Part shown: positions 1 to 64,000 of the stretch, in pieces
Layout of the letters: the number at the start of each line of letters is the position of its first letter
How positions within the stretch are numbered: position 1 is the stretch's first letter
The notes under the pieces: generated by a model
The model's input: the letters and a program-made list of their open reading frames with translations, nothing else
Told to the model about the DNA's origin: nothing
Databases searched by the model: none
Made by a program: the position numbers and the translations under genes
DNA from: Alcaligenes faecalis
Lineage (GTDB): Bacteria; Pseudomonadota; Gammaproteobacteria; Burkholderiales; Burkholderiaceae_B
Direction of reading: 5' to 3'
NCBI RefSeq assembly: GCF_009497775.1
Contig: NZ_CP031012.1
Location: forward strand, 3,189,235-3,253,234
DNA: 64,000 nt

Positions 1-17
1 ACCAACCACAAAAGCGG

Positions 18-93
18 TGGTGGAGGATGACGGGATCGAACCGACGACCCCCTGCTTGCAAAGCAGGTGCTCTCCCAGCTGAGCTAATCCCCC
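18..93 (-). tRNA. tRNA-Ala (anticodon TGC)
   Basis: Reads on the minus strand as a 76-base cloverleaf with a 7-bp acceptor stem (one G-T pair), an encoded CCA end, and the anticodon loop TTTGCAA on a 5-bp CCTGC/GCAGG stem, giving anticodon TGC. It follows tRNA-Ile and 16S rRNA in transcription order, the standard spacer arrangement of a bacterial rRNA operon. The 23S gene should lie to the left of the window. Confidence 0.97.
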
Positions 94-104
94 GAGGTAA
101 TCGT

Positions 105-181
105 TGGTGGGTCAAGTTGGAATCGAACCAACGACCCCCGCCTTATCAAGACGGTGCTCTAACCGACTGAGCTACTGACCC
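105..181 (-). tRNA. tRNA-Ile (anticodon GAT)
   Basis: A 77-base cloverleaf on the minus strand with encoded CCA, anticodon loop containing GAT, and the usual TTCGATTCC T-arm. It sits between 16S rRNA and tRNA-Ala in the rRNA operon spacer, co-transcribed with both. Confidence 0.97.
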
Positions 182-273
182 ATCTATCACCAGTGGGCGA
201 TACCTTCAATGGTCATGACATTAACTAACAGCCAATAAGTGTGGACGCTTTCGCTTTGCGAGCCATTCGCTCT

Positions 274-1811
<1,538 letters not shown>

Positions 1812-1984
1812 AATCTCTGTGGTTGTCCCGTCTTGCGACGAGACCGATTGTGTCTCAAAGAAAAATTCAGAGTTACACAAGGTAATTCTTCATCTTTCGT
1901 TTGTGAGCACTTGATACAAACTTGTGGCGATCCCCGAAGGGTTCGACTCGCTCATTCCAAGCGCCCACACTTATCGGCTGTTAA

Positions 1985-1997
1985 TTGTTAAAGAGCA
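1985..1997 (-). promoter_or_regulatory. rRNA boxA antitermination site
   Basis: The minus strand reads TGCTCTTTAACAA, a near-perfect boxA, in the 16S leader between the promoter and the mature 5' end. BoxA is where NusB/NusE load to make the polymerase resistant to Rho. Seen directly; function from established knowledge. Confidence 0.85.
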
Positions 1998-2088
1998 ATG
2001 ACAGTTGCCTGTCGTTCTACTGACTAACCCGGCTGGCTCGTCGCGCTTGGCGCTTCGTGCCTTGCTGTGTTAGCAGCAGAGAAACGAG

Positions 2089-2117
2089 ATTATGAAGCAG
2101 ATCAGGCAGTGTGTCAA
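2089..2117 (-). promoter_or_regulatory. rRNA operon promoter, proximal
   Basis: On the minus strand TTGACA (2112-2117) and CATAAT (2089-2094) are separated by exactly 17 bases, a near-consensus sigma-70 promoter. An A-rich tract and further AT-rich sequence lie just upstream (2118-2165), consistent with an UP element. It lies about 280 bases before the 16S 5' end, upstream of boxA. Confidence 0.85.
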
Positions 2118-2322
2118 GCGTTTTTTTTGAAGAAGTTAGAAAGTTTTAAAACTGTCTAACTCGTCCCGCTTAAACCAGAACTTTCGTTCCGAACTACCTG
2201 ATGAACAATCAACCGTGAGGCTAACCATCCAACTTCACAAACAAGGGTAAATTTTCAAATCCGTTTCAACCTTCGAAACCGCTTAAAAACTTAACGTTGC
2301 GTTCTCTGGAGCAGAACCTAGA

Positions 2323-2352
2323 ACTTTAACACAGAATTTTCTGATTTGTCAA
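2323..2352 (-). promoter_or_regulatory. rRNA operon promoter, distal (candidate)
   Basis: On the minus strand a perfect TTGACA (2347-2352) is followed after 18 bases by TAAAGT (2323-2328). Tandem promoters are common ahead of rRNA operons. The -10 is weaker than that of the proximal site. Confidence 0.5.
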
Positions 2353-2740
2353 GCTCCGGGTTTTACGCCGTGTCAGTTACCTGACTCAGTCATTCAAGCT
2401 TCGGTGCGGGCCTCTTGGCCAAGGCGGTGAAACTTGTCTAACTGCTCTCCGTAGCGCTTCAGGGAAAACCCTGTGTGTGCTGCAGCGAGAAAAGAACTAT
2501 AGCACGATGATTTTCAGACTTGCAAGCCTTCTTTGCCATTTTTCTTGGTATTTCAGGAGAGAAAACTCCGTAAAACGACCTAGCATATTGATAACTATGA
2601 ATAATAACTATAAAAATAATTTTTGGATTAACTTCGGATTTTTTGCCCTGATAGCAGGCCAGCCTGCCCTCAGACCCAAATCCTGGGCTAAGCAGCTATT
2701 TTCCTCGTGAAAAATCGTCAGATATTCCTCTGTCACTCAG
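2353..2740. other. gene-free AT-rich upstream region
   Basis: No convincing coding sequence. The short frames here lack ribosome sites and recognisable domains. The part from about 2550 to 2640 is strongly AT-rich. Nothing else can be named. Confidence 0.6.
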
Positions 2741-2750
2741 CATTCTTCCT

Positions 2751-2762
2751 CTCTATATAGAG
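2751..2762. repeat. CTCTATATAGAG palindrome (site 1 of 6)
   Basis: A perfect 12-bp palindrome. It is the first of six copies of a TCTATATAGA-type motif between 2751 and 3459. Such clusters can be operator arrays, but no regulator is identified. Confidence 0.6.
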
Positions 2763-2805
2763 GGAAGGCGAGAACCCTCCCCAAAATAGTCACCAGTCCT
2801 TGTGT

Positions 2806-2838
<33 letters not shown>

Positions 2839-2943
2839 GAAGAAGCAGGGAAATAGTGAAAAAGAAAAATGGAGAGATGGAGGACCAACAAAGGAACGCC
2901 AGTACGAACACTGCATCAGCCCTTCGCTCCAATCAACAGCGTC

Positions 2944-2953
2944 TCTATATAGA
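2944..2953. repeat. TCTATATAGA palindrome (site 2 of 6)
   Basis: Perfect 10-bp palindrome followed directly by TAGAGAG. Same motif as sites at 2751, 3272, 3315, 3334 and 3450. Confidence 0.6.
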
Positions 2954-3000
2954 TAGAGAGTTAAGTAGCCTCCAAGATCGAACACTATGCAGGGCTGCTA

Positions 3001-3235
3001 GCCACTCGGGGCCCCGGGACAGGGGGTTGGGGCGAGTCAGACGACTTGCCGCAGTCGGAGTCACCATCGGGGATGCAAGCAGTCTGCTGTTTGAGCCCAG
3101 CGTTTGTGATTGGTCCGGGGGACCAATCACTGGGCGAGTTCAGACTGCGCCCCGATGGTGACTTCGACAAAGGGACCGGCGCAACGCGCCGGCAAGTCGT
3201 CCGCCCCAACCCCCTGTCCCGGGGCTTCGAGTGGC
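3001..3235 (+). repeat. structured hairpin element, copy A
   Basis: A 235-base nested palindrome. Helices, from outside in: 3001-3034 with 3202-3235 (34 bp, two G-T); 3040-3050 with 3191-3201 (11 bp perfect); 3059-3072 with 3150-3163 (14 bp perfect); 3079-3086 with 3141-3148 (8 bp); 3095-3100 with 3130-3135 (6 bp); and a terminal hairpin 3106-3116/3120-3130 (11 bp, GGG loop). A side hairpin is at 3176-3182/3186-3192. Unpaired motifs ATGCAAGC, TGTTTGA, GAGTTCA, GCGCCC and GACAA are shared with copies B and C. It contains no plausible gene. Not recognised as a named family. Confidence 0.92.
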
Positions 3236-3271
3236 GACCTACATAGAGCGGCTGGAGCAATGAACGCCTCT

Positions 3272-3285
3272 CTCTATATATAGAG
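3272..3285. repeat. CTCTATATATAGAG palindrome (site 3 of 6)
   Basis: A 14-bp perfect palindrome, one TA step longer than the other sites. It is itself flanked by GCAATGA and TCATTGC about 10 bases away, which could form an outer arm. Confidence 0.55.
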
Positions 3286-3314
3286 GAGCCATTCATCATT
3301 GCGACTCTGCTCTC

Positions 3315-3344
3315 TCTATATAGATACGCTCACTCTATATAGAG
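3315..3344. repeat. two TCTATATAGA palindromes (sites 4 and 5 of 6)
   Basis: TCTATATAGA at 3315-3324 and CTCTATATAGAG at 3333-3344 lie with centres 19 bases apart, about two helical turns. This spacing would put both on one face of the DNA. Confidence 0.55.
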
Positions 3345-3449
3345 ACCAAAGACACCCTTACCTGATAGAGACACGCAGCTAGAGACACACAGCCAGAGCG
3401 GCACAAGCTCACCCACCGCAGAGCCACAAACAAAGCCCCTCCTATCTAC

Positions 3450-3459
3450 TCTATATAGA
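3450..3459. repeat. TCTATATAGA palindrome (site 6 of 6)
   Basis: Perfect 10-bp palindrome, 134 bases before the rhodanese start codon. It is the copy best placed to act on that gene. The remaining sequence between 3236 and 3592 shows no gene. Confidence 0.55.
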
Positions 3460-3592
3460 TAGCCCCCTCCCCTTACGCCCCACAGAAATAAGCTAATCCC
3501 CAATTCATTGTTATTTTCTGTAGCCACGTTCATTACCATTCCTTATGCACTTAATCCTCTAAGCAGGCCCCTGCTTACTCAAGCGAGTAATA

Positions 3593-4558
3593 ATGATCAA
3601 ACCTATCCTCATCTCCTTGGCATTTGCATTCAGCTCGGTCCTGGCACCGACTGTCTCCGCAGAACCAAGCGCACCCGAAACGGCCGCCAAACCCGCCGCC
3701 CTGATCTCGGCCGCCGACCTGGCCAGCCAACTGGATCAAACCAATCTGCGCATTCTGGATATCCGCAGCGACAAAGAATACGAAGCAGGCCACGTACCCG
3801 GCGCCGTTCACACCCCCTATGGTGCCTACCGTGGTCCAGCCGAAAACGCCGGTGCCCTGCGCTCCGAAGCCGACCTGTCTGCCCTGTTCAGCAAAGCCGG
3901 CATTTCCAAAGACAGCTACGTTGTCGTGACCTACGCGGGCGCCAACCCCACAGACTTCGGTGCAGCGGCACGCGTGTACTGGACACTGAAAGCAGGCGGC
4001 CTGACACAACTATCCATTCTGGACGGTGGCCTGCAAGCCTGGGAAGCCGAAGGCAAACCCTTGAGCAAAGACGCCCCCACAGTCACCCCCACCGAATTCA
4101 GCTACCACTACAACAAAGACATGGTGGTCAGCACACAAGAAGTAGCTGACTACATCAAGAACGGCCAAGCCCCCGTCCTGCTGGACGCACGCCCAACAGA
4201 ATTCTTCAAAGGCGAAAAGCGCGTTGACGCCGCCGCCCGCTACGGCACCTTGCCCGGCGCACGCGAACTGGACTTCAACAGCTTCTTTCGTAGCGATAAG
4301 CCAGTCCTGAAAGACACGGGCGAACTCGTCAAGATCGTCAAAGAACAAGGCCTGGACGACAAGCCTACCGTTTCGTTCTGCAATACCGGCCACTGGGCTG
4401 CCACGAACTGGTTTGTCCTGTCCGAACTGGCAGGCAACCCCAATGTGAAGCTCTACCCCGAGTCCGTCGTGGAATGGAGCCGCAGCAACTTGCCTATGGA
4501 TAACCAGCCCTCCCGTTTCGAAGTTCTGAAACTCGATGCCAAGCGCGCCATTAACTAA
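3593..4558 (+). CDS. periplasmic rhodanese-type sulfurtransferase
   Basis: A 321-residue protein with a cleavable signal peptide (residues 1-22, ending VSA) and two rhodanese folds. The first (about 36-155) has no cysteine in its loop position and is likely structural. The second carries the active loop CNTGHWAATNW with Cys263, the residue expected to take up a persulfide sulfur. Family knowledge: thiosulfate or 3-mercaptopyruvate sulfurtransferases move sulfane sulfur to an acceptor such as cyanide or a thiol. The next gene starts 11 bases on and is a YeeE-type sulfur importer, so a role in handling imported thiosulfate is inferred. The ribosome site is weak. Confidence 0.88.
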   Translation: MIKPILISLAFAFSSVLAPTVSAEPSAPETAAKPAALISAADLASQLDQTNLRILDIRSDKEYEAGHVPGAVHTPYGAYRGPAENAGALRSEADLSALFSKAGISKDSYVVVTYAGANPTDFGAAARVYWTLKAGGLTQLSILDGGLQAWEAEGKPLSKDAPTVTPTEFSYHYNKDMVVSTQEVADYIKNGQAPVLLDARPTEFFKGEKRVDAAARYGTLPGARELDFNSFFRSDKPVLKDTGELVKIVKEQGLDDKPTVSFCNTGHWAATNWFVLSELAGNPNVKLYPESVVEWSRSNLPMDNQPSRFEVLKLDAKRAIN

Positions 4559-4569
4559 AGAAATCGATC

Positions 4570-5676
4570 ATGCTTTATCTGACTAGACTGGGCTTTATCC
4601 TGGCCAGCCTCGCCCTGATTGTTGGGGTCGCCCTGGTAGGTGGACTGCGCCAAGGCCTGCTCGCCCTGTTGGGGATTGGCTTTGGTGCCGTGCTGCAAGG
4701 AGCCCGTTTCGGTTTCACAACCGGCTGGCGCAACTATATCGAGCGTCGTGACCCTCAAGGTATCTGGGCACAAATGCTCCTGCTGGTACTGGCCGCCGCT
4801 TTCACCCTGCCCTTGATCGCTGATAGCGGTGGCGAGCTGGTCGGTGCAATTGCCCCCTTGACCATCAGCCTGGTGCTGGGTGCCTTCCTGTTTGGCGCTG
4901 CCATGCAACTGGCCGACGGTTGCGGCTCCGGAACCTTATATAAAGCAGGCGCTGGCGCACCGATATCCTTTGCGGTTCTGCCTACCTTTGCGATTGGCAG
5001 CTTTCTGGGCGCCTCGCACCAACCCGGCTGGATTGCCTTGGGTGGCTTGCCCGCTATCGATCTGACTGTTTCCCTGGGCTGGCCCACCGCCTTGCTGATT
5101 ACCGTACTGGGCTGCGCCGCCGTATCCTGGTTCGTCGGCCGAGGCGCACGTCGCCATCAGAAAGAGCACAACAGCGCACCCGCCAAATGGGAAATGCGCT
5201 GGTGGATGGGTGCCTTGTTGCTGGCCGTGCTCTACGCCATTCACATGATCGTTGCAGGCCAACCCTGGGGCATCGTCTACGGTATTGGCCTGTGGGGTGC
5301 AAAAGTATTCTCGGCTCTGGGCTGGTCCCCGGTTGGCGACGCATTCTGGGGCGTGGCTCCACACGCACAACGTCTGGCTGAACCCGTCCTGGCTGACGTT
5401 ACCTCGGTCACCAACTTTGGTTTGATTCTGGGAGCCATGGCCGCCTCGCGCTGGAACCATCCTGCCAATTTCAAATCGCCCAATGCTCGCACTTTGTGGG
5501 TAGGCGCGATTGCGGGTCTGGTCATGGGCTACAGTGCCCGTATGGCCTTCGGATGTAATGTGGGCGCATTCCTGGGAGGCATTGCCTCGGCCAGCATACA
5601 TGGCTGGGTCTGGTTTGCACTGGCCTTTGCCGGGTCCATCATAGGCGTGCGCATTCGTCGCCGCGTTAATCCTTGA
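4570..5676 (+). CDS. YeeE/YedE-family (TsuA-like) sulfur compound transporter
   Basis: A 368-residue polytopic inner-membrane protein. It carries both hallmark cysteine motifs of the YeeE/YedE family, LADGCGSG (Cys118) and AFGCNVG (Cys329), which in characterised members relay thiosulfate by hydrogen bonding to conserved cysteines. It lies 11 bases after the periplasmic rhodanese and 11 bases before a 54-residue small membrane protein. Thiosulfate uptake is the best inference; other family members import other small sulfur or selenium species. The length fits the family (about 350-400). Confidence 0.87.
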   Translation: MLYLTRLGFILASLALIVGVALVGGLRQGLLALLGIGFGAVLQGARFGFTTGWRNYIERRDPQGIWAQMLLLVLAAAFTLPLIADSGGELVGAIAPLTISLVLGAFLFGAAMQLADGCGSGTLYKAGAGAPISFAVLPTFAIGSFLGASHQPGWIALGGLPAIDLTVSLGWPTALLITVLGCAAVSWFVGRGARRHQKEHNSAPAKWEMRWWMGALLLAVLYAIHMIVAGQPWGIVYGIGLWGAKVFSALGWSPVGDAFWGVAPHAQRLAEPVLADVTSVTNFGLILGAMAASRWNHPANFKSPNARTLWVGAIAGLVMGYSARMAFGCNVGAFLGGIASASIHGWVWFALAFAGSIIGVRIRRRVNP

Positions 5677-5687
5677 GTCGCGCCACC

Positions 5688-5852
5688 ATGAGCAAAACTA
5701 CTTTCCGCCTTATTACCAGTACCTTCTGGCTGGTTGTTGTCTTGTTAGTTGTCATGGACAGTCTGCAAGATTATCCCTACCGTCCTGAGCCCGCCCCCAT
5801 TGCCTGGGGTAGCGGACAAGCCGCCAGCGGCGGTCACTGCTCGGGTCGATAA
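5688..5852 (+). CDS. 54-residue small membrane protein, third gene of sulfur operon
   Basis: ATG at 5688, 11 bases after the transporter stop, to TAA at 5850-5852. It begins MSKTTFRLIT, has one hydrophobic segment (about residues 12-23, FWLVVVLLVV) and a Pro-rich, Gly-rich tail ending GGHCSGR with a single cysteine. No family recognised. Its position before the operon terminator and its lone cysteine suggest a partner of the transporter or rhodanese, which is inference only. No clear Shine-Dalgarno site, so translation could be coupled to the gene before. Confidence 0.55.
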   Translation: MSKTTFRLITSTFWLVVVLLVVMDSLQDYPYRPEPAPIAWGSGQAASGGHCSGR

Positions 5853-5877
5853 GCCCCCCGACTGCCAGGCCTGAAAC

Positions 5878-5948
5878 GCCCCTGATTTAAAAAACTTTGG
5901 CAGCGACTTCTGGCTGCTGCACCAGGTTTTGAGATCAGGGGCTTTTTT
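5878..5948 (+). terminator. terminator of sulfur-import operon
   Basis: GCCCCTGAT (5878-5886) pairs with ATCAGGGGC (5934-5942), enclosing a smaller GGCAGC/GCTGC helix, and is followed by six T. Large-loop rho-independent terminator. Confidence 0.75.
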
Positions 5949-6097
5949 GTGGGCAATATAAACTCACCGCCCCCCCGTAGGAGTAAAGGGCAAGAACATT
6001 CAGCCCCCTGCTCTTCAGTTGGACAGGAGCCACAGCACAGCAAAACTGTCGGCTTGCCGTGCTAGCATCAGTCAAATTTTTCATCGCTCCCGCTGTC

Positions 6098-7078
6098 ATG
6101 CTGAACTTCCTACGCACCACGCTGATCCGCAGCCTGCGCATGTTCTATACCGTTGCACGCATCATGCTCCCCATCATGATTGCGGTGCGTATTGCCGCGC
6201 AGTTGGGCTTGATCGAGCAAGTCGGCAAACTGATAGGTCCAGTCATGGCATTGGTCGGCTTGCCTGCCGAAGCCGGTATTGTCTGGGCAACTACCGCCCT
6301 GGCTGGTATTTACGCTGGTATAGGATCAATGGCCGCCTTGGGCGACAGCTTGAGCTTCAACGTGGCACAAATCAGCGTCTTGGGCACCATGATGCTGTTT
6401 GCGCACAATATGCCCATGGAACAGGCAATTGTGCGTCGGGCCGGAGCCAGCTTCTGGTTTACCGCCGCGCTACGAATTGTCTGCGCCCTGCTTTACGGCG
6501 GTCTGCTGGCCTGGGGCTTGAACAGTGCTGGGCTGTTGCAGGAACCTGTGTCGCTTACCTGGCTTTACGGACAATCCAATGCCACGCAAGGTGGCTGGCA
6601 AGGCTGGGTAGACTGGCTCTGGGGAACGGCCAGCTCGCTATTCATGACCTGGCTGATTATTCTTGGCCTGCTTTTGATCCTGTCAGTCCTGGATAAAATC
6701 GGCTTCACCCGTTTGCTGACCCGACTTCTGCTTCCCCTTCTGCGCTTTTCAGGGCTGGAAGAGCGAGTCGCTCCCACCACCACGATTGGCGTGTTGCTGG
6801 GCTTGAGCTACGGCGGTGCCTTGATTATTGATGAGTCCCGTCAGCAAAACTACAGTCCCAGAACACGCCTGCTGGCCTTGTCCTGGCTGTCTTTAAGCCA
6901 TTCCCTGATTGAAGACACCATTCTTATTCTGGCTCTGGGTGCCAACATCTGGGTGGCCCTGGTCGGCCGACTTGTTCTGACCTTGCTGATTATTGGCCTG
7001 ATGGCCCGTCTGACTTTACCAGGTAGCGCCCTGTACAGACGCTACCTTGCTTCTGCCTCGCACCCTCAGGATGCTTAG
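6098..7078 (+). CDS. nucleoside-recognition (gate) domain membrane protein
   Basis: A hydrophobic protein of about 326 residues if it starts at ATG 6098; a GTG at 6059 would add 13 residues. Neither has a good ribosome site. It has two similar halves, each with several membrane segments, resembling the gate-domain family (SpmA/SpmB and YjiH relatives). The conserved-looking stretches FAHNMPMEQ and LSHSLIEDTI occupy matching places in the two halves. Transport or permease function is inferred and the substrate is unknown. It converges on msrA with a four-base overlap. Confidence 0.65.
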   Translation: MLNFLRTTLIRSLRMFYTVARIMLPIMIAVRIAAQLGLIEQVGKLIGPVMALVGLPAEAGIVWATTALAGIYAGIGSMAALGDSLSFNVAQISVLGTMMLFAHNMPMEQAIVRRAGASFWFTAALRIVCALLYGGLLAWGLNSAGLLQEPVSLTWLYGQSNATQGGWQGWVDWLWGTASSLFMTWLIILGLLLILSVLDKIGFTRLLTRLLLPLLRFSGLEERVAPTTTIGVLLGLSYGGALIIDESRQQNYSPRTRLLALSWLSLSHSLIEDTILILALGANIWVALVGRLVLTLLIIGLMARLTLPGSALYRRYLASASHPQDA

Positions 7079-7605
7079 CTTTTGACCAGCAAATCCTGAA
7101 AACGCTGGTAGAACTTCTTGAGCTTGGGCGCAATCACCATCTGGCAATAGGCTTGCTCGGGGTGCAATGCAAAGTAGTCGTGGTGATAGTCCTCGGCTTC
7201 CCAGAATGTGGAGCTATCGAGCACATGCGTCACGATAGGTGCATCAAACTGCAGTTTGATTTCTTCGATGACCTCAAAGGCCTGACGGCGCTGTTCGTCG
7301 TTCTGACAGAAAATAGCCGACGCATACTGCGGCCCCTGGTCAGCGCCCTGACGATCCGGCGTGGTAGGGTCGTGGGTCAGGAAAAACACCTCCAGCAAAT
7401 CCCGATAGGAAATGACGGAAGGGTCGAATTCCACTTTGACCACTTCAATATGGCCGGTCTGCTTGCCGCAAACCTGCTCATAGGTGGGATGCTCTACATG
7501 GCCGCCGCAATATCCGGGCACCACAGACTGCACACCTTGCAAGGCTTTGAAAATCCCTTCAGTGCACCAAAAACATCCGCCACCCAATATGGCTGTTTCC
7601 TTCAT
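7075..7605 (-). CDS. msrA: peptide methionine sulfoxide reductase MsrA
   Basis: 176 residues with the MsrA signature GGCFWC near the N-terminus. The catalytic cysteine is the first in that motif. MsrA reduces the S-epimer of methionine sulfoxide in proteins and free methionine. The start overlaps the stop of the upstream cytochrome gene as ATGA, so the two are translationally coupled. Its 3' end overlaps the convergent gate-domain gene by four bases. Confidence 0.96.
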   Translation of the reverse strand: MKETAILGGGCFWCTEGIFKALQGVQSVVPGYCGGHVEHPTYEQVCGKQTGHIEVVKVEFDPSVISYRDLLEVFFLTHDPTTPDRQGADQGPQYASAIFCQNDEQRRQAFEVIEEIKLQFDAPIVTHVLDSSTFWEAEDYHHDYFALHPEQAYCQMVIAPKLKKFYQRFQDLLVKS

Positions 7606-7970
7606 GAATTCTCCTTCGTTGACGAATTGGCTAGACTCAGCAACCAGGCTGCAATAGCTTGTGCTTGCTCGGCGCTGATCCGGTTTTGAGCGGGCATGGG
7701 AATGGCTCCCCAGTTCCCCCGGCTACCCTGTTGAATTTGTCGCTGCAAATACGCCTGGGTTTCCTGCGCCGGACCTGGCGCGTAGCGTTGGGCGATCTCC
7801 TGGAAAGGAGGCCCGACCCGTTTACGATCAATCTGATGACAAGACAAGCACTGCGCCTGCACGATATCCATCAGCGCTACCGTATCAGCCTTTGCCGCCG
7901 GATTAAAGACCATCAATCCACAAAAAACTACTAATGGTAAACGGCTGGCCCAAGAGACTGAATGCAGCAT
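7602..7970 (-). CDS. small periplasmic class I cytochrome c
   Basis: 122 residues from the ATG at 7970, chosen because GGAAGGATC lies just before it; a longer frame to 8018 has no ribosome site. It has a signal peptide (about 1-28, ending AAKA), heme-attachment motif CLSCH at 41-45, and a likely distal methionine ligand in IPMPAQ. Single-heme electron carrier exported to the periplasm. The overlap with msrA suggests shared expression, possibly under oxidative stress, but a direct electron link to MsrA is not shown. Confidence 0.85.
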   Translation of the reverse strand: MLHSVSWASRLPLVVFCGLMVFNPAAKADTVALMDIVQAQCLSCHQIDRKRVGPPFQEIAQRYAPGPAQETQAYLQRQIQQGSRGNWGAIPMPAQNRISAEQAQAIAAWLLSLANSSTKENS

Positions 7971-8054
7971 GATCCTTCCCTTACAATTTACCCAGCCCTG
8001 GTCTGGGCTCGCAGTCACGCTATTATCTGATATTCATCTCTGTAATGGGCACGC

Positions 8055-8852
8055 ATGTTAATTCACCCGCAGTTTGATCCCGTCGCCATACAACTTGGAC
8101 CCCTTGCCATTCATTGGTATGGCTTGATGTATTTAGTGGGCTTTGGCCTGGTTTGGCTGGCTGGCACGGCGCGTATCCGTGCGGGCTATGCCTTGCTGAC
8201 TCGCAAAGACCTGGAAGACCTGATCTTTTACTGCGTCCTGGGCGTGGTGGCGGGCGGGCGTCTGGGTTATACCCTGTTCTATCAACCCTCTTATTACCTG
8301 TCGCACCCGCTGGAGATTCTGTATGTCTGGCAAGGCGGCATGTCCTTTCATGGCGGCCTGATCGGCGTGCTGGTGACAATCGCGCTGTTTGCTCGAAACC
8401 GTCAACGGCGCTTTCTGGAAGTCAGTGATTTTCTGGCTCCCTTGATTCCATTGGGGCTGGCCGTGGGCCGTCTGGGTAACTTCATCAACGGCGAGCTGTG
8501 GGGTCGCCCCAGTGATGTGCCCTGGGCCATGGTGTTCCCGCAAGTGGATGCAACGCCCCGCCACCCTTCGCAGTTGTATGAGATGGCCCTGGAAGGCATC
8601 GCCTTGTTTATCCTGCTGTGGTGGTTTACGCGCCGCCCTCGTGCCGTGGGTCAGACCAGTGCCCTGTTTCTGATCGGCTATGGTTTCTTCCGCTTCATGG
8701 TGGAATACACCCGCGAACCTGATGGCTACCTGGGTTTGCTGAGCGCAGGCTTGTCGATGGGACAGTGGTTGTCCTTGCCCATGATTGTGGCCGGACTGGC
8801 TTTGTTTGCTTATGCCAGCAAGCGGGGTGTGACGCCCGGCAGTCAGGGATAA
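8055..8852 (+). CDS. lgt: prolipoprotein diacylglyceryl transferase
   Basis: 265 residues, polytopic inner-membrane protein with the Lgt signature [13 protein letters not shown] (about 137-149) and the N-terminal [11 protein letters not shown] motif. It transfers diacylglycerol from phosphatidylglycerol to the lipobox cysteine of prolipoproteins, the first step of lipoprotein maturation. Pal, encoded at 27.3 kb, is one expected substrate. Divergent from the cytochrome c gene and followed by a strong terminator. Confidence 0.97.
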
Positions 8853-8868
8853 GAAGATCTGCAGAAAA

Positions 8869-8904
8869 GAAAAAAGCCCGTCCAGATCTGGACGGGCTTT
8901 TTTT
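8869..8904 (+). terminator. terminator after lgt (bidirectional)
   Basis: An A-run, a perfect GCCCGTCCAGA/TCTGGACGGGC stem and a T-run. It can end lgt on the plus strand and 6S RNA transcription on the minus strand. Confidence 0.92.
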
Positions 8905-8910
8905 GTAGGT

Positions 8911-9128
8911 GCCCCACCATTGCCGTCAAGACCGGCATCCTGGAACCGAGGGTCCAAGATCGGCTGTCATCAAGCCAGCTTCGGGTTCGTCGACGAGGAC
9001 GATCGCTCCTACTGGCTAATCCAACAACCTGTATGCCAAAAGCATTGGTTCAAGGAATGTATGGTCGTGTCACGAACACGGCAGGGACTTACTGGGATGA
9101 AGCAACCCGCGAGGGACAACAAGGGGCT
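8911..9128 (-). ncRNA. ssrS: 6S RNA (approximate ends)
   Basis: The minus strand reads CATTCCTTGAACCAA followed by TACAGG, matching the 3' half of the 6S central region in Proteobacteria. The ends pair as GCCCC with GGGGC. It lies directly downstream of zapA on the same strand, the standard location of ssrS. 6S RNA mimics an open promoter and holds sigma-70 RNA polymerase in stationary phase. Boundaries come from outer pairing only. Confidence 0.8.
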
Positions 9129-9142
9129 GCTTTCAAATTTTT

Positions 9143-9454
9143 TTAGCGCGCAGTACCCGAAGGTTCGATGACATCGTCAATCATTGCGTGCATGTCCTCA
9201 ATTTTACGCTTGAAATCGCCAAAAGCAACATTAGCCAGAGGACCATCAGGTGCTTTAGCAGATAAAAACTCGCTGGCGATCTGAATGGCGGCCATAACGG
9301 CGATACGTTCGTTACCCGAGACGCGGCCCGAACCCTTGATAGACTGCATGCGCTGGTCTACCAGTTTGACAGCTTCAAGCAAGCGTGCTTTTTCGGAAGG
9401 AGGGCATGCCAGAGAGTAATCGCGGCCCAACAGGGAAATATCGACTCGTTCCAT
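9143..9454 (-). CDS. zapA: cell division protein ZapA
   Basis: 103 residues, beginning MERVDISLLGRDYSLACP, typical of ZapA, followed by a C-terminal helix. ZapA crosslinks FtsZ protofilaments at the Z-ring. The start lies three bases after the stop of the coiled-coil gene, with an AGGAG site inside that gene's end. 6S RNA follows. Confidence 0.93.
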   Translation of the reverse strand: MERVDISLLGRDYSLACPPSEKARLLEAVKLVDQRMQSIKGSGRVSGNERIAVMAAIQIASEFLSAKAPDGPLANVAFGDFKRKIEDMHAMIDDVIEPSGTAR

Positions 9455-9457
9455 GAC

Positions 9458-9862
9458 TTACTCCTGTACGGCACCGGGTAAACGCATCAGGATCGAACCG
9501 ATCTGGTCGCGAGCCTGTCCTGCTACATCACGCAACACACCCATGCCGGCGCGTGCACTGTCCAACTCGCGACGCAAGGCAACAATCTGGGCCTGTTCCT
9601 GTTCGAGCAGCTTTTTCAGTTCAGCCTGATCGGCTTGCGCTTGTTGCTGCACCACATCCAGTTGACGCTGATGCGAAGCAACTCCGGTGGACAGAGACTC
9701 GAACTCGTCCTGTTGACGTCGATTTTGCTGGCGCAAGGCGTCCAGCTCGGCATCCTGAGTTTTCAGACGAGCTAATAATTGAGCGCGTTCAGCGTTGAGC
9801 TGACGAGATTGCTCTACCAGTTGACCGATGCGGTCAGCGAGAAAGTCGAGATCTTGCAACAT
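9458..9862 (-). CDS. coiled-coil protein upstream of zapA (ZapB-like)
   Basis: 134 residues, almost entirely heptad-like Leu/Gln/Ala-rich coiled coil (about 5-105), with no signal or membrane segment. Betaproteobacteria commonly carry a small coiled-coil gene directly before zapA, described as TIGR02449 or ZapB-like. Function in the divisome is inferred from position and structure. It is longer than E. coli ZapB (81 residues). Confidence 0.65.
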   Translation of the reverse strand: MLQDLDFLADRIGQLVEQSRQLNAERAQLLARLKTQDAELDALRQQNRRQQDEFESLSTGVASHQRQLDVVQQQAQADQAELKKLLEQEQAQIVALRRELDSARAGMGVLRDVAGQARDQIGSILMRLPGAVQE

Positions 9863-10202
9863 GGGCCTTATCGTAAACCATTGCTAGCGTTACTGGGTAG
9901 AGGAATTTCATACTAATGATAACCTTTCACCCATCTTTCCATTACCTTTCAAACTTCTTTCAAAGCCTGCCATCCCCCGGCGAACACGCTCCCAAAAAAC
10001 CCTAAATTTCCGGAATTACCGGGAAAACCCTTAAAAACTAGGGTCATCTCAGGGTTTCCAGTCTTCAAGTGCTCCATTACCATGCGTCACCTCTGCTCAA
10101 TGCAGTCGGCACAAGCAGAGTGTGGAGTTCGCTCCACCATAAAGAAGCTGACACAGGAAAAAGGAAAACCAATGCGCAAGGCAGACAAGGAGAATCCACC
10201 TT
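9863..10202. promoter_or_regulatory. divergent promoter region, zapB-like gene / tctB
   Basis: A 340-base gene-free region. It contains several AT-rich stretches, a TTCCGG/CCGG half-palindrome near 10010-10022, and a perfect hairpin GTGGAG-TTCG-CTCCAC at 10122-10137 in the likely tctB leader. No single promoter can be fixed with confidence. Confidence 0.5.
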
Positions 10203-10661
10203 ATGCAAATTAAAAATAAACAGGACTTCTGGTCCGGGGTCATGTTCGTGGTCGTGGGCGCCGCTTTCGCGCTCGGGGCTACCAGCTACTCGATGGGAAC
10301 AGCCGCCCGCATGGGACCCGGCTACTTCCCCTTCTGGCTTGGTGTATGCCTGAGCTTGTTAGGGGCGGTTGTCACTTTGGGCTCGATGTCTGCCAAAGCA
10401 GAAAACACCGAGGTAGAGAAGTTTAACTGGAAAGTGCTCTTCGTTATCATCGGTGCAGTCGTGCTTTGCGGTCTGACACTGAACTCGCTGGGTGTTTACA
10501 TCTCCATTTTCCTGCTTGTACTGATCAGCAGCTTTGCCAGCCATGAATTCAGCTGGCCTGTTGCACTGGGCGCAGCCGCCTTTCTGGTGCTGTTCGTCTG
10601 GTTGGCATTCATCAAGGGCCTGGGGCTGGTATTCCCCTTGTGGCCAAGTTTTCTGGCCTGA
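10203..10661 (+). CDS. tctB: tripartite tricarboxylate transporter small membrane subunit TctB
   Basis: 152 residues with four predicted membrane helices and the N-terminal TctB pattern (FWSGVMFVVVGAAFALG; PGYFPFW). AAGGAG lies before the ATG. TctB is the small subunit of the TctABC secondary transporter for citrate and other carboxylates. tctA follows after 17 bases. The usual first gene, tctC (binding protein), is absent here. Confidence 0.9.
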   Translation: MQIKNKQDFWSGVMFVVVGAAFALGATSYSMGTAARMGPGYFPFWLGVCLSLLGAVVTLGSMSAKAENTEVEKFNWKVLFVIIGAVVLCGLTLNSLGVYISIFLLVLISSFASHEFSWPVALGAAAFLVLFVWLAFIKGLGLVFPLWPSFLA

Positions 10662-10678
10662 TTAGGGGGTGAACAGAT

Positions 10679-12184
10679 ATGGAATTATTTGACAATCTGA
10701 TGCTGGGTTTCTCCGTGGCGATCACGCCCGAGAACCTGGCCTACGCTTTGCTCGGTTGCATACTGGGCACCTTGATTGGTGTGTTGCCTGGCATTGGCCC
10801 TGTGCCAACCATTGCCATGCTGCTGCCTATTACTTATGTGCTGCCGCCCGTAGCTGGTCTGATCATGCTGGCCGGTATTTACTATGGTGCTCAATATGGT
10901 GGGTCCACAACGGCCATTCTGGTCGCCCTGCCGGGAGAAACCTCGGCGGTGGTAACGGTGCTGGACGGACACCAGATGGCACGTAATGGTCGGGCCGGTG
11001 CTGCCTTGGCCATCGCCGCCCTGGGTTCTTTCTTCGCCGGTTGTGTGGCCACGGTGTTGCTGGCCGCATTTGCGCCGCCCCTGGCTGAAGTCGCCTTCAA
11101 GTTCGGGCCGGCAGAGTATTTCTCATTAATGGTCTTGGGCCTGGTCGGTGCTGTGGTGCTGGCTTCGGGTTCCCTGCCTAAGGCCATCTGCATGATCTTG
11201 CTGGGTCTGCTGCTGGGTATGGTCGGTACAGACGTGAACTCCGGCGTAGCCCGCTACGACTTTGGTATTCCAGAGCTGCAAGACGGTATCGACTTTGCCG
11301 TGGTGGCCATGGGTGTGTTCGGTTTCTCCGAAATCATGAACAACCTGGAGCTGGGCGACCAGCGCGTTGAGATCACGGGCAAGGTAGGTAGCCTGTACCC
11401 CAACAAGCAGGAATTCAAAGAGTCCTGGCCTGCTGTGGTCCGTGGTACTGCCATGGGTTCTTGCCTGGGTATCCTGCCCGGTGGTGGTGCGGTTCTGTCC
11501 TCCTTTGCCTCCTACACGCTGGAGAAGAAAATCTCCCGCAATCCCGAACGCTTTGGTAAAGGCCACCCCGCTGGCTTGGCAGGTCCCGAGTCTGCGAATA
11601 ACGCAGCTGCTCAGACCTCCTTCATCCCGCTGCTGACACTGGGTATTCCTGGTAACGCCGTGACCGCTCTGATGATTGGTGCGATGACCATCCACAACAT
11701 TCAGCCCGGCCCACAAGTGATGACCAGTCACCCCGAGCTGTTCTGGGGCCTGATCGCCTCGATGTGGATTGGTAACCTGATGCTGGTGATTCTGAACCTG
11801 CCGCTGGTTGGTCTGTGGGTGAAGCTGCTGAAAGTACCTTACCGTCTGCTGTTCCCCGCCATTCTGGTGTTCTGCACGGTCGGTGTGTACTCGCTGAACT
11901 ACAACGTGTTTGATATTTTGGTCACCGCCGCCTTTGGTTTCGTCGGCTACGTGTGGTCCAAGCTGCGTTGTGAAGGTGCTCCACTGTTGCTGGGTCTGGT
12001 TCTGGGACCCATGATGGAAGAAAACTTCCGTCGTGCCCTGCTGCTGTCCCGCGGTGACTACACCACCTTCCTGACTCGTCCGCTGTCCTTGTCACTGCTG
12101 GTGCTGGCCGCCTTCCTGGTTGTGGTTGTGGCCCTGCCTTCGGTGAAGAAAAAACGCGATGAAACTTTCGTGGAAGAGGACTAA
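10679..12184 (+). CDS. tctA: tripartite tricarboxylate transporter large subunit TctA
   Basis: 501 residues, about 12 membrane helices, with the TctA signature PGIGPVPTIAMLLPITY near the N-terminus and a second internal copy (GILPGGGAVLSSF). This is the main transport channel of the system. It is followed by a strong terminator. The substrate is a carboxylate of unknown identity, set by the separate binding protein. Confidence 0.95.
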   Translation: MELFDNLMLGFSVAITPENLAYALLGCILGTLIGVLPGIGPVPTIAMLLPITYVLPPVAGLIMLAGIYYGAQYGGSTTAILVALPGETSAVVTVLDGHQMARNGRAGAALAIAALGSFFAGCVATVLLAAFAPPLAEVAFKFGPAEYFSLMVLGLVGAVVLASGSLPKAICMILLGLLLGMVGTDVNSGVARYDFGIPELQDGIDFAVVAMGVFGFSEIMNNLELGDQRVEITGKVGSLYPNKQEFKESWPAVVRGTAMGSCLGILPGGGAVLSSFASYTLEKKISRNPERFGKGHPAGLAGPESANNAAAQTSFIPLLTLGIPGNAVTALMIGAMTIHNIQPGPQVMTSHPELFWGLIASMWIGNLMLVILNLPLVGLWVKLLKVPYRLLFPAILVFCTVGVYSLNYNVFDILVTAAFGFVGYVWSKLRCEGAPLLLGLVLGPMMEENFRRALLLSRGDYTTFLTRPLSLSLLVLAAFLVVVVALPSVKKKRDETFVEED

Positions 12185-12253
12185 GGCACAGCCAGTCCTC
12201 TGGTTTGAAAGCCCCCCCTGAAAGGGAGCATTCAAAACGGTGCAGTAAACAAG

Positions 12254-12296
12254 AAGGCCTGATTTCGTCTCTCCACGAAATCAGGCCTTTTGTTTT
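12254..12296 (+). terminator. terminator of tctBA
   Basis: AAGGCCTGATTTCG pairs with CGAAATCAGGCCTT across a short loop, followed by TTTGTTTTG. The minus side also has AAGG-rich flanks, so it may serve the convergent gene as well. Confidence 0.88.
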
Positions 12297-12374
12297 GTCG
12301 CCTGGTTTTGCTGCCTGGGTTCAAGACCGCTCAATCCTTGAAAGGCAGAACAGGGCTGCTGCCAAGAGCAAACA

Positions 12375-13409
12375 TCAAGCAGCCAGCACCGCCTGCGTAC
12401 ACTGCCTTCCCAGCAAGGGAGCCAGAATGACACCGGGATGGGCTATGGCTGCGAACAAACCATCCAACGTTCCGATAGGCCCACACAAAGGTTGCTTATT
12501 GAGAGTCATGGGGCGCTGCCCGACCTCTAAAGACACAACGCGCGGGACAGAGGGCAATTGCAGCAACTGAGCAATGGACTGACAGGTTTGCTCTGCCAGG
12601 CTCTGCAAACCCGCCTCGCCTTCCAGGGGATAGTCCAACGCCGACATCAAGCCTCGTTCCTTGCCCGGTCGTAACTCCAGGTCCTGAGCACAGAGTAAAT
12701 GTCGGACCAGGCTTCTATCAGCATCAAGGCGCAGCAATACGGCGGGCTGCTGCTCGATAGGCAACACCACTCCTGCACTGGCCGCCAAAGCCAAGGCGCC
12801 ATAAGCATTGGCCAGCACCACCTTGTCGGCATGGATGGCTTGCCCTTGCAGCTCTACGCCGGTCACTCGCCCTCCTGTCGACAGCACTCGCTGAACAGTA
12901 CCGGACAGAACCGTGGCTCCACCCGCTTGGGCAGCCTGAATAAAGCAGCGGGCCAGATCTACCGGCTCCAAGGCAAAATCATCCGGCGCCCACATTGCCA
13001 AATCCGGTACCGCCACCAGCGAGGGTTCTTTTTGGCGCACTTGTGCGGCCGACACGCTTTCAATCCTGGAACCTGCTGCCAAATGCTCTTCAATCAAGGC
13101 AACTGTCTCCTCCTTCGTCGCTCCCCAGGACAAGGCTCCACGCACTGTCACGGGTAATGCCCCCAAGGTCTGTTCCAGACGTTTGAACTCCTCCAGCGCA
13201 TGCAGGCGCAAGGCAAAGGCATCAGGGTCATCTGAAGGCGTGCTGGCGCTGGCCCCTACCCATCCAAAAGAAGCCGCAGTTGCGCCAGGCGTACTGCCAG
13301 GACCTTGATCGATCAAGGTCACAGCGGCACCCGCTTGAGTCAGATGCCAGGCAACCGACGCCCCCATCACGCCGCCACCGACAACCAGCACTTTGCATTT
13401 ATGCGTCAT
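12375..13409 (-). CDS. FAD-dependent oxidoreductase of the DAO family
   Basis: 344 residues. N-terminal dinucleotide-binding motif VVGGGVMGASVAW (about 9-21) and a DAO-family layout with a second conserved block near the C-terminus (GPIGTLDGLFAAIAHPGV). Relatives oxidise glycine, sarcosine or D-amino acids. The exact substrate cannot be read. It lies downstream of an ABC importer on the same strand but is separated from it by a terminator, so a shared pathway is plausible, not certain. Ribosome site weak. Confidence 0.8.
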   Translation of the reverse strand: MTHKCKVLVVGGGVMGASVAWHLTQAGAAVTLIDQGPGSTPGATAASFGWVGASASTPSDDPDAFALRLHALEEFKRLEQTLGALPVTVRGALSWGATKEETVALIEEHLAAGSRIESVSAAQVRQKEPSLVAVPDLAMWAPDDFALEPVDLARCFIQAAQAGGATVLSGTVQRVLSTGGRVTGVELQGQAIHADKVVLANAYGALALAASAGVVLPIEQQPAVLLRLDADRSLVRHLLCAQDLELRPGKERGLMSALDYPLEGEAGLQSLAEQTCQSIAQLLQLPSVPRVVSLEVGQRPMTLNKQPLCGPIGTLDGLFAAIAHPGVILAPLLGRQCTQAVLAA

Positions 13410-13516
13410 AGCTTTCTACGAATTAGGAAAACAAAAAGCAGTCTGCTCATGATGTGAGCACACAAGCGAACAGCCTGAATGGCGACAAGATACGATCTGC
13501 CCACGGCAAAAACAAC

Positions 13517-13550
13517 AAAGGCCTGAATCCCTTGCGGAATTCAGGCCTTT
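13517..13550 (-). terminator. terminator after ABC importer operon
   Basis: AAAGGCCTGAAT and ATTCAGGCCTTT form a 12-bp stem. On the minus strand it is followed by TGTTGTTTTT, ending the 17.5-13.6 kb operon. Confidence 0.82.
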
Positions 13551-13564
13551 GAAATCAGCCCAAC

Positions 13565-15250
13565 TTACATCGTGCCTTGACGGCGCTTGTAGAAGTTGCC
13601 GATATACATGGCCAGCAGCACCAGCACGGTAGAGATCAGAATCATGATGATCCCCAGCGCCGAGAGCTTGCCCCACAAACCATCTTCGGCATAGCCCAGC
13701 ACCTGTACCGCCAGCACTTCCGTACCGGGACGGGACAGCACCACCGACACCGTCAACTCACGAATGAACATGGTTGCCATCAAGATCCAGGCAGACACCA
13801 CACCGGGAATCAGCAAAGGAATAATGATGCGGCGCATGGTGGTCCAGGAACTGGCCCCGGCTACCGACGAGGACTCTTCCAGGTGAGCGTGGACCTGCAC
13901 AAAAGCGGCCGACAAAGGTCGGATACCGTAAGGCAGGTAAGCAGCGATATAGGCCAGCAGCAAGGCAGTCAGCGTGGCATACAAAGGCGTTTGCACAAAG
14001 AACCACATAAAGCCGATACCGATCACAATCCCCGGAAAGGAGAAGGACAGGAAGCTCAAGGTATCCAGCAGCGCCGCCGCCCGTGTTCGCAGCTTGACCA
14101 CAACATAGGCCACAAACAGGGACAGCAATACACCCAGACTGGCTCCGACCACCGCCAGGAACAGACTGTTCTTCATGGCCACTTTGGAGATCGGGTCTTG
14201 AATGACATCTATCCAGTTCGCCCAGCTCATCAGGGAGAAAGCACGCGCACTAGGCACCATGGAGTACGGAATCATGGAGGTGTAGAGCAGCACAGCCACC
14301 GGCAGCACCACCATCAACAAGCTGATAATGCCCACGATGATGAACAGCGGGATTTTCGCGCGACGCAGTTCCAGCTGGGTGGGTTTGAAACCACGGCTGG
14401 AGATCGTCACGTACTTGCTGCTTTCTGCCGTCATGTAGCGGTACAGCACAATCAGGGCAATGGAGGCCGACAGCACACTCATGCCCAGCGCCGCCGCTTT
14501 TCCGTAATCCGGCGCGAAGCCGGTTGAGATCATCTCGAACAGATACGTGGCCAGCACATCCACACGACCCGGCGTACCCAGAACTCGGGGTACGGCGTAA
14601 GAGGCCAAGGCCCGCACAATCGCCAGAATGAACGCCGCCATGATGGCTGGACGCAGAATCGGCAGGGTTACCCGCGTCAAGGTACGCCACAGACCGCCCC
14701 CGAATACACGGGAGGACTCTTCCATGGAAACGTCAAACGAGGCCATGGCAGGCGCAATGATCAGATAGGCCACGGGCATGTTCAACAAGCCCTCGACCAG
14801 AATCATGCCCCACAGGGAATAAATATTCAGCGGCGCTTCCTGCAGACCCAAGGTGTCCTGCAAGAACATATTGATCAGGCCGTTGGACGGGTTCAGCAGC
14901 AGTGCCCAGCTAACCGAGAACAGCAAGTGCGGAATCATCATGGGAACGATGGACAGCACTGTGAACACCCCTTTCATGGGCATGTTCGTACGCGTATTCA
15001 GGTAGGCCAGGAAAACCGCCAGCGCGGTAGAGAACAGGGACGAGCCCAGCACGAAAACCACCGTATTGAAGGTAACTTCCAGCAAGAAGGGATCGGTGTA
15101 AGCGGCTACATATTTAGCCGTGGTGAAGGAGCCAAAAGCCGTCAGGCCCTGCGAGAAGCTGCCCAGCAACAACATCAGGACCGGGCACAGCGTCAGAAAG
15201 CCGACAATCAGAATAAGCGACCAGCTAAGTGGCCTGCGAGTTTGATTCAT
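13565..15250 (-). CDS. ABC importer permease, two fused permease domains
   Basis: 561 residues with about 12 membrane segments and two binding-protein-dependent permease domains (about 60-270 and 340-550). Each has an EAA-type loop (for example EESSRVFGGGLWRTLTRVTLP). This fused form is typical of the FbpB/ThiP-like iron and phosphonate group. It lies 12 bases after the ATPase gene. The substrate is not determinable from sequence. Confidence 0.9.
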   Translation of the reverse strand: MNQTRRPLSWSLILIVGFLTLCPVLMLLLGSFSQGLTAFGSFTTAKYVAAYTDPFLLEVTFNTVVFVLGSSLFSTALAVFLAYLNTRTNMPMKGVFTVLSIVPMMIPHLLFSVSWALLLNPSNGLINMFLQDTLGLQEAPLNIYSLWGMILVEGLLNMPVAYLIIAPAMASFDVSMEESSRVFGGGLWRTLTRVTLPILRPAIMAAFILAIVRALASYAVPRVLGTPGRVDVLATYLFEMISTGFAPDYGKAAALGMSVLSASIALIVLYRYMTAESSKYVTISSRGFKPTQLELRRAKIPLFIIVGIISLLMVVLPVAVLLYTSMIPYSMVPSARAFSLMSWANWIDVIQDPISKVAMKNSLFLAVVGASLGVLLSLFVAYVVVKLRTRAAALLDTLSFLSFSFPGIVIGIGFMWFFVQTPLYATLTALLLAYIAAYLPYGIRPLSAAFVQVHAHLEESSSVAGASSWTTMRRIIIPLLIPGVVSAWILMATMFIRELTVSVVLSRPGTEVLAVQVLGYAEDGLWGKLSALGIIMILISTVLVLLAMYIGNFYKRRQGTM

Positions 15251-15262
15251 GATGCCCCGCCC

Positions 15263-16348
15263 TTATGCCGACAACAGCATGCAGTGTTCAGGGTGCAGGT
15301 TAAAGCGTACGGTATCGCCCTCTTTCACCTTCACGTCCGGATCAATACACACCAGGAGCTGCTCTTTACCCACTGTGACCTCGGCCTCGTAGGACTCACC
15401 CACGAACTCCAGGGCCTGGACTTGGCCGTGGAACAGGTTCTGGCCCACTTCACTGGCCTGGCTGCTGACACGAATAAACTCCGGACGAATGCACAAGGTG
15501 ACCTCGGCGCCCACGGGCAGGTCGCGCTTCTTGCAATGCAGTTGGCCCAGCTCGCATTCCACAATGGTGGAATCCACACGCTGCTCCAGCACTTTGGCGT
15601 TGATCTGGTTGGCACGACCAATAAAGTCCGCCACAAAGCGGTGATCAGCATCAAAGTAAATTTTTTCAGGCGTACCAATTTCCAGAATCTTGCCACCGCG
15701 CATCACAGCGATGGAGTTGGACAAGGCCAGTGCCTCGACGCGGTCGTGCGTCACGTATACAGCAGTAATGTCCAGACGGCTCAGGAACTCACGCAATTCT
15801 TTACGAGTTTCTTCGCGCAGCTTGGCGTCCAGGTTACTGAGCGGCTCATCGAACAGAATGACTTTAGGCTCGGCCACCAGGGCTCGTGCCAGCGCCACAC
15901 GCTGTTGCTGACCACCGGACAGACGCGTTGCGGAACGCTGATCCACCCCTTCCAGCTGCACAAACTTCAGGATGTTCGCAACTTTTTCACGAATCACCTC
16001 TTTGCGCTCGCCACGCACTTGCAACGGGTAAGCGATATTGTCGAACACCGTCATGTGCGGCCAGATAGCGTAGGTCTGGAACACCATGCCCAGGCCGCGC
16101 TTTTCCACCGGCACAGCAATATTCTTGGCGCTGGACCAGACGATCTCGTCCCCAATGCGGATTTCACCCTCGTCTGGGGTTTCCAGACCAACAATGCACC
16201 GCAGCAGCGTGGTTTTGCCGCAGCCGCTGGGTCCTAACAGTGTGAAAAACTCATTAGCGGGAATCGTCAGGTTGATATTGTCCAAAGCTTTGAAGGTTTT
16301 GCCCTCTGAGACATAGGTCTTGCTTAGGCCGGTAATTTCAATTTGCAT
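15263..16348 (-). CDS. ABC importer ATP-binding protein (PotA/FbpC-like)
   Basis: 361 residues. Walker A GPSGCGKTTLL, signature LSGGQQQRVALARAL, Walker B VILFDEPLSNLD, and a C-terminal TOBE-type domain of about 120 residues. It energises the permease encoded downstream. Family members import polyamines, ferric iron, phosphonates or sugars. Confidence 0.94.
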   Translation of the reverse strand: MQIEITGLSKTYVSEGKTFKALDNINLTIPANEFFTLLGPSGCGKTTLLRCIVGLETPDEGEIRIGDEIVWSSAKNIAVPVEKRGLGMVFQTYAIWPHMTVFDNIAYPLQVRGERKEVIREKVANILKFVQLEGVDQRSATRLSGGQQQRVALARALVAEPKVILFDEPLSNLDAKLREETRKELREFLSRLDITAVYVTHDRVEALALSNSIAVMRGGKILEIGTPEKIYFDADHRFVADFIGRANQINAKVLEQRVDSTIVECELGQLHCKKRDLPVGAEVTLCIRPEFIRVSSQASEVGQNLFHGQVQALEFVGESYEAEVTVGKEQLLVCIDPDVKVKEGDTVRFNLHPEHCMLLSA

Positions 16349-16381
16349 AATGAGTAAATGTTTTCAATAAAAATGAGGCGA

Positions 16382-16395
16382 GGCGCCAAGGCGCC
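16382..16395. repeat. hairpin between binding-protein and ATPase genes
   Basis: GGCGCC-AA-GGCGCC is a direct repeat of a self-complementary hexamer that can fold as a short hairpin. Spacer hairpins after a binding-protein gene often lower downstream expression. Inferred role. Confidence 0.4.
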
Positions 16396-16431
16396 CCGTT
16401 CTAGACGAATCTGTCGTTTTCGTCGTCCCGA

Positions 16432-17469
16432 TTAACGGACGGCGAAGATACGGCTGAATTCGCGGCCCCAACGGACCAGTTCTTCATCGCTCAGGTCGCG
16501 AATAGGCTCGACCTTGGCTTTTTCGATCCCTGCTACCGGAGGATGTACCCCTGGAGCCAGGACGTATTCGCCAACCTTGTTGGCCAGAATGCCCATGGCT
16601 TCATTGCCCAGCCAGTAATCCAGGAACACGCGGGCAGCATCAGGATGCGGCGCATTCTTGGTCAGGGCGATGGCACGTGGAGAGCCCAGCAAAGGCTGAT
16701 CCGACATGGGGCCCCAGGCCAATGGCGCAGGCGACTTGGTCACGATGTACTTGGGCATGGAAATGGCAATCAACTTCTCGCCACTTTCAATAGGAGCCGG
16801 GGTTGGGCCAAACGAGGCCACAAACATGGGCTTGTTGGCAGCCAGGCCTTTCAGGAAGTCCAGCCACTGCTCTTCACTGCTAAAGACCTTTTCCTTCAAA
16901 CCAATCAGCCAGCCAATGGTGGATGGGTGGTTGGAAGGGTTGGCCATCACAATCTTGTCTTTCCACTTGGGATCGGCCAGATCTTCGTAGCGTTGTGGAG
17001 CATCCTCGGCCTTGAGGTGGTCCGTATTATAGATATAAGACACATATTCGATGCCAAATTGAATAATCGAATCGTCTTGAACGGCCCACTCGGGGTAGCC
17101 CTGCACGGCTTCGGACTGATGAGGAATCAGCACGCCCTGCTCTTTGAGCAGTTGCAACATGGGCAGGGGAGCCTGAACCACGTCCGCCATCAACTTGCCA
17201 GCGTTGAACTCGGTCAGGATGGTGGGGATGAACTTGGAGCTGGAAATACGGGTGTATTTGCCTTCAATGCCTTGTGCTTGTTGCAGGGCCTTCATGATGG
17301 GCTCTACGGCCGTGATGTTGGCGTAGAAAACAGCCTGGCCTTGAGCCTTTGCTTTTTCCAGTACGGCAGCGTCTGCCGCCCACGCCGCCCATGGCAAAGA
17401 GGTACTCATAGACGCCAGTCCGGTGGCACCTGCCAGCTTCAAGAAACGACGACGGTCAAAAGTAGTCAT
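16432..17469 (-). CDS. ABC importer substrate-binding protein with Tat-type signal
   Basis: About 345 residues from ATG 17469 (a GTG three codons earlier is possible; GGAAC serves the ATG better). The N-terminus carries DRRRFLKLAG, a twin-arginine motif, then a hydrophobic stretch and AWA cleavage site. The rest matches family-1 solute-binding proteins of the Fe(III)/FbpA-like group. Export via Tat suggests folding before export, perhaps with a cofactor or metal. First gene of the importer operon. Confidence 0.85.
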   Translation of the reverse strand: MTTFDRRRFLKLAGATGLASMSTSLPWAAWAADAAVLEKAKAQGQAVFYANITAVEPIMKALQQAQGIEGKYTRISSSKFIPTILTEFNAGKLMADVVQAPLPMLQLLKEQGVLIPHQSEAVQGYPEWAVQDDSIIQFGIEYVSYIYNTDHLKAEDAPQRYEDLADPKWKDKIVMANPSNHPSTIGWLIGLKEKVFSSEEQWLDFLKGLAANKPMFVASFGPTPAPIESGEKLIAISMPKYIVTKSPAPLAWGPMSDQPLLGSPRAIALTKNAPHPDAARVFLDYWLGNEAMGILANKVGEYVLAPGVHPPVAGIEKAKVEPIRDLSDEELVRWGREFSRIFAVR

Positions 17470-17693
17470 AAGGTTCACGTTCCAGTTAATTAGCTAGGAA
17501 ATTATGTGGGCCCATCATAATCCAGACAGGCGACTTCCATTTATTACAGATCTATGTGTGGTTTAGAACATGAGGGGCCTGACGCCGTCAAGCCTCAAAC
17601 GCTTTGCCGCTTATTCGCGCAGGCGAAGATCAAGGCGGAAAAGCTGCGCTAAGCTGTACGACCGAACCGATTATTTTCAAGGAGACCCGCGCC

Positions 17694-18617
17694 ATGAGCT
17701 CATCCATTCAGCCTAAACACTATGAACCCGGCAGCCCGCAAAAAGTGGCGTTCATTGGTCTGGGGGTGATGGGTTACCCCATGGCGGGGCATCTGGCCCA
17801 GGCAGGTCATCACGTGACGGTGTACAACCGCAATCCGGCCAAGGCAGAACAATGGAGCGCGGAATTCAAACAGGAATGGGCTGCTACACCGGCCCTGGCT
17901 GCCGCACAGGCTGACATCGTGATGGCCTGTGTAGGCAATGATGATGACTTGCGCTCTATTTTTTTGGGACCGGACGGTGCGCTGGCCGGCATGAAGGCAG
18001 GCAGCCTGTTTATCGACCACACCACTGCCTCTGCCGAAGTGGCCCAGGAACTGGGCGCATTGGCGGCCAAGCAGCAAGTCGCATTTATCGACGCCCCGAT
18101 TTCCGGCGGACAGGCGGGTGCCCAGAAAGGCATGCTCAGCATTATGTGTGGTGGGCAAGCAGAAGATATGGAGCGCGCCCGCCCCCTGATGATGAACTAC
18201 GCCCAGGCCTGCACTTTGATGGGGCCCTTGGGATCAGGGCAACTGTGCAAGATGGTGAACCAGATTGCCGTGGTCGGTCTTTTGCAGGGTTTGGCCGAAG
18301 CCATGGCTTTTGGTGAACGCGCCGGACTGGATATGGAGCAGGCCCTGTCTGTATTGACCAAGGGCGCGGCGCGCAGCTGGCAAATGGAAACTAAAGGCCC
18401 CACGATGCTGGCCAGAGACTTTCAGCCCGGCTTTACCGTGAACTGGATGCTGAAGGACCTGAATTTGGTACAGCAGGAGGCTCAGCGCAACGGTGCCCAG
18501 CTACCGGCGACCCGCTTGATTCAGGAGCAGTTTGCGAAGATTGCCGAACAGGGCCACCGGGATTGGGACATTTCTACCCTATTCAATCTGCTGGCCCGCC
18601 CAAGCGACGCGGCTTAG
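17694..18617 (+). CDS. beta-hydroxyacid dehydrogenase (3-hydroxyisobutyrate/GarR type)
   Basis: 307 residues from ATG 17694, chosen because AAGGAGA lies ahead of it; the frame extends upstream without a ribosome site. NAD(P)-binding motif GLGVMG (22-27), substrate loop DAPISGGQAGAQ, and catalytic lysine in CKMVNQI. Members reduce tartronate semialdehyde or oxidise 3-hydroxyisobutyrate. Divergent from the ABC importer and convergent with the TctE-like kinase (one-base gap). Confidence 0.88.
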   Translation: MSSSIQPKHYEPGSPQKVAFIGLGVMGYPMAGHLAQAGHHVTVYNRNPAKAEQWSAEFKQEWAATPALAAAQADIVMACVGNDDDLRSIFLGPDGALAGMKAGSLFIDHTTASAEVAQELGALAAKQQVAFIDAPISGGQAGAQKGMLSIMCGGQAEDMERARPLMMNYAQACTLMGPLGSGQLCKMVNQIAVVGLLQGLAEAMAFGERAGLDMEQALSVLTKGAARSWQMETKGPTMLARDFQPGFTVNWMLKDLNLVQQEAQRNGAQLPATRLIQEQFAKIAEQGHRDWDISTLFNLLARPSDAA

Positions 18618-18618
18618 T

Positions 18619-20142
18619 TTACGTGCTGGCTGGTTTAGGGGCTTCGGGTTGCAGCAAAGGCAAACGTAGCGTCGCCTTCAAGCCGTAGCCGCCCATATCG
18701 TTGGGCTCGCCATCGGTCAGCACAATCGTGCCGCCATTGCGCTCGGCGTAAGCCAGAGCAATGGCCAAGCCCAGCCCGGAGCCTGAGCCCCGTCCGCCCT
18801 TGCGTGCCGGGCCGCCCCGATCAAAACGCACAAACACGCTTTCACGCAAGCTGGCGGCCAAGCCCATGCCGTTGTCCGTCACGCTGATCCAGGCCAGCTT
18901 GTCGTCGTGTCCGGCAGAAACTGTAATTGCACTGCCACTACCAGCGTGATTGATGGCGTTGTGAATCAGGTTGGAAACGGATTCATGAATCTCGGCATCG
19001 CTGGCGTAAACCCAAAGAGGTGCTTGCTCGCCCTCTTCACCCGGCCCGATCCAGCCCAGGTCCTGACGATGCTCCCGCGCCAAGGGCAGGTATTGCAGCA
19101 CGACCTCACGCCCCAGGCTGGCCAGATCCACCTGGCCCTGGCTCATGGTGGTGGTATGGCTGGCGTGCGCCAAAGCCAACAACTGCTCGGTCAGGCGAGT
19201 TGCCTGCCCCAATTGCTTGATGATCGCCCCCAGGGATTCACGGACGCGCTCAATATCCGGCTCACGGCGCGCGTACTGGGCTTGGGTATGAATAATCGCC
19301 AAAGGAGTACGTAATTGATGCGAGGCGTCGGCCAGAAACTGAGCCTGCCGATCCAGCACGGAACGGTACAGCTCAATATGGTGATTGACCGAACGCACCA
19401 ATGGCACCACCTCGCGCGGTACATCGCGCTCGTCCAAAGGCTGCAAATCGTCCACGCTGCGGTTACGCACTTCCTGTCGCAAGGCCTGCAAGGGACGCAA
19501 CGCCCACGCTACGGCAAACCAGACCAGCGCCACAGCCAGCAGCAACATGCGCAAATTACGGAAAATGCCTTCGCGCCAGGCTTCTTGCTGGGTACGCAGG
19601 CGCAAGTCCAGGCTTTCGCCCACCATGACCAGAACCTGCCTGTGCTGGCCTTTGTAGTGCAGGTCGCGCCACAAGGCCACCATGCGTACGGTGTCATTGC
19701 GGAAATAAGAGTCGTAGAAAACCGGCACGCCTTCATGGTCGGCCAGATTGGAGGGGCGCGGCAGCCCTTCCATCCCCAACAAGGTACGCCCTTTTAATTG
19801 ATTGGCATCAGCACCGCCCAGGTTACGGACCAAAGGGGTGACTTCCTCGACACGGAAATACTTGCGATTGCCCGGTCGGGATTCCAGCATGACCTGCGCG
19901 TAGAAAGGCGGATCAATGCGCAAACTGCCGTCGGCATTGAACTCCACGCTGGTCTCCAGCACTTTGGCCGGTTCCAGCAAGGCGCTGTCGTAGACATTTT
20001 CCGTGACCGCATTCATGGCCAGGTAGTCTTCCCAGCTGTCGTACAGCAGTAAAGCCACCACCCCCGGTATCAGCAGTACCAGCAGCCAAAAGCGCAAACT
20101 GCCTTGCCAGGCATTGGCGGGGGGTGGAGAAGAGGCCGTCAT
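18619..20142 (-). CDS. tctE: TctE-like sensor histidine kinase
   Basis: 507 residues. Two membrane helices (about 17-36 and 195-212) flank a periplasmic two-component sensor N-terminal domain of the TctE kind. H-box ASHQLRTPLAII, N-box HNAINHAG, and ATP loops DNGMGL and GSGLGLAIA follow. Its ATG overlaps the TGA of the response regulator. Established TctE homologues sense tricarboxylates and control tct genes. tctBA lies 6 kb away, so it is the likely target. Confidence 0.88.
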   Translation of the reverse strand: MTASSPPPANAWQGSLRFWLLVLLIPGVVALLLYDSWEDYLAMNAVTENVYDSALLEPAKVLETSVEFNADGSLRIDPPFYAQVMLESRPGNRKYFRVEEVTPLVRNLGGADANQLKGRTLLGMEGLPRPSNLADHEGVPVFYDSYFRNDTVRMVALWRDLHYKGQHRQVLVMVGESLDLRLRTQQEAWREGIFRNLRMLLLAVALVWFAVAWALRPLQALRQEVRNRSVDDLQPLDERDVPREVVPLVRSVNHHIELYRSVLDRQAQFLADASHQLRTPLAIIHTQAQYARREPDIERVRESLGAIIKQLGQATRLTEQLLALAHASHTTTMSQGQVDLASLGREVVLQYLPLAREHRQDLGWIGPGEEGEQAPLWVYASDAEIHESVSNLIHNAINHAGSGSAITVSAGHDDKLAWISVTDNGMGLAASLRESVFVRFDRGGPARKGGRGSGSGLGLAIALAYAERNGGTIVLTDGEPNDMGGYGLKATLRLPLLQPEAPKPAST

Positions 20143-20825
20143 GAAACGCCGGATTCCGCCTCAAGCACTTCCAGCATGTAGCCCAGGCCACGCACCGTCA
20201 CGATGTGTACATCGCTATTGGCCAGTTTCTTGCGCAGGCGGTGCAGGACAACCTCGATGGCATCGGGGCTGGCGTCGCTATCATGCTCGAACACGCGAGC
20301 AAACAATTGGGACTTTTCGACAGGCATGCCGGAACGGCTGATCAGAACAAGCAAGGCCGCATGTTCACGCGGCGTCAAATGCACAATGGCATTGTCCAGC
20401 AGGAATGCCCGGCTTTCTGGGTTGTATTCCAGCGAGCCACAGCTGACCACAGGAGCCACACGGCCACGGCTACGCCGCACCAGGGCCGCCAGACGCGCTT
20501 CCAGCTCTTCCAGGGCAAAGGGTTTGGTCAGGAAATCGTCGGCACCCAGATTCAGACCACGAACGCGATCCTGCAAGGCACCTTGAGCGGTCAGAATCAG
20601 CACGGGAGTGTGATCGCCGCGTTCGCGCATCTCGCGCAAAAGCACCAGCCCGTGCTTGTCGGGCAGGCGCAAATCCATGACGACCGCATCATACTCATGA
20701 GCCGCCAACAACACTTCTGCTGTACGAGCATCGTGAGCGGGATCGGGCAAAAAACCACTTTGCGCCAAAGCCCGCTCTAGCCATGCGGCCATTTCCCGCT
20801 CGTCTTCAACCAATAATATGCGCAT
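20139..20825 (-). CDS. tctD: TctD-like OmpR-family response regulator
   Basis: 228 residues. Receiver domain with acidic pocket VEDE at the start and phospho-acceptor in VMDLRLPD, then a winged-helix DNA-binding domain (about 125-222, ending [13 protein letters not shown]). Coupled to the kinase by a four-base overlap. Its 5' end overlaps the 3' end of rppH by 20 bases, so it may also be read from the rppH transcript. Confidence 0.9.
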
Positions 20826-21372
20826 GATCCCTGCTATCTAAGGTATCGGCATCAACTGCGCTTTGGAGGCGCTGACGTAAATAACGATTTTCCTGACGCC
20901 GTCGGAACAAAATATCCGACAGCTCGTTCAGCGCTTGCTGATAGACTTCCCGCTTGAACTCAATCACTGAATCAAGTGGCACCCAATATTGACTCCAACG
21001 CCATGCATCAAACTCCGGCGTCGAGGAAGAACGCAGGCAGACATCACTGTCTCGCCCGACCAGCCGCAACAGGAACCAGATTTGTTTCTGGCCCTTGTAA
21101 TGGCCACGCGCCTCCCGACGTACAAAATGATTGGGCACGTTGTAGCGAAGCCAATCTCGCGTCCGGCCTAATATACGGATATGCTCAGGCAGCAAGCCCA
21201 CTTCTTCGTGCAGTTCGCGGTACATCGCCTGTACGGGTGTTTCACCGTATTTGATACCGCCTTGCGGGAACTGCCAGGCATGTTCCCGAATACGCTTGCC
21301 CCAAAAAACCTCGTTCTTGCGATTAACGAGGATAATTCCGACATTAGGACGGTAGCCTTCACGATCTAACAT
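20806..21372 (-). CDS. rppH: RNA pyrophosphohydrolase RppH
   Basis: 188 residues with the RppH N-terminus [17 protein letters not shown] and Nudix box containing RELHEEVG. It converts 5'-triphosphate RNA ends to monophosphate, triggering decay. Divergent from proS, the usual betaproteobacterial arrangement. Confidence 0.96.
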
Positions 21373-21436
21373 AGGCCACCTCTAACGAATTCAATACAAT
21401 TAGATCTGATTATACGTACCTGACGAGTTCCCTACC

Positions 21437-23173
21437 ATGCATGCTAGCCAGTATCACATTAATACCCTGAAAGAAGCGCCTACCGAGGCCGAAGTTGCCA
21501 GCCACCAGCTCATGACGCGTGCCGGCATGATCCGTAAAGCGGCCGGCGGTATCTATACCTATATGCCTATGGGTTTGCGCGTGCTGCGCAAGATTGAAAA
21601 CATCATCCGTCAGGAAATGGACCGCTCCGGCGCCATTGAACTGCTGATGCCGGTGGTCCAGCCTGCCGAACTCTGGGTAGAGTCGGGCCGTTGGGAAAAA
21701 TATGGCGACGAACTGCTGCGAATCAAGGACCGCCACCAGCGCGACTTCGTCCTGCAGCCCACGTCCGAAGAAGTGATTACGGACATCGCCCGCAACGAAA
21801 TCCACAGCTGGCGCCAGCTGCCCATCAACTTCTACCACATTCAAACCAAGTTCCGTGACGAGCGTCGTCCCCGCTTTGGCTTGATGCGTGGCCGCGAATT
21901 CACCATGAAGGATGCCTATTCCTTCGACCGCAACGCCGAAGACGCCCAGGCCAGCTACGACAATATGTATGACGCCTACATGCGCATCTTTGGTCGTCTG
22001 GGCCTGAACTTCCGTGCCGTGGCTGCCGATACCGGCTCCATTGGCGGTACGCGCAGCCATGAATTCCAGGTGATTGCCGATACCGGCGAAGACTTGCTGG
22101 TTTACAACCCCGACACCGACTACGCCGCCAATATCGAGCTGGCTCCAGCTCCTTGCCTGCTGGCCGAGCGTGCCGCTCCTGGCCAGGCCCTGGTCAAGAC
22201 AGCGACGCCTGACGCGCCCAAGTGCGAGCTGGTTGCCCAGCAACTGGGCCTGGACCTGACTGCCACCGTGAAATCCGTGGTGCTGGCTACTGACCTTGAA
22301 GAAGACGGAAAAACCACCAGCACGGTCTACCTGCTGCTGGTTCGTGGTGACCATGAAGTCAACGACATCAAGGTTTCCAAGCTGGCCGGCTTTGAAAAAG
22401 GCCACCGTCTGGCCACTGAAGAGGAAATTCTGGCCGTCTTTGGCTGCAAGCCCGGCTATCTGGGCCCGATCGGCACACGTCAGCCTGTACAAGTAATTGC
22501 CGACCTGACCGTGGCCAACATGAGCGACTTTGTCTGTGGCGCCAACGAAGAAGGCTTCCACTACACCGGCGTGAACTGGGGCCGCGACCTGCCCGAACCC
22601 ATCAAGGCGGACCTGCGCAACGTGGTTCACGGCGACCCAGCCCCTGAAGGCGGCAAGCTGGCCATCCAGCGCGGCATTGAAGTGGGCCACGTTTTCTTCC
22701 TGGGCGATGTCTACTCCAAGAAGCTGAACGCCACCTTTTTGGAAACTGATGGTAAACCTGCTGTCATGCAAATGGGTTGTTATGGCATTGGTGTCAGCCG
22801 TATTGCAGCCGCTGCCATCGAGCAAAACCACGACGAACGCGGCATGATCTGGCCTCGCGCCCTGGCTCCTTTTGAAGTCGTGATCTGCCCGATCGGCTTT
22901 ACCAAGAGCGATGCTGTGCGTCAGACTGCTACTGATCTGTACACCCAACTCAAGGAGCAAGGTGTGGATGTCATTCTGGACGACCGCGACGCCCGCCCCG
23001 GCATCATGTTTGCCGACTGGGAGCTGATTGGTGTGCCACTGCGCATTACCATCGGTGAGCGCGGCCTGAAAGAAGGCATGGTTGAAATGCAGGCACGCCG
23101 TGATGCCAGCAGCACCAACGTGCCAGTGGAACAGATTGCCCAGGTCAGCCTGGAGCGTCTGGCTACGCTGTAA
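21437..23173 (+). CDS. proS: prolyl-tRNA synthetase
   Basis: 578 residues, bacterial-type ProS with the class II catalytic motifs (motif 2 [17 protein letters not shown]; motif 3 GIGVSR) and the inserted Ala-tRNA editing domain in the middle (about 235-390). It charges tRNA-Pro. The length fits the bacterial form. Confidence 0.98.
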
Positions 23174-23239
23174 GGACTCCAAGCAGGGCTGGCCGTGGGC
23201 CATGCCCTGCCCGTCAACATAAACTCTTTTACGAACGAC

Positions 23240-23665
23240 ATGCTTAATGACAAGTGGGACACCCAGGCTCGGCTTGATATTCGCGTATATTACGAGGACA
23301 CCGACGCTGGGGGGATCGTATATTACGCCAACTACCTGAAATTCTTTGAGCGTGCGCGCACAGAATGGCTCAGGAACTTGGGCGTAAACCAATCCGATGT
23401 GGCCGAGCAGAATCAACGCCTGTTCGTAGTCAAGAAGGTTGAAATACAATATCTCAAACCTGCCCGGCTCGATGATTTGATCTCGGTGCGCAGCCGCATT
23501 ACCCAGCTGGGTTCGGCTACCATCCATTTCGAACAAGGTGCCCTGCGAGGTGAGGAACTGTTATGCCAAAGCACCATCCAAATTGTTTGCGTTGACGCCA
23601 ACACGCTTCGTCCAAGCAAGCTGGACTCTGATTTACGTACCCTCTTGGAAAAGGTTCAGGACTGA
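23240..23665 (+). CDS. ybgC: acyl-CoA thioesterase YbgC
   Basis: 141 residues from ATG 23240; a GTG at 23195 would add 15 residues that do not fit the family. Hot-dog fold with catalytic YYEDTDAGGIVYYANY. First gene of the Tol-Pal operon, as in many Proteobacteria. It hydrolyses short acyl-CoAs or acyl-ACP. tolQ starts two bases after its stop. Confidence 0.92.
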   Translation: MLNDKWDTQARLDIRVYYEDTDAGGIVYYANYLKFFERARTEWLRNLGVNQSDVAEQNQRLFVVKKVEIQYLKPARLDDLISVRSRITQLGSATIHFEQGALRGEELLCQSTIQIVCVDANTLRPSKLDSDLRTLLEKVQD

Positions 23666-23667
23666 CC

Positions 23668-24342
23668 ATGCAAGCTACTAGCGACCTGTCGCTGATTTCG
23701 CTACTTCTCGATGCCAGTATTCCCGTTCAGCTTGTCATGCTGATTCTGTTGGGAATCTCGATTCTCTCGTGGGCCTATATTTTCAGTAAAAGGGCTGCAC
23801 TTAAACGCACGCTGGAACAGACCCGCCGTTTCGAGGACGACTTCTGGGCGGGTGGCGATCTGGCCGTGCTACAGCAATCCATTTCCTCGCGTCGTGCCGA
23901 ACACGGTGCACTGGCCCGTATTTTTGAAGCTGGCATGACCGAGTTCATCAAGGCCCGTCGCAGCCAAAGCTCGGGCCCTGCCCTGCTAGACGGTCCGCGT
24001 CGTGCCATGCGCGCCAGCTACCAGCGCGAAATGGACACACTGGAAACACACCTGAACTTCCTGGCCTCTGCCGGTTCGGTCAGCCCCTACATCGGGCTGC
24101 TGGGTACCGTCTGGGGGATCATGCACGCCTTTATCGGTTTGTCCGGCATGCAGCAGGCCACGCTGGCCTCGGTGGCTCCCGGTATTGCCGAAGCCCTGAT
24201 CGCCACGGCTATTGGTCTGTTTGCCGCTATCCCTGCCGTGGTTGCCTACAACCGCTTTACCAACGAGCTCGATCGTATCTCGATCCGCTTTGACAGCTTT
24301 ATCGACGAATTCCTGAACATCTTGCAGCGGCAGGTGAACTGA
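23668..24342 (+). CDS. tolQ: Tol-Pal system proton channel subunit TolQ
   Basis: 224 residues, three membrane helices (about 18-38, 133-155, 165-188), MotA/TolQ/ExbB family with the conserved GLLGTVWGIM helix. With TolR it uses the proton gradient to drive TolA. Overlaps tolR by one base. Confidence 0.96.
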   Translation: MQATSDLSLISLLLDASIPVQLVMLILLGISILSWAYIFSKRAALKRTLEQTRRFEDDFWAGGDLAVLQQSISSRRAEHGALARIFEAGMTEFIKARRSQSSGPALLDGPRRAMRASYQREMDTLETHLNFLASAGSVSPYIGLLGTVWGIMHAFIGLSGMQQATLASVAPGIAEALIATAIGLFAAIPAVVAYNRFTNELDRISIRFDSFIDEFLNILQRQVN

Positions 24343-24788
24343 TGCCATCGATGCGTGGAAGCACCGGCCGTCACGGCCGGCGCATGAAAAATGAAATCAA
24401 CGTCGTCCCTTATATCGACGTGATGCTGGTGCTGCTGGTGATCTTCATGGTCACCGCTCCCATGATTACCCCCGGTCTGGTGGAATTGCCTTCGGTAGGC
24501 CAAGCCTCCGAAGTGCCTGCCAAGCCGGTGGAAATCCAGGTTGATAAGGACGGCAAACTGGCCATTCGCTTGCGCGATGCGGGCTCCGAGTTCATGAACA
24601 TCGAAAAGTCCACACTGCTCAATGAAGTGCGCTCGCGTATGCAGGCCGACAGCCCGGTTGTCATTGCCGCCGACGGCAAGGTTCCCTACGAGACCGTCAT
24701 GGGCTTGATGGATGAACTGCGCTCCAACGGCATCAACCGCCTGGGTCTGATCGTCGATCGCAATAGCGACTCCGACGCTCGCAAATAA
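24342..24788 (+). CDS. tolR: Tol-Pal system subunit TolR
   Basis: 148 residues. One N-terminal membrane helix after a short cytoplasmic tail, carrying the proton-path aspartate in VVPYIDVMLVLLVIFMV, then a periplasmic ExbD/TolR domain. Partner of TolQ. Confidence 0.96.
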   Translation: MPSMRGSTGRHGRRMKNEINVVPYIDVMLVLLVIFMVTAPMITPGLVELPSVGQASEVPAKPVEIQVDKDGKLAIRLRDAGSEFMNIEKSTLLNEVRSRMQADSPVVIAADGKVPYETVMGLMDELRSNGINRLGLIVDRNSDSDARK

Positions 24789-24838
24789 CCTCTGGCCGGA
24801 TAGCGTGCTCGCCATCCGGCGCGAAAAACCTGAACTGA

Positions 24839-25957
24839 ATGAAGCACAGAACACGCAATACCCGCAATCAGGCGCTGCGCTCGCCTGAGCAAAAGGAAGA
24901 TCGGCGCGGCTTGCTCATCGCCCTGGGTCTGCACGGGCTGTTGCTGCTCGCCATTTTGGCGGGAGCCCTTTTTTCTGCGCCCAAAACACCCAATGCGGTG
25001 CAGGTCGAATTGTGGATGGACGGTGTCGCGCCCGATGCGGCCGTCAATGCTGATCCCGAAGCCCCCGAGGCCGAACCCGAGCCGCAGCCTGAGCCTGAAC
25101 CGGCTCCAGAGCCAGAACCCAAGCCCGAACCCAAACCTGAGCCCCCTCCGGCTCCCAAGCCGCCTCCTGAGCCTGCCAAGGTCACGCCTCCTGCTGAACC
25201 CGAAGTTGATCCCGAGATCGCTTTGGAACAGGCTCGCAAAGAACGCGAGAAAAAAGAGCGTGAAGAAAAGCTGGAACAGGAACGTCAGGAAAAACAGCGT
25301 CAGGACAAACTAGCCGCTGAACGTCGCGAACGCGAACAGAAAGAAAAGCAGGAACAGGAACGCAAGGCCAAAGAAGCGGCCGAAGCCAAGGCCAAGGCCG
25401 ACGCTGATCGCAAGGCCAAGGAAGAAGCCGACGCAAAAGCCAAGGCCGATGCCGAGCGCAAGGCCAAAGCCGATGCAGAAGCCAAAGCCAAGGCAGACGC
25501 CGAAGCGAAAGCCAAAGCAGACGCTGAACGCAAGGCCCGTGCTGATGCCGCCGCCAAGGCCAAGGCTGATGCCGACCGCAAGGCCAAGGAAGAAGCATTC
25601 CGCCGCGCCATGCGTGAAGGTGCCCCTGGTCGTCCCGGTGGTACTGCAGACCGCAACCAGGCCGGTGGCGGTGGTGGTGATGGTGGCTATGCCGCCAAGG
25701 TGCGCGCTTGCGTGCAGCCTGGCGTGGTCTACAGCACCCCTGCCCGCTCCGAAGTACGCGGCAACCCTGCCCTGCAGTACCGCGTGGACCTGAATGCCGA
25801 TGGCACGCCTAACCGCGTTCAAATCAAACGATCGTCCGGCATCGCTCAGTTCGATGATGCCGTATCCAAGGGTCTTGCCCGTTGCAGCCCTTTCCCCAAA
25901 CCGCCTAGCGGGCAGTATCCATCGTATATTGATGGCGAATACCGCATGTTCGATTAA
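24839..25957 (+). CDS. tolA: Tol-Pal system protein TolA
   Basis: 372 residues. N-terminal membrane helix (about 24-45), a Pro/Glu/Lys-rich section (72-120), a long Ala/Lys/Asp/Glu coiled coil (about 125-260) built of KAKADAE-like repeats, and a C-terminal globular domain (about 280-372). It spans the periplasm to reach Pal and TolB. The DNA of the coiled coil (25370-25600) is internally repetitive and may vary in length between strains. A 50-base spacer with a GCCGGAT/ATCCGGC hairpin precedes it. Confidence 0.94.
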   Translation: MKHRTRNTRNQALRSPEQKEDRRGLLIALGLHGLLLLAILAGALFSAPKTPNAVQVELWMDGVAPDAAVNADPEAPEAEPEPQPEPEPAPEPEPKPEPKPEPPPAPKPPPEPAKVTPPAEPEVDPEIALEQARKEREKKEREEKLEQERQEKQRQDKLAAERREREQKEKQEQERKAKEAAEAKAKADADRKAKEEADAKAKADAERKAKADAEAKAKADAEAKAKADAERKARADAAAKAKADADRKAKEEAFRRAMREGAPGRPGGTADRNQAGGGGGDGGYAAKVRACVQPGVVYSTPARSEVRGNPALQYRVDLNADGTPNRVQIKRSSGIAQFDDAVSKGLARCSPFPKPPSGQYPSYIDGEYRMFD

Positions 25958-25972
25958 TCAGGAGATTGCATA

Positions 25973-27283
25973 ATGACCGCCGCTACCCCTGCCCTGGCGA
26001 CCTTAGGTCGTCATTGGCGCGCCACGGCCACTGGAGCGTTTGCCCTGGCCGCTGGCATGTTCGCCAGCCAACCGGCCCAGGCCCAACTGCGGGTCGATAT
26101 ATCGGGTGTGGGTGCTACCCAGTACCCCATCGCGATCGCCGATTTTGCTGACAACCCAGCCAGCCAATCCCTGGCTGAAGTTATCCGTGCCGACTTGACC
26201 CGTTCGGGTCAATTCCAATTGATCAATGCCACCGGTGCTGGTCTGAATGCAGAAAGCACGATTGCCTACGACGAATGGCGCAATCGTGGTGCCGATTATC
26301 TGGCCTATGGTTCGGTCGCCCAGACCGGCGGCCAATATTCCATCAGCTATCGCCTGGTGGATTCGGTCCGTCAAACACAGCTGGACGGGGTGGCTTTTGC
26401 GGGCAGCGAAAAAGAACTGCGCCGTATTTCTCACCAAATTGCAGACCGGATTTATGAAAAAATTACTGGCGTACGCGGTGTTTTTTCGACTCGACTGGCC
26501 TACGTGTTGCAAACAGGCAACAATTACGAGTTACAAATTGCTGACGCGGACGGCCAAAATCCGCAAGTAATGTTGCGTTCTCGACACTCAATCATCTCTC
26601 CAGCCTGGTCTCCTGACGGTAAAAAGCTGGCTTATGTGAGCTTTGAAAACGACAAACCTGTTGTATATGTGCAAACTTTGGCCACTGGTCACCGTGAACC
26701 TCTGGCTAATTTCAAGGGCAATAACAGTAGTCCGGCATGGGCTCCAAACGGCAACCAAGTCGCTGTTGTGCTCTCCAGAGACGGTATTTCGCAGATTTAC
26801 ACGCTAAATACGGACGGTTCCGGATTGCGCCGCGTGATGCGTTCTCCCTTGATCGATACTGAACCGAGTTTTATGCCCGATGGCAACTCCCTTGTATTTG
26901 TGAGCGATCGTGGTGGTGCTCCCAATATTTACAAAGTGAGCCTGGGTGGTGACGATGCACAGCGCATTACCTTCAACGGGAGTTACAATATTTCACCGGA
27001 GGTCTCTGCAGACGGTACTAGGCTTGTATACGTCACACGCAGAAACGGTGCTTTCCGAATTGCCACTCAAGATATGGCATCAGGAGCTGAGCAACTGCTG
27101 ACGACAGGTCCCGACGATCAGTCTCCGAGTTTCGCCCCTAATGGGATGCAGATCTTATATAGTTCTGTTCAGGGGGGCCGCAGTGTCCTAGCTGTGACAT
27201 CCGTGGACGGTCGCGTTCGTCAGACCCTCTCGTCTTTGAATGGCAAAGTACGCGAACCCACCTGGGGACCATTTACCAACTGA
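25973..27283 (+). CDS. tolB: Tol-Pal system periplasmic protein TolB
   Basis: 436 residues, signal peptide to about residue 36 (AQAQ), N-terminal TolB domain, then a six-bladed beta-propeller with recurring SPAWSPDGKKLAY and SPSFAPNGMQILY-type repeats. It binds Pal and TolA. AGGAG lies before the ATG. Confidence 0.97.
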   Translation: MTAATPALATLGRHWRATATGAFALAAGMFASQPAQAQLRVDISGVGATQYPIAIADFADNPASQSLAEVIRADLTRSGQFQLINATGAGLNAESTIAYDEWRNRGADYLAYGSVAQTGGQYSISYRLVDSVRQTQLDGVAFAGSEKELRRISHQIADRIYEKITGVRGVFSTRLAYVLQTGNNYELQIADADGQNPQVMLRSRHSIISPAWSPDGKKLAYVSFENDKPVVYVQTLATGHREPLANFKGNNSSPAWAPNGNQVAVVLSRDGISQIYTLNTDGSGLRRVMRSPLIDTEPSFMPDGNSLVFVSDRGGAPNIYKVSLGGDDAQRITFNGSYNISPEVSADGTRLVYVTRRNGAFRIATQDMASGAEQLLTTGPDDQSPSFAPNGMQILYSSVQGGRSVLAVTSVDGRVRQTLSSLNGKVREPTWGPFTN

Positions 27284-27317
27284 CATCCTGTGTGACTCTT
27301 TTTCAAAAGGAATTCAA

Positions 27318-27818
27318 ATGAGCTCGCGCATTCTTAAAAGTCTTACCCTCGCCGTTATGGCTGCCGCCCTTGCTGCTTGCAGCTCGGTTCCTCTGGATCA
27401 AAACTCCGGTTCAACCGGCGGTACAGGATCGGACTCTGCTAGCGCAGGCCAGATCATGGACCCCTTCAACCCTCAAAGCCCACTGGCACAACAACGCTCG
27501 GTGTTCTTTGACTACGACAGCTACGTGGTTAACGACCAGTACCGTGGCCTGGTAGAAATGCACGCTTCGTACCTGAGCAGCCATCCTCAGCAAACCGTAC
27601 GCATCGAAGGTAATACCGACGAGCGTGGTGGTGCCGAGTACAACTTGGCTCTGGGTCAGCGTCGTTCCGACGCCGTGGCACGCATGCTGGGTCTGCTGGG
27701 CGTAAGCAACAGCCAGATCGAAGCTGTGAGCTTTGGTAAAGAGCGTCCAAAAGCCTTGGGTAACACCGAAGCTGATTACGCCGAAAACCGTCGCGCAGAC
27801 ATCGTTTACCAACGATAA
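27318..27818 (+). CDS. pal: peptidoglycan-associated lipoprotein Pal
   Basis: 166 residues from ATG 27318 (AAAAGGAATTC ribosome site). Lipobox LAAC with Cys21 and an OmpA-like C-terminal domain with the diaminopimelate-binding stretch NTDERGGAEYNLALGQRR. Anchors the outer membrane to the cell wall. Confidence 0.97.
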   Translation: MSSRILKSLTLAVMAAALAACSSVPLDQNSGSTGGTGSDSASAGQIMDPFNPQSPLAQQRSVFFDYDSYVVNDQYRGLVEMHASYLSSHPQQTVRIEGNTDERGGAEYNLALGQRRSDAVARMLGLLGVSNSQIEAVSFGKERPKALGNTEADYAENRRADIVYQR

Positions 27819-27842
27819 TTTCTGCATCGACCAAGTGGTTCC

Positions 27843-27878
27843 GACGCCGTGGCGGTTGTTAACGCCGCGGCGTTTTTT
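27843..27878 (+). terminator. terminator after pal
   Basis: ACGCCGTGGCG pairs with CGCCGCGGCGT (one G-T), then six T. It may partly separate tolQRAB-pal from cpoB. Confidence 0.8.
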
Positions 27879-28034
27879 ATCGGCAGTACGCCCGATCCAC
27901 TGAAAATTCGTTATGCTGGACAGCGGGCTCGCCAGGCCGGCACAAAGCCCCCAGATCACAGCCCCCAACAGAGGGGAAACCGGCAGGTGAGGAGCCTGCG
28001 CATTGCGGATGCACATTTTTTAACGGACTTCACT

Positions 28035-28724
28035 ATGCACGCTTATAAAAAGCCTTTTCGTCTCGCGACCGTTACCCTGATCGCTACGGCCGCCCTGTTC
28101 GCCAGCCTGCCGGCCAAGGCCTTTGCCGATGACGAGGCCCGACGCGCCATTTTGGAGCTGCGGCAGCAAATTCGTCAGATGAACGAGCAAAACACCCAGG
28201 CTCGCCTGCAATTGGCTGATCAAATTGACACCCTGCGCTCCGAAGTTGTGTCGCTGCGCGGCCAGGTAGAAAAACTGAGCTGGCAAGCCAGTGGTCAGGG
28301 CCAGGGCAATAGTCCGGCTCCCGGCCAGCAAAGCCCTCACGCAGCGGACCCACAAGAACAAGCCGTCTTTGATAGCGCCATGGACGCCTACCGCGCTGGC
28401 CAATACAAGCCCGCAGCCGATGCCTTTGCCGGTTTTCTGGCCGCCTACCCCTCCAGCGTTCTGGCTGACGAAGTGCGCTTTTACGAAGGCAGCAGCCTGT
28501 ACGCCGTCAAAAGCTTCAAGACTTCCATCCAGAAACTTCAGGCATTTGTGAAAGCTTCCCCACAAAGCCCACGCGCGGCTGACGCCCTGATGGTAACGGC
28601 CTCCAGCCAGATCGAACTGAACGATCTGAGCGGTGCCAAAACTACCTTGCAGCGTATCGTCAAGGACTACCCGCAATCCGAAGCGGCCGAGACAGCGCGC
28701 AGCCGCCTGAAACTGCTGGAATAA
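28035..28724 (+). CDS. cpoB: cell division coordinator CpoB (YbgF)
   Basis: 229 residues from ATG 28035. Signal peptide to about residue 31, an N-terminal trimerising coiled coil (about 36-75), a Gln/Gly/Pro linker and C-terminal TPR repeats. It couples Tol-Pal energy to PBP1B during septation. Last gene of the cluster. Confidence 0.92.
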   Translation: MHAYKKPFRLATVTLIATAALFASLPAKAFADDEARRAILELRQQIRQMNEQNTQARLQLADQIDTLRSEVVSLRGQVEKLSWQASGQGQGNSPAPGQQSPHAADPQEQAVFDSAMDAYRAGQYKPAADAFAGFLAAYPSSVLADEVRFYEGSSLYAVKSFKTSIQKLQAFVKASPQSPRAADALMVTASSQIELNDLSGAKTTLQRIVKDYPQSEAAETARSRLKLLE

Positions 28725-28744
28725 TACCCAGCGCGTAATGCCAC

Positions 28745-28776
28745 ACGGACCGGGTTCAGACCCGGTCTGTTTTTTT
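28745..28776 (+). terminator. terminator after cpoB
   Basis: GACCGGGT-TCAG-ACCCGGTC hairpin followed by a run of T. Confidence 0.92.
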
Positions 28777-28813
28777 CAGGCCACGGATCCCAGCCTGACC
28801 TCTACTGCTTGCC

Positions 28814-29620
28814 ATGACAAACCCTTTTGCCGACTTCCCCACGCTTGAACTGACCGCACAAGGCTATCGCCACACCTTTGTGGATCAGGGACAAGGCGTA
28901 CCCGTTTTGCTGATACACGGTTCGCTGTGCGACTGGCGTTACTGGCGCTGGCAGATCCCCGCCTTTGCTAGCCAGTATCGGGTTCTGGCTCCCAGCCTGC
29001 GCTCTTACTGGCCCGGTGCTCCCAGCCCTGGCAACTTCAGCACGGCGCAACACGCCCAGGACTTGCAGGCCCTGCTGGACCAGCATATCCCTGATGAGAA
29101 AGTACATATCGTGGGGCACTCTCGCGGCGGTCATGTGGCCCTGCTGCTGGCTCAAAGAATGCCCGAGCTAGTGGCCAGCCTGACCTTGGCGGACCCCGGC
29201 TTTCCGACTCCGGGTGCCTATTCTTACGCCCCCTTGTTCCAGCAAGTGGCCGAACGTCTGAAACAAGGCGACCGTGATGGTGCCATGGCTCTGTTTGTCG
29301 ATACGGTCAATGGCTCGGGGACCTGGAAGCAAATGACGCGCTGGTTCCGCGAGATGATTCAGGACAACGCCCACACCATGCTGGATCAGCAGCAAGAACC
29401 CAATCAGGGCCCGGATCTGGAATGGCTCAAGCAGCTGGATGCGCCCCTTAGCTTCATCACGGGCGAGAACAGCCCCACGCGCTACCACCACTGCATGGAT
29501 ATCATTCGTCAGTACCGGCGCGAGGATCAGATGCACCGCATCCCTCTGGCAGCCCATGGCATGAATCTGGCCAATCCCAAGGCCTTCAACCAGGCCGTGC
29601 TGGCAGCACTGCAAGCCTGA
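28814..29620 (+). CDS. alpha/beta hydrolase
   Basis: 268 residues. Oxyanion motif LLIHGSLCDW, nucleophile elbow GHSRGGH (serine), and a C-terminal catalytic histidine in AAHGMNL. A soluble serine hydrolase of unknown substrate; no signal peptide. Probably monocistronic between the cpoB terminator and an IS remnant. Confidence 0.85.
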   Translation: MTNPFADFPTLELTAQGYRHTFVDQGQGVPVLLIHGSLCDWRYWRWQIPAFASQYRVLAPSLRSYWPGAPSPGNFSTAQHAQDLQALLDQHIPDEKVHIVGHSRGGHVALLLAQRMPELVASLTLADPGFPTPGAYSYAPLFQQVAERLKQGDRDGAMALFVDTVNGSGTWKQMTRWFREMIQDNAHTMLDQQQEPNQGPDLEWLKQLDAPLSFITGENSPTRYHHCMDIIRQYRREDQMHRIPLAAHGMNLANPKAFNQAVLAALQA

Positions 29621-29647
29621 ACAAGAAAACAGAACTGGCCGCTTGAG

Positions 29648-29700
29648 TGAACAGCTCCCCGAAAGTTAGACCGCTATCCAAGCTTTTCGGGGTCAATTCA
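29648..29700. mobile_element. vestige of an IS3-like element, ends only
   Basis: TGAACAGCTCCCCGAAAG and CTTTTCGGGGTCAATTCA are imperfect inverted repeats that resemble left and right ends of IS3-family insertion sequences. Only 17 bases lie between them, so the transposase is gone. No target duplication is visible. It could also be a tiny non-autonomous derivative. Confidence 0.5.
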
Positions 29701-29713
29701 AATACGGCCAGCG

Positions 29714-29723
29714 TCTATATAGA
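29714..29723. repeat. isolated TCTATATAGA palindrome
   Basis: Same 10-bp palindrome as the cluster at 2.75-3.46 kb, here just downstream of the minus-strand copper chaperone gene. Confidence 0.4.
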
Positions 29724-29737
29724 AGTGCCTGTCTGAA

Positions 29738-30229
29738 TCAGTAGGCCTGGGTCTTGGCGGGACGTAACTCGCACTCGGCCTGGACCTGCGTATCGTCAGA
29801 CAAATGCAGGCTCAAAATAATGCGTTCACCCAAAGCCAGATCTTCTTTGGCCTGCCCCAGCATCACATGAAAAGCACCGGGTTTCAGGCTGAGTTTTCCG
29901 CCCGCCGGAATCTCCACCTCGGACGTATGCGACATGCGTGACATGCCATCGTGCTCAGTAGTCTGGTGCAACATCACATGCCCGAATGACAAGGTGCTGG
30001 CCCCCACCAAAGCCACGCTCTGCTCGCCCTTGTTTTCCAGCTCCAGATACGCTGCCGAAGGGGCTGGCTCCGGGAGCATGCGCACCCAGCATTGGCTGGC
30101 ATGAACCTGTGTGCTCAAGGCGCGTACCGGTTCGGGTGTGCCATGACCATGGCCTCCATGCCCTTGTGCCATCACGGTGCCGCTGGATGCCAGCAAACCC
30201 AAGGCAAAAACAATTGCGCTGCGTTTCAT
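29738..30229 (-). CDS. periplasmic copper chaperone PCu(A)C
   Basis: 163 residues. Signal peptide to about residue 21, a His/Gly-rich segment (GHGGHGHG), and the PCu(A)C copper site with HVMLHQ, GMSRM and FHVM ligands. The family delivers Cu(I) to the CuA site of cytochrome oxidase. No oxidase-assembly partner gene is next to it. Confidence 0.9.
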   Translation of the reverse strand: MKRSAIVFALGLLASSGTVMAQGHGGHGHGTPEPVRALSTQVHASQCWVRMLPEPAPSAAYLELENKGEQSVALVGASTLSFGHVMLHQTTEHDGMSRMSHTSEVEIPAGGKLSLKPGAFHVMLGQAKEDLALGERIILSLHLSDDTQVQAECELRPAKTQAY

Positions 30230-30374
30230 GATGCTCCTCGCTTCTTTCTGATCGATTGGAATGGGTCCAGCCCTGAACAGCCGGGCGCCGAACTACCCCG
30301 ATACGCGGGACGATCTGATACAGTACCAGCCAGTATGCCTTTCTTACAACGGCCTTCTTTTCAGTGACGACGTC

Positions 30375-30812
30375 ATGACCAGCACACACACTGCACCCGA
30401 ACCCAAAATCGATATTGTTCAGTTTCGTGATCTTCTAGAGCGTCTGCATCCCTTTGCCGCCGTTCTGGGTATTGATGTCGTGCACATTGGCCACGACAAC
30501 GCCTGTTTGCGCTTGCCCGAGCGCAATGCCCACCAGCGTATGGGGGGCATGGTGGCAGGCCCCATGCTGATGGGGCTGGCTGATCTGGCCTTGTATGCCG
30601 CTGTGGTCGGTGCCACGGGCAACCCCGATGCCGTCACCTCCAGCCTGACCATCAATTTCCTGCGCAAGGCCCCTCCCGGCGATATTCTGGCTCACGCCCG
30701 GATTCACAAGACCGGCCGTACCTGCGCGGGCGATGTTCTGCTGGAACCGGCCAACGGTGGTCCAGCTGTCGCACAAGTTATCAGTACCTGGTCCCTGCCT
30801 CGCGCCAAATAA
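30375..30812 (+). CDS. PaaI-family hot-dog thioesterase
   Basis: 145 residues from ATG 30375. Hot-dog thioesterase fold with GGMVAGPMLMGLADLALYAA and a SLTINFLR strand. Likely hydrolyses aryl- or acyl-CoA. The MATE pump gene starts three bases after its stop, so the two are co-transcribed. No clear ribosome site. Confidence 0.82.
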   Translation: MTSTHTAPEPKIDIVQFRDLLERLHPFAAVLGIDVVHIGHDNACLRLPERNAHQRMGGMVAGPMLMGLADLALYAAVVGATGNPDAVTSSLTINFLRKAPPGDILAHARIHKTGRTCAGDVLLEPANGGPAVAQVISTWSLPRAK

Positions 30813-30815
30813 ACC

Positions 30816-32222
30816 ATGTTTGCAAAGTCTCAAACTACCAGCCCGAGCCAGCTCTGGCTGGCGGAGCTGCAATCGTCCTTGCGCTTGGGCGGCCCTCTGA
30901 TTCTGACCAATCTGGCTCAAGTCAGCCTGTTGGCAACCAACCTGATTTACATGGGCCGTCTTGGCCCCGATGAGCTGGCCGCCGGGTCCCTGTCCGCCAG
31001 CCTGTATCAAGCCTTCATGATTTTCAGCATGGGCCTGGTGTCGGCCGTGGTTCCCATGCTGGCCACTACCCTGGGGCGGCGACTGCGTAATGTGCGCGAG
31101 TCTCAGCAAATCATCCGTCACGGCTTTTTAACGGCCTTGCTGATCACCCTGCCCGCCTGGCTTGTGCTGTGGAATGCCGAGCACATCTTGCTGATGATGG
31201 GGCAGGACCCTGTCGTCGCAGCGCGCTCCGTCAATTACATGCATACGCTGCAATGGGCGCTCTTGCCTTATCTGGGCTATATCGTGCTGCGCTCCTTTTT
31301 GGCGGCAATGGAAAAGCCAGGATGGACCTTGGTGATTGCCATCGCGGCCATTGGGATCAATGCCTTGCTGGGCTGGTTGTTCGTATTCGGCAATCTGGGC
31401 ATGCCCGAAATGGGACTGGCGGGAGCCGGTCTGGCTACGACCCTGTCCAGCATTTTCATGTTCGCAGGGCTAAGCTGGGTGGTTCTGAACGATCCCCGTT
31501 TCCGACGTTATTACCTGTTTAACGATGCCTGGCAATGGAGTGTGAAGCGTCTGTGGAAAATGTGGGCGCTGGGTATCCCGATTGCGATTACCTTCACCCT
31601 GGAAACACTGGTCTTTTACGCCGCCGTCATGATGATGGGCGTACTGGGACAATCGGATCTGGCCGCACACGCGATTGCCATGCAGATCTGCTCGGTGTCC
31701 TACATGATCCCGCTGGGCTTCAGCCAGGTTGCCACCATCCGTGTAGGGCTGGCCGCGGGCCGGGTCGATCCTTTGGGCGCACGCCGTGCTGGCTGGATTT
31801 CCTACATTCTGGGGGTAGGCTTCATGGGACTGGCGGCCCTGGTGTTCTGGTTCGCCCCCTTGACCCTGATTGGTCTGTTCCTGGATCTGGATGTGGCCGA
31901 GAACCAGGCCGTTATTCAGCTGGCCATTACCTTCCTGGCACTGGCGGCGCTGTTCCAGATCAGTGATGGTGCCCAGGCCGTGGCTGCGGGGATGCTACGC
32001 GGCCTGCATGACACGCGCATACCCATGTTGCTGGCCTTGCTAGGGTACTGGGTGCTGGGCGTTCCTACGGGCTCTCTGCTGGCCTTCCAGTTCAATATGG
32101 GCGGGATGGGGATCTGGATTGGACTGGTGACAGGTTTGTCTGTGGTTGCCGTGCTGATGACTCTGCGCTGGATGCGGGCATCGACACGGTTGGGACGGAA
32201 GCGGCCTGCGCAGGCGGCATAG
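30816..32222 (+). CDS. MATE-family efflux transporter
   Basis: 468 residues with 12 predicted membrane helices in two halves, typical of NorM-type MATE proteins, which export cationic drugs using sodium or proton gradients. Three bases after the thioesterase gene. The long AGAL/GxG patterns around residue 60 and 280 fit the family. Confidence 0.92.
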   Translation: MFAKSQTTSPSQLWLAELQSSLRLGGPLILTNLAQVSLLATNLIYMGRLGPDELAAGSLSASLYQAFMIFSMGLVSAVVPMLATTLGRRLRNVRESQQIIRHGFLTALLITLPAWLVLWNAEHILLMMGQDPVVAARSVNYMHTLQWALLPYLGYIVLRSFLAAMEKPGWTLVIAIAAIGINALLGWLFVFGNLGMPEMGLAGAGLATTLSSIFMFAGLSWVVLNDPRFRRYYLFNDAWQWSVKRLWKMWALGIPIAITFTLETLVFYAAVMMMGVLGQSDLAAHAIAMQICSVSYMIPLGFSQVATIRVGLAAGRVDPLGARRAGWISYILGVGFMGLAALVFWFAPLTLIGLFLDLDVAENQAVIQLAITFLALAALFQISDGAQAVAAGMLRGLHDTRIPMLLALLGYWVLGVPTGSLLAFQFNMGGMGIWIGLVTGLSVVAVLMTLRWMRASTRLGRKRPAQAA

Positions 32223-32417
32223 TACTGAGGGTGGATCTAGAGGTCGGGGGTTATAGGTCGATTCTGTATATCGACTCCGTATCTCAGCTCTGTATTTCTG
32301 CTCTATGCATCAGACCTGTAGTCCTGAGCGACGACAAACCAGTCCTAAACAAAACAAAGAACAAGCTCAGGCTTAAACCGAGCAACAGCCTGAAAAGCCA
32401 CACCGGCCACCTATAAC

Positions 32418-32453
32418 AAAGCCCCTTGTCGGACTCTCCGACAAGGGGCTTTG
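32418..32453. terminator. bidirectional terminator
   Basis: AAAGCCCCTTGTCGG and CCGACAAGGGGCTTT pair across ACTCT. It ends the MATE gene on plus and the BMP operon on minus. The sequence between 32223 and 32417 holds no gene. Confidence 0.92.
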
Positions 32454-32477
32454 TTTATCTACAGACTGCGAGGCAGA

Positions 32478-33572
32478 TTACTGCTTGGGCAGTTTGCTGG
32501 CCACGCCTTCCACGTAGTAGTCCATGCGGTTCAAAGCGTCGTCATCCAGGAAGCCGGATTCCAAACGCACTTTGCCGTCGTTGTCCTTGATAGGAGCGGC
32601 AAAGGGTTGCAGTGTGCCAGCCACGATCTCGGCCTGTTTGGCCAGAACGAACTCTTTCACGTCGGCGGGCACTTCAGGACCGAAGCCTTCCAAAGCAGCC
32701 ATACCGGACTTCAGGCCACCCCAGGTGCTGTCGTTCTGCCATTTGCCATCCAGAACTTCAGTGGCTTTACGAGTGAAGTAGTCACCCCAGTGGTGAGTCA
32801 CCGCAGCCAGCTGGGCTTTAGGACCAAACTTGCTCATGTCGGAGTGGTAGGCAATCGCGTACTTGCCCGCTTCTTCAGCTGCCTGCACGGTAGCAGTCGA
32901 GTCGGTGTGGTGAGTCACCACGTCTGCGCCCTGACCCAGCAAGGTCACAGCCGCATCACGCTCTTTACCTGGGTCGTACCAGCTATTGGCCCAAACCACA
33001 CGCACCTGAGCTTCAGGGTTCACGCTCTTCAAACCGATAGCAAAGGCGTTGATACCTTGCAGCACTTCAGGAATGGGGTGAGCACCCACGTAACCGACCA
33101 CATTGGATTTGGTCATCTTGCCAGCCAGCACGCCAGCCAGGTAACGGGACTCGTAGAAACGGGCGTTGGTGGTTGCCACGTTAGGAGCCGTCTTGTAGCC
33201 GGTGGAGTGGACGAATTTCACGTCTGGAAACTGCTTGGCCACTTTCTGCGTCTGGTTCATGTAGCCAAACGAGGTTGTGAAAATCAGCTTGTTGCCTTGC
33301 TGGGCCAGATCGCGAATGACGCGTTCTGCGTCAGCACCTTCAGGCACGTTTTCCACGTACTGAGTGACCACGCGGCCTTTCAGGGCCTCTTCCATTTCAC
33401 GACGGCCAATATCCTGCTGCCAGGTCCAACCGGCTTCACCGATAGGGCTGACATATACAAAACCAATTTTCAGGGGTTCTTGATCGTTTGCCTGAGCGGA
33501 CACAGGCAAGGCGGCCAAGGGGGAAGCGATGGCAGCGGCCAAAAGGGCCTTGCGCATAAAGTTTCCAGTCAT
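32478..33572 (-). CDS. BMP-family ABC substrate-binding protein
   Basis: 364 residues. Signal peptide to about 28, then a BMP/PnrA-type fold (KIGFVYVSPIGEAGWTW; GGAHPIPEVLQGINAF-like middle). The family binds purine nucleosides or related compounds. GAGGA precedes the ATG. It lies last in a four-gene operon after ATPase and two permeases. Confidence 0.92.
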   Translation of the reverse strand: MTGNFMRKALLAAAIASPLAALPVSAQANDQEPLKIGFVYVSPIGEAGWTWQQDIGRREMEEALKGRVVTQYVENVPEGADAERVIRDLAQQGNKLIFTTSFGYMNQTQKVAKQFPDVKFVHSTGYKTAPNVATTNARFYESRYLAGVLAGKMTKSNVVGYVGAHPIPEVLQGINAFAIGLKSVNPEAQVRVVWANSWYDPGKERDAAVTLLGQGADVVTHHTDSTATVQAAEEAGKYAIAYHSDMSKFGPKAQLAAVTHHWGDYFTRKATEVLDGKWQNDSTWGGLKSGMAALEGFGPEVPADVKEFVLAKQAEIVAGTLQPFAAPIKDNDGKVRLESGFLDDDALNRMDYYVEGVASKLPKQ

Positions 33573-33581
33573 GTCAGTCCT

Positions 33582-34499
33582 CTAGTTGTTGGGATTGAAG
33601 TTTTTGCCAAGCGATGCAGGCATATTCAACCTGATCCAGTTAGCGTTTCGGGAAATTAAAACCAGCACAATAATCGTGGCCAGATACGGCATCATGGCCA
33701 GCAATTGCGAGGCTACCGGAACACCCAGAGCCTGCGCATGATAGGTCAGGATCGTGACCCCACCAAACAAGTAGGCGCCCAGCATCACGCGCCAGGGACG
33801 CCAGGTTGCAAACGTCGTCAGCGCCAGGGCAATCCAGCCACGCCCGGCGACCATATTCTCGACCCACATGGGGGTGTAGACCAGACAGATGAAGGCACCG
33901 GCCAGACCGCAGCAGGCACCACCAAACATCAGGGCACCCAGGCGAATGTAGCGCACGTTATAACCCAGCGAGTGCGCCGAGGCAGGCGATTCACCCACCG
34001 CACGCAGCACCAGACCGGAGCGGGTGCGGGCCAGGAACCAGGCCACGGCAATACACAGCACCCAGGACACGTAGACCATGTAATGCTGCTGGAAGAAAGC
34101 AGGCCCGATCAGGGGAATATCTTTCAGTACGGGAATGGACAGCTTGGTCACGACCAGGGAATTGCCGGTAAAGGGCAAGCCGATATAGGCCGAGGCCCCA
34201 ACTCCGAATAAGGACAAAGCCAGCCCACAAGCCACCTGATTCGCGCCCAGCCAGACGGTCAGCCAGGCAAAAGCGGCTGCCATGACCATGCCAACTACCG
34301 CGCCCAGTACAAAGCCCAAAGCGGGGCTGCCGGTTTGCACGGCCACGGCAAAGCCCACAATGGCCGCCATCAGCATCATGCCTTCCGAGCCCAGATTGAT
34401 GACGCCCGACTTTTCATTGATCAGCAAACCCAAGGCTGCCAGGAGCAAAGGGGTGCCTGCGTTGATGGTTGCGGCTAGCAAAGGTGCAATCGCGTCCAT
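33582..34499 (-). CDS. BMP-type ABC importer permease 2
   Basis: 305 residues, about eight to ten membrane helices, NupQ/YufQ-like. Motif LINEKSGVINLGSEGMMLM near the N-terminus is typical of this branch. Overlaps the preceding permease gene at its start by one base. Confidence 0.9.
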   Translation of the reverse strand: MDAIAPLLAATINAGTPLLLAALGLLINEKSGVINLGSEGMMLMAAIVGFAVAVQTGSPALGFVLGAVVGMVMAAAFAWLTVWLGANQVACGLALSLFGVGASAYIGLPFTGNSLVVTKLSIPVLKDIPLIGPAFFQQHYMVYVSWVLCIAVAWFLARTRSGLVLRAVGESPASAHSLGYNVRYIRLGALMFGGACCGLAGAFICLVYTPMWVENMVAGRGWIALALTTFATWRPWRVMLGAYLFGGVTILTYHAQALGVPVASQLLAMMPYLATIIVLVLISRNANWIRLNMPASLGKNFNPNN

Positions 34500-35566
34500 T
34501 ACTTTCTCCAGACCAAACGCTTGGTGATGAGCACGTCACAAGCCAACAAGGAAAACAGGAGGATGCCCTGGAAAATGCCAGTAATCGCGTTAGGCAGACC
34601 CAAACGACTTTGGGCCAATTCCCCACCGATATAGAGCAAGGACATCACAAAAGAGGAAAAAATCAGTCCCAGCGGGTGCAGTCGCCCCACAAAGGCCACA
34701 ATAATGGCTGCAAAACCATAGCCGGGAGAAATCGAAGGCGTCAGTTGCCCAACCGGGCCCATGACTTCTGCTGCACCAGCCAGACCGGCCAATGCGCCCG
34801 AAATCAGCAAGGAACTCCACAAGGCCTTACGGGAAGAAAAACCGGCGTAACGGGCTGCCAGCGGGGCCATGCCGCCCACTCGCAAGCGGAAACCGGCCAT
34901 ACTGCGTGTCAGGAACAGCCAGGCCGCCACCGATGCGATCACCGCCAGCACAATACCGCTATGCAAGCGAGTGCCGGGTATGACGGCGGGCAGCAAAAAG
35001 CCATCCGAAAACAGGCTGGACTGCGGGAAGCCGAAACCATCGGGATCACGCAATGCACCGTGCACCAGATAGCTGAGCAAGTGCTGGGCCACATAAACCA
35101 GCATCAGGGACACCAGAATCTCGTTGGCATTAAAGCGGTCTTTCAGGAAAGCCACGATCGCGGCCCAGGCCATACCGCCCAACATGCCGCAAGCCAGGGC
35201 GACGGTAATCAGGAAAAAACCGCCGTTATCGCCATCGTCCACTTGCAGAATAAAGGCCCCGGCGGCCAAGGCCCCCATCACCAACTGCCCTTCCGCCCCG
35301 ATATTGAAAATATTGGCCCGGAAACAGATTGCCAGACCGACCGAAATCAGCAGCAAGGGCACCAGTTTGACGCCCACCTCAGCCCAACCATTCAGGTCAC
35401 GCAAAGGCTCCAGAAAAAATACGTTCAAACCCGCCAGTGGGTTTTTGCCCAGCGACCAGAACAGGGTTCCGGCGACCACCATGGTCAGCAAGACCGCCAG
35501 CAAAGGGGAACACCAGGCCATCAAGGTAGAGGGCGTGGCACGAGTCTCAAGCCTGAGCATGTTCAC
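34499..35566 (-). CDS. BMP-type ABC importer permease 1
   Basis: 355 residues, polytopic, NupP/YufP-like with CFRANIFNIGAEGQLVMG. It overlaps the ATPase gene by 20 bases and the second permease by one, so expression is tightly coupled. Confidence 0.9.
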   Translation of the reverse strand: MNMLRLETRATPSTLMAWCSPLLAVLLTMVVAGTLFWSLGKNPLAGLNVFFLEPLRDLNGWAEVGVKLVPLLLISVGLAICFRANIFNIGAEGQLVMGALAAGAFILQVDDGDNGGFFLITVALACGMLGGMAWAAIVAFLKDRFNANEILVSLMLVYVAQHLLSYLVHGALRDPDGFGFPQSSLFSDGFLLPAVIPGTRLHSGIVLAVIASVAAWLFLTRSMAGFRLRVGGMAPLAARYAGFSSRKALWSSLLISGALAGLAGAAEVMGPVGQLTPSISPGYGFAAIIVAFVGRLHPLGLIFSSFVMSLLYIGGELAQSRLGLPNAITGIFQGILLFSLLACDVLITKRLVWRK

Positions 35567-37133
35567 CCTCCTCCCACAAACCGCTCATCCATTGCCCAAT
35601 CTGATCAACACTGGCTTGCGCCACGGGAATAGAGGGAGACATACGACCTTTGGAGATAACAATCAGGCGATCGGCAATCGCAAACAATTCATCCAGCTCT
35701 TCAGAGATGACCAGCAAGGCGCAGCCCGCATCGCGCAAGGCCAGCAGCTCGGCGTGAATCTGGGCGGCAGCCCCTACGTCCACCCCCCAGGTTGGTTGGG
35801 CAATTACCAGAATGCGCGGCTGACGGGTAACTTCACGGCCAATAATGTACTTTTGCAGGTTCCCGCCCGACAGGCTGTTGGCAGCAGCCTGCTCGTTGGA
35901 CGTCTTGACACGGAAACGCTTGATAATCCCGCCCGCCAGACGGCGAATGCTGGGAAAGCGCAGAAAACCACGCTTCACTGTTTCCGGGTTTTGATGAGAC
36001 AGCAGCAGGTTTTGGGCCAGAGACAGCTCCGGCACAGCACCGCGTCCCAAGCGTTCTTCAGGCACGAAGCCCATGCCCTGGTCACGTCGCCAGGACGCAT
36101 CGCGTTGGGCAATCGCCTGGCCGTCCAGCACAATCATGTCGGCCCGTGCGCGGGTATCTTCACCCGACAAGGCGGCCAGCAATTCCTGCTGACCATTACC
36201 GGAAATACCGGCCACACCCAGAATTTCGCCCTGGTGCAGATCAAAACTGACATCCTGCAATTCGCAGGCAAAAGGATGGGATTTGCTCAATTGCAGATTA
36301 CGTACCTGCAAGAGCGTCCCGCCTTGTTGCGTGCTGCGTTCGCCCAGAGACTGAGGCTCGGCACCAATCATCAGGCGCGACAGACTGGCCGTGGTTTCTT
36401 CGCGAGGATCGCAATACCCCGTGACCTTGCCCATGCGCATGACCGTACAGGCATTGCACAGCTCGCGAATTTCATCGAGCTTGTGGCTGATATAGACAAT
36501 GCTGCAACCTTCAGCAGCCAGCTGGCGCAAGGTGCCGAACAAGCGGCGCACCGCTTGCGGGGTCAATACCGAGGTGGGCTCATCCAGAATCAGCAGCTTG
36601 GGCTTGCCCAGCAAGGCACGCACAATCTCCACTCGCTGGCACTCGCCCACGGACAAGGTATGAATGTGACGTTGCGGGTCCAGATCCAGACCATATTGGC
36701 CGGCAGTCTCGCTAATGCGACCAGCCAGCTCCTGCATATTGGTGGAGGCTGGCAAACCCAGCGCAATGTTTTCCGTGACAGTCAGGGTGTCAAACAAGGA
36801 AAAATGCTGGAACACCATGCCAATGCCCAGTTGCCGGGCCGCAGCCGGGCTGCTGATCTGGACAGGCTGGCCGTCCCACAAAATCTGGCCCTGATCAGGT
36901 TTGACCACCCCATAGATAATCTTCATCAGGGTGGATTTACCCGCGCCATTCTCCCCCAGCACGGCATGAATCTGCCCCGGCAGGATAGACAGGGAAATAT
37001 TGTCGTTGGCCACCACCGCCGGGTAGGCCTTGGTGATATTGCGAAGTTCCAGGCGTGGCACAGCCTTGGGGTCTAGGGATACCGTTTGCTCACCGGACTC
37101 AGAGGAATGGCCCACGGGAGACGATAGGGTCAT
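35547..37133 (-). CDS. BMP-type ABC importer ATPase, two domains
   Basis: 528 residues with two ABC domains. The first has a full Walker A (GENGAGKSTLMK) and LSVGECQRVEI signature. The second has a degenerate Walker A (GISGNGQQELLA) with SGGNLQKYIIGRE, as usual for this nucleoside/sugar-type branch. First gene of the operon. Confidence 0.93.
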   Translation of the reverse strand: MTLSSPVGHSSESGEQTVSLDPKAVPRLELRNITKAYPAVVANDNISLSILPGQIHAVLGENGAGKSTLMKIIYGVVKPDQGQILWDGQPVQISSPAAARQLGIGMVFQHFSLFDTLTVTENIALGLPASTNMQELAGRISETAGQYGLDLDPQRHIHTLSVGECQRVEIVRALLGKPKLLILDEPTSVLTPQAVRRLFGTLRQLAAEGCSIVYISHKLDEIRELCNACTVMRMGKVTGYCDPREETTASLSRLMIGAEPQSLGERSTQQGGTLLQVRNLQLSKSHPFACELQDVSFDLHQGEILGVAGISGNGQQELLAALSGEDTRARADMIVLDGQAIAQRDASWRRDQGMGFVPEERLGRGAVPELSLAQNLLLSHQNPETVKRGFLRFPSIRRLAGGIIKRFRVKTSNEQAAANSLSGGNLQKYIIGREVTRQPRILVIAQPTWGVDVGAAAQIHAELLALRDAGCALLVISEELDELFAIADRLIVISKGRMSPSIPVAQASVDQIGQWMSGLWEEGEHAQA

Positions 37134-37144
37134 GGCTGTATCAG

Positions 37145-37193
37145 CAAAAAAATATAAAACGCCTGAGCAAGCGCATCATGGCCTGCTCAGACG
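37145..37193 (-). terminator. terminator after YqaE-like gene
   Basis: CGCCTGAGCA pairs with TGCTCAGACG (one mismatch as G-T), followed on the minus strand by TTTTATATTTTTTT. It also sits in the leader of the ABC operon. Confidence 0.75.
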
Positions 37194-37220
37194 TACAAAT
37201 AGGGAAGAAAAACCTTGGGC

Positions 37221-37412
37221 TTAACGCTTGCCCAGAGCTTGCTCGATTTTCTTGTCAGTCTTGTATTGGCTAAGCGAATAGACCGCCCAGATAGCGGCAG
37301 GGATCCATCCAATCACGGTCAACTGCAAAATCAGGCAAATAATGCCTGCCACAGGCCGACCAATCGTGAAAAAACCCAGCCAGGGTAGTAATAGTGCGAT
37401 TAGTAAGCGCAT
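37221..37412 (-). CDS. YqaE/Pmp3-family membrane peptide
   Basis: 63 residues with two membrane helices and the PMP3 pattern LPWLGFFTIGRP...IGWIPAAIWAVY. Small stress-linked inner-membrane peptides of wide occurrence; the exact role is not established. Separate from both neighbours. Confidence 0.88.
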   Translation of the reverse strand: MRLLIALLLPWLGFFTIGRPVAGIICLILQLTVIGWIPAAIWAVYSLSQYKTDKKIEQALGKR

Positions 37413-37498
37413 GAGAACACTCGAAATAATGGGAAATGAGCGCTATTTTACCCTTTATTGCCCGGCTGAATCATTTGCCCACGAACAAGTGAAACATA

Positions 37499-37529
37499 CG
37501 GCCCGGCTCAGATACGCTGAGCCGGGCCG
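37499..37529 (-). terminator. strong hairpin after ddh
   Basis: A perfect 13-bp stem (CGGCCCGGCTCAG/CTGAGCCGGGCCG) with a five-base loop, 19 bases past the ddh stop. There is no T-run, so it may block exonucleases rather than terminate. Confidence 0.6.
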
Positions 37530-37547
37530 CACACTTCAAACTGAAAG

Positions 37548-38534
37548 TTACAGCAACTCTTTACGCAACTGCGCAGGCGACTTGGGCGAGAGCAGGCCAG
37601 GAGCCACGTCCAGCACAGTTTGAGCACCGATCTGCCCTTGCTGGTTCATGCGGTAAGCGGCACGCGCGTAAGCGACCAGCACGCTGGAGGTGAACTCCGG
37701 GTTGCTGCCCAGATTCAGCGCGTATTCCACGACTTGCTGCGAGCCCGAACCCGACTGGCCGCTACGGATCACAAAACCACCATGTGGCATGGCAGCGTGA
37801 TCGCGAGCCAAGGTTTCGGCGTCGATAAAGTTCACTTCGGTGTCGTAGTCTGCGAAGTAGTCAGGCATGGTCACAATCGCTTCACGCACGGTATCAGCAT
37901 CGGCGCCCTGCTCCAGCACGACGAAACACTGGCGTTTGTGCTTTTCACGGGTGCTGAGCTCAGGCTGTTCGCCATTGCGCACGCGCTGTACCGCGGCTTC
38001 GATAGGCAGGGTGTATTGCACACCACCGGCTACACCGGCAACACGACGGATCGCATCGGAGTGGCCTTGGCTCAAACCCTTGCCCCAGAAGGTGTAAGTC
38101 TGACCAACAGGCAAAACGCATTCGCCATACAGACGGTTCAGCGAGAACAGGCCTGGGTCCCAACCCACTGCGATCAGAGCGGTTGTACCAGCGCCTTGAG
38201 CTGCTGCATCCACTGCCGCGTAATACTCGGGGATACGGGCGTGGGTATCAAAGCTGTCCACGGTTGTGAACCAGCGCGCCAAGGCCGGGCCTTGTTCGGG
38301 CAGGTCATTTTTAGAGCCACCACAGAGAATCAGCACGTCAATATCATTGCGGTACTGTTCGATCTGGTCCAGGGCGCGCACGGGCACGCCTGCACTTTGC
38401 AGACGCAGGGAAGCAGGGTCACGACGAGTAAAAACGCTGACCAGCTCCATGTCCGGGTTTTGTGCCAGGGCCAGCTCTACGCCTCGCCCTAAATTGCCGT
38501 AACCTGCAATACCGACACGGATTTTGCTACTCAT
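37548..38534 (-). CDS. ddh: meso-diaminopimelate D-dehydrogenase
   Basis: 328 residues. N-terminal dinucleotide motif GIAGYGNLGRGVE and family blocks WDPGLFSLNRLY, FWGKGLSQGHSDAIRR and MPDYFADYDTEVNFID, matching the Corynebacterium-type enzyme. It reversibly aminates L-2-amino-6-oxopimelate to meso-diaminopimelate with NADPH and ammonia, a one-step bypass in lysine and cell-wall synthesis. This enzyme is scattered in Gram-negatives. A LysE-type exporter lies upstream on the same strand (63-base gap). Confidence 0.93.
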   Translation of the reverse strand: MSSKIRVGIAGYGNLGRGVELALAQNPDMELVSVFTRRDPASLRLQSAGVPVRALDQIEQYRNDIDVLILCGGSKNDLPEQGPALARWFTTVDSFDTHARIPEYYAAVDAAAQGAGTTALIAVGWDPGLFSLNRLYGECVLPVGQTYTFWGKGLSQGHSDAIRRVAGVAGGVQYTLPIEAAVQRVRNGEQPELSTREKHKRQCFVVLEQGADADTVREAIVTMPDYFADYDTEVNFIDAETLARDHAAMPHGGFVIRSGQSGSGSQQVVEYALNLGSNPEFTSSVLVAYARAAYRMNQQGQIGAQTVLDVAPGLLSPKSPAQLRKELL

Positions 38535-38597
38535 GGTGTTTTCCTTAAAACTGATAAATAAGTGCTGTCAGAACTGCTGCGCTCTGAAGCGGCTGGC

Positions 38598-39233
38598 CTA
38601 GTCGCTGATCATGCGGGCCGCAAAGCCCATGAACAGCAGCCCCACCGAGCCATTGCCCATACGGGACAGACGCTGATGACGTCGGAAAATTCCTGCCAGG
38701 CGGTCACCGCCAAAAATCAGCAAGGACAAATAACAAATGCTGATCAGCTCCACCACCAGACCCAGCAACATGAAGGCCAGGCCGGTGTGACCTTTGGACG
38801 GGTCCACAAATTGCACGAAGAAGGACAGGAAGAACAAGATGGCCTTGGGGTTCAACAAACTCAGGAACAAGGCTTTGCGAAAACGGGTTTCGTGACGCAA
38901 ACGCGTGTCCACGGACTGGACCGGGCCGCCTTGCCTGAAGGCCGACTGTAACAGCCGCACACCCAAATACAGCAAATAGGCCGCACCCAGCCAGCGTATG
39001 CCCATATACAACATGGGCAGCGTCTTGAGCAGCGAGGCTGCGCCCAAAGCCGTCAGCGTCATCAAAATGCCGTCGCCCACGACAACGCCCAATGCGGCTT
39101 TATAGCCTTCACGCACGCCATGTCCGGCGCCACTGGCCAGAACGTATAAAGAGTTGGGTCCGGGCAAAAGCACGATAAACACCGTGCCCACCACAAAGGC
39201 CCAGAAATTGACAATACCGATTTGTTCAAACAC
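38598..39233 (-). CDS. LysE/RhtB-family amino acid exporter
   Basis: 211 residues with six hydrophobic segments and LPGPNSLYVLASGAGHG near the N-terminus, typical of RhtB/LysE translocators. It exports amino acids such as lysine, threonine or homoserine lactone. The next gene on the strand is ddh, which suggests lysine or diaminopimelate overflow control (inference). Confidence 0.88.
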   Translation of the reverse strand: MFEQIGIVNFWAFVVGTVFIVLLPGPNSLYVLASGAGHGVREGYKAALGVVVGDGILMTLTALGAASLLKTLPMLYMGIRWLGAAYLLYLGVRLLQSAFRQGGPVQSVDTRLRHETRFRKALFLSLLNPKAILFFLSFFVQFVDPSKGHTGLAFMLLGLVVELISICYLSLLIFGGDRLAGIFRRHQRLSRMGNGSVGLLFMGFAARMISD

Positions 39234-39274
39234 GCCGGCCTCGCTAAACGCAGCAGAATCCGCAATTTTAGCGC

Positions 39275-39313
39275 TAAAAAAATGCCCCTGGCACGGGTGG
39301 AATGCCAGGGGCG
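39275..39313 (-). terminator. terminator after CoA-transferase gene
   Basis: GCCCCTGGCA and TGCCAGGGGC form a 10-bp stem; the minus strand continues ATTTTTTTAGCGC. Confidence 0.88.
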
Positions 39314-39379
39314 ATCAGGTCAATTTGTAAGGTCTACGCTGCCGGACTGACTCGGCTACGCATTACCAGACCTGATGGA

Positions 39380-40903
39380 CTACGCAGTGGCGAGTTCCTG
39401 GGTCTGGAACTGCTCCTGTTTCATGGTGCCTTCCTGCTGGAAACGAACGTGCCAGGACAAGGCTTCTTCCAGGATGTGGGGCGTATGGCCGCCACGTTGG
39501 CTGGCGCGTTCAACATAGTCCAGCAAAGCAGGACGGTAGTCGGGGTGAGCACATTTTTCGATGATGACGCGGGCACGCTCACGAGGAGCCAAACCGCGCA
39601 AATCAGCCAGGCCCCATTCGGAAACCAGCACAGCCACATCGTGCTCGCAATGGTCTACGTGCGATGCCATGGGCACCACACTGGAGATGGCACCGTCTTT
39701 GGCCACGGACTTGCTGACAAAAATGGACAGGTGCGCATTGCGAGCGAAGTCGCCCGAGCCACCAATGCCATTCATCATGTGCGTGCCACAGACGTGCGTG
39801 GAGTTCACGTTGCCGTAGATATCAAATTCCAGGGCTGTGTTGATCGCGATAATGCCCAAACGACGCACCAGTTCCGGGTGATTACTGATTTCCTGTGGAC
39901 GCAGCACCAGCTTGTCGCGGTAGCTATCCAGACCTTCCAGGAACTGCGCCATTTTGGGGGCAGACAGAGTCAAGGACGAAGCCGAGGCAAAGCTCAGTTG
40001 GCCGGAGTCCAGCATGGCAATCGCGCTGTCCTGCAAAACTTCCGAGTACATCTTCAGATCGGTGAAGGGAGAATCCAGCAGGCCGTAAGTGACGGCATTG
40101 GCAATCGTACCGATACCAACTTGCAAGGGCAGCAAGGAGTGGCTCATACGGCCAGCGTCTACTTCGCCTTTCAGGAATTCAATAATGTGACCGGCAATTG
40201 CCTTGGTTTCTTCATCAGGTGGCAGCACGCTGGAGGGGCTATCCAAAGCATCGGTCACCACAATACCCACGATGCGGGAAGGATCCACCTGAATAGCGGT
40301 GGTGCCAATACGCTGGTCCACATCCGTCAATTCAATAGGCTGGCGATTGGGGCGGGCTTCAGGCACATAGATATCGTGCAGGCCCTCCATTTCCACCGGC
40401 ATGCTCAGGTTCAGCTCAACAATGATTTGTTTGGCTTGCTGGGCAAAGCTGGCCGAGTTGCCTACCGATGTTGTCGGCACAATTGCGCCGGTTTCAGTAA
40501 TAGCAACCGCTTCAATGACGGCAATGTCGATGGCAGGCAGGTTGCCCGAGCGCATGTGCTCCACCGTCAGGGACAAGTGCTGATCAGTGAACAGGACCTT
40601 GCCTTCATTGATATGACGGCGCAGCACCGAGTCCACTTGGAACGGCGAGCGGCGGGCCAGAACACCGGCCTCGGCCATCATGCCGTCGCTATCATTACCC
40701 AGCGAGGCGCCGGTAACCACATTCAGTTTTAATTGCTCGGTCTGGGCGCGCTCGGCCAAGGCACGAGGCATGACCTTACAGTCCCCAGCGCGTGTAAAAC
40801 CGCTCATCCCGACATTCATCCCGTCTTTGAAGAAGGCGACTGCCTCCTGAGCGGTCATGACTTTGCCTTCCAATTCGGGGGAACGAATGCGATCCTTGAA
40901 CAT
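39380..40903 (-). CDS. acetyl-CoA hydrolase / succinyl-CoA:acetate CoA-transferase family
   Basis: 507 residues from ATG 40903, supported by CAGGAG ahead; a frame extending to 40993 lacks a ribosome site. Ach1/SCACT family: FKDGMNVGMSGFTRAG near the start and GIGGSGDFARNAHLSIF near 400. Members move CoA between succinyl-, propionyl- and acetyl-CoA, for acetate or propionate handling. Divergent from a LysR gene that probably controls it. Confidence 0.9.
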   Translation of the reverse strand: MFKDRIRSPELEGKVMTAQEAVAFFKDGMNVGMSGFTRAGDCKVMPRALAERAQTEQLKLNVVTGASLGNDSDGMMAEAGVLARRSPFQVDSVLRRHINEGKVLFTDQHLSLTVEHMRSGNLPAIDIAVIEAVAITETGAIVPTTSVGNSASFAQQAKQIIVELNLSMPVEMEGLHDIYVPEARPNRQPIELTDVDQRIGTTAIQVDPSRIVGIVVTDALDSPSSVLPPDEETKAIAGHIIEFLKGEVDAGRMSHSLLPLQVGIGTIANAVTYGLLDSPFTDLKMYSEVLQDSAIAMLDSGQLSFASASSLTLSAPKMAQFLEGLDSYRDKLVLRPQEISNHPELVRRLGIIAINTALEFDIYGNVNSTHVCGTHMMNGIGGSGDFARNAHLSIFVSKSVAKDGAISSVVPMASHVDHCEHDVAVLVSEWGLADLRGLAPRERARVIIEKCAHPDYRPALLDYVERASQRGGHTPHILEEALSWHVRFQQEGTMKQEQFQTQELATA

Positions 40904-41166
40904 CGTGTGCTCCTGTCTCTGTGTCATTGATCTACCTGTTGTTGCTTTCGGAAGGAGCCAGGGCCGAAAGCGCCAGGCGAAATCTTCACGCAACAGAACG
41001 ACATCACGCTTTAAAAATAAGGGCTGTATGAGCCGGAGATAAAAAGCCGAAATCGCCCTGACAACAGGCGTTTATGTTTTTTGAACAAAGCCAGCATAGC
41101 ATCGCCATAATGAATAAAATAACTCCTAAGAAGTCGTAAAAGTCATAGATAAAAGGCCAGCCAATC

Positions 41167-42075
41167 ATGGACATTCGATCCTTGCGATACTTCATTGAAA
41201 CCGTTAAACATCAAAGCTTTACACAAGCTGCGCAGAGCCTGAACGTGACGCAATCGACCATCAGCAAGATGGTGAAGCAGCTGGAAGATGAACTGGGCGA
41301 GCCCCTGCTGATTCGCGATCATCGCCAATTGCAGCTGACCGATTGCGGCAAGGTGGTCCTGGAGCGAGGGCAGGAGGTTTTGCAGAGCATGCAAGGCTTG
41401 CTGCGAGAGGTTCACGAGGTACAGGCCTTGCAGCGCGGTCGCCTGGATCTGGGCATTCCACCCATGATTAATGTGCTGTTTACGGAAGTGCTCAAGAGCT
41501 TCAAGAACCGGCATCCGCAGATCGAGCTGATTCTGCATGAAGAAACCGGCATGGGAATTGAACGCATGGTTGCGGCGGGCACGGTTGAAATGGGGCTAAG
41601 TATTCTGCCTTTGGGGCCGGAGCTGAATGTATCGGCTACCCCCGTGGCCAAACATGCGGTTTGGGCGATTGGCCATAAAGATACGCTGGCGGGTGCGCAA
41701 AAGAAGATCAAGCTGCGGGAGCTGGAGAAACATCCTTTGATCTTCCTGGGCGAAGACTACGCCCTGACCCGTATGTTGCGACGCGCTTTCGCCCATGCGG
41801 GCTTACGGGCAAATATCGCGGCGCAAAGCAATCAGTGGGATTGGGTGGCTTCCATGGCGCAGGCAGGAATGGGGGTGGCTTTATTGCCCCAGCCGTTTCT
41901 GTCTCGTCTGGAACCGGGGGACTGGGTTGCAAAAGAAGTGGTGGAACCAGCACTGAACTGGGAAGTGGCGCTGCTGTGGAATGGACGGTATCTGTCGCAG
42001 GCAGCCAGAGCATGGCTACAGGTCTGTGCAGATGTACTCGGCGGGAACTGGCCGGAGCTTGAAGGGGATCTGTAG
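41167..42075 (+). CDS. LysR-family regulator (CidR-like)
   Basis: 302 residues. N-terminal helix-turn-helix (FTQAAQSLNVTQSTISK, about 18-34) and a LysR effector domain. Divergent from the CoA-transferase gene across a 263-base spacer, so control of acetate/CoA metabolism is inferred. Ends just before the half copy and copy B of the structured element. Confidence 0.9.
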   Translation: MDIRSLRYFIETVKHQSFTQAAQSLNVTQSTISKMVKQLEDELGEPLLIRDHRQLQLTDCGKVVLERGQEVLQSMQGLLREVHEVQALQRGRLDLGIPPMINVLFTEVLKSFKNRHPQIELILHEETGMGIERMVAAGTVEMGLSILPLGPELNVSATPVAKHAVWAIGHKDTLAGAQKKIKLRELEKHPLIFLGEDYALTRMLRRAFAHAGLRANIAAQSNQWDWVASMAQAGMGVALLPQPFLSRLEPGDWVAKEVVEPALNWEVALLWNGRYLSQAARAWLQVCADVLGGNWPELEGDL

Positions 42076-42129
42076 CAGGGCTTCTTGTGGATTAATGCAT
42101 AGGCAATCTCAATAAAGCACCACTGCTGC

Positions 42130-42235
42130 GGCTTGCGGGGGCGCCGGGCTTGACCACTTGCCGACGCTACGCGTCGGCAAGTGGTCAGAAAGGCAGGACG
42201 GGCGCATTCTGAACTCGCGCGATAGCTCGTCCATG
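42130..42235 (-). repeat. structured hairpin element, truncated half copy B'
   Basis: On the minus strand this matches the 3' half of copies A-C: GGACGAGC, GCGAGTTCA, ATGCGCCC, then a hairpin and the GGCAAGTGGTC strand. The 5' half is missing. The side hairpin, 7 bp in full copies, is here a perfect 16-bp stem (42152-42167/42171-42186). It lies head-on to copy B, 35 bases away. Confidence 0.75.
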
Positions 42236-42270
42236 AAACGACTGAAAAATCACGCCATCTCATGCATTGA

Positions 42271-42504
42271 GCCGCTCAAGCCGTCTGCCCCTGCCTCGGG
42301 GCGATTCAGACTGCTTGCCGCGGGCTGTTCTGGAATCCGGGATGCAAGCCCTGTGCTGTTTGAGCGGGACGCTTGTACTTGGTCCGGGGGACCAAGTACC
42401 CCGCGAGTTCACAGGGCGCCCGGATTCCAGAACAGACAAGGGTACCGGTGCGCAGCACCGGCAAGTAGTCAAGCCCCGAGGCAGGGGCAGACGGCTTGAG
42501 CGGC
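42271..42504 (+). repeat. structured hairpin element, copy B
   Basis: A 234-base nested palindrome. Outer arm 42271-42302 with 42473-42504 is 32 bp with no mismatch. Inner helices: 42309-42320/42459-42470 (one G-T), 42325-42341/42419-42435 (17 bp perfect), 42348-42355/42410-42417, 42364-42368/42400-42404, and 42375-42385/42389-42399 (11 bp, GGG loop). Side hairpin CCGGTGC-GCA-GCACCGG at 42445-42461. Same plan as copies A and C but different helix sequences. Confidence 0.92.
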
Positions 42505-42598
42505 GTCTTTCCTGAGACGACTTTTCTCAAAGAACGCAATCAATGCTGAAGTACTCCCGATACACAACAACTACTACTTATCCCCCCCACCCACAGAC

Positions 42599-42636
42599 AA
42601 AAAAAAAGAGCCACCCCAAACAGGGTGGCCCTCTTG
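42599..42636 (-). terminator. terminator after ahpF
   Basis: GCCACCC and GGGTGGC form the stem core, with AAGAG/CTCTT outside; the minus strand then reads CTCTTTTTTTTTG. Confidence 0.88.
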
Positions 42637-42664
42637 AACAGCCAGTTCCAACAATCAGAACGAC

Positions 42665-44257
42665 TTAAGCAGTCACTTTCTCTGCAGCCGGCTCTTCAAC
42701 TTCAGCCGAGCTACGGATCAGGTAGTCAAACGCGCTCAACGCAGCCTTGGCACCCTCACCTGCAGCAATCACGATCTGCTTGTAAGGCACAGTCGTCACG
42801 TCACCGGCAGCAAAGACACCTGCCAGCGAAGTTGCACCGCGTACATCAACCTCGATCTCGCCATGGCGCGACAAACCAACATCGCTGCCCTTGAGCCATT
42901 CCGTATTTGGCACCAGACCAATCTGAACAAACACACCGTCCAGCTTGATGCTCTTGGCTTCCTGAGTCTGACGATCCAGGTAATTCAAACCAACAACCTT
43001 GGCACCATCACCCAGAACTTCCGTAGTCTGAGCCTGCGTAATGATCGTCACATTAGGCATGCTGCGCAGCTTGGTCTGCAAAACCTGGTCAGCACGCAAG
43101 GCATCGCCAAACTCGATCAAGGTAACGTGCTTGACCAAACCAGCCAGGTCAATCGCCGCTTCCACGCCGGAGTTACCACCGCCGACCACAGCCACATCCT
43201 TGCCCTTGAACAGAGGACCATCACAGTGCGGGCAGTACGCCACGCCACGGTTACGGTAATCCTGCTCACCAGGAACATTCAGCTCGCGCCAGCGGGCACC
43301 CGTTGCCAAAATGACGGACTTGGCTTTCAACTGAGCGCCACCATCCACATCCACGATGACCTGCTTGCCCTCACGGCGAATACCCTTGGCACGATGCAGA
43401 TTCATGATGTCCACATCGTAGGTTTTAACGTGCTGCTCCAGCGCTGTGGCAAAGGCAGGACCATTGGTCTCAACCACCGAGATGTAGTTCTCGATAGACA
43501 TGGTATCCAGGACTTGACCACCAAAACGCTCGGCCAACACACCAGTGCGAATACCCTTGCGAGCAGCATACACAGCAGCGGCTGCACCAGCAGGGCCACC
43601 ACCGACGATCAGCACATCAAACTCGTCCTTGGCATTCAAGGCTTCAGCACGAGCCGAGTTATCGCCTGTGTCCAGCTTGGCCAGCAACTCTTCAGCACTG
43701 GCACGGCCTTGATGGAACATTTCGCCATTCAGGAACACAGCCGGAACCGACATGATGTTGCGCTGCTGAACCTCGTCCTGGAACAGGGCACCGTCAATCG
43801 CCACGTGCTTGATACGTGGGTTGATCACGGACATGGCGTTCAGAGCCTGCACCACGTCAGGACAGTTCTGGCACGACAGCGAGAAATACGTTTCAAAAAC
43901 AAAGTCGCCGGGCAGATTACGGATCTGCTCAATCACAGCGGCATCCAGCTTGATTTCATGGCCGCCCACTTGCAGCAGGGCCAGAATCAAAGAAGTAAAT
44001 TCGTGTCCCATCGGGATACCCGCAAAGCTCACGCTAATGTCGGTACCGGGACGGTTAATTTGGAAGGAAGGCTTGCGCTCTTGCGCATCCGCATCTTCGC
44101 GATAGCTGGTCTTGTCGGACAAGCCATCAATTTCTTGCAACAGCTCGCGCAGCTCGACGGACTTGGCGCCAGTATCCAGCGTTGCAACGATCTCGATCGG
44201 TTGCGTGATCTTCTCGAGGTAAGCCTTCAATTGAGTTTTGATGTTTGCATCTAACAT
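42665..44257 (-). CDS. ahpF: alkyl hydroperoxide reductase subunit F
   Basis: 530 residues. N-terminal double thioredoxin fold with SCQNCPD, FAD motif [14 protein letters not shown], redox centre CPHCDGP and NADPH motif [12 protein letters not shown]. It passes electrons from NAD(P)H to AhpC. Transcribed after ahpC, with a hairpin-rich 117-base spacer between. Confidence 0.97.
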
Positions 44258-44297
44258 GTGAAACGCCCTTTATCCTGTACTGAACGAAACAACTTGA

Positions 44298-44348
44298 GGT
44301 GCCTGAACCGGTCAGGCACCGGGGTGGCGGCGCAAAGCGCCGACCACC
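44298..44348 (-). other. two hairpins in ahpC-ahpF spacer
   Basis: GGTGCCTGA/TCAGGCACC (44298-44320) and GGTGGCGGCGC/GCGCCGACCACC (44323-44348). No T-run on the minus strand, so these look like mRNA stabilising or processing sites that raise AhpC over AhpF. Confidence 0.55.
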
Positions 44349-44374
44349 GCTTAAGACCCGTGTTTAAAAAGGTC

Positions 44375-44938
44375 TTAGATCTTGCCAACCAGATCCAGGG
44401 AAGGAGTCAGCGTCTTGGCGCCTTCTTCCCATTTAGCTGGGCAAACTTCACCGGGGTGAGCGGCGATGTACTGAGCAGCTTTAACTTTGCGCAGCAGTTC
44501 GGAAGCCACACGGCCGATACCGTTGTCGTGGATTTCCAGAACCTTGATTTCGCCTTCTGGGTTCACCACGAACGTACCACGCAGAGCGATACCTTCTTCT
44601 TCAATCAGCACTTCAAAGTTGCGCGAAAGCTGATGAGTTGGGTCAGCCAGCATTGGGTAGTTAACTTTGCCAATGGCGTCCGACGTGTCGTGCCATGCTT
44701 TGTGAGCAAAGTGAGTGTCGGTGGACACGGAGTAAATTTCCACGCCCAGTTTCTGGAACTCCGCGTAGTTCTCGGCCAGGTCTTCCAATTCGGTTGGGCA
44801 GACAAACGTAAAGTCGGCTGGGTAGAAAACGAAAACAGACCACTTACCCGCAACGGTTTCGTTGCTGACTTCGATAAATTTGCCGTTGTGAAAAGCTTGT
44901 GCTTTAAAAGGTTTGATGACGGTGTTGATCAAAGACAT
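44375..44938 (-). CDS. ahpC: alkyl hydroperoxide reductase subunit C (peroxiredoxin)
   Basis: 187 residues. Peroxidatic cysteine in [10 protein letters not shown] and resolving cysteine in GEVCPAKW. Reduces hydrogen peroxide and organic peroxides and is recycled by AhpF. The upstream region has a consensus promoter and an OxyR site. Confidence 0.98.
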
Positions 44939-44977
44939 ACATGCTCCGGTGAGTGATTAATCATTGATAGTGAGTTC

Positions 44978-45043
44978 ATTATAGGAACCCCCTCTCAATT
45001 AGTAAAATTGATTAATGCAATAATGTTCATTGCTATTAGCTAT
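44978..45043 (-). promoter_or_regulatory. ahpC promoter with OxyR binding site
   Basis: On the minus strand -35 TTTACT (45001-45006) and -10 TATAAT (44978-44983) are 17 bases apart. Directly upstream lie four tetramers ATAG, CAAT, ATTG, CAAT (45040-45043, 45029-45032, 45018-45021, 45007-45010), each separated by exactly seven bases, the OxyR ATAG-N7-CTAT layout. OxyR would touch the -35, as for activation. Confidence 0.8.
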
Positions 45044-45129
45044 CGCACTCCGCATAAAAATTTCAATCTATGCGTCGCACAGACTTATGCTAACAGAGCT
45101 AGATGACAGTGCAACTATCAGCGTTCAAG

Positions 45130-46566
45130 CTATAAGGCTACTTCACTGGGCACACTAGGAAGCGACTGCCTGGCATCGCCCAAACAGCGGGCAAAATCAC
45201 GCCAAAATGAGGCATCGTCGCCTAAAGAAACATTGATGCGCATATATGTAGATGGTTGCTGTTGCGGAGAAAACAAGGCCCCCGGCACCAATAAATGCCC
45301 CGGCCGCCCCAGGGCGCGCACCAGACTTTCCGTATCCACACCCGTATCCACCCAGACAAACATGCCCGCCTGAGGCGGTGCATCCGGCGCCAGACCGACA
45401 TGAGCCAGTTGCTCCAGGGTTTTATGCCTGTCGGCATCAGCATGGCGGCGCAGCCGCTCCAGGTGCTTGCGATAGGGACCGTCTACCAGTACCCGGTGAA
45501 TTACCCGCTCGCCCAGCTCTGGCGAGGTCAGCCCCGCCAGCATTTTCAGATTCACCAGCGCCTGTAAAAGCTCGGGGGCCGCTGCCATATAGGCCACCCG
45601 CAAGCCAGCGGCCATCACCTTGGAATAGCCTCCCACTAAGGTGACCCGGTTCAACTGATCCAGTTGGGCCAGACGGCAGGCAGGATTGGCATGCAGCTCG
45701 CTATAGGTATCGTCTTCAATAATGTGGAAGTCCCAGGTCTGGGCCAAAGTCAGAATGCTGTGCGCCACCGCCGGGCTCAAACTAAAGCCGGTGGGGTTAT
45801 GCACCACGGTATTCAGGATGACCAGACGTGGACGGTGCTCGCGCGCCAATTGCTCCAACACCGCCAGGTCCGGGCCATCTGCACGGCGCGGCACACTCAG
45901 CACTCGCACATCCACCACGGCCAGACGGGCAAACAAGAGGTACCAGGCAGGATCCTCTACAACGACCGCATCACCGGGTCGCAACCAATGGCGCAAGAGC
46001 AAATCCAGCGCCTGCGTCACGCCACTACACAATAAAAGCTGGGTATCCGGATCTGCCTGTATGCCGCTATCTTCCAGTTGCCCCGCAATATGCTGACGCA
46101 AAGGTCTATAGCCATGCGAATGCCCATAGCCCAGCAAATTGGAGCCTGCACTACGGCTGACCTGTCGCAAGGCCGCCAGAATCATCTCGTTATCCAGCCA
46201 CTGACGGGGAATGCCCGCGCTATCGCTATGCCCCATGAAGCTGTTCAACATCCAGTTCACATCAATCTTGCGCGGCTCATTCTTTTCTACGTGCAGGGAT
46301 TCGGAACGCAGACGCCGAGGGCTGCGCACCCGCACAAAAAAACCTGAGCCGGGCCGGGACTCCACCAGGCCCAAGGCCATCAACTTGTCGTAGGCAGCCA
46401 CAACGGTATGCGTACTGACACCGGCAGACTGCGCCAACCGACGCACCGAAGGCAAGCGGCTGCCACCCCGATAACGCAAATGCAGGGCCTGCTGTACCCA
46501 GGCGACCAACTGATCGCTAAGCGTCACGTCCGAACCGCGCACGGGCTGCCAATCCAACCATTCCAT
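45130..46566 (-). CDS. MocR-type regulator (GntR helix-turn-helix fused to aminotransferase)
   Basis: 478 residues. N-terminal winged helix (about 10-75, RLPSVRRLAQSAGVSTHTVV) joined to a fold-type I PLP aminotransferase domain, with the PLP lysine in GGYSKVMAAGLR. Such proteins sense PLP or amino compounds and control a divergent gene. Here that gene is a DMT exporter, across a 152-base spacer holding a tandem repeat. Confidence 0.93.
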   Translation of the reverse strand: MEWLDWQPVRGSDVTLSDQLVAWVQQALHLRYRGGSRLPSVRRLAQSAGVSTHTVVAAYDKLMALGLVESRPGSGFFVRVRSPRRLRSESLHVEKNEPRKIDVNWMLNSFMGHSDSAGIPRQWLDNEMILAALRQVSRSAGSNLLGYGHSHGYRPLRQHIAGQLEDSGIQADPDTQLLLCSGVTQALDLLLRHWLRPGDAVVVEDPAWYLLFARLAVVDVRVLSVPRRADGPDLAVLEQLAREHRPRLVILNTVVHNPTGFSLSPAVAHSILTLAQTWDFHIIEDDTYSELHANPACRLAQLDQLNRVTLVGGYSKVMAAGLRVAYMAAAPELLQALVNLKMLAGLTSPELGERVIHRVLVDGPYRKHLERLRRHADADRHKTLEQLAHVGLAPDAPPQAGMFVWVDTGVDTESLVRALGRPGHLLVPGALFSPQQQPSTYMRINVSLGDDASFWRDFARCLGDARQSLPSVPSEVAL

Positions 46567-46639
46567 GATGCTGACCTTTAAGCGAGAAAACCGACTGTAG
46601 CGGAAGTTTGACCAGTACAGCTTGGCCGACTGATTGATG

Positions 46640-46661
46640 AACTGTATCGCAACTGTATTGC
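46640..46661. promoter_or_regulatory. tandem 11-bp repeat, likely MocR operator
   Basis: AACTGTATCGC directly followed by AACTGTATTGC. Head-to-tail direct repeats in the spacer are the known operator form for MocR proteins such as PdxR and GabR. Confidence 0.6.
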
Positions 46662-46718
46662 TTATTTATTTTAAGCTCAAAGCTGTGATAAACCTATTTC
46701 TCATCCGTGGTGATTTTC

Positions 46719-47609
46719 ATGAGCCGCAGCACCAGTCTTCCCATGCCCAGTACCGCCCCAGCATTGCTGATCTATCTCTACGCTTTTATCGGGGTTACCG
46801 TCTTTGCCTTCACCTTGCCCATGACGCGGCTGGCGGTGCAAAGCTTTGATCCCTGGCTGATCGGGATGGCGCGAGCCAGTATCGCGGGGGTGTTTGCGGC
46901 CATCATCTTGCTGGCAACCCGCAGCCGTCGCCCCACGGCATCGGAATGGCGTGGTATTGCCCTGTCCTGTACAGGTGTGATCGTAGGCTGGCCCGTGTTT
47001 TCCTCGATTGCCATGCAGACCGTGCCGTCCTCGCACGGGGCCGTCTTGAGCGGACTGATTCCTCTGGCTACCGCCATTGTTGCCTCTGCCCGCAGCGGAG
47101 ACCCCTTGAGCCGCCGCTTCTGGATGCTGAGCCTGCTGGGTGCCGTACTGGTGCTGCTCTACGCTTTTTATATTGGTGAAGGTGCGCTGCAAACTGGCGA
47201 TATCTGGTTGGCGCTGGCGGTGTTCATGTCTGGCGTGGGCTATGCCGAAGGTGGCCGTGTCGCTCGTACCCTGGGTGGCTGGCGCACCATTTGCTGGTGC
47301 CTGGCAGCCAGCCTGCCGCTGACCATTCCCGCCACCTTGTGGCTGACCTTGCCCATGACAGAAATGCCCTCTTCCCAATCTGTCATGGCCCTGCTCTACC
47401 TGGCCCTGTTCTCTTCCCTGCTGGGTTTCTTCCCCTGGTACAAGGCCATGGCCATGGGCGGTGTGGCGCGTATTGGTCAGGTGCAACTGGCCCAGCCTTT
47501 TCTGACTGTACTGATTTCAGCGGTATGGTTAAGCGAGCAAGTAGACCTGCTGACCTGGCTGTCCTGCATCGTCATCATCGCCATTATTGCCGCCAGCCGA
47601 CGCGCCTGA
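46719..47609 (+). CDS. DMT-superfamily (EamA) transporter
   Basis: 296 residues from ATG 46719 (a GTG at 46707 is also possible). About ten membrane helices, two EamA halves. Members export amino acids or metabolites. Divergent from the MocR gene and probably under its control. Confidence 0.87.
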   Translation: MSRSTSLPMPSTAPALLIYLYAFIGVTVFAFTLPMTRLAVQSFDPWLIGMARASIAGVFAAIILLATRSRRPTASEWRGIALSCTGVIVGWPVFSSIAMQTVPSSHGAVLSGLIPLATAIVASARSGDPLSRRFWMLSLLGAVLVLLYAFYIGEGALQTGDIWLALAVFMSGVGYAEGGRVARTLGGWRTICWCLAASLPLTIPATLWLTLPMTEMPSSQSVMALLYLALFSSLLGFFPWYKAMAMGGVARIGQVQLAQPFLTVLISAVWLSEQVDLLTWLSCIVIIAIIAASRRA

Positions 47610-47675
47610 AAACACGATGACAAGGCGGCTAAATACAGCAAGGGCATATTCACCTAACTAATACTTCGTTCCCAG

Positions 47676-47742
47676 CGTGGGCTCGCGCAAGCACACTGGC
47701 TCATCATTCCATGAACCATGTAAGGCGATAGCGCGGCCCACG
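47676..47742 (+). other. stem structure in cysH leader region
   Basis: 47676-47688 pairs with 47731-47742 over 12 bp with one bulged T, enclosing a 42-base loop, 54 bases before cysH. No T-run follows. Could be a leader RNA structure or an operator palindrome. Confidence 0.4.
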
Positions 47743-47795
47743 TGACTCCGTTTTGAGCAGGGCCGGTACTGGTATTGCCGCAAGGACATCTGATC

Positions 47796-48533
47796 ATGCC
47801 CGCCCAAGCCCCTGCCGCGCTTGCCCTGAGCGCCCGGCCCCTGATGCTGTGGAAACAGCTGCGCGACGATCTGCAATACATCGCGCGCGAACACACGGAT
47901 GCCGTTCTGGCCAGTTCCCTGGCCGCGGAAGACATGGTGCTGTTTCATGCCATGTCCATCTACACCCCCGAGCTGCAAACTGTCACCCTGGATACCGGTC
48001 GTCTGCACGAAGAGACCTTGCAATTGGGCCGCGACATCCAGCAGCACTACGAACGCCCCATCCTGTTTTTTCACCCTGACCCGGACCGGGTGCAGGAACA
48101 CGTCAGCACACACGGCACACACGCTTTTTACGAAAGTGTGGAGCTGCGCAAAGAATGCTGCGCAATCCGCAAAGTGGAGCCGCTGCGCCGTGCCTTGCAA
48201 GGCCGATCGGCCTGGATTACCGGCCAACGCCGCGAACAGACCGCCAGCCGCACCGAGCTGTCCAGCAAGGAATACGACAGCGTCTTTGGACTGCAGAAAT
48301 TCAACCCCTTGATCGAATGGACTCAGGATGATGTCTGGGCCGTGATCCGTGGCTTGAGCATCCCCTACAACCCGCTGCACGACCAAGGCTACCCCTCCAT
48401 AGGCTGCGAGCCCTGTACGCGCGCCATTCGTCCCGGTGAAGACGTGCGCGCCGGGCGCTGGTGGTGGGAACAGCGCGACAGCCTGGAATGCGGCCTGCAT
48501 GCCAGCAATCTGAATAGCAGTGTCAACACCTGA
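47796..48533 (+). CDS. cysH: phosphoadenylyl/adenylyl-sulfate reductase CysH
   Basis: 245 residues from ATG 47796 (AAGGA ahead; an upstream TTG is weaker). It has four iron-sulfur cysteines in ECCAIRK and CEPC and a C-terminal catalytic ECGLH. The [4Fe-4S] cysteines indicate an assimilatory enzyme acting on APS directly, which fits the lack of a CysC kinase here. Reduces activated sulfate to sulfite. Confidence 0.95.
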   Translation: MPAQAPAALALSARPLMLWKQLRDDLQYIAREHTDAVLASSLAAEDMVLFHAMSIYTPELQTVTLDTGRLHEETLQLGRDIQQHYERPILFFHPDPDRVQEHVSTHGTHAFYESVELRKECCAIRKVEPLRRALQGRSAWITGQRREQTASRTELSSKEYDSVFGLQKFNPLIEWTQDDVWAVIRGLSIPYNPLHDQGYPSIGCEPCTRAIRPGEDVRAGRWWWEQRDSLECGLHASNLNSSVNT

Positions 48534-48542
48534 AGGAACCCC

Positions 48543-49454
48543 ATGGGCGAACCACTCTCTACCCGTACTCATCTGGACTGGCTGGAAGCCGAAGCCATTT
48601 TTATTCTGCGCGAAATCGCGGCTGAAGCTGAAAAACCCGTGCTGCTGTTCTCCGGCGGCAAGGACTCCGCCGTGCTGCTGCAACTGGCGCAGAAAGCCTT
48701 TGCGCCCGGCCCATTGCCGTTTCCCTTGATGCATGTGGACACCGGCCACAACTACCCGGAAGTCATCGAATTTCGGGATCGCCGCGCCGCGGAGCTGAAC
48801 GCCGAATTGATTGTGCGCAGCGTGGAAGATTCCATTGCACGCGGCACCGTCGTGCTGCGCAATGAAACCGCCAGCCGTAACGGTGCCCAAGCCGTCACCT
48901 TGCTGGAAGCGATTGCCGAATTTGGCTTTGATGCCTGTTTCGGTGGTGCCCGCCGTGACGAAGAAAAAGCCCGCGCCAAAGAACGCATCGTGTCCTTTCG
49001 CGACGAGTTCGGCCAATGGGACCCCAAAGCGCAACGCCCCGAGCTGTGGCACTTGTTCAACACCCGCATTCACAAGGGCGAGAACCTGCGCGTCTTCCCG
49101 ATTTCCAACTGGACCGAACTGGACGTGTGGCAATACATCCAGCGTGAGGCCATTGATCTGCCATCCATCTACTACACCCACTCGCGCGAAGTGGTGGAGC
49201 GCCAGGGCCTGATCGTTCCCATCACTCCACTGACTCCTCTGCTGGAGGGTGAGACCTCCGAATGGCGCGATGTACGTTTTCGCACCGTAGGCGATATTTC
49301 CTGCACCTGCCCGGTGCTCTCTACCGCCGCGTCCGTGCAAGACATTATTGCTGAAACCGCCTTGGCCACCATTACCGAGCGCGGTGCCACCCGCATGGAT
49401 GACCAGACTTCCGAAGCCTCCATGGAACACCGCAAGAAACAAGGATATTTCTAA
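48543..49454 (+). CDS. cysD: sulfate adenylyltransferase subunit 2 (CysD)
   Basis: 303 residues with PP-loop LLFSGGKDSAVLL (about 38-50). With CysN it forms APS from sulfate and ATP. Nine bases after cysH (AAGGA ribosome site) and one base overlap with cysN. Confidence 0.97.
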   Translation: MGEPLSTRTHLDWLEAEAIFILREIAAEAEKPVLLFSGGKDSAVLLQLAQKAFAPGPLPFPLMHVDTGHNYPEVIEFRDRRAAELNAELIVRSVEDSIARGTVVLRNETASRNGAQAVTLLEAIAEFGFDACFGGARRDEEKARAKERIVSFRDEFGQWDPKAQRPELWHLFNTRIHKGENLRVFPISNWTELDVWQYIQREAIDLPSIYYTHSREVVERQGLIVPITPLTPLLEGETSEWRDVRFRTVGDISCTCPVLSTAASVQDIIAETALATITERGATRMDDQTSEASMEHRKKQGYF

Positions 49455-50755
49455 TGAACACAGTCAATGACGCCTGGCTGCAGGCTGCCGATCAGGGCGT
49501 GCTGCGTCTGATTACCGCTGGCTCCGTGGACGACGGAAAATCCACCTTGATTGGCCGCTTGCTGGTGGACAGCCAGGGCGTGTTTGCCGACCAGATTGCG
49601 GCCATTCAGCGCTCCAAGTACAAACGTGGCGAGGACGCCGAACCCGATCTGGCCTTGCTGACCGATGGCCTGGAAGCCGAACGGGAACAAGGCATCACGA
49701 TTGATGTGGCCTACCGCTACTTCGCAACTCCCAAACGCAAATTCATTGTGGCCGATACCCCCGGTCACGAGCAGTACACCCGCAACATGATTACGGGTGC
49801 CTCCACCGCCCAGGCCGCCATCATCCTGATTGACGCACACCGCGCCAAAGACGGAGAACTGCTGACCCAGACCAAGCGCCACAGCACCGTTGCCAAACTG
49901 CTGGGCCTGCGTCATATCGTGGTGGCGGTGAACAAGATGGACCTGGTCGATTGGGACCAAGCCGTGTTCGACCGCATCCATGAAGCCTATCGCCAACTGG
50001 CCACACAACTGGGGATTGAGCACTTTCATATCATTCCGCTCTCGGCCCTGAAAGGCGAGAACATCACCCAGGCATCGCCACACACACCTTGGTATCAAGG
50101 CTTGCCGCTGCTGCCTTTGCTGGAATCGCTGGATCTGCGCGAGAACATTCAGCGCCCTGCCCGCTTGTTTGTGCAATGGGTAGCGCGTCATGGTGGTAGC
50201 AGTGCTGATGGTTTCCGTGGCTACGCCGGGCAGCTCAGTGGTGGCCGCATCCAGGTGGGCGATAGCGTTCAGGTGTGGCCTAGCGGGAAAACCGCCGTCA
50301 TCACACAGCTGTTCCGCGCTGGTACGGAACAAGTTTCCGTCAGTGACGGGGACGCCGTGACTGTGGTGCTGGATCGTGAGCTGGATATTTCGCGGGGCGA
50401 CCTGCTGACACTGGCCCATGATGAGGTCAGCACCAGCAAACGCTTTGACGCCCAGTTGTGCTGGCTGGACGAGCAGGCCTTGAACACCACCCGCTCTTAC
50501 TGGTTAAAGCAAGGCACACGCCTGACGCAAGCCAAGGTGCAAGCCGTGCATGCCCTGCGCGACGTGCATAGTCTGCAAGAGCAGCAAGCCACTGGCACCC
50601 TGTCCTTGAATGATATTGGCCGTGTCAGCCTGGTCAGCCGTGACCCGCTGGTGCTGGACGATTATCAGGATCATTCCAGCACGGGCTCGTTCATCCTGAT
50701 CGACCCCAGCACAAACCAGACCGTGGCTGCTGGTCTGGTTCAAAAAGCCGCCTAA
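49454..50755 (+). CDS. cysN: sulfate adenylyltransferase subunit 1 (CysN, GTPase)
   Basis: 433 residues. GTPase motifs G1 GSVDDGKST, G3 DTPGHEQ and G4 NKMD, then EF-Tu-like beta barrels. GTP hydrolysis drives APS formation by CysD. The protein stops before any APS kinase domain. Convergent with ackA, three bases apart. Confidence 0.97.
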   Translation: MNTVNDAWLQAADQGVLRLITAGSVDDGKSTLIGRLLVDSQGVFADQIAAIQRSKYKRGEDAEPDLALLTDGLEAEREQGITIDVAYRYFATPKRKFIVADTPGHEQYTRNMITGASTAQAAIILIDAHRAKDGELLTQTKRHSTVAKLLGLRHIVVAVNKMDLVDWDQAVFDRIHEAYRQLATQLGIEHFHIIPLSALKGENITQASPHTPWYQGLPLLPLLESLDLRENIQRPARLFVQWVARHGGSSADGFRGYAGQLSGGRIQVGDSVQVWPSGKTAVITQLFRAGTEQVSVSDGDAVTVVLDRELDISRGDLLTLAHDEVSTSKRFDAQLCWLDEQALNTTRSYWLKQGTRLTQAKVQAVHALRDVHSLQEQQATGTLSLNDIGRVSLVSRDPLVLDDYQDHSSTGSFILIDPSTNQTVAAGLVQKAA

Positions 50756-50758
50756 GGT

Positions 50759-51958
50759 CTAGTCGCGAGTCTGCTGTTTGGCACGTACCAAAGCGAGGGA
50801 CTGTTCAGCAATGATCAGTTCCTCGTTGGTTGGGATCACCAAAACACGTACAGCACTGCTGTCCGTAGAAATCACGGTTTCCCCTGCCTGGTTACGAGCC
50901 GGATCAATCTCCACCCCCATCCACTCCAGGTGCTTGGCGATGCCTGCGCGAATGGATGGGCTGTGCTCGCCAATCCCCGCCGTGAACACCAAGGTATCCA
51001 GGCCCTTCAAGGCCACGCACAAGCCCGCCAGATTCTCTGCCGTGTGATAGCAGAAGTACTCCACCGCCAGCTTGGCGCGAGGATCATCCGAAGCTTCCAG
51101 CGCGCGCATATCTGCCTGATCACCGGATAAGCCTTTCAGGCCGGATTGGGTGTAGAGCACGGACTGGATCTCATCGTGTTCCATGCCCTGCTCCAGCATC
51201 CACAGGACCACACCGGCATCCAGACGCCCCGGACGTGTGCCCATAGGCAAGCCGTCCAGCGCCGTAAAGCCCATGGTGGTGTGCACGCTGCGGCCTTCTT
51301 TCAGAGCGCAAGCCGATGCCCCGGAACCCAGGTGGGCAACGACGACACGCCCATCGGCCAGCTCGGGCATTTCGCGGCGCAGGTGCTGAGAAATATAGTG
51401 GTAGGACAGGCCGTGGAAACCGTAGCGGCGCACGCCCTGCTCAAAGAAACGGCCCGGCAAGGCAAAGTGCTGCAAATGCGGCGCATGCCCTTGGTGGAAA
51501 GCCGTATCCAGACACGCGACCTGGAAGATTTCCGGGTAGTGTTCAAAGATCACACGGACAGGAGCCAGATTGTTTTGCTGATGCAGCGGTGCCAAAGGCG
51601 ACAGGCTGTCCAGATATTCCAACACCTGCGGCGTCAGGGGCACGCTGCTGTCGTAGCGAGCGCCCCCGTGCACAATGCGGTGGCCAACAGCAATAGGCCG
51701 ACCATCTACATGCTCCAGCAGCCAGCGCGCCACCAAAGCCTGGGCCGTATGCAAGTCCTTGGCCTGTTCGCCATCCAGATCCTGCTTGACCATGGATTGG
51801 CCTTGCGCATCCTTGACCTTGAAAGCTGGCTGGCTACTGCCAATGCCAGAAACCTGACCGCCAAACTCAAAATCCAGCTGGTCGCCCGGCTGCACCTTGT
51901 ACATATGAAACTTCAGGCTGGAGCTGCCTGCGTTAATGACCAGAATCTGCTCGCTCAT
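50759..51958 (-). CDS. ackA: acetate kinase
   Basis: 399 residues with NAGSSSLKF at the start, VGHRIVHGG and GIGEHSP near the end. Interconverts acetyl phosphate and acetate with ATP. Its ATG shares one base with the TAA of the phosphotransacetylase gene. Confidence 0.97.
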   Translation of the reverse strand: MSEQILVINAGSSSLKFHMYKVQPGDQLDFEFGGQVSGIGSSQPAFKVKDAQGQSMVKQDLDGEQAKDLHTAQALVARWLLEHVDGRPIAVGHRIVHGGARYDSSVPLTPQVLEYLDSLSPLAPLHQQNNLAPVRVIFEHYPEIFQVACLDTAFHQGHAPHLQHFALPGRFFEQGVRRYGFHGLSYHYISQHLRREMPELADGRVVVAHLGSGASACALKEGRSVHTTMGFTALDGLPMGTRPGRLDAGVVLWMLEQGMEHDEIQSVLYTQSGLKGLSGDQADMRALEASDDPRAKLAVEYFCYHTAENLAGLCVALKGLDTLVFTAGIGEHSPSIRAGIAKHLEWMGVEIDPARNQAGETVISTDSSAVRVLVIPTNEELIIAEQSLALVRAKQQTRD

Positions 51959-52944
51959 TAGTGCGTGGCCTCCACGGCAACTTTACGTTCCAGATAGCCG
52001 GCGTAAATGCTGGCAACGGCGCAAGACGCCATGCGAGTCTGGGCACTATCGGCGCGGCTGGTCAGAATAATCGGCACGCGAGCGCCCATCACAATACCGG
52101 CAGCCTGTGCGCCGGACAGGAAGGTCAGGTTTTTGGCCAGCATATTGCCGGCTTCCAAATCAGGGGCCACCAGAATCTGCGCCTTGCCCGCAACGGGCGA
52201 CACAATTCCTTTGATACGCGCCGCTTCGGGGCTGATGGCATTGTCCAGCGCCAAGGGGCCGTCCAGCACTCCACCTGTAATCTGGCCGCGATCAGCCATC
52301 TTGCACAAGGCAGCGGCTTCCAGTGTGGTGGGGATTTTTTCCGTCACCTGCTCGACCGCAGACAGGATAGCGACCAGCGGTTTGCCCAGGCCCAGACCAT
52401 GGTGCAGATCAATGGCGTTCTGCACGATATCTGCCTTGGTGCTCAGGTCGGGGAAGATATTGATAGCACCATCCGTTACGAACAAGGGCTCGGGATAGCT
52501 GGGGACATCCATGATGAACACATGGCTCAGGCGGCGGCCCGTGCGCAAGCCTTTGCCCTGGGTGCAGAGCACGGCCTGAATCAGTTCGTCCGTATGCAGG
52601 CTGCCTTTCATCAGCAATTGCGCGCGTCCGGCCAGCACTTCTTCTACAGCGCGCTCTGCCGAGGCATGGCTATGCGGGGTATCAATCAAGGTCACCCCTT
52701 CCAGGCTCAAACCATGCTCTGCCGCGACGGAATGCAAACGGGCCTGCGGGCCAACCAGCACGATCTCGAACAGGCCTTGGGCCCGTGCCTGCAAGGCGGC
52801 TCCCAGGGACACGTCGTCGCAGGGGTGAGCCACTACACAAATCCGACTGTGCTCCTTGCGAGCTTGCTCGATCAATCGGGAATAATGACTGGAAGGCCCA
52901 GTGCGATCCACGGCGGCCATATCCAGGCCTGCAGGGTGATTCAT
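51958..52944 (-). CDS. phosphate acetyltransferase (short PTA/PTB type)
   Basis: 328 residues from ATG 52944 (AAGGAG ahead; the longer frame is unlikely). PTA_PTB-family blocks LLMKGSLHTDELI and GRLSHVFIMD-like region. Lacks the long N-terminal regulatory part of enteric Pta. With ackA it makes a Pta-Ack route; butyryl or propionyl activity is possible. Confidence 0.9.
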   Translation of the reverse strand: MNHPAGLDMAAVDRTGPSSHYSRLIEQARKEHSRICVVAHPCDDVSLGAALQARAQGLFEIVLVGPQARLHSVAAEHGLSLEGVTLIDTPHSHASAERAVEEVLAGRAQLLMKGSLHTDELIQAVLCTQGKGLRTGRRLSHVFIMDVPSYPEPLFVTDGAINIFPDLSTKADIVQNAIDLHHGLGLGKPLVAILSAVEQVTEKIPTTLEAAALCKMADRGQITGGVLDGPLALDNAISPEAARIKGIVSPVAGKAQILVAPDLEAGNMLAKNLTFLSGAQAAGIVMGARVPIILTSRADSAQTRMASCAVASIYAGYLERKVAVEATH

Positions 52945-53094
52945 GATAGATGACTCCTTGGAGATGAACGAAGCTAACCCAACACTAAAACATTTATCAG
53001 CCCGCATGTCTTTGATTGCGAACAGGGAAACTTCAACATTTTGCCCATAATTCTTTTAAGCACGCCATGAATGAGGCATAAAGATTAAAGATTT

Positions 53095-53140
53095 AAAAAA
53101 AATCCGGTTTTGCAAAGCGCAAACCGGACTTTTTTATTTT
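53095..53140 (-). terminator. terminator after DUF1348 gene
   Basis: TCCGGTTTTGC and GCGCAAACCGGA pair across AAA, with A-run and T-run on either side; works on both strands. Confidence 0.9.
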
Positions 53141-53194
53141 TATAACTGTTTATTCATGACCGTAGCCCAGATCCGACAGTATCCGGGCTGGGTG

Positions 53195-53662
53195 TTACAA
53201 GCCTAATTCACTCAGGCTGGGGTGCTCGTCGGGGCGTCGGCCCAGAGGCCAATGGAATTTGCGCTCGGACTCGGTAATGTCCAGATCGTTAATGCTGGCA
53301 TGGCGGACTGCCATATAGCCATTCTCATCAAACTCCCAGTTTTCATTTCCATAACTGCGCCACCATTGTCCGTATTCATCTTGCCATTCATAGGCAAAAC
53401 GCACGGCAATTCTATTTTCATGCCAGGCCCAGAGTTCTTTAATCAAACGGTATTCACGCTCTTTTTGCCATTTGCGTTCTAAAAAAGATTGAACCTGATC
53501 GCGTCCCTGCGGAAATTCGCTACGATTGCGCCAGCGCGTATCCACGGTATAAGCCTGCGAAACCTTGACCGGGTCACGGCTATTCCAGGCATCCTCGGCG
53601 GCACGCACTTTCTGGCGGGCACTTTCCAGATCGAAGGGTGGCAAGGGAGGACGTTTATCCAT
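53195..53662 (-). CDS. DUF1348 (SnoaL/NTF2-like) protein
   Basis: 155 residues, soluble, matching the DUF1348 pattern ([45 protein letters not shown]). NTF2-like cone fold; no assigned reaction. Between a terminator and a LysR gene on the same strand. Confidence 0.87.
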
Positions 53663-53723
53663 AGTGATCTCCTAGAAAACAAGAGTGGACCAGACAGTCT
53701 AGCGGCAAAACGTAAGCAGTCTC

Positions 53724-54641
53724 TTACTGGCCGGTATCGGCCCAGGGTGCTTGCTCAAATCCGGCGACCAGAAAGTCGATAAAGGCTTGTACACGGGCCG
53801 AGCGGGACCGGCCCGGAGGCGTCAGCAAATGCAAGGTCAGGGTGGGCAAATCCCATTGCGGCAATACAACTTCCAGTTGGCCTTGCTCGACCATATCGCC
53901 CAGCAGGAATTGCGGCAGCACGCTCAGCCCCAGGCCCTGGAGCAAGGGTGGGATCAAGGCCTGGGCGTTGTTGACTTGCAGGGCGCAGGGCACGGTTTGG
54001 GAGTAGTACTCCTCCCTCTGCTGAAAGCGCCAGACGCTGCCACGGCGCTCGTAGGCGTAGCGCAGGCTCATGTGTTGTGCCAAGTCGCTTGGGTGGGTGG
54101 GTCTACCGTATTTGGCCAGGTAACTGGGGGCTGCGACCAGGCGCAAACGCAGATTGCACAGGCGGCGCACCAGGAGACTGGAGTCATCCATGGTCGAGAT
54201 ACGCAAGGCCATGTCGAAACCTTGTTCAACGATGTTCACCTGGGCGTCGTTAAAGTGCAGGTCCAGCAGAACGGCCGGGTGCTTTTCCATGAAGGCTGGC
54301 AGCAAAGGGGCCAGGTGCTCCAGCCCGAAGGACATGGGCGCGGCAATCTTGATGCGTCCTTGCAGGCTTTCTTTCTGGTCGCGTGCCAGGGCTTCGGCGC
54401 TTTGTCCGGCCGCCAGAACGGCCTGGGCCTGTTCCAGGCTGGCCTGCCCGGTTTCTGTCAGGGACAGGCGTCGGGAGGTGCGGTGGAACAGGGATACGTG
54501 CAGCTGTTTTTCCAGCCGGGTGATTGCCTTGGAGACGGTGGGTTGTGACAGGCCCAGAACTTCGGCAGCCTGGGCGAAGGAGCCGGTTTCCGCCACAGTG
54601 GCGAAGATGGCCCATGCTTGTAGATCCGGTAATGTTTTCAT
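53724..54641 (-). CDS. LysR-family regulator
   Basis: 305 residues with helix-turn-helix GSFAQAAEVLGLSQPTVSKA and a LysR effector domain. Divergent from the pirin gene across a 97-base spacer with an ATTGA-N11-TCAAT palindrome, so it probably controls pirin. Confidence 0.92.
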   Translation of the reverse strand: MKTLPDLQAWAIFATVAETGSFAQAAEVLGLSQPTVSKAITRLEKQLHVSLFHRTSRRLSLTETGQASLEQAQAVLAAGQSAEALARDQKESLQGRIKIAAPMSFGLEHLAPLLPAFMEKHPAVLLDLHFNDAQVNIVEQGFDMALRISTMDDSSLLVRRLCNLRLRLVAAPSYLAKYGRPTHPSDLAQHMSLRYAYERRGSVWRFQQREEYYSQTVPCALQVNNAQALIPPLLQGLGLSVLPQFLLGDMVEQGQLEVVLPQWDLPTLTLHLLTPPGRSRSARVQAFIDFLVAGFEQAPWADTGQ

Positions 54642-54667
54642 GTCGTTTTTGGAATGGATTCTATGCT

Positions 54668-54688
54668 ATTGATTCTATTTTATTCAAT
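54668..54688. promoter_or_regulatory. candidate LysR operator
   Basis: ATTGATTCTATTTTATTCAAT, an imperfect 21-bp dyad (ATTGA/TCAAT ends) in the LysR-pirin spacer, of the usual LysR size. Confidence 0.4.
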
Positions 54689-54738
54689 CAGCAAGACGCT
54701 TAGAATTCTTTTTAGTATCCAATATTAAGGAGCGCATC

Positions 54739-55440
54739 ATGATTGAACATCGGCCTTTTAATGAACTGGGCGGCGCCAACCACGGCTGGCTGGACGCCAA
54801 GCACCATTTTTCTTTTGCGAATTACTATGATCCCGCTCGCATGAACTGGGGTGCCTTGCGTGTCTGGAATGACGACACGATTGCGTCCAACACCGGGTTT
54901 CCGCCTCACGATCATGCCGATATGGAGATCATTACGTATGTGCGTGAAGGGGCAATCAGCCACCAGGACAGTTTGGGCAATAAGGGTCGTACGGAAGCGG
55001 GTGATGTGCAGGTGATGAGTGCCGGCACGGGTATTCGCCATGCGGAGTACAACCTGGAAAGTGACACGACGCGGATTTTCCAGATCTGGATTCAGCCAGA
55101 GCGTCGTGGTTTACCGCCTGCCTGGGGTGCCAAGCCTTTCCCCAAGGATGAGCGTTCGGGGCAGTTTGTGGCTCTGGCCAGTGGGTTTGAGGGTGACGCG
55201 GAGGCTTTGCCGATTCGTGCCCAGGCTCGTGTGCTGGGAGCGACCTTGAAGAAGGGTCAAAGCACGACTTTGTCTTTGCCTGCCGAGCATCTGGCTTATC
55301 TGGTGCCTGCCACGGGGCGGGTTGTGGTGAATGGTCTGGAGTTGAGTGCTCGTGATGGGGCGGCGGTTCGCAATGAAACGACGCTGGAGATTCAGGCACT
55401 GGAGGATGCTGAGCTGGTGCTGGTTGAGACGGCGCAGTAA
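54739..55440 (+). CDS. pirin-family bicupin protein
   Basis: 233 residues. N-terminal cupin with metal ligands in FPPHDHADMEII and GTGIRHAEYN, then a second cupin-like half. Homologue of E. coli YhhW (quercetin dioxygenase activity) and pirins linked to redox sensing. AAGGAGCG ahead. Its codon use shows more G/T at third positions than the neighbours. Confidence 0.92.
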   Translation: MIEHRPFNELGGANHGWLDAKHHFSFANYYDPARMNWGALRVWNDDTIASNTGFPPHDHADMEIITYVREGAISHQDSLGNKGRTEAGDVQVMSAGTGIRHAEYNLESDTTRIFQIWIQPERRGLPPAWGAKPFPKDERSGQFVALASGFEGDAEALPIRAQARVLGATLKKGQSTTLSLPAEHLAYLVPATGRVVVNGLELSARDGAAVRNETTLEIQALEDAELVLVETAQ

Positions 55441-55463
55441 TTGCGGATGAAGCGTTTTAAGGA

Positions 55464-55501
55464 TGGGGAGAGCGATTTGGGCTCTCCCCTTCTTCTTTTT
55501 T
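55464..55501 (+). terminator. terminator after pirin gene
   Basis: GGGGAGAGC-GATTTGG-GCTCTCCCC followed by TTCTTCTTTTTTG. Confidence 0.9.
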
Positions 55502-55502
55502 G

Positions 55503-55537
55503 TTCTGCTGTTCTGTTGTTCTGTTGTTCTGTTGTTC
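55503..55537. repeat. 8-bp tandem repeat (TTCTGTTG)x4.4
   Basis: TTCTGCTG, three TTCTGTTG units and a partial TTC, directly after the pirin terminator. Likely slippage-prone; no gene crosses it. Confidence 0.85.
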
Positions 55538-55670
55538 AAGAACTAAACGCAGGTAAGAGAAGATGTTTGTTTTTTAGATGTCATGTGTCGGCTCAATAAT
55601 TGAACAAACTAAAAGGACGCGTAGATGGCCGGGCGAGTGCTTATTCGGTACTCGGCGTTGTCAGAAAGAC

Positions 55671-55901
55671 GCCACTTGGAGCCCTGCCAGGGTGTCCGGG
55701 CTGAGCACTTGCCGGTGCTGCGCACCGGTGCCCTTGTCAGGAGATAGCTACGGGCGCACCCTGAACTCCCGGGGTGGTTCGTCCCCCGGACGAACCACAA
55801 GCGCCCCGGTCAAACAACAGGGTGCTTGCATCCCTACGCTATCTCCTGACCGCGGCAAGTACTCTGAATCGCCCCGACACCCTGGCAGGGCTCCAAGCGG
55901 C
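55671..55901 (-). repeat. structured hairpin element, copy C
   Basis: 231 bases, inverted relative to A and B. Outer arm 55671-55701/55871-55901 (29 of 31 paired). Inner helices: 55703-55714/55853-55864 (one G-T), 55736-55748/55838-55850 (13 bp perfect), 55756-55763/55818-55825, 55769-55774/55804-55809, and 55774-55784/55788-55798 (11 bp, GGG loop on the minus strand). Side hairpin 55712-55718/55722-55728. Same motifs as A and B on the minus strand. Confidence 0.92.
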
Positions 55902-56210
55902 TCGCATCGTGAGCAAAGTGAGGGCGAAACGTAACTGTGATGCCGCTTTGTGGGCTAATTGGTGATGGATTCAGGGGTGTTTTTTGTGGCCCAGTCTCTT
56001 GTCATGAAAAATGCAGCGGAGGGTGGGTCTCCCCAGCTGTCTGTTTTTGGTCCTGGTTTGGAAAGTATTCCTGATTTTTTGTTTAGGTAAGGTAAACAAT
56101 CCTTTGTTTTTCTCCCCCTTCTTGTTCTGTGGAGCTTTCCCTTAACGGAAACTGGCTCATAAAGCAGATCAAAACATCTTCTTTACTCTGATTAAACTGT
56201 TTGTTCTCAA
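55902..56210. other. gene-free region after copy C
   Basis: About 310 bases with no coding sequence or clear signal. AT content rises towards the GGDEF gene, consistent with a promoter. Confidence 0.5.
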
Positions 56211-56294
56211 TTGATAAGCGTTTGCCCTGCAGCAATATCGTTACAATTGTTGGAACGCCGATTTTCAACTTTTCTTAATGCACGCGAACACACC

Positions 56295-57440
56295 GTGTCC
56301 TCTTCCAACCAGTATTTCGTTCTGATCGTCCCTGCCTGCGCGGCATTGCTGGGCGTCGCGATGATTTACTGCTGGAGCCGTCTACGCGATCATCGTTATC
56401 TTCTCTGGATTGCCTCGGGGTATATCTCCACGGCTATTCCTATGGGGATCCATAGTCTGATGCCCAATGGGCTCTTGGCGCGCTGGACTCTGCCTTTGTC
56501 GGCTATGTATTTGTTTGGTGTCTGGGCCCTGTCTCATGGGGTTGCTTTGCGTTTTGGCGGGCGTGCTCATCCCAGGCTGGCCTGCGCGATCATGCTCCTG
56601 ACGCTGGTGCTGCTTTTTTATTTTTCCCAGATTGATGATGATCTCTGGCTACGTTTGCAGATTCTGAACTGGGGCTTAGCCTTGCTGGTCGCCCTGCCCG
56701 TCAAGTCGATTATGTCCAGCAGATCGCGCACGATTCCTTTAGCAACGCTGTTGCGGGCCTCTTATCTGACGGCTCTGCTCTATGCTTTTGTTCGTGTTTG
56801 TGCGCTGGCCACGTTGATCCCTCGCGAGATGCAGCCAGAGCTGACCCGCTCCGGGTTTTGGCTCTTGATGCTGGCGACCAATATGTTCATCAGCATTTGG
56901 GTCGCGCTGGCTATCTTGACCAGTACAGCCATGTCGATTGTGCAGACGCTGGATCATGAGCGCAGCCGGGACCCTTTGACTCGCTTGCTGAATCGTCGTG
57001 CGTTTTTCGAGCAGGTTAAAAAGCGGCTGGAGCTGTATGGTCATAGTGGCTGGGCGGTCATGACTTGCGATCTGGATCATTTCAAGATGGTCAATGACAC
57101 CTGGGGCCATGCCGCGGGCGACCGGGCCTTGAAGGAGTTTGGGGCTTTGCTGGCTCGCACGGTACGGCAGGATGATTTGGCCGCCCGCTTCGGGGGCGAG
57201 GAGTTTGTCTTGCTGATACGCAGTACCAGCCTGCATACCGCTGTGCTGGTTGCCGAGCGTTTGCGTAGCAGTGTGATGAATCTGCATATCCCCGCCACAG
57301 CGCATACGTTAACCGCCAGTTTCGGGGTGGTTCAGCTAAGCAGCAATGGCGACATCAATCAGGCCATTGAACATGCTGACCGGCTTTTGTACGAAGCCAA
57401 GCATGCTGGCCGCAACAAGGTCGTTTGGAAGGCTTCCTGA
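56295..57440 (+). CDS. membrane-bound diguanylate cyclase (GGDEF)
   Basis: About 381 residues from GTG 56295; a TTG at 56211 would add 28 residues, and neither has a clear ribosome site. About seven N-terminal membrane segments, then a GGDEF domain with active GGEEF (RFGGEEFVLLI) and an inhibitory I-site RQDD five residues before it. Expected to make cyclic di-GMP from two GTP and to be product-inhibited. Confidence 0.88.
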   Translation: MSSSNQYFVLIVPACAALLGVAMIYCWSRLRDHRYLLWIASGYISTAIPMGIHSLMPNGLLARWTLPLSAMYLFGVWALSHGVALRFGGRAHPRLACAIMLLTLVLLFYFSQIDDDLWLRLQILNWGLALLVALPVKSIMSSRSRTIPLATLLRASYLTALLYAFVRVCALATLIPREMQPELTRSGFWLLMLATNMFISIWVALAILTSTAMSIVQTLDHERSRDPLTRLLNRRAFFEQVKKRLELYGHSGWAVMTCDLDHFKMVNDTWGHAAGDRALKEFGALLARTVRQDDLAARFGGEEFVLLIRSTSLHTAVLVAERLRSSVMNLHIPATAHTLTASFGVVQLSSNGDINQAIEHADRLLYEAKHAGRNKVVWKAS

Positions 57441-57561
57441 GTTATTCCTCCTGCTTGCTGATACCCTTACAGTCTCTTTTTCAAGACAGCCCTGTTAGAG
57501 GCTGATTGATCGGACTATCACAGCAAAAGCCGGGAGCGTTCACGCCTCCCCAGGAGACCTC

Positions 57562-58989
57562 ATGTCACTTACCGAACTTAGCGCCAGCGATCTGCTGGCA
57601 GGTCTGGAAAAAAGCCAGTTCAGCGCCCGCGAGATTGCCGACGAGCTGCTCAAACAATCACAAGAAATGGCCCATTTGGGCGGCCTGGCTCATTTGAATT
57701 CGGAGCTGTTTTACCAGCAGGCAGATCAGTCCGACGCGCGCCGCGCCCGTGGCGAGGCCCTGGCGCTGGACGGCGTGCCTTTGGTGATGAAAGACAATCT
57801 GAACACCACGGACATGCCCACCACATCCAGCACCGGCGCATTGCAAGGCCGCGTACCCTTGAAAGATGCGGATGTGGTCACACAATTGCGTAAAGCCGGT
57901 GCCGTGCTGCCCGCCAAGTCCGTGATGCACGAACTGGCTTTTGGCATTACGACCAATAACGCCACCACCGGCCCCAGTCGCAATCCGTATGACCCGAAAC
58001 GGATTCCCGGTGGCTCTTCCGGTGGCACTGCAACGGTTGTGGCGGCTCGTCAATTTCCAGCTGGTTTGGGCACGGATACCGGCGCTTCGGTGCGTCTGCC
58101 CGCAGCGCTTTGCGGCCTGTACGGTTTCCGTCCTACGGTGGGCCGATATTCGGGCCAGGGCATTGTGCCTTTGTCCCCTACCCGCGATACGGCTGGCCCC
58201 ATGACTCGTAGTCTGGCTGACATCAGCCTGCTGGACAGCCTGCTCTGCCAAAAAGCCCCATCCGTTATCGCCACTCCCTCCTTGAAAGAACTGCGTCTGG
58301 GCGTACCCCGTGACAGCTTCTGGAAAGAGATGGATGCCGGTGTGGCCGACGTCACCCTCGCATTTCTGGATGATTTGCAAAAAGCCGGTGTCACGCTGGT
58401 CGATGTAGATCTGTCCCCGGTGCTGAAAATCAATGCCCGCGTCGGCATGCCGATTGTGCTGTACGAGACCTTGCAAAACCTGCCTTTGTATCTGGCCGAG
58501 AACAAGTACAGCATTGGTCTGGACGAGCTGATTGCCGGTATTCACAGCTCGGACGTAAAAGAGATTTTTGATGCCATTACGGGCGACTACACCATCAGCC
58601 AGGAAGCCTACGAAGAAGCACTGAATGTAGACCGCCCCCTGATGCAGCAAGCCTATGCAGACCTGCTGCGCCAGTCCAATGTGGGTGGCTTGATCTTCCC
58701 GACCAGCCCGCTGACCGCCTGCCCGATTGGCGATGATGAAACCACCATGATGAACGGCAAGGCAGTGCCTACCTTCAACACCTATATCTCGCGTACTGAT
58801 GTGGGCTCGAACCTGGGTGCACCGGGTATCTCCCTGCCCATCGGCCTGTCGGGCGGTTTGCCGGTGGGCATGCTGATTGAAGCCGGTATCGGTGCGGATG
58901 ATCAGTTGCTGGCTCTGTGCCGCGCAATTGATCCTTTGTTGCCAGCTACACCTGCGCCGGATTTGAGCAAACGATCTAGCGCTGCCTGA
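57562..58989 (+). CDS. amidase (indoleacetamide/mandelamide hydrolase-like)
   Basis: 475 residues, amidase-signature family. Catalytic lysine in LVMKDN, the PGGSSGGTA loop and nucleophile serine in GTDTGASVRLPAALCG, where the usual TDTGGS reads TDTGAS. Hydrolyses an amide to acid and ammonia; closest feel is IaaH/MdlY-type enzymes. CAGGAGACC ribosome site. Confidence 0.88.
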   Translation: MSLTELSASDLLAGLEKSQFSAREIADELLKQSQEMAHLGGLAHLNSELFYQQADQSDARRARGEALALDGVPLVMKDNLNTTDMPTTSSTGALQGRVPLKDADVVTQLRKAGAVLPAKSVMHELAFGITTNNATTGPSRNPYDPKRIPGGSSGGTATVVAARQFPAGLGTDTGASVRLPAALCGLYGFRPTVGRYSGQGIVPLSPTRDTAGPMTRSLADISLLDSLLCQKAPSVIATPSLKELRLGVPRDSFWKEMDAGVADVTLAFLDDLQKAGVTLVDVDLSPVLKINARVGMPIVLYETLQNLPLYLAENKYSIGLDELIAGIHSSDVKEIFDAITGDYTISQEAYEEALNVDRPLMQQAYADLLRQSNVGGLIFPTSPLTACPIGDDETTMMNGKAVPTFNTYISRTDVGSNLGAPGISLPIGLSGGLPVGMLIEAGIGADDQLLALCRAIDPLLPATPAPDLSKRSSAA

Positions 58990-59075
58990 GACCTTGCTTT
59001 AGAACCAAGCAGACACACAGAACCGCGATTAAAAAGGCTTGAGCAGTTGGTTTTAACAACTCCACTAGCCCTATA

Positions 59076-59118
59076 CAAAAAACAGGCCGGACTCCTTTGG
59101 GAGCCGGCCTGTTTTTTC
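59076..59118. terminator. bidirectional terminator, amidase / TonB receptor
   Basis: AAAAAACAGGCCGG...CCGGCCTGTTTTTT, a long perfect stem with A-run and T-run, between convergent genes. Confidence 0.93.
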
Positions 59119-59172
59119 GCCATTAATGCAATATCAGGACGTAGACGGAACGACTGCTACTGATGTTCAGTA

Positions 59173-61653
59173 TCAGAAGCGCCCACGCAAGGTCAAGGTC
59201 GCGTTACGTGGTTCGCCATAGAAGCTGCCCCAGCCCGGCGCGCCAATAGTCTGGTAGTACTTCTTGTCGAACAGATTGTTGACGTTCAATGCGGCCGACC
59301 AGTTCTTGTCGAACTGATACCCCACCCGCGCATTCCATACAGCATAAGAAGCCTGCGCCACTCTCACGCCACGAGTTTCAGTATGGCTACCCGTCTGAAA
59401 GTTCACCCCGCCGCCCAGATTCCAGGCCGAGTAAGCGCCGGGCAATTGATAATCGGACCACAAACGGAACATATGCTTGGGCGTGAAGGTACGGCCAAAC
59501 GCAGTCGGTTGCACCTCGGTATCATCAAGGAACTTCAAGGTATTGAAGGTATAGCCAGCAAACAGCTGCCAGCCGGGGGCCAACTCGCCACTAATCTCGG
59601 CATCCACACCTTGACTGCGCACTTTACCGCTGGACAGATAGCACAGATTGCCTACCGAGCACTGGCTGACCATATCCTGCTGTGCACGGTTTTTCTGATC
59701 AATACGGAACAAGGCTACCGAAGCATTGACGCGTCCATCCATCAGTTCCCCTTTCAGACCCAGCTCGTAGTTCTTGCCCTGAATGGGATCAAGTACCTTG
59801 CCGGCAGCATCCAGAGAGTTTTGCGGCTGAAAAATCTCCGCGTAGCTGGTATAGACCGACCATTCAGGTGTGACATCGTAGATCAAGCCGCCATAAGGCG
59901 TGACCACGCCGCTTTCCTTGAACGGATCAGAGTAAGTCAGGCCCGTGTCGCGATAGCGGTTGGTATTTTCATACCAACTGACACGAGCCCCCGCCACCAG
60001 AGTCAAAGGCTCGGCCAGACTGAACCGACCTACCCCATACACGCCCTTTTGCTTCATCTTCACAATATTGGCATCACCGCGATAAGCGTTCTCGCGCAAC
60101 CAATCGTCTGAAGGCTCCGGTACATGGTGGTCCAGATTCCAGATATTCACCGACCGGCCCATGCGGGCCAGGGCAAAGTCACTCTTGCTGGTCAACTCGT
60201 TATAACTGGCACCAACGCTCAAGGAATGCTTGCGGCCCAGGGCTTCAAAAGCCCCGTTTACCTCCAGATCCAGCGCCTTGTTGCGTGTGGAGAAATCAAA
60301 CAGACCGGCATACATGGACAAGCCTTGGCCGGTCAGGGGATTTACCGCCCCCTCCAAAAAAGCATATTTGGAGTCGTTTGACTCTTCCGTGGTCGAACCG
60401 GTAAAACGCATCGACCAGTCTTCGTTGAAGCGATGCGCCAACTCTGCAAATGCCGAAGTCTGCGTGCTATTCCAACTATTCCAGTCCTGCCCCAAAGATA
60501 TGGAGCGCTTCAAGCCCAGATCTTCACCCGTGGAGGAATGCGGCAAACCATGAAAGAAGGGTGTGGCGCGCATCTTCTCATAGCTCAATCCACCTGTCAG
60601 CTTGGTACCCGGGCTGAAGTCATAACTGAGCACGCCATACAAAACGCCGGTCTTGCTGTCTGCCCCATCATAAAAATAGTCGTGCTGGTTGTGGCTGGCG
60701 ACGGCACGCCCTTTCAAGGCACCGTCCTCACTGAGCGGGCCAGTAACATCCAGATCGGCTCGGTAGTTATTCCACGAACCACCACTGACCAGCATGTCCA
60801 ACTGGTTTTCTGCCAGAGGACGCTTACGCACCAGATTCACCGCCGCACTGGGCGAGCCCGCACCTTGGAGCAAGCCTGTCGCACCACGGATGATCTCTAC
60901 CCGATCCAGCAGCACGGTATTGCTGGTGAAGCTATTGGCCTGTGGATAATAGAAAGCGCGATTAACACCATCAAACTGAAAGCTATCTACCTGAAACCCA
61001 CGCGAGAACACGTAGTTCCCGCCCATGGGGCTTTTATAAAGCGTCATGCCCGTGCTGTTGGCCAGCACATCATCCAGCGTGGTGGCATTTTGATCGTCCA
61101 TGCGCTGACGCGTCACCACCGTCACGGACTGCGGGATTTCTTTCAGGCTTTGCTGTCCTTTGCCTATGGTCACGGCGCGGGTGGTGTAGCTGCCCGAACC
61201 CTCTGTCGCGGCATCCCTGGCCCTACTTCTGACTTTTACCGATTCCAGCATGGACACGCCAGGTGCCTGCTGGGCGATACGACGCAGGTGATAGCCTTCG
61301 CCATTACTGTTCGCGACCGCTTGCAGGCCAGTCCCGCTCAACAAGATATCCAGCCCCTGCTCGGCGGTATATCGACCGCTTAGCCCTCGAGTCCTTACGC
61401 CACTGGTCAGATCCGGCGATGCAGCTACCGTTACTTTGGCAGCAAGGCCAAACTGTCCCAAAGCTGTATCCAGGGCTGCGGGCGCAATCGCAAAAACAAT
61501 GCCGCGCTCCGATGCTGCCTGCGCCCAGCTGGTAGCAGGCATGACAAGCGGAGCAGCAGCCATCGCAAGGCCTAGTGCCAGACGCAAATAAGTGGGCCGT
61601 ACTCTGGGGCTGGTAAAGACAGCAGGATGGGATGAGGACTGACTTGGAGGCAT
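59173..61653 (-). CDS. TonB-dependent siderophore receptor with signalling domain
   Basis: 826 residues. Signal peptide to about residue 45, an N-terminal STN (secretin/TonB) signalling domain (about 52-115), then plug domain (KEIPQSVTVVTRQRMDDQ) and a beta barrel ending in aromatic GRF. The STN domain contacts a FecR-like protein, here encoded next door, so uptake of its siderophore should induce its own gene. Ligand unknown. Confidence 0.93.
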   Translation of the reverse strand: MPPSQSSSHPAVFTSPRVRPTYLRLALGLAMAAAPLVMPATSWAQAASERGIVFAIAPAALDTALGQFGLAAKVTVAASPDLTSGVRTRGLSGRYTAEQGLDILLSGTGLQAVANSNGEGYHLRRIAQQAPGVSMLESVKVRSRARDAATEGSGSYTTRAVTIGKGQQSLKEIPQSVTVVTRQRMDDQNATTLDDVLANSTGMTLYKSPMGGNYVFSRGFQVDSFQFDGVNRAFYYPQANSFTSNTVLLDRVEIIRGATGLLQGAGSPSAAVNLVRKRPLAENQLDMLVSGGSWNNYRADLDVTGPLSEDGALKGRAVASHNQHDYFYDGADSKTGVLYGVLSYDFSPGTKLTGGLSYEKMRATPFFHGLPHSSTGEDLGLKRSISLGQDWNSWNSTQTSAFAELAHRFNEDWSMRFTGSTTEESNDSKYAFLEGAVNPLTGQGLSMYAGLFDFSTRNKALDLEVNGAFEALGRKHSLSVGASYNELTSKSDFALARMGRSVNIWNLDHHVPEPSDDWLRENAYRGDANIVKMKQKGVYGVGRFSLAEPLTLVAGARVSWYENTNRYRDTGLTYSDPFKESGVVTPYGGLIYDVTPEWSVYTSYAEIFQPQNSLDAAGKVLDPIQGKNYELGLKGELMDGRVNASVALFRIDQKNRAQQDMVSQCSVGNLCYLSSGKVRSQGVDAEISGELAPGWQLFAGYTFNTLKFLDDTEVQPTAFGRTFTPKHMFRLWSDYQLPGAYSAWNLGGGVNFQTGSHTETRGVRVAQASYAVWNARVGYQFDKNWSAALNVNNLFDKKYYQTIGAPGWGSFYGEPRNATLTLRGRF

Positions 61654-61789
61654 GACTGAAATTCCTGGTTCGTCGAATAAAAGGATTAAACCCCTGGCGC
61701 CTCGGGGTCTATCACTATGTCTAACGAAGCAGAATCAGGAATCTTCGCAGCAGTTACAAATTAGTTTCGGTAAAGGGCGAAGGCAGTCA

Positions 61790-62773
61790 TCAAGCCTGCC
61801 CCACGCTGACCCAATAACGGGTGCGATAGCGCAACTGCAACTTCAGAACATCGGCCAGTACTTCCAGAGCCTTGTCGGTGTCATCAATACGGAAGGCACC
61901 CGTGACGGTCAGATGAGCGACCTCGGGATCACAACGCAGAACACCGGGGCGATAACGGCTTAGCTCTTGCAGGAACAGATCCAGACGCATGCGATTGGCC
62001 ACCAACATGCCTTGCGTCCAGGACGGCTCTGCATCTTGCAGCGGCTGAGGCGATGACATGCTGTGTCGACCGAACTCAATCTGCTCACCCGCGTGCAAGA
62101 CCTGCGAAGCGGATGCGCTATCTGCAGGCTCCACCCGCACCGCCCCCTCAAAAACCGCCAGCCGTGTTGCAGCCGCCTCATCATCCATCTGCCGCACCGT
62201 AAAGCGCGTACCTAAGGCTGTCAGCAAACCATTGGGAGTTTCAACCGTGAAGGGACGCGCAGCCAGATCCTTTGCTGTGGAAATCAGGATTTCGCCACGA
62301 CGCAGGTGAATGTGACGCTGTTGCGCGTCGTAGCGCAACTTCACGACGGAACCTGTATTCATCGTCAGCACCGTACCGTCCGGCAAGCTCACAACCCGCT
62401 GCTCACCAGTCGCTGTGCGATACACGTCTGCGCTATCAAACAGACCCTCGTGCAATCCGAGCCAGCCCAAGGAGCCAGCGGCCACGCCGCCCAACATCCA
62501 TTTCATGACATGACGACGTGAACGGCGTTCGCAATAACGCAAGATAGTTTGCCCCGCGACAGGCGCAGCGGCGGAGCCACCAATCGCAGCATTCAAATTC
62601 TGGCTGATTCCCTGCAGGCGCTGCCATGCAAGTTCATGACGGGCATCCGCTTGTCGCCATTGCTGACAGGCTTGCTCCATGGAAGCATCCGGCCCATCCC
62701 CAAGCCGCATCATCCACTGCGCAGCCTGTTCAATAATGTCGGGATGCAAGGCCTCGGGACGGGACGTACTCAT
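61790..62773 (-). CDS. FecR-family anti-sigma/signal transducer
   Basis: 327 residues from ATG 62773, which overlaps the sigma-factor stop; the longer frame lies inside the sigma gene. N-terminal anti-sigma domain (WMMRLGDGPDASMEQACQQW), one membrane segment (about 98-115) and a periplasmic FecR domain (TGEQRVVSLPDGTVLTMNT). Relays receptor signal to the sigma factor. Confidence 0.93.
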   Translation of the reverse strand: MSTSRPEALHPDIIEQAAQWMMRLGDGPDASMEQACQQWRQADARHELAWQRLQGISQNLNAAIGGSAAAPVAGQTILRYCERRSRRHVMKWMLGGVAAGSLGWLGLHEGLFDSADVYRTATGEQRVVSLPDGTVLTMNTGSVVKLRYDAQQRHIHLRRGEILISTAKDLAARPFTVETPNGLLTALGTRFTVRQMDDEAAATRLAVFEGAVRVEPADSASASQVLHAGEQIEFGRHSMSSPQPLQDAEPSWTQGMLVANRMRLDLFLQELSRYRPGVLRCDPEVAHLTVTGAFRIDDTDKALEVLADVLKLQLRYRTRYWVSVGQA

Positions 62774-63294
62774 GCGTATAGCACCGCATAGCAATACTGC
62801 CAGGCCTTGACCATATCGCGCTGCACGGACTGCACTGAAATCCCCAGTGTCTGCGCCACTTGCTGATACGCCAGCCCTTCTACTTGCACCAGCACAAACA
62901 CCTTGCGCACCCGTGCGGGCAACTGCTCCATCATGCGGCACACCGAATCCAGCGCTTCCACCACCAGAGCATGGGTCTCCGGACTGGGCTCCACTTCCAC
63001 ACTACGTGCAGCCAGAGTTTCCAGATAAGCCTGCTCAATAGCCTGCCTGCGCCACTGATCGATCAGCAAACGCTTGGCTACCGTCGTCAGAAATCCACGA
63101 GGTTCGGAAAATACAGCGGTGGATTGACTGCGGATTACCCTCTCGAAGGTGTCATGCGCCAGATCAGCAGCATGGTCCGTATTGCCGCTAAGCCGACGAC
63201 GCAACATCTGCACCAGCCAGCCGTGATGCTCACGGTACAGGCTGACAAACTCGTCAGAAGAAGCGAAATCGGAAGGGCCGGAGGTCGGGCTCAT
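62770..63294 (-). CDS. FecI-like extracytoplasmic-function sigma factor
   Basis: 174 residues. Sigma-70 region 2 (DHAADLAHDTFERVI) and region 4 (EGLAYQQVAQTLGISVQSVQ). Directs transcription of the receptor gene. First gene of the FecI-FecR-receptor set, with a Fur-like site upstream. Confidence 0.93.
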   Translation of the reverse strand: MSPTSGPSDFASSDEFVSLYREHHGWLVQMLRRRLSGNTDHAADLAHDTFERVIRSQSTAVFSEPRGFLTTVAKRLLIDQWRRQAIEQAYLETLAARSVEVEPSPETHALVVEALDSVCRMMEQLPARVRKVFVLVQVEGLAYQQVAQTLGISVQSVQRDMVKAWQYCYAVLYA

Positions 63295-63307
63295 TCAAAC
63301 AGTAATG

Positions 63308-63335
63308 GGAATGATTTCTAATTAAGATTCGCATT
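63308..63335 (-). promoter_or_regulatory. candidate Fur box upstream of fecI-like gene
   Basis: GAATGATTTCTAATTAAGATTC, a 22-bp imperfect dyad resembling the Fur consensus, 14 bases before the sigma-factor start. Fits iron repression of fecI-like genes. Confidence 0.5.
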
Positions 63336-63463
63336 GTACCTGTACTCGGAAAAAGGCGAACTTGGAAAATCAAACCAGACACTGTTTTTAAATACAGCAT
63401 AAAATAGCAGGCCAAAAATCCCGCCTGCGCGGCAACACCACAACGTCACAGCAAGAACACACC

Positions 63464-63997
63464 ATGAACACACAGATTCTTTTATTGCGTGGCGTCATGC
63501 CTACCGGCAAAAACAAAGTACTGATGGCACCGCTACGGGCGGCTTTGGAAGCGGCGGGTTTGCGGGACGTCAGAACCTATATTCAAAGCGGCAATGCCAT
63601 TGTGTCCACGGAGCTTGAGCAGCCGGAACTGGAGCAACTAGTTCATCACGCCATCAAGGAAAACCTGGGCGGGGATATTCAGGTGATTGCCCGGACACCA
63701 GCCTATTTCATGCAGGTCATGGCGAACAATCCCTTCAAGGACCAGCCCTCCAGCCAACTGTATTTCACCTTGCTGCGTTCACCGGCAGACAGCGCACTAC
63801 TGCATGCCTTCCTCGCCCTGGAACACGCGCCGGATCAGGTGCGCGTCATTGATGACATCGCCTATATCCTGTGCGCAACCCGGTATCGAGACCTGAAAGC
63901 GAACAATAATTTCATCGAGAAAAAGCTCAAGGTCGTTGCCACTACGCGTAACTTCAACACGATGAGCAAGCTGATTGCCTTGAGTACGGGGAATTAG
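63464..63997 (+). CDS. DUF1697 domain protein
   Basis: 177 residues, beginning MNTQILLLRGVMPTGKNKV with TYIQSGNAIV, the DUF1697 hallmarks. Soluble, unknown function. Complete; stop three bases before the window end. Confidence 0.9.
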   Translation: MNTQILLLRGVMPTGKNKVLMAPLRAALEAAGLRDVRTYIQSGNAIVSTELEQPELEQLVHHAIKENLGGDIQVIARTPAYFMQVMANNPFKDQPSSQLYFTLLRSPADSALLHAFLALEHAPDQVRVIDDIAYILCATRYRDLKANNNFIEKKLKVVATTRNFNTMSKLIALSTGN

Positions 63998-64000
63998 GCA

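Follow-up and report, generated by a model that had tools for sequence, protein, structure and literature searches.

How do three segments of about 235 bases, scattered over one stretch of Alcaligenes faecalis DNA, come to share an elaborate seven-helix fold while the sequences of their stems differ? The stretch analysed here, called the window, is 64,000 nucleotides long. The original prediction placed copies A, B and C within it, and their coordinates, their helices and the complementarity of their outer arms are all confirmed (Table 1). It had also described helix 3 as perfectly paired in each copy, which needs correcting for copy C, where the helix is not paired to its end: a GTA/GTA internal loop separates GTCAGGAGATAGC from the closing GGG. 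The remnant B' is decayed in this genome, and its intact orthologous partner is present in a second genome of the genus (locus L133 of G008).

Table 1. Coordinates of the elements and of the copy A helices within the window
Feature	Position	Strand	Remarks
Copy A, whole element	3001..3235	+	Outer arms 3001-3034 and 3202-3235, 94% complementary
Copy A, core	3031..3203	+	Model R1 match at G000:C1:3192265-3192437
Copy A, H2	3040-3048/3193-3201	+	
Copy A, H3	3056-3072/3150-3166	+	
Copy A, H4	3079-3086/3141-3148	+	
Copy A, H5	3095-3099/3131-3135	+	
Copy A, H6	3106-3116/3120-3130	+	
Copy A, H7	3176-3182/3186-3192	+	
Copy B, whole element	42271..42504	+	Core 42300-42472; outer arms 42258-42302/42473-42517, 87% complementary
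B', remnant of minus-strand partner of B	~42147..42229	-	21.3 bits, E about 1; limits by eye
Copy C, whole element	55671..55901	-	Core 55701-55873; outer arms 55671-55701/55871-55901, 94% complementary

Of the three copies, A is upstream of a 16S rRNA gene, C is flanked by co-directional genes, and only B sits between convergent ones. The 16S rRNA is at window 275-1811 on the minus strand with two tRNAs adjoining, and 6S RNA is at 8907-9090, also on the minus strand. The surroundings of copy A (window 2806-3400) contain a TTGC array as well as several palindromes of the CTCTATATAGAGA type, with a similar flank at another copy in this genome (L021). Elsewhere, window 25361-25593 has tandem repeats of 24, 48 and 72 bases within a 372-aa reading frame rich in Ala, Lys and Glu, a composition like that of TolA-like proteins.

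The three copies are members of a larger set. A blastn search with copy B finds 29 distinct full copies in this genome (G000, in which A, B and C are loci L023, L001 and L014), a thirtieth row being copy B matched to its own reverse strand. R1, a covariance model built from the 29 copies, recovers all of them with scores of 181-200 bits and adds the remnant beside B at 21 bits. The core is 173 bases long in 27 of the 29 and 174 in the other two, giving an almost gap-free alignment. H2 to H7, the six helices that make up the core, are paired across the 29 copies, and the outer arm is the seventh. The predicted RNA fold of copy B has an energy of -184.3 kcal/mol (z -14.6); for the reverse complement the value is -179 (z -16.1). 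A candidate kissing pair between GCAAG and CTTG bulges was rejected, as judged by eye it is lost outside the genus.

The expectation that stems change in step while pairing is kept is upheld. Counted on a structure (57 pairs, 1596 cells) that was drawn up manually from RNAalifold output, 97.6% of helix cells are paired across the 29 copies, and 43 of the 57 pairs have changed on both sides. The covariation score is 0.607, with controls far lower (a mean of 0.170 in shuffled alignments and at most 0.096 in slid controls); none of 500 shuffles reaches it, and among the five measures compared, 'further pair types' alone was matched, by a single shuffle. Distant matches aligned to the model have 90.4% of cells paired and a score of 0.568, in an alignment that is biased towards the model. 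Covariation is a standard argument for structured RNA and had been proposed as support here; it is present, but because copying between arms yields the same signal, covariation alone is not enough to establish an RNA.

Imperfect pairs differ between the strands. Since every G-T pair reads as an A-C mismatch on the opposite strand, symmetric mutation or copying predicts no asymmetry, and yet the read strands of 28 distinct copies have 46 G-T pairs and only 2 A-C pairs. The remaining mismatches number 36, and the middle of H3 accounts for 29 of these. The ratio is 29:1 in copies on the plus genomic strand and 18:1 in those on the minus strand (all 29 rows), 87:34 in the model-aligned distant rows, and, in the outer arms, 21:2 in G000, 16:5 in G008 and 14:7 in G004. 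The loops are conserved as well, with changes at 5.5% of their sites between G000 and G008 compared with 23.4% in the flanks, and they persist in 25 rows from beyond the genus. One strand, the read strand, thus seems to be selected to fold; RNA is the simplest candidate and single-stranded DNA an alternative.

The outer arms give a view of how pairing is maintained within a locus. There are 28 arm alleles among the 29 copies, with a median ungapped identity of 0.38 (0.73 in the core), so that other loci can hardly supply double changes. Nineteen orthologue pairs between G000 and G008, with 624 arm pairs, have 39 double changes and 27 single ones, and all 39 are from one Watson-Crick pair to another. 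If the arms were free to change at the 23.4% flank rate, about 34 doubles would be expected by chance, but most of these would not pair, and singles would exceed the number seen several-fold. A transversion is involved in 19 of the 39 doubles, as in 427 of 904 flank substitutions; one site (L022/L153) contributes 13 of the doubles, five with a transversion, and the remaining sites give 14 of 26. The other two comparisons, which are not independent of this one or of each other, give 12 doubles (10 with a transversion) and 27 singles for G000/G004, and 26 doubles (12 with a transversion, and one from G-T to A-C) and 28 singles for G008/G004. Compensation through G-T intermediates would be expected to favour transitions; the neutral-like mix observed points to arm-to-arm copying. 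The loss of matching single bases from the two arms (L018/L062 and L010/L139) also fits copying. Strong selection against single changes could be another source of many doubles. A precedent is provided by quasipalindromes, in which one arm templates the other and so brings an imperfect inverted repeat closer to perfection (PMC7202029).

Judged by flank similarity, units appear to have descended vertically at most of the sites compared: orthologues of 20 of the 29 copies are recognised in G008 (27 compared) and of 16 of the 29 in G004 (22 compared). At the site of copy C, G000 and six other genomes (G004, G008, G007, G002, G005 and G006) carry the element, which is absent from G001 and G009. 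Its outer arm is common to the orthologues, with matched changes; G000, G004 and G008 share a single type of inner hairpin, and G007, G002, G005 and G006 have a B-like one, the last having lost H5 and H6. Likewise, a 78-base tract spanning H4-H6 in G008 locus L137 is identical to that of the G000 copy L019 and unlike that of its orthologue L012. These observations indicate that hairpins are exchanged between copies. A four-gamete test on helix alleles finds three sets between H2 and H4, one between H2 and H5 and none elsewhere, which offers little support for free reassortment of helices. Selection on structure and arm-to-arm copying had been posed as alternatives; both find support, and the choice was too narrow, as three processes seem to lie behind the paired changes: one-strand selection, exchange of hairpins and copying between arms.

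A larger arrangement had escaped the original prediction. In the four genomes with full lists, 43 of the 44 neighbours lying within 1 kb of one another are divergent, with their 5' ends facing; the sole exception is a same-strand pair in G009, where the other 25 of 26 close neighbours are divergent. In this genome pairs with nearly fixed spacing are dispersed as two-module units of roughly 0.9-1 kb, the gaps between the 25 divergent partners being 155-161 bases (5), 184-193 (19) and 56 (1). The pairs often lie between convergent genes. The 24 sites in G000 for which a home-made and unbenchmarked gene caller gives a context are between convergent genes in 13 cases, co-directional in 9 and with a called gene on one side only in 2, against a background in the window of 7 convergent among 33 intergenic gaps. 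A pattern scan of named genomes, which yields at least 120 loci, agrees: of 98 classifiable elements 61 are in convergent, 29 in co-directional and 8 in divergent contexts, compared with 86, 210 and 96 respectively of 392 gaps at the same loci (element-holding gaps included). An arrangement of a different kind is seen in G005 (C1, about 3023230-3114621), in which three near-identical element pairs are exactly 45,250 bases apart, reflecting either a tandem triplication or an assembly error.

Evidence of how such units may have moved comes mainly from G009, the only genome in which terminal inverted ends are recognised, those of the window's clade being decayed. Ends like GGTTCTTCGAAG and its inverse adjoin T or A tracts at some loci; as a regular expression the motif occurs at 11 of 30 loci (two belonging to one unit and one being doubtful), with both ends at one locus. 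An 8-bp duplication, TTTTTTAT, is on both sides of L351, the one clean case, the other G009 units examined being imperfect. In the window's clade no clean empty site was found, the one candidate being a deletion in G000. A comparison of G008 with G000 at one site had suggested snap-back insertion, with one of the outer arms as old target DNA; this was dropped because six genomes including G008 carry the element there, so that G000 has the deletion.

The search for a mobilising enzyme has been negative where it was made. The Y1_Tnp domain of RAYT-type transposases is absent from all 10 genus genomes (controls were positive in 5 of 14), and the G009 spacers between partners, 56-193 bases long, encode no transposase. 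Full ISL3 transposases are present in G004 and G005, but the ISL3 ends, read in the G004 copies, are GGCTCTAC and not like the element ends GGTTCTTCGAAG, and an ISL3-type autonomous partner was rejected. Five near-identical ISL3-family insertions are found at G004 loci L366, L376, L379, L381 and L382, that at L382 beside a terminator-like T run and that at L366 with a duplicated end. Within 3 kb of the at least 120 pattern loci there are 501 predicted proteins, and ten sampled from recurrent clusters are transporters and enzymes, with no transposase; a linked protein family was likewise rejected, the largest cluster comprising 28 proteins at 18 loci, a median of 1.3 kb away, whose sampled members are transport proteins. 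A scan for promoters and terminators gave weak signals or none, with A+T peaking at 0.59 just upstream of 24 copies against 0.45-0.52 further upstream.

The family extends well beyond this genome, as the proposal that a covariance model would find many intergenic copies had anticipated. R1 matches nine of ten genus genomes, with 14 to 81 copies where present and none in G003. Within the family, among at most 11 candidates scored per genome, under strict filters and with rough E-values, it is found in 68 of 250 genomes, which represent 23 of 43 genera. Another 39 matches went into a second model, R2, which was used in the same way across the order on at most seven candidates per genome; it has matches in 54 of 399 genomes, from 29 of 159 genera, and 51 of these genomes lie outside the family. 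Among 41 rows for loci beyond the family, 30 contain the motif (A/C)TGTYYGAG followed by GAGTT, so that most, yet not all, of these are convincing relatives. Names on 80 of the at least 120 pattern rows are Alcaligenaceae genera, 'Alcaligenaceae bacterium' or 'Burkholderiales bacterium'; six genera were checked against the taxonomy, and we take the remaining genus names to belong to the Alcaligenaceae. The large repeat family is real and apparently unnamed. No known family had been recognised from the sequence, and that stands: searched against Rfam (release 15), the elements of the whole window have no match at the gathering score, and copy B yields only two chance-level rows at E up to 10. 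Full-text literature searches, judged by titles and the openings of abstracts and with thin coverage of subscription journals, returned no description of the element; the nearest published repeat is the Beta-proteobacterial repeat element (BRE).

Carriage by phages or plasmids was considered and rejected, as copy B has no blastn match in phage or plasmid records, with one viral contig as the exception: L338:1834-1995 (IMG/VR) carries a relative of the element (R2, 52.1 bits). Eight further viral contigs fit a loose pattern, and a stricter one matched none. For the distant copy L397, phages and E. coli give no match, and among plasmids there is one that matches its flank alone. The 3' flank of many distant Burkholderiales copies (L386-L412) is a GGGTGCCTTTTCTTTGGTTACTTTCTTTGGGCAAGCAAAGAAA-like hairpin of about 49 bases; a similar flank occurs at six places in a plasmid of Ilyobacter, of another phylum, and at the place inspected (L413:2501-2549) the identity is 90% and the model finds nothing alongside.

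The reading that we favour, and hold to be somewhat better than evenly probable, is an old, non-autonomous, MITE-like paired intergenic repeat whose modules are selected on one strand and whose stems are renewed by arm copying and hairpin exchange. Its fuller unit would consist of two modules of about 235 bases in divergent orientation, often with convergent genes on either side, and many single copies would be pairs that have lost a partner, as demonstrated for B and inferred for the others. Each module would be selected to fold as one strand, most likely as RNA. Changes arising in one arm would be transferred to its partner, with template switching in replication as the probable route, and hairpins would be swapped between copies through recombination, so that stem sequences turn over fast yet stay paired. 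Mobilisation would be by a transposase acting in trans. A bolder version, in which the folded read strand (RNA or single-stranded DNA) is itself the mobile form, its loops recognised by an enzyme encoded elsewhere and arm copying forming part of propagation, we consider distinctly improbable; if true, it would represent a new class of structure-recognised mobile element across the Burkholderiales.

Two rival accounts each explain part of the data. These could be non-coding RNA genes serving the host, their fold kept by ordinary compensatory evolution and their mobility incidental, as the loops conserved beyond the genus, the near-constant core length, the tolerance of G-T and not of A-C, and the many shared sites would all suggest. 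Set against this are the transversions in half of the outer-arm doubles, as in the flanks, the excess of doubles over singles in G000/G008, the absence of a clear promoter, and a copy number within the genus that runs from 81 down to zero in G003, so that a species can dispense with them; we regard this account as unlikely. The opposite extreme, purely DNA-level palindromes in which template switching alone keeps the arms alike, draws on the transition/transversion mix, the matched indels and the scarcity of mismatches in close-armed helices, where non-Watson-Crick pairs number 3 of 224 in H4, 1 of 140 in H5, 2 of 308 in H6 and 2 of 196 in H7, and are commoner in H3 (19 of 308) and H2 (27 of 252). 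The trend with closeness is uneven, at 30 of 84 cells in the middle of H3 and 0 of 84 in the adjoining GGG/CCC block. Such palindromes should show neither the 46:2 asymmetry, which holds for copies on both genomic strands, nor loops that change so much less than the flanks, and they are quite unlikely to be the whole explanation.

That the element is a form of the BRE of Bordetella and other Betaproteobacteria, compared here by description only, is very unlikely. BRE is described as a repeated, GC-rich, mostly intergenic element of Betaproteobacteria including Alcaligenaceae, of the same class, with up to 29 copies and suspected mobility, and its length of 75-91 bp brackets the about 83 bases from the end of H3 to H6 here (PMC3110155). 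It is shorter than the whole element. In that account, BRE copies at some loci form head-to-tail tandem arrays (VNTR) (PMC3110155), unlike the divergent neighbours seen here, and a motif scan of the examined loci finds no tandem inner hairpins.

Covering so many genomes without annotation, the repeat is a natural laboratory for setting selection on a fold against mutational copying between arms. Its double-change spectrum suggests that part of the covariation comes from copying, and its G-T/A-C asymmetry points to real single-strand selection; both tests could extend to other candidate structured RNAs with long hairpins. Among known systems, REP and BIME sequences are extragenic palindromes, often at gene 3' ends and in inverted pairs; the element here differs in its length of about 235 bases and its seven helices, and a REP/BIME system with RAYT was rejected on the absence of Y1_Tnp from the 10 genus genomes. 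RepRanger lists 3,552 REP candidates in A. faecalis, which are short palindromes of a generic kind (10-71 nt in E. coli) (PMC12306157). Bacterial MITEs are similarly short, non-autonomous, intergenic and palindromic (PMC10969869), and the candidate inverted ends and the single A/T-tract duplication in G009 would be MITE-like traits; the present units differ in having two multi-helix modules each, conserved internal loops, strand-specific selection and no autonomous partner found. Compared with the correction of quasipalindromes (PMC7202029), copying here apparently proceeds over evolutionary time and across a dispersed family whose loops are kept.
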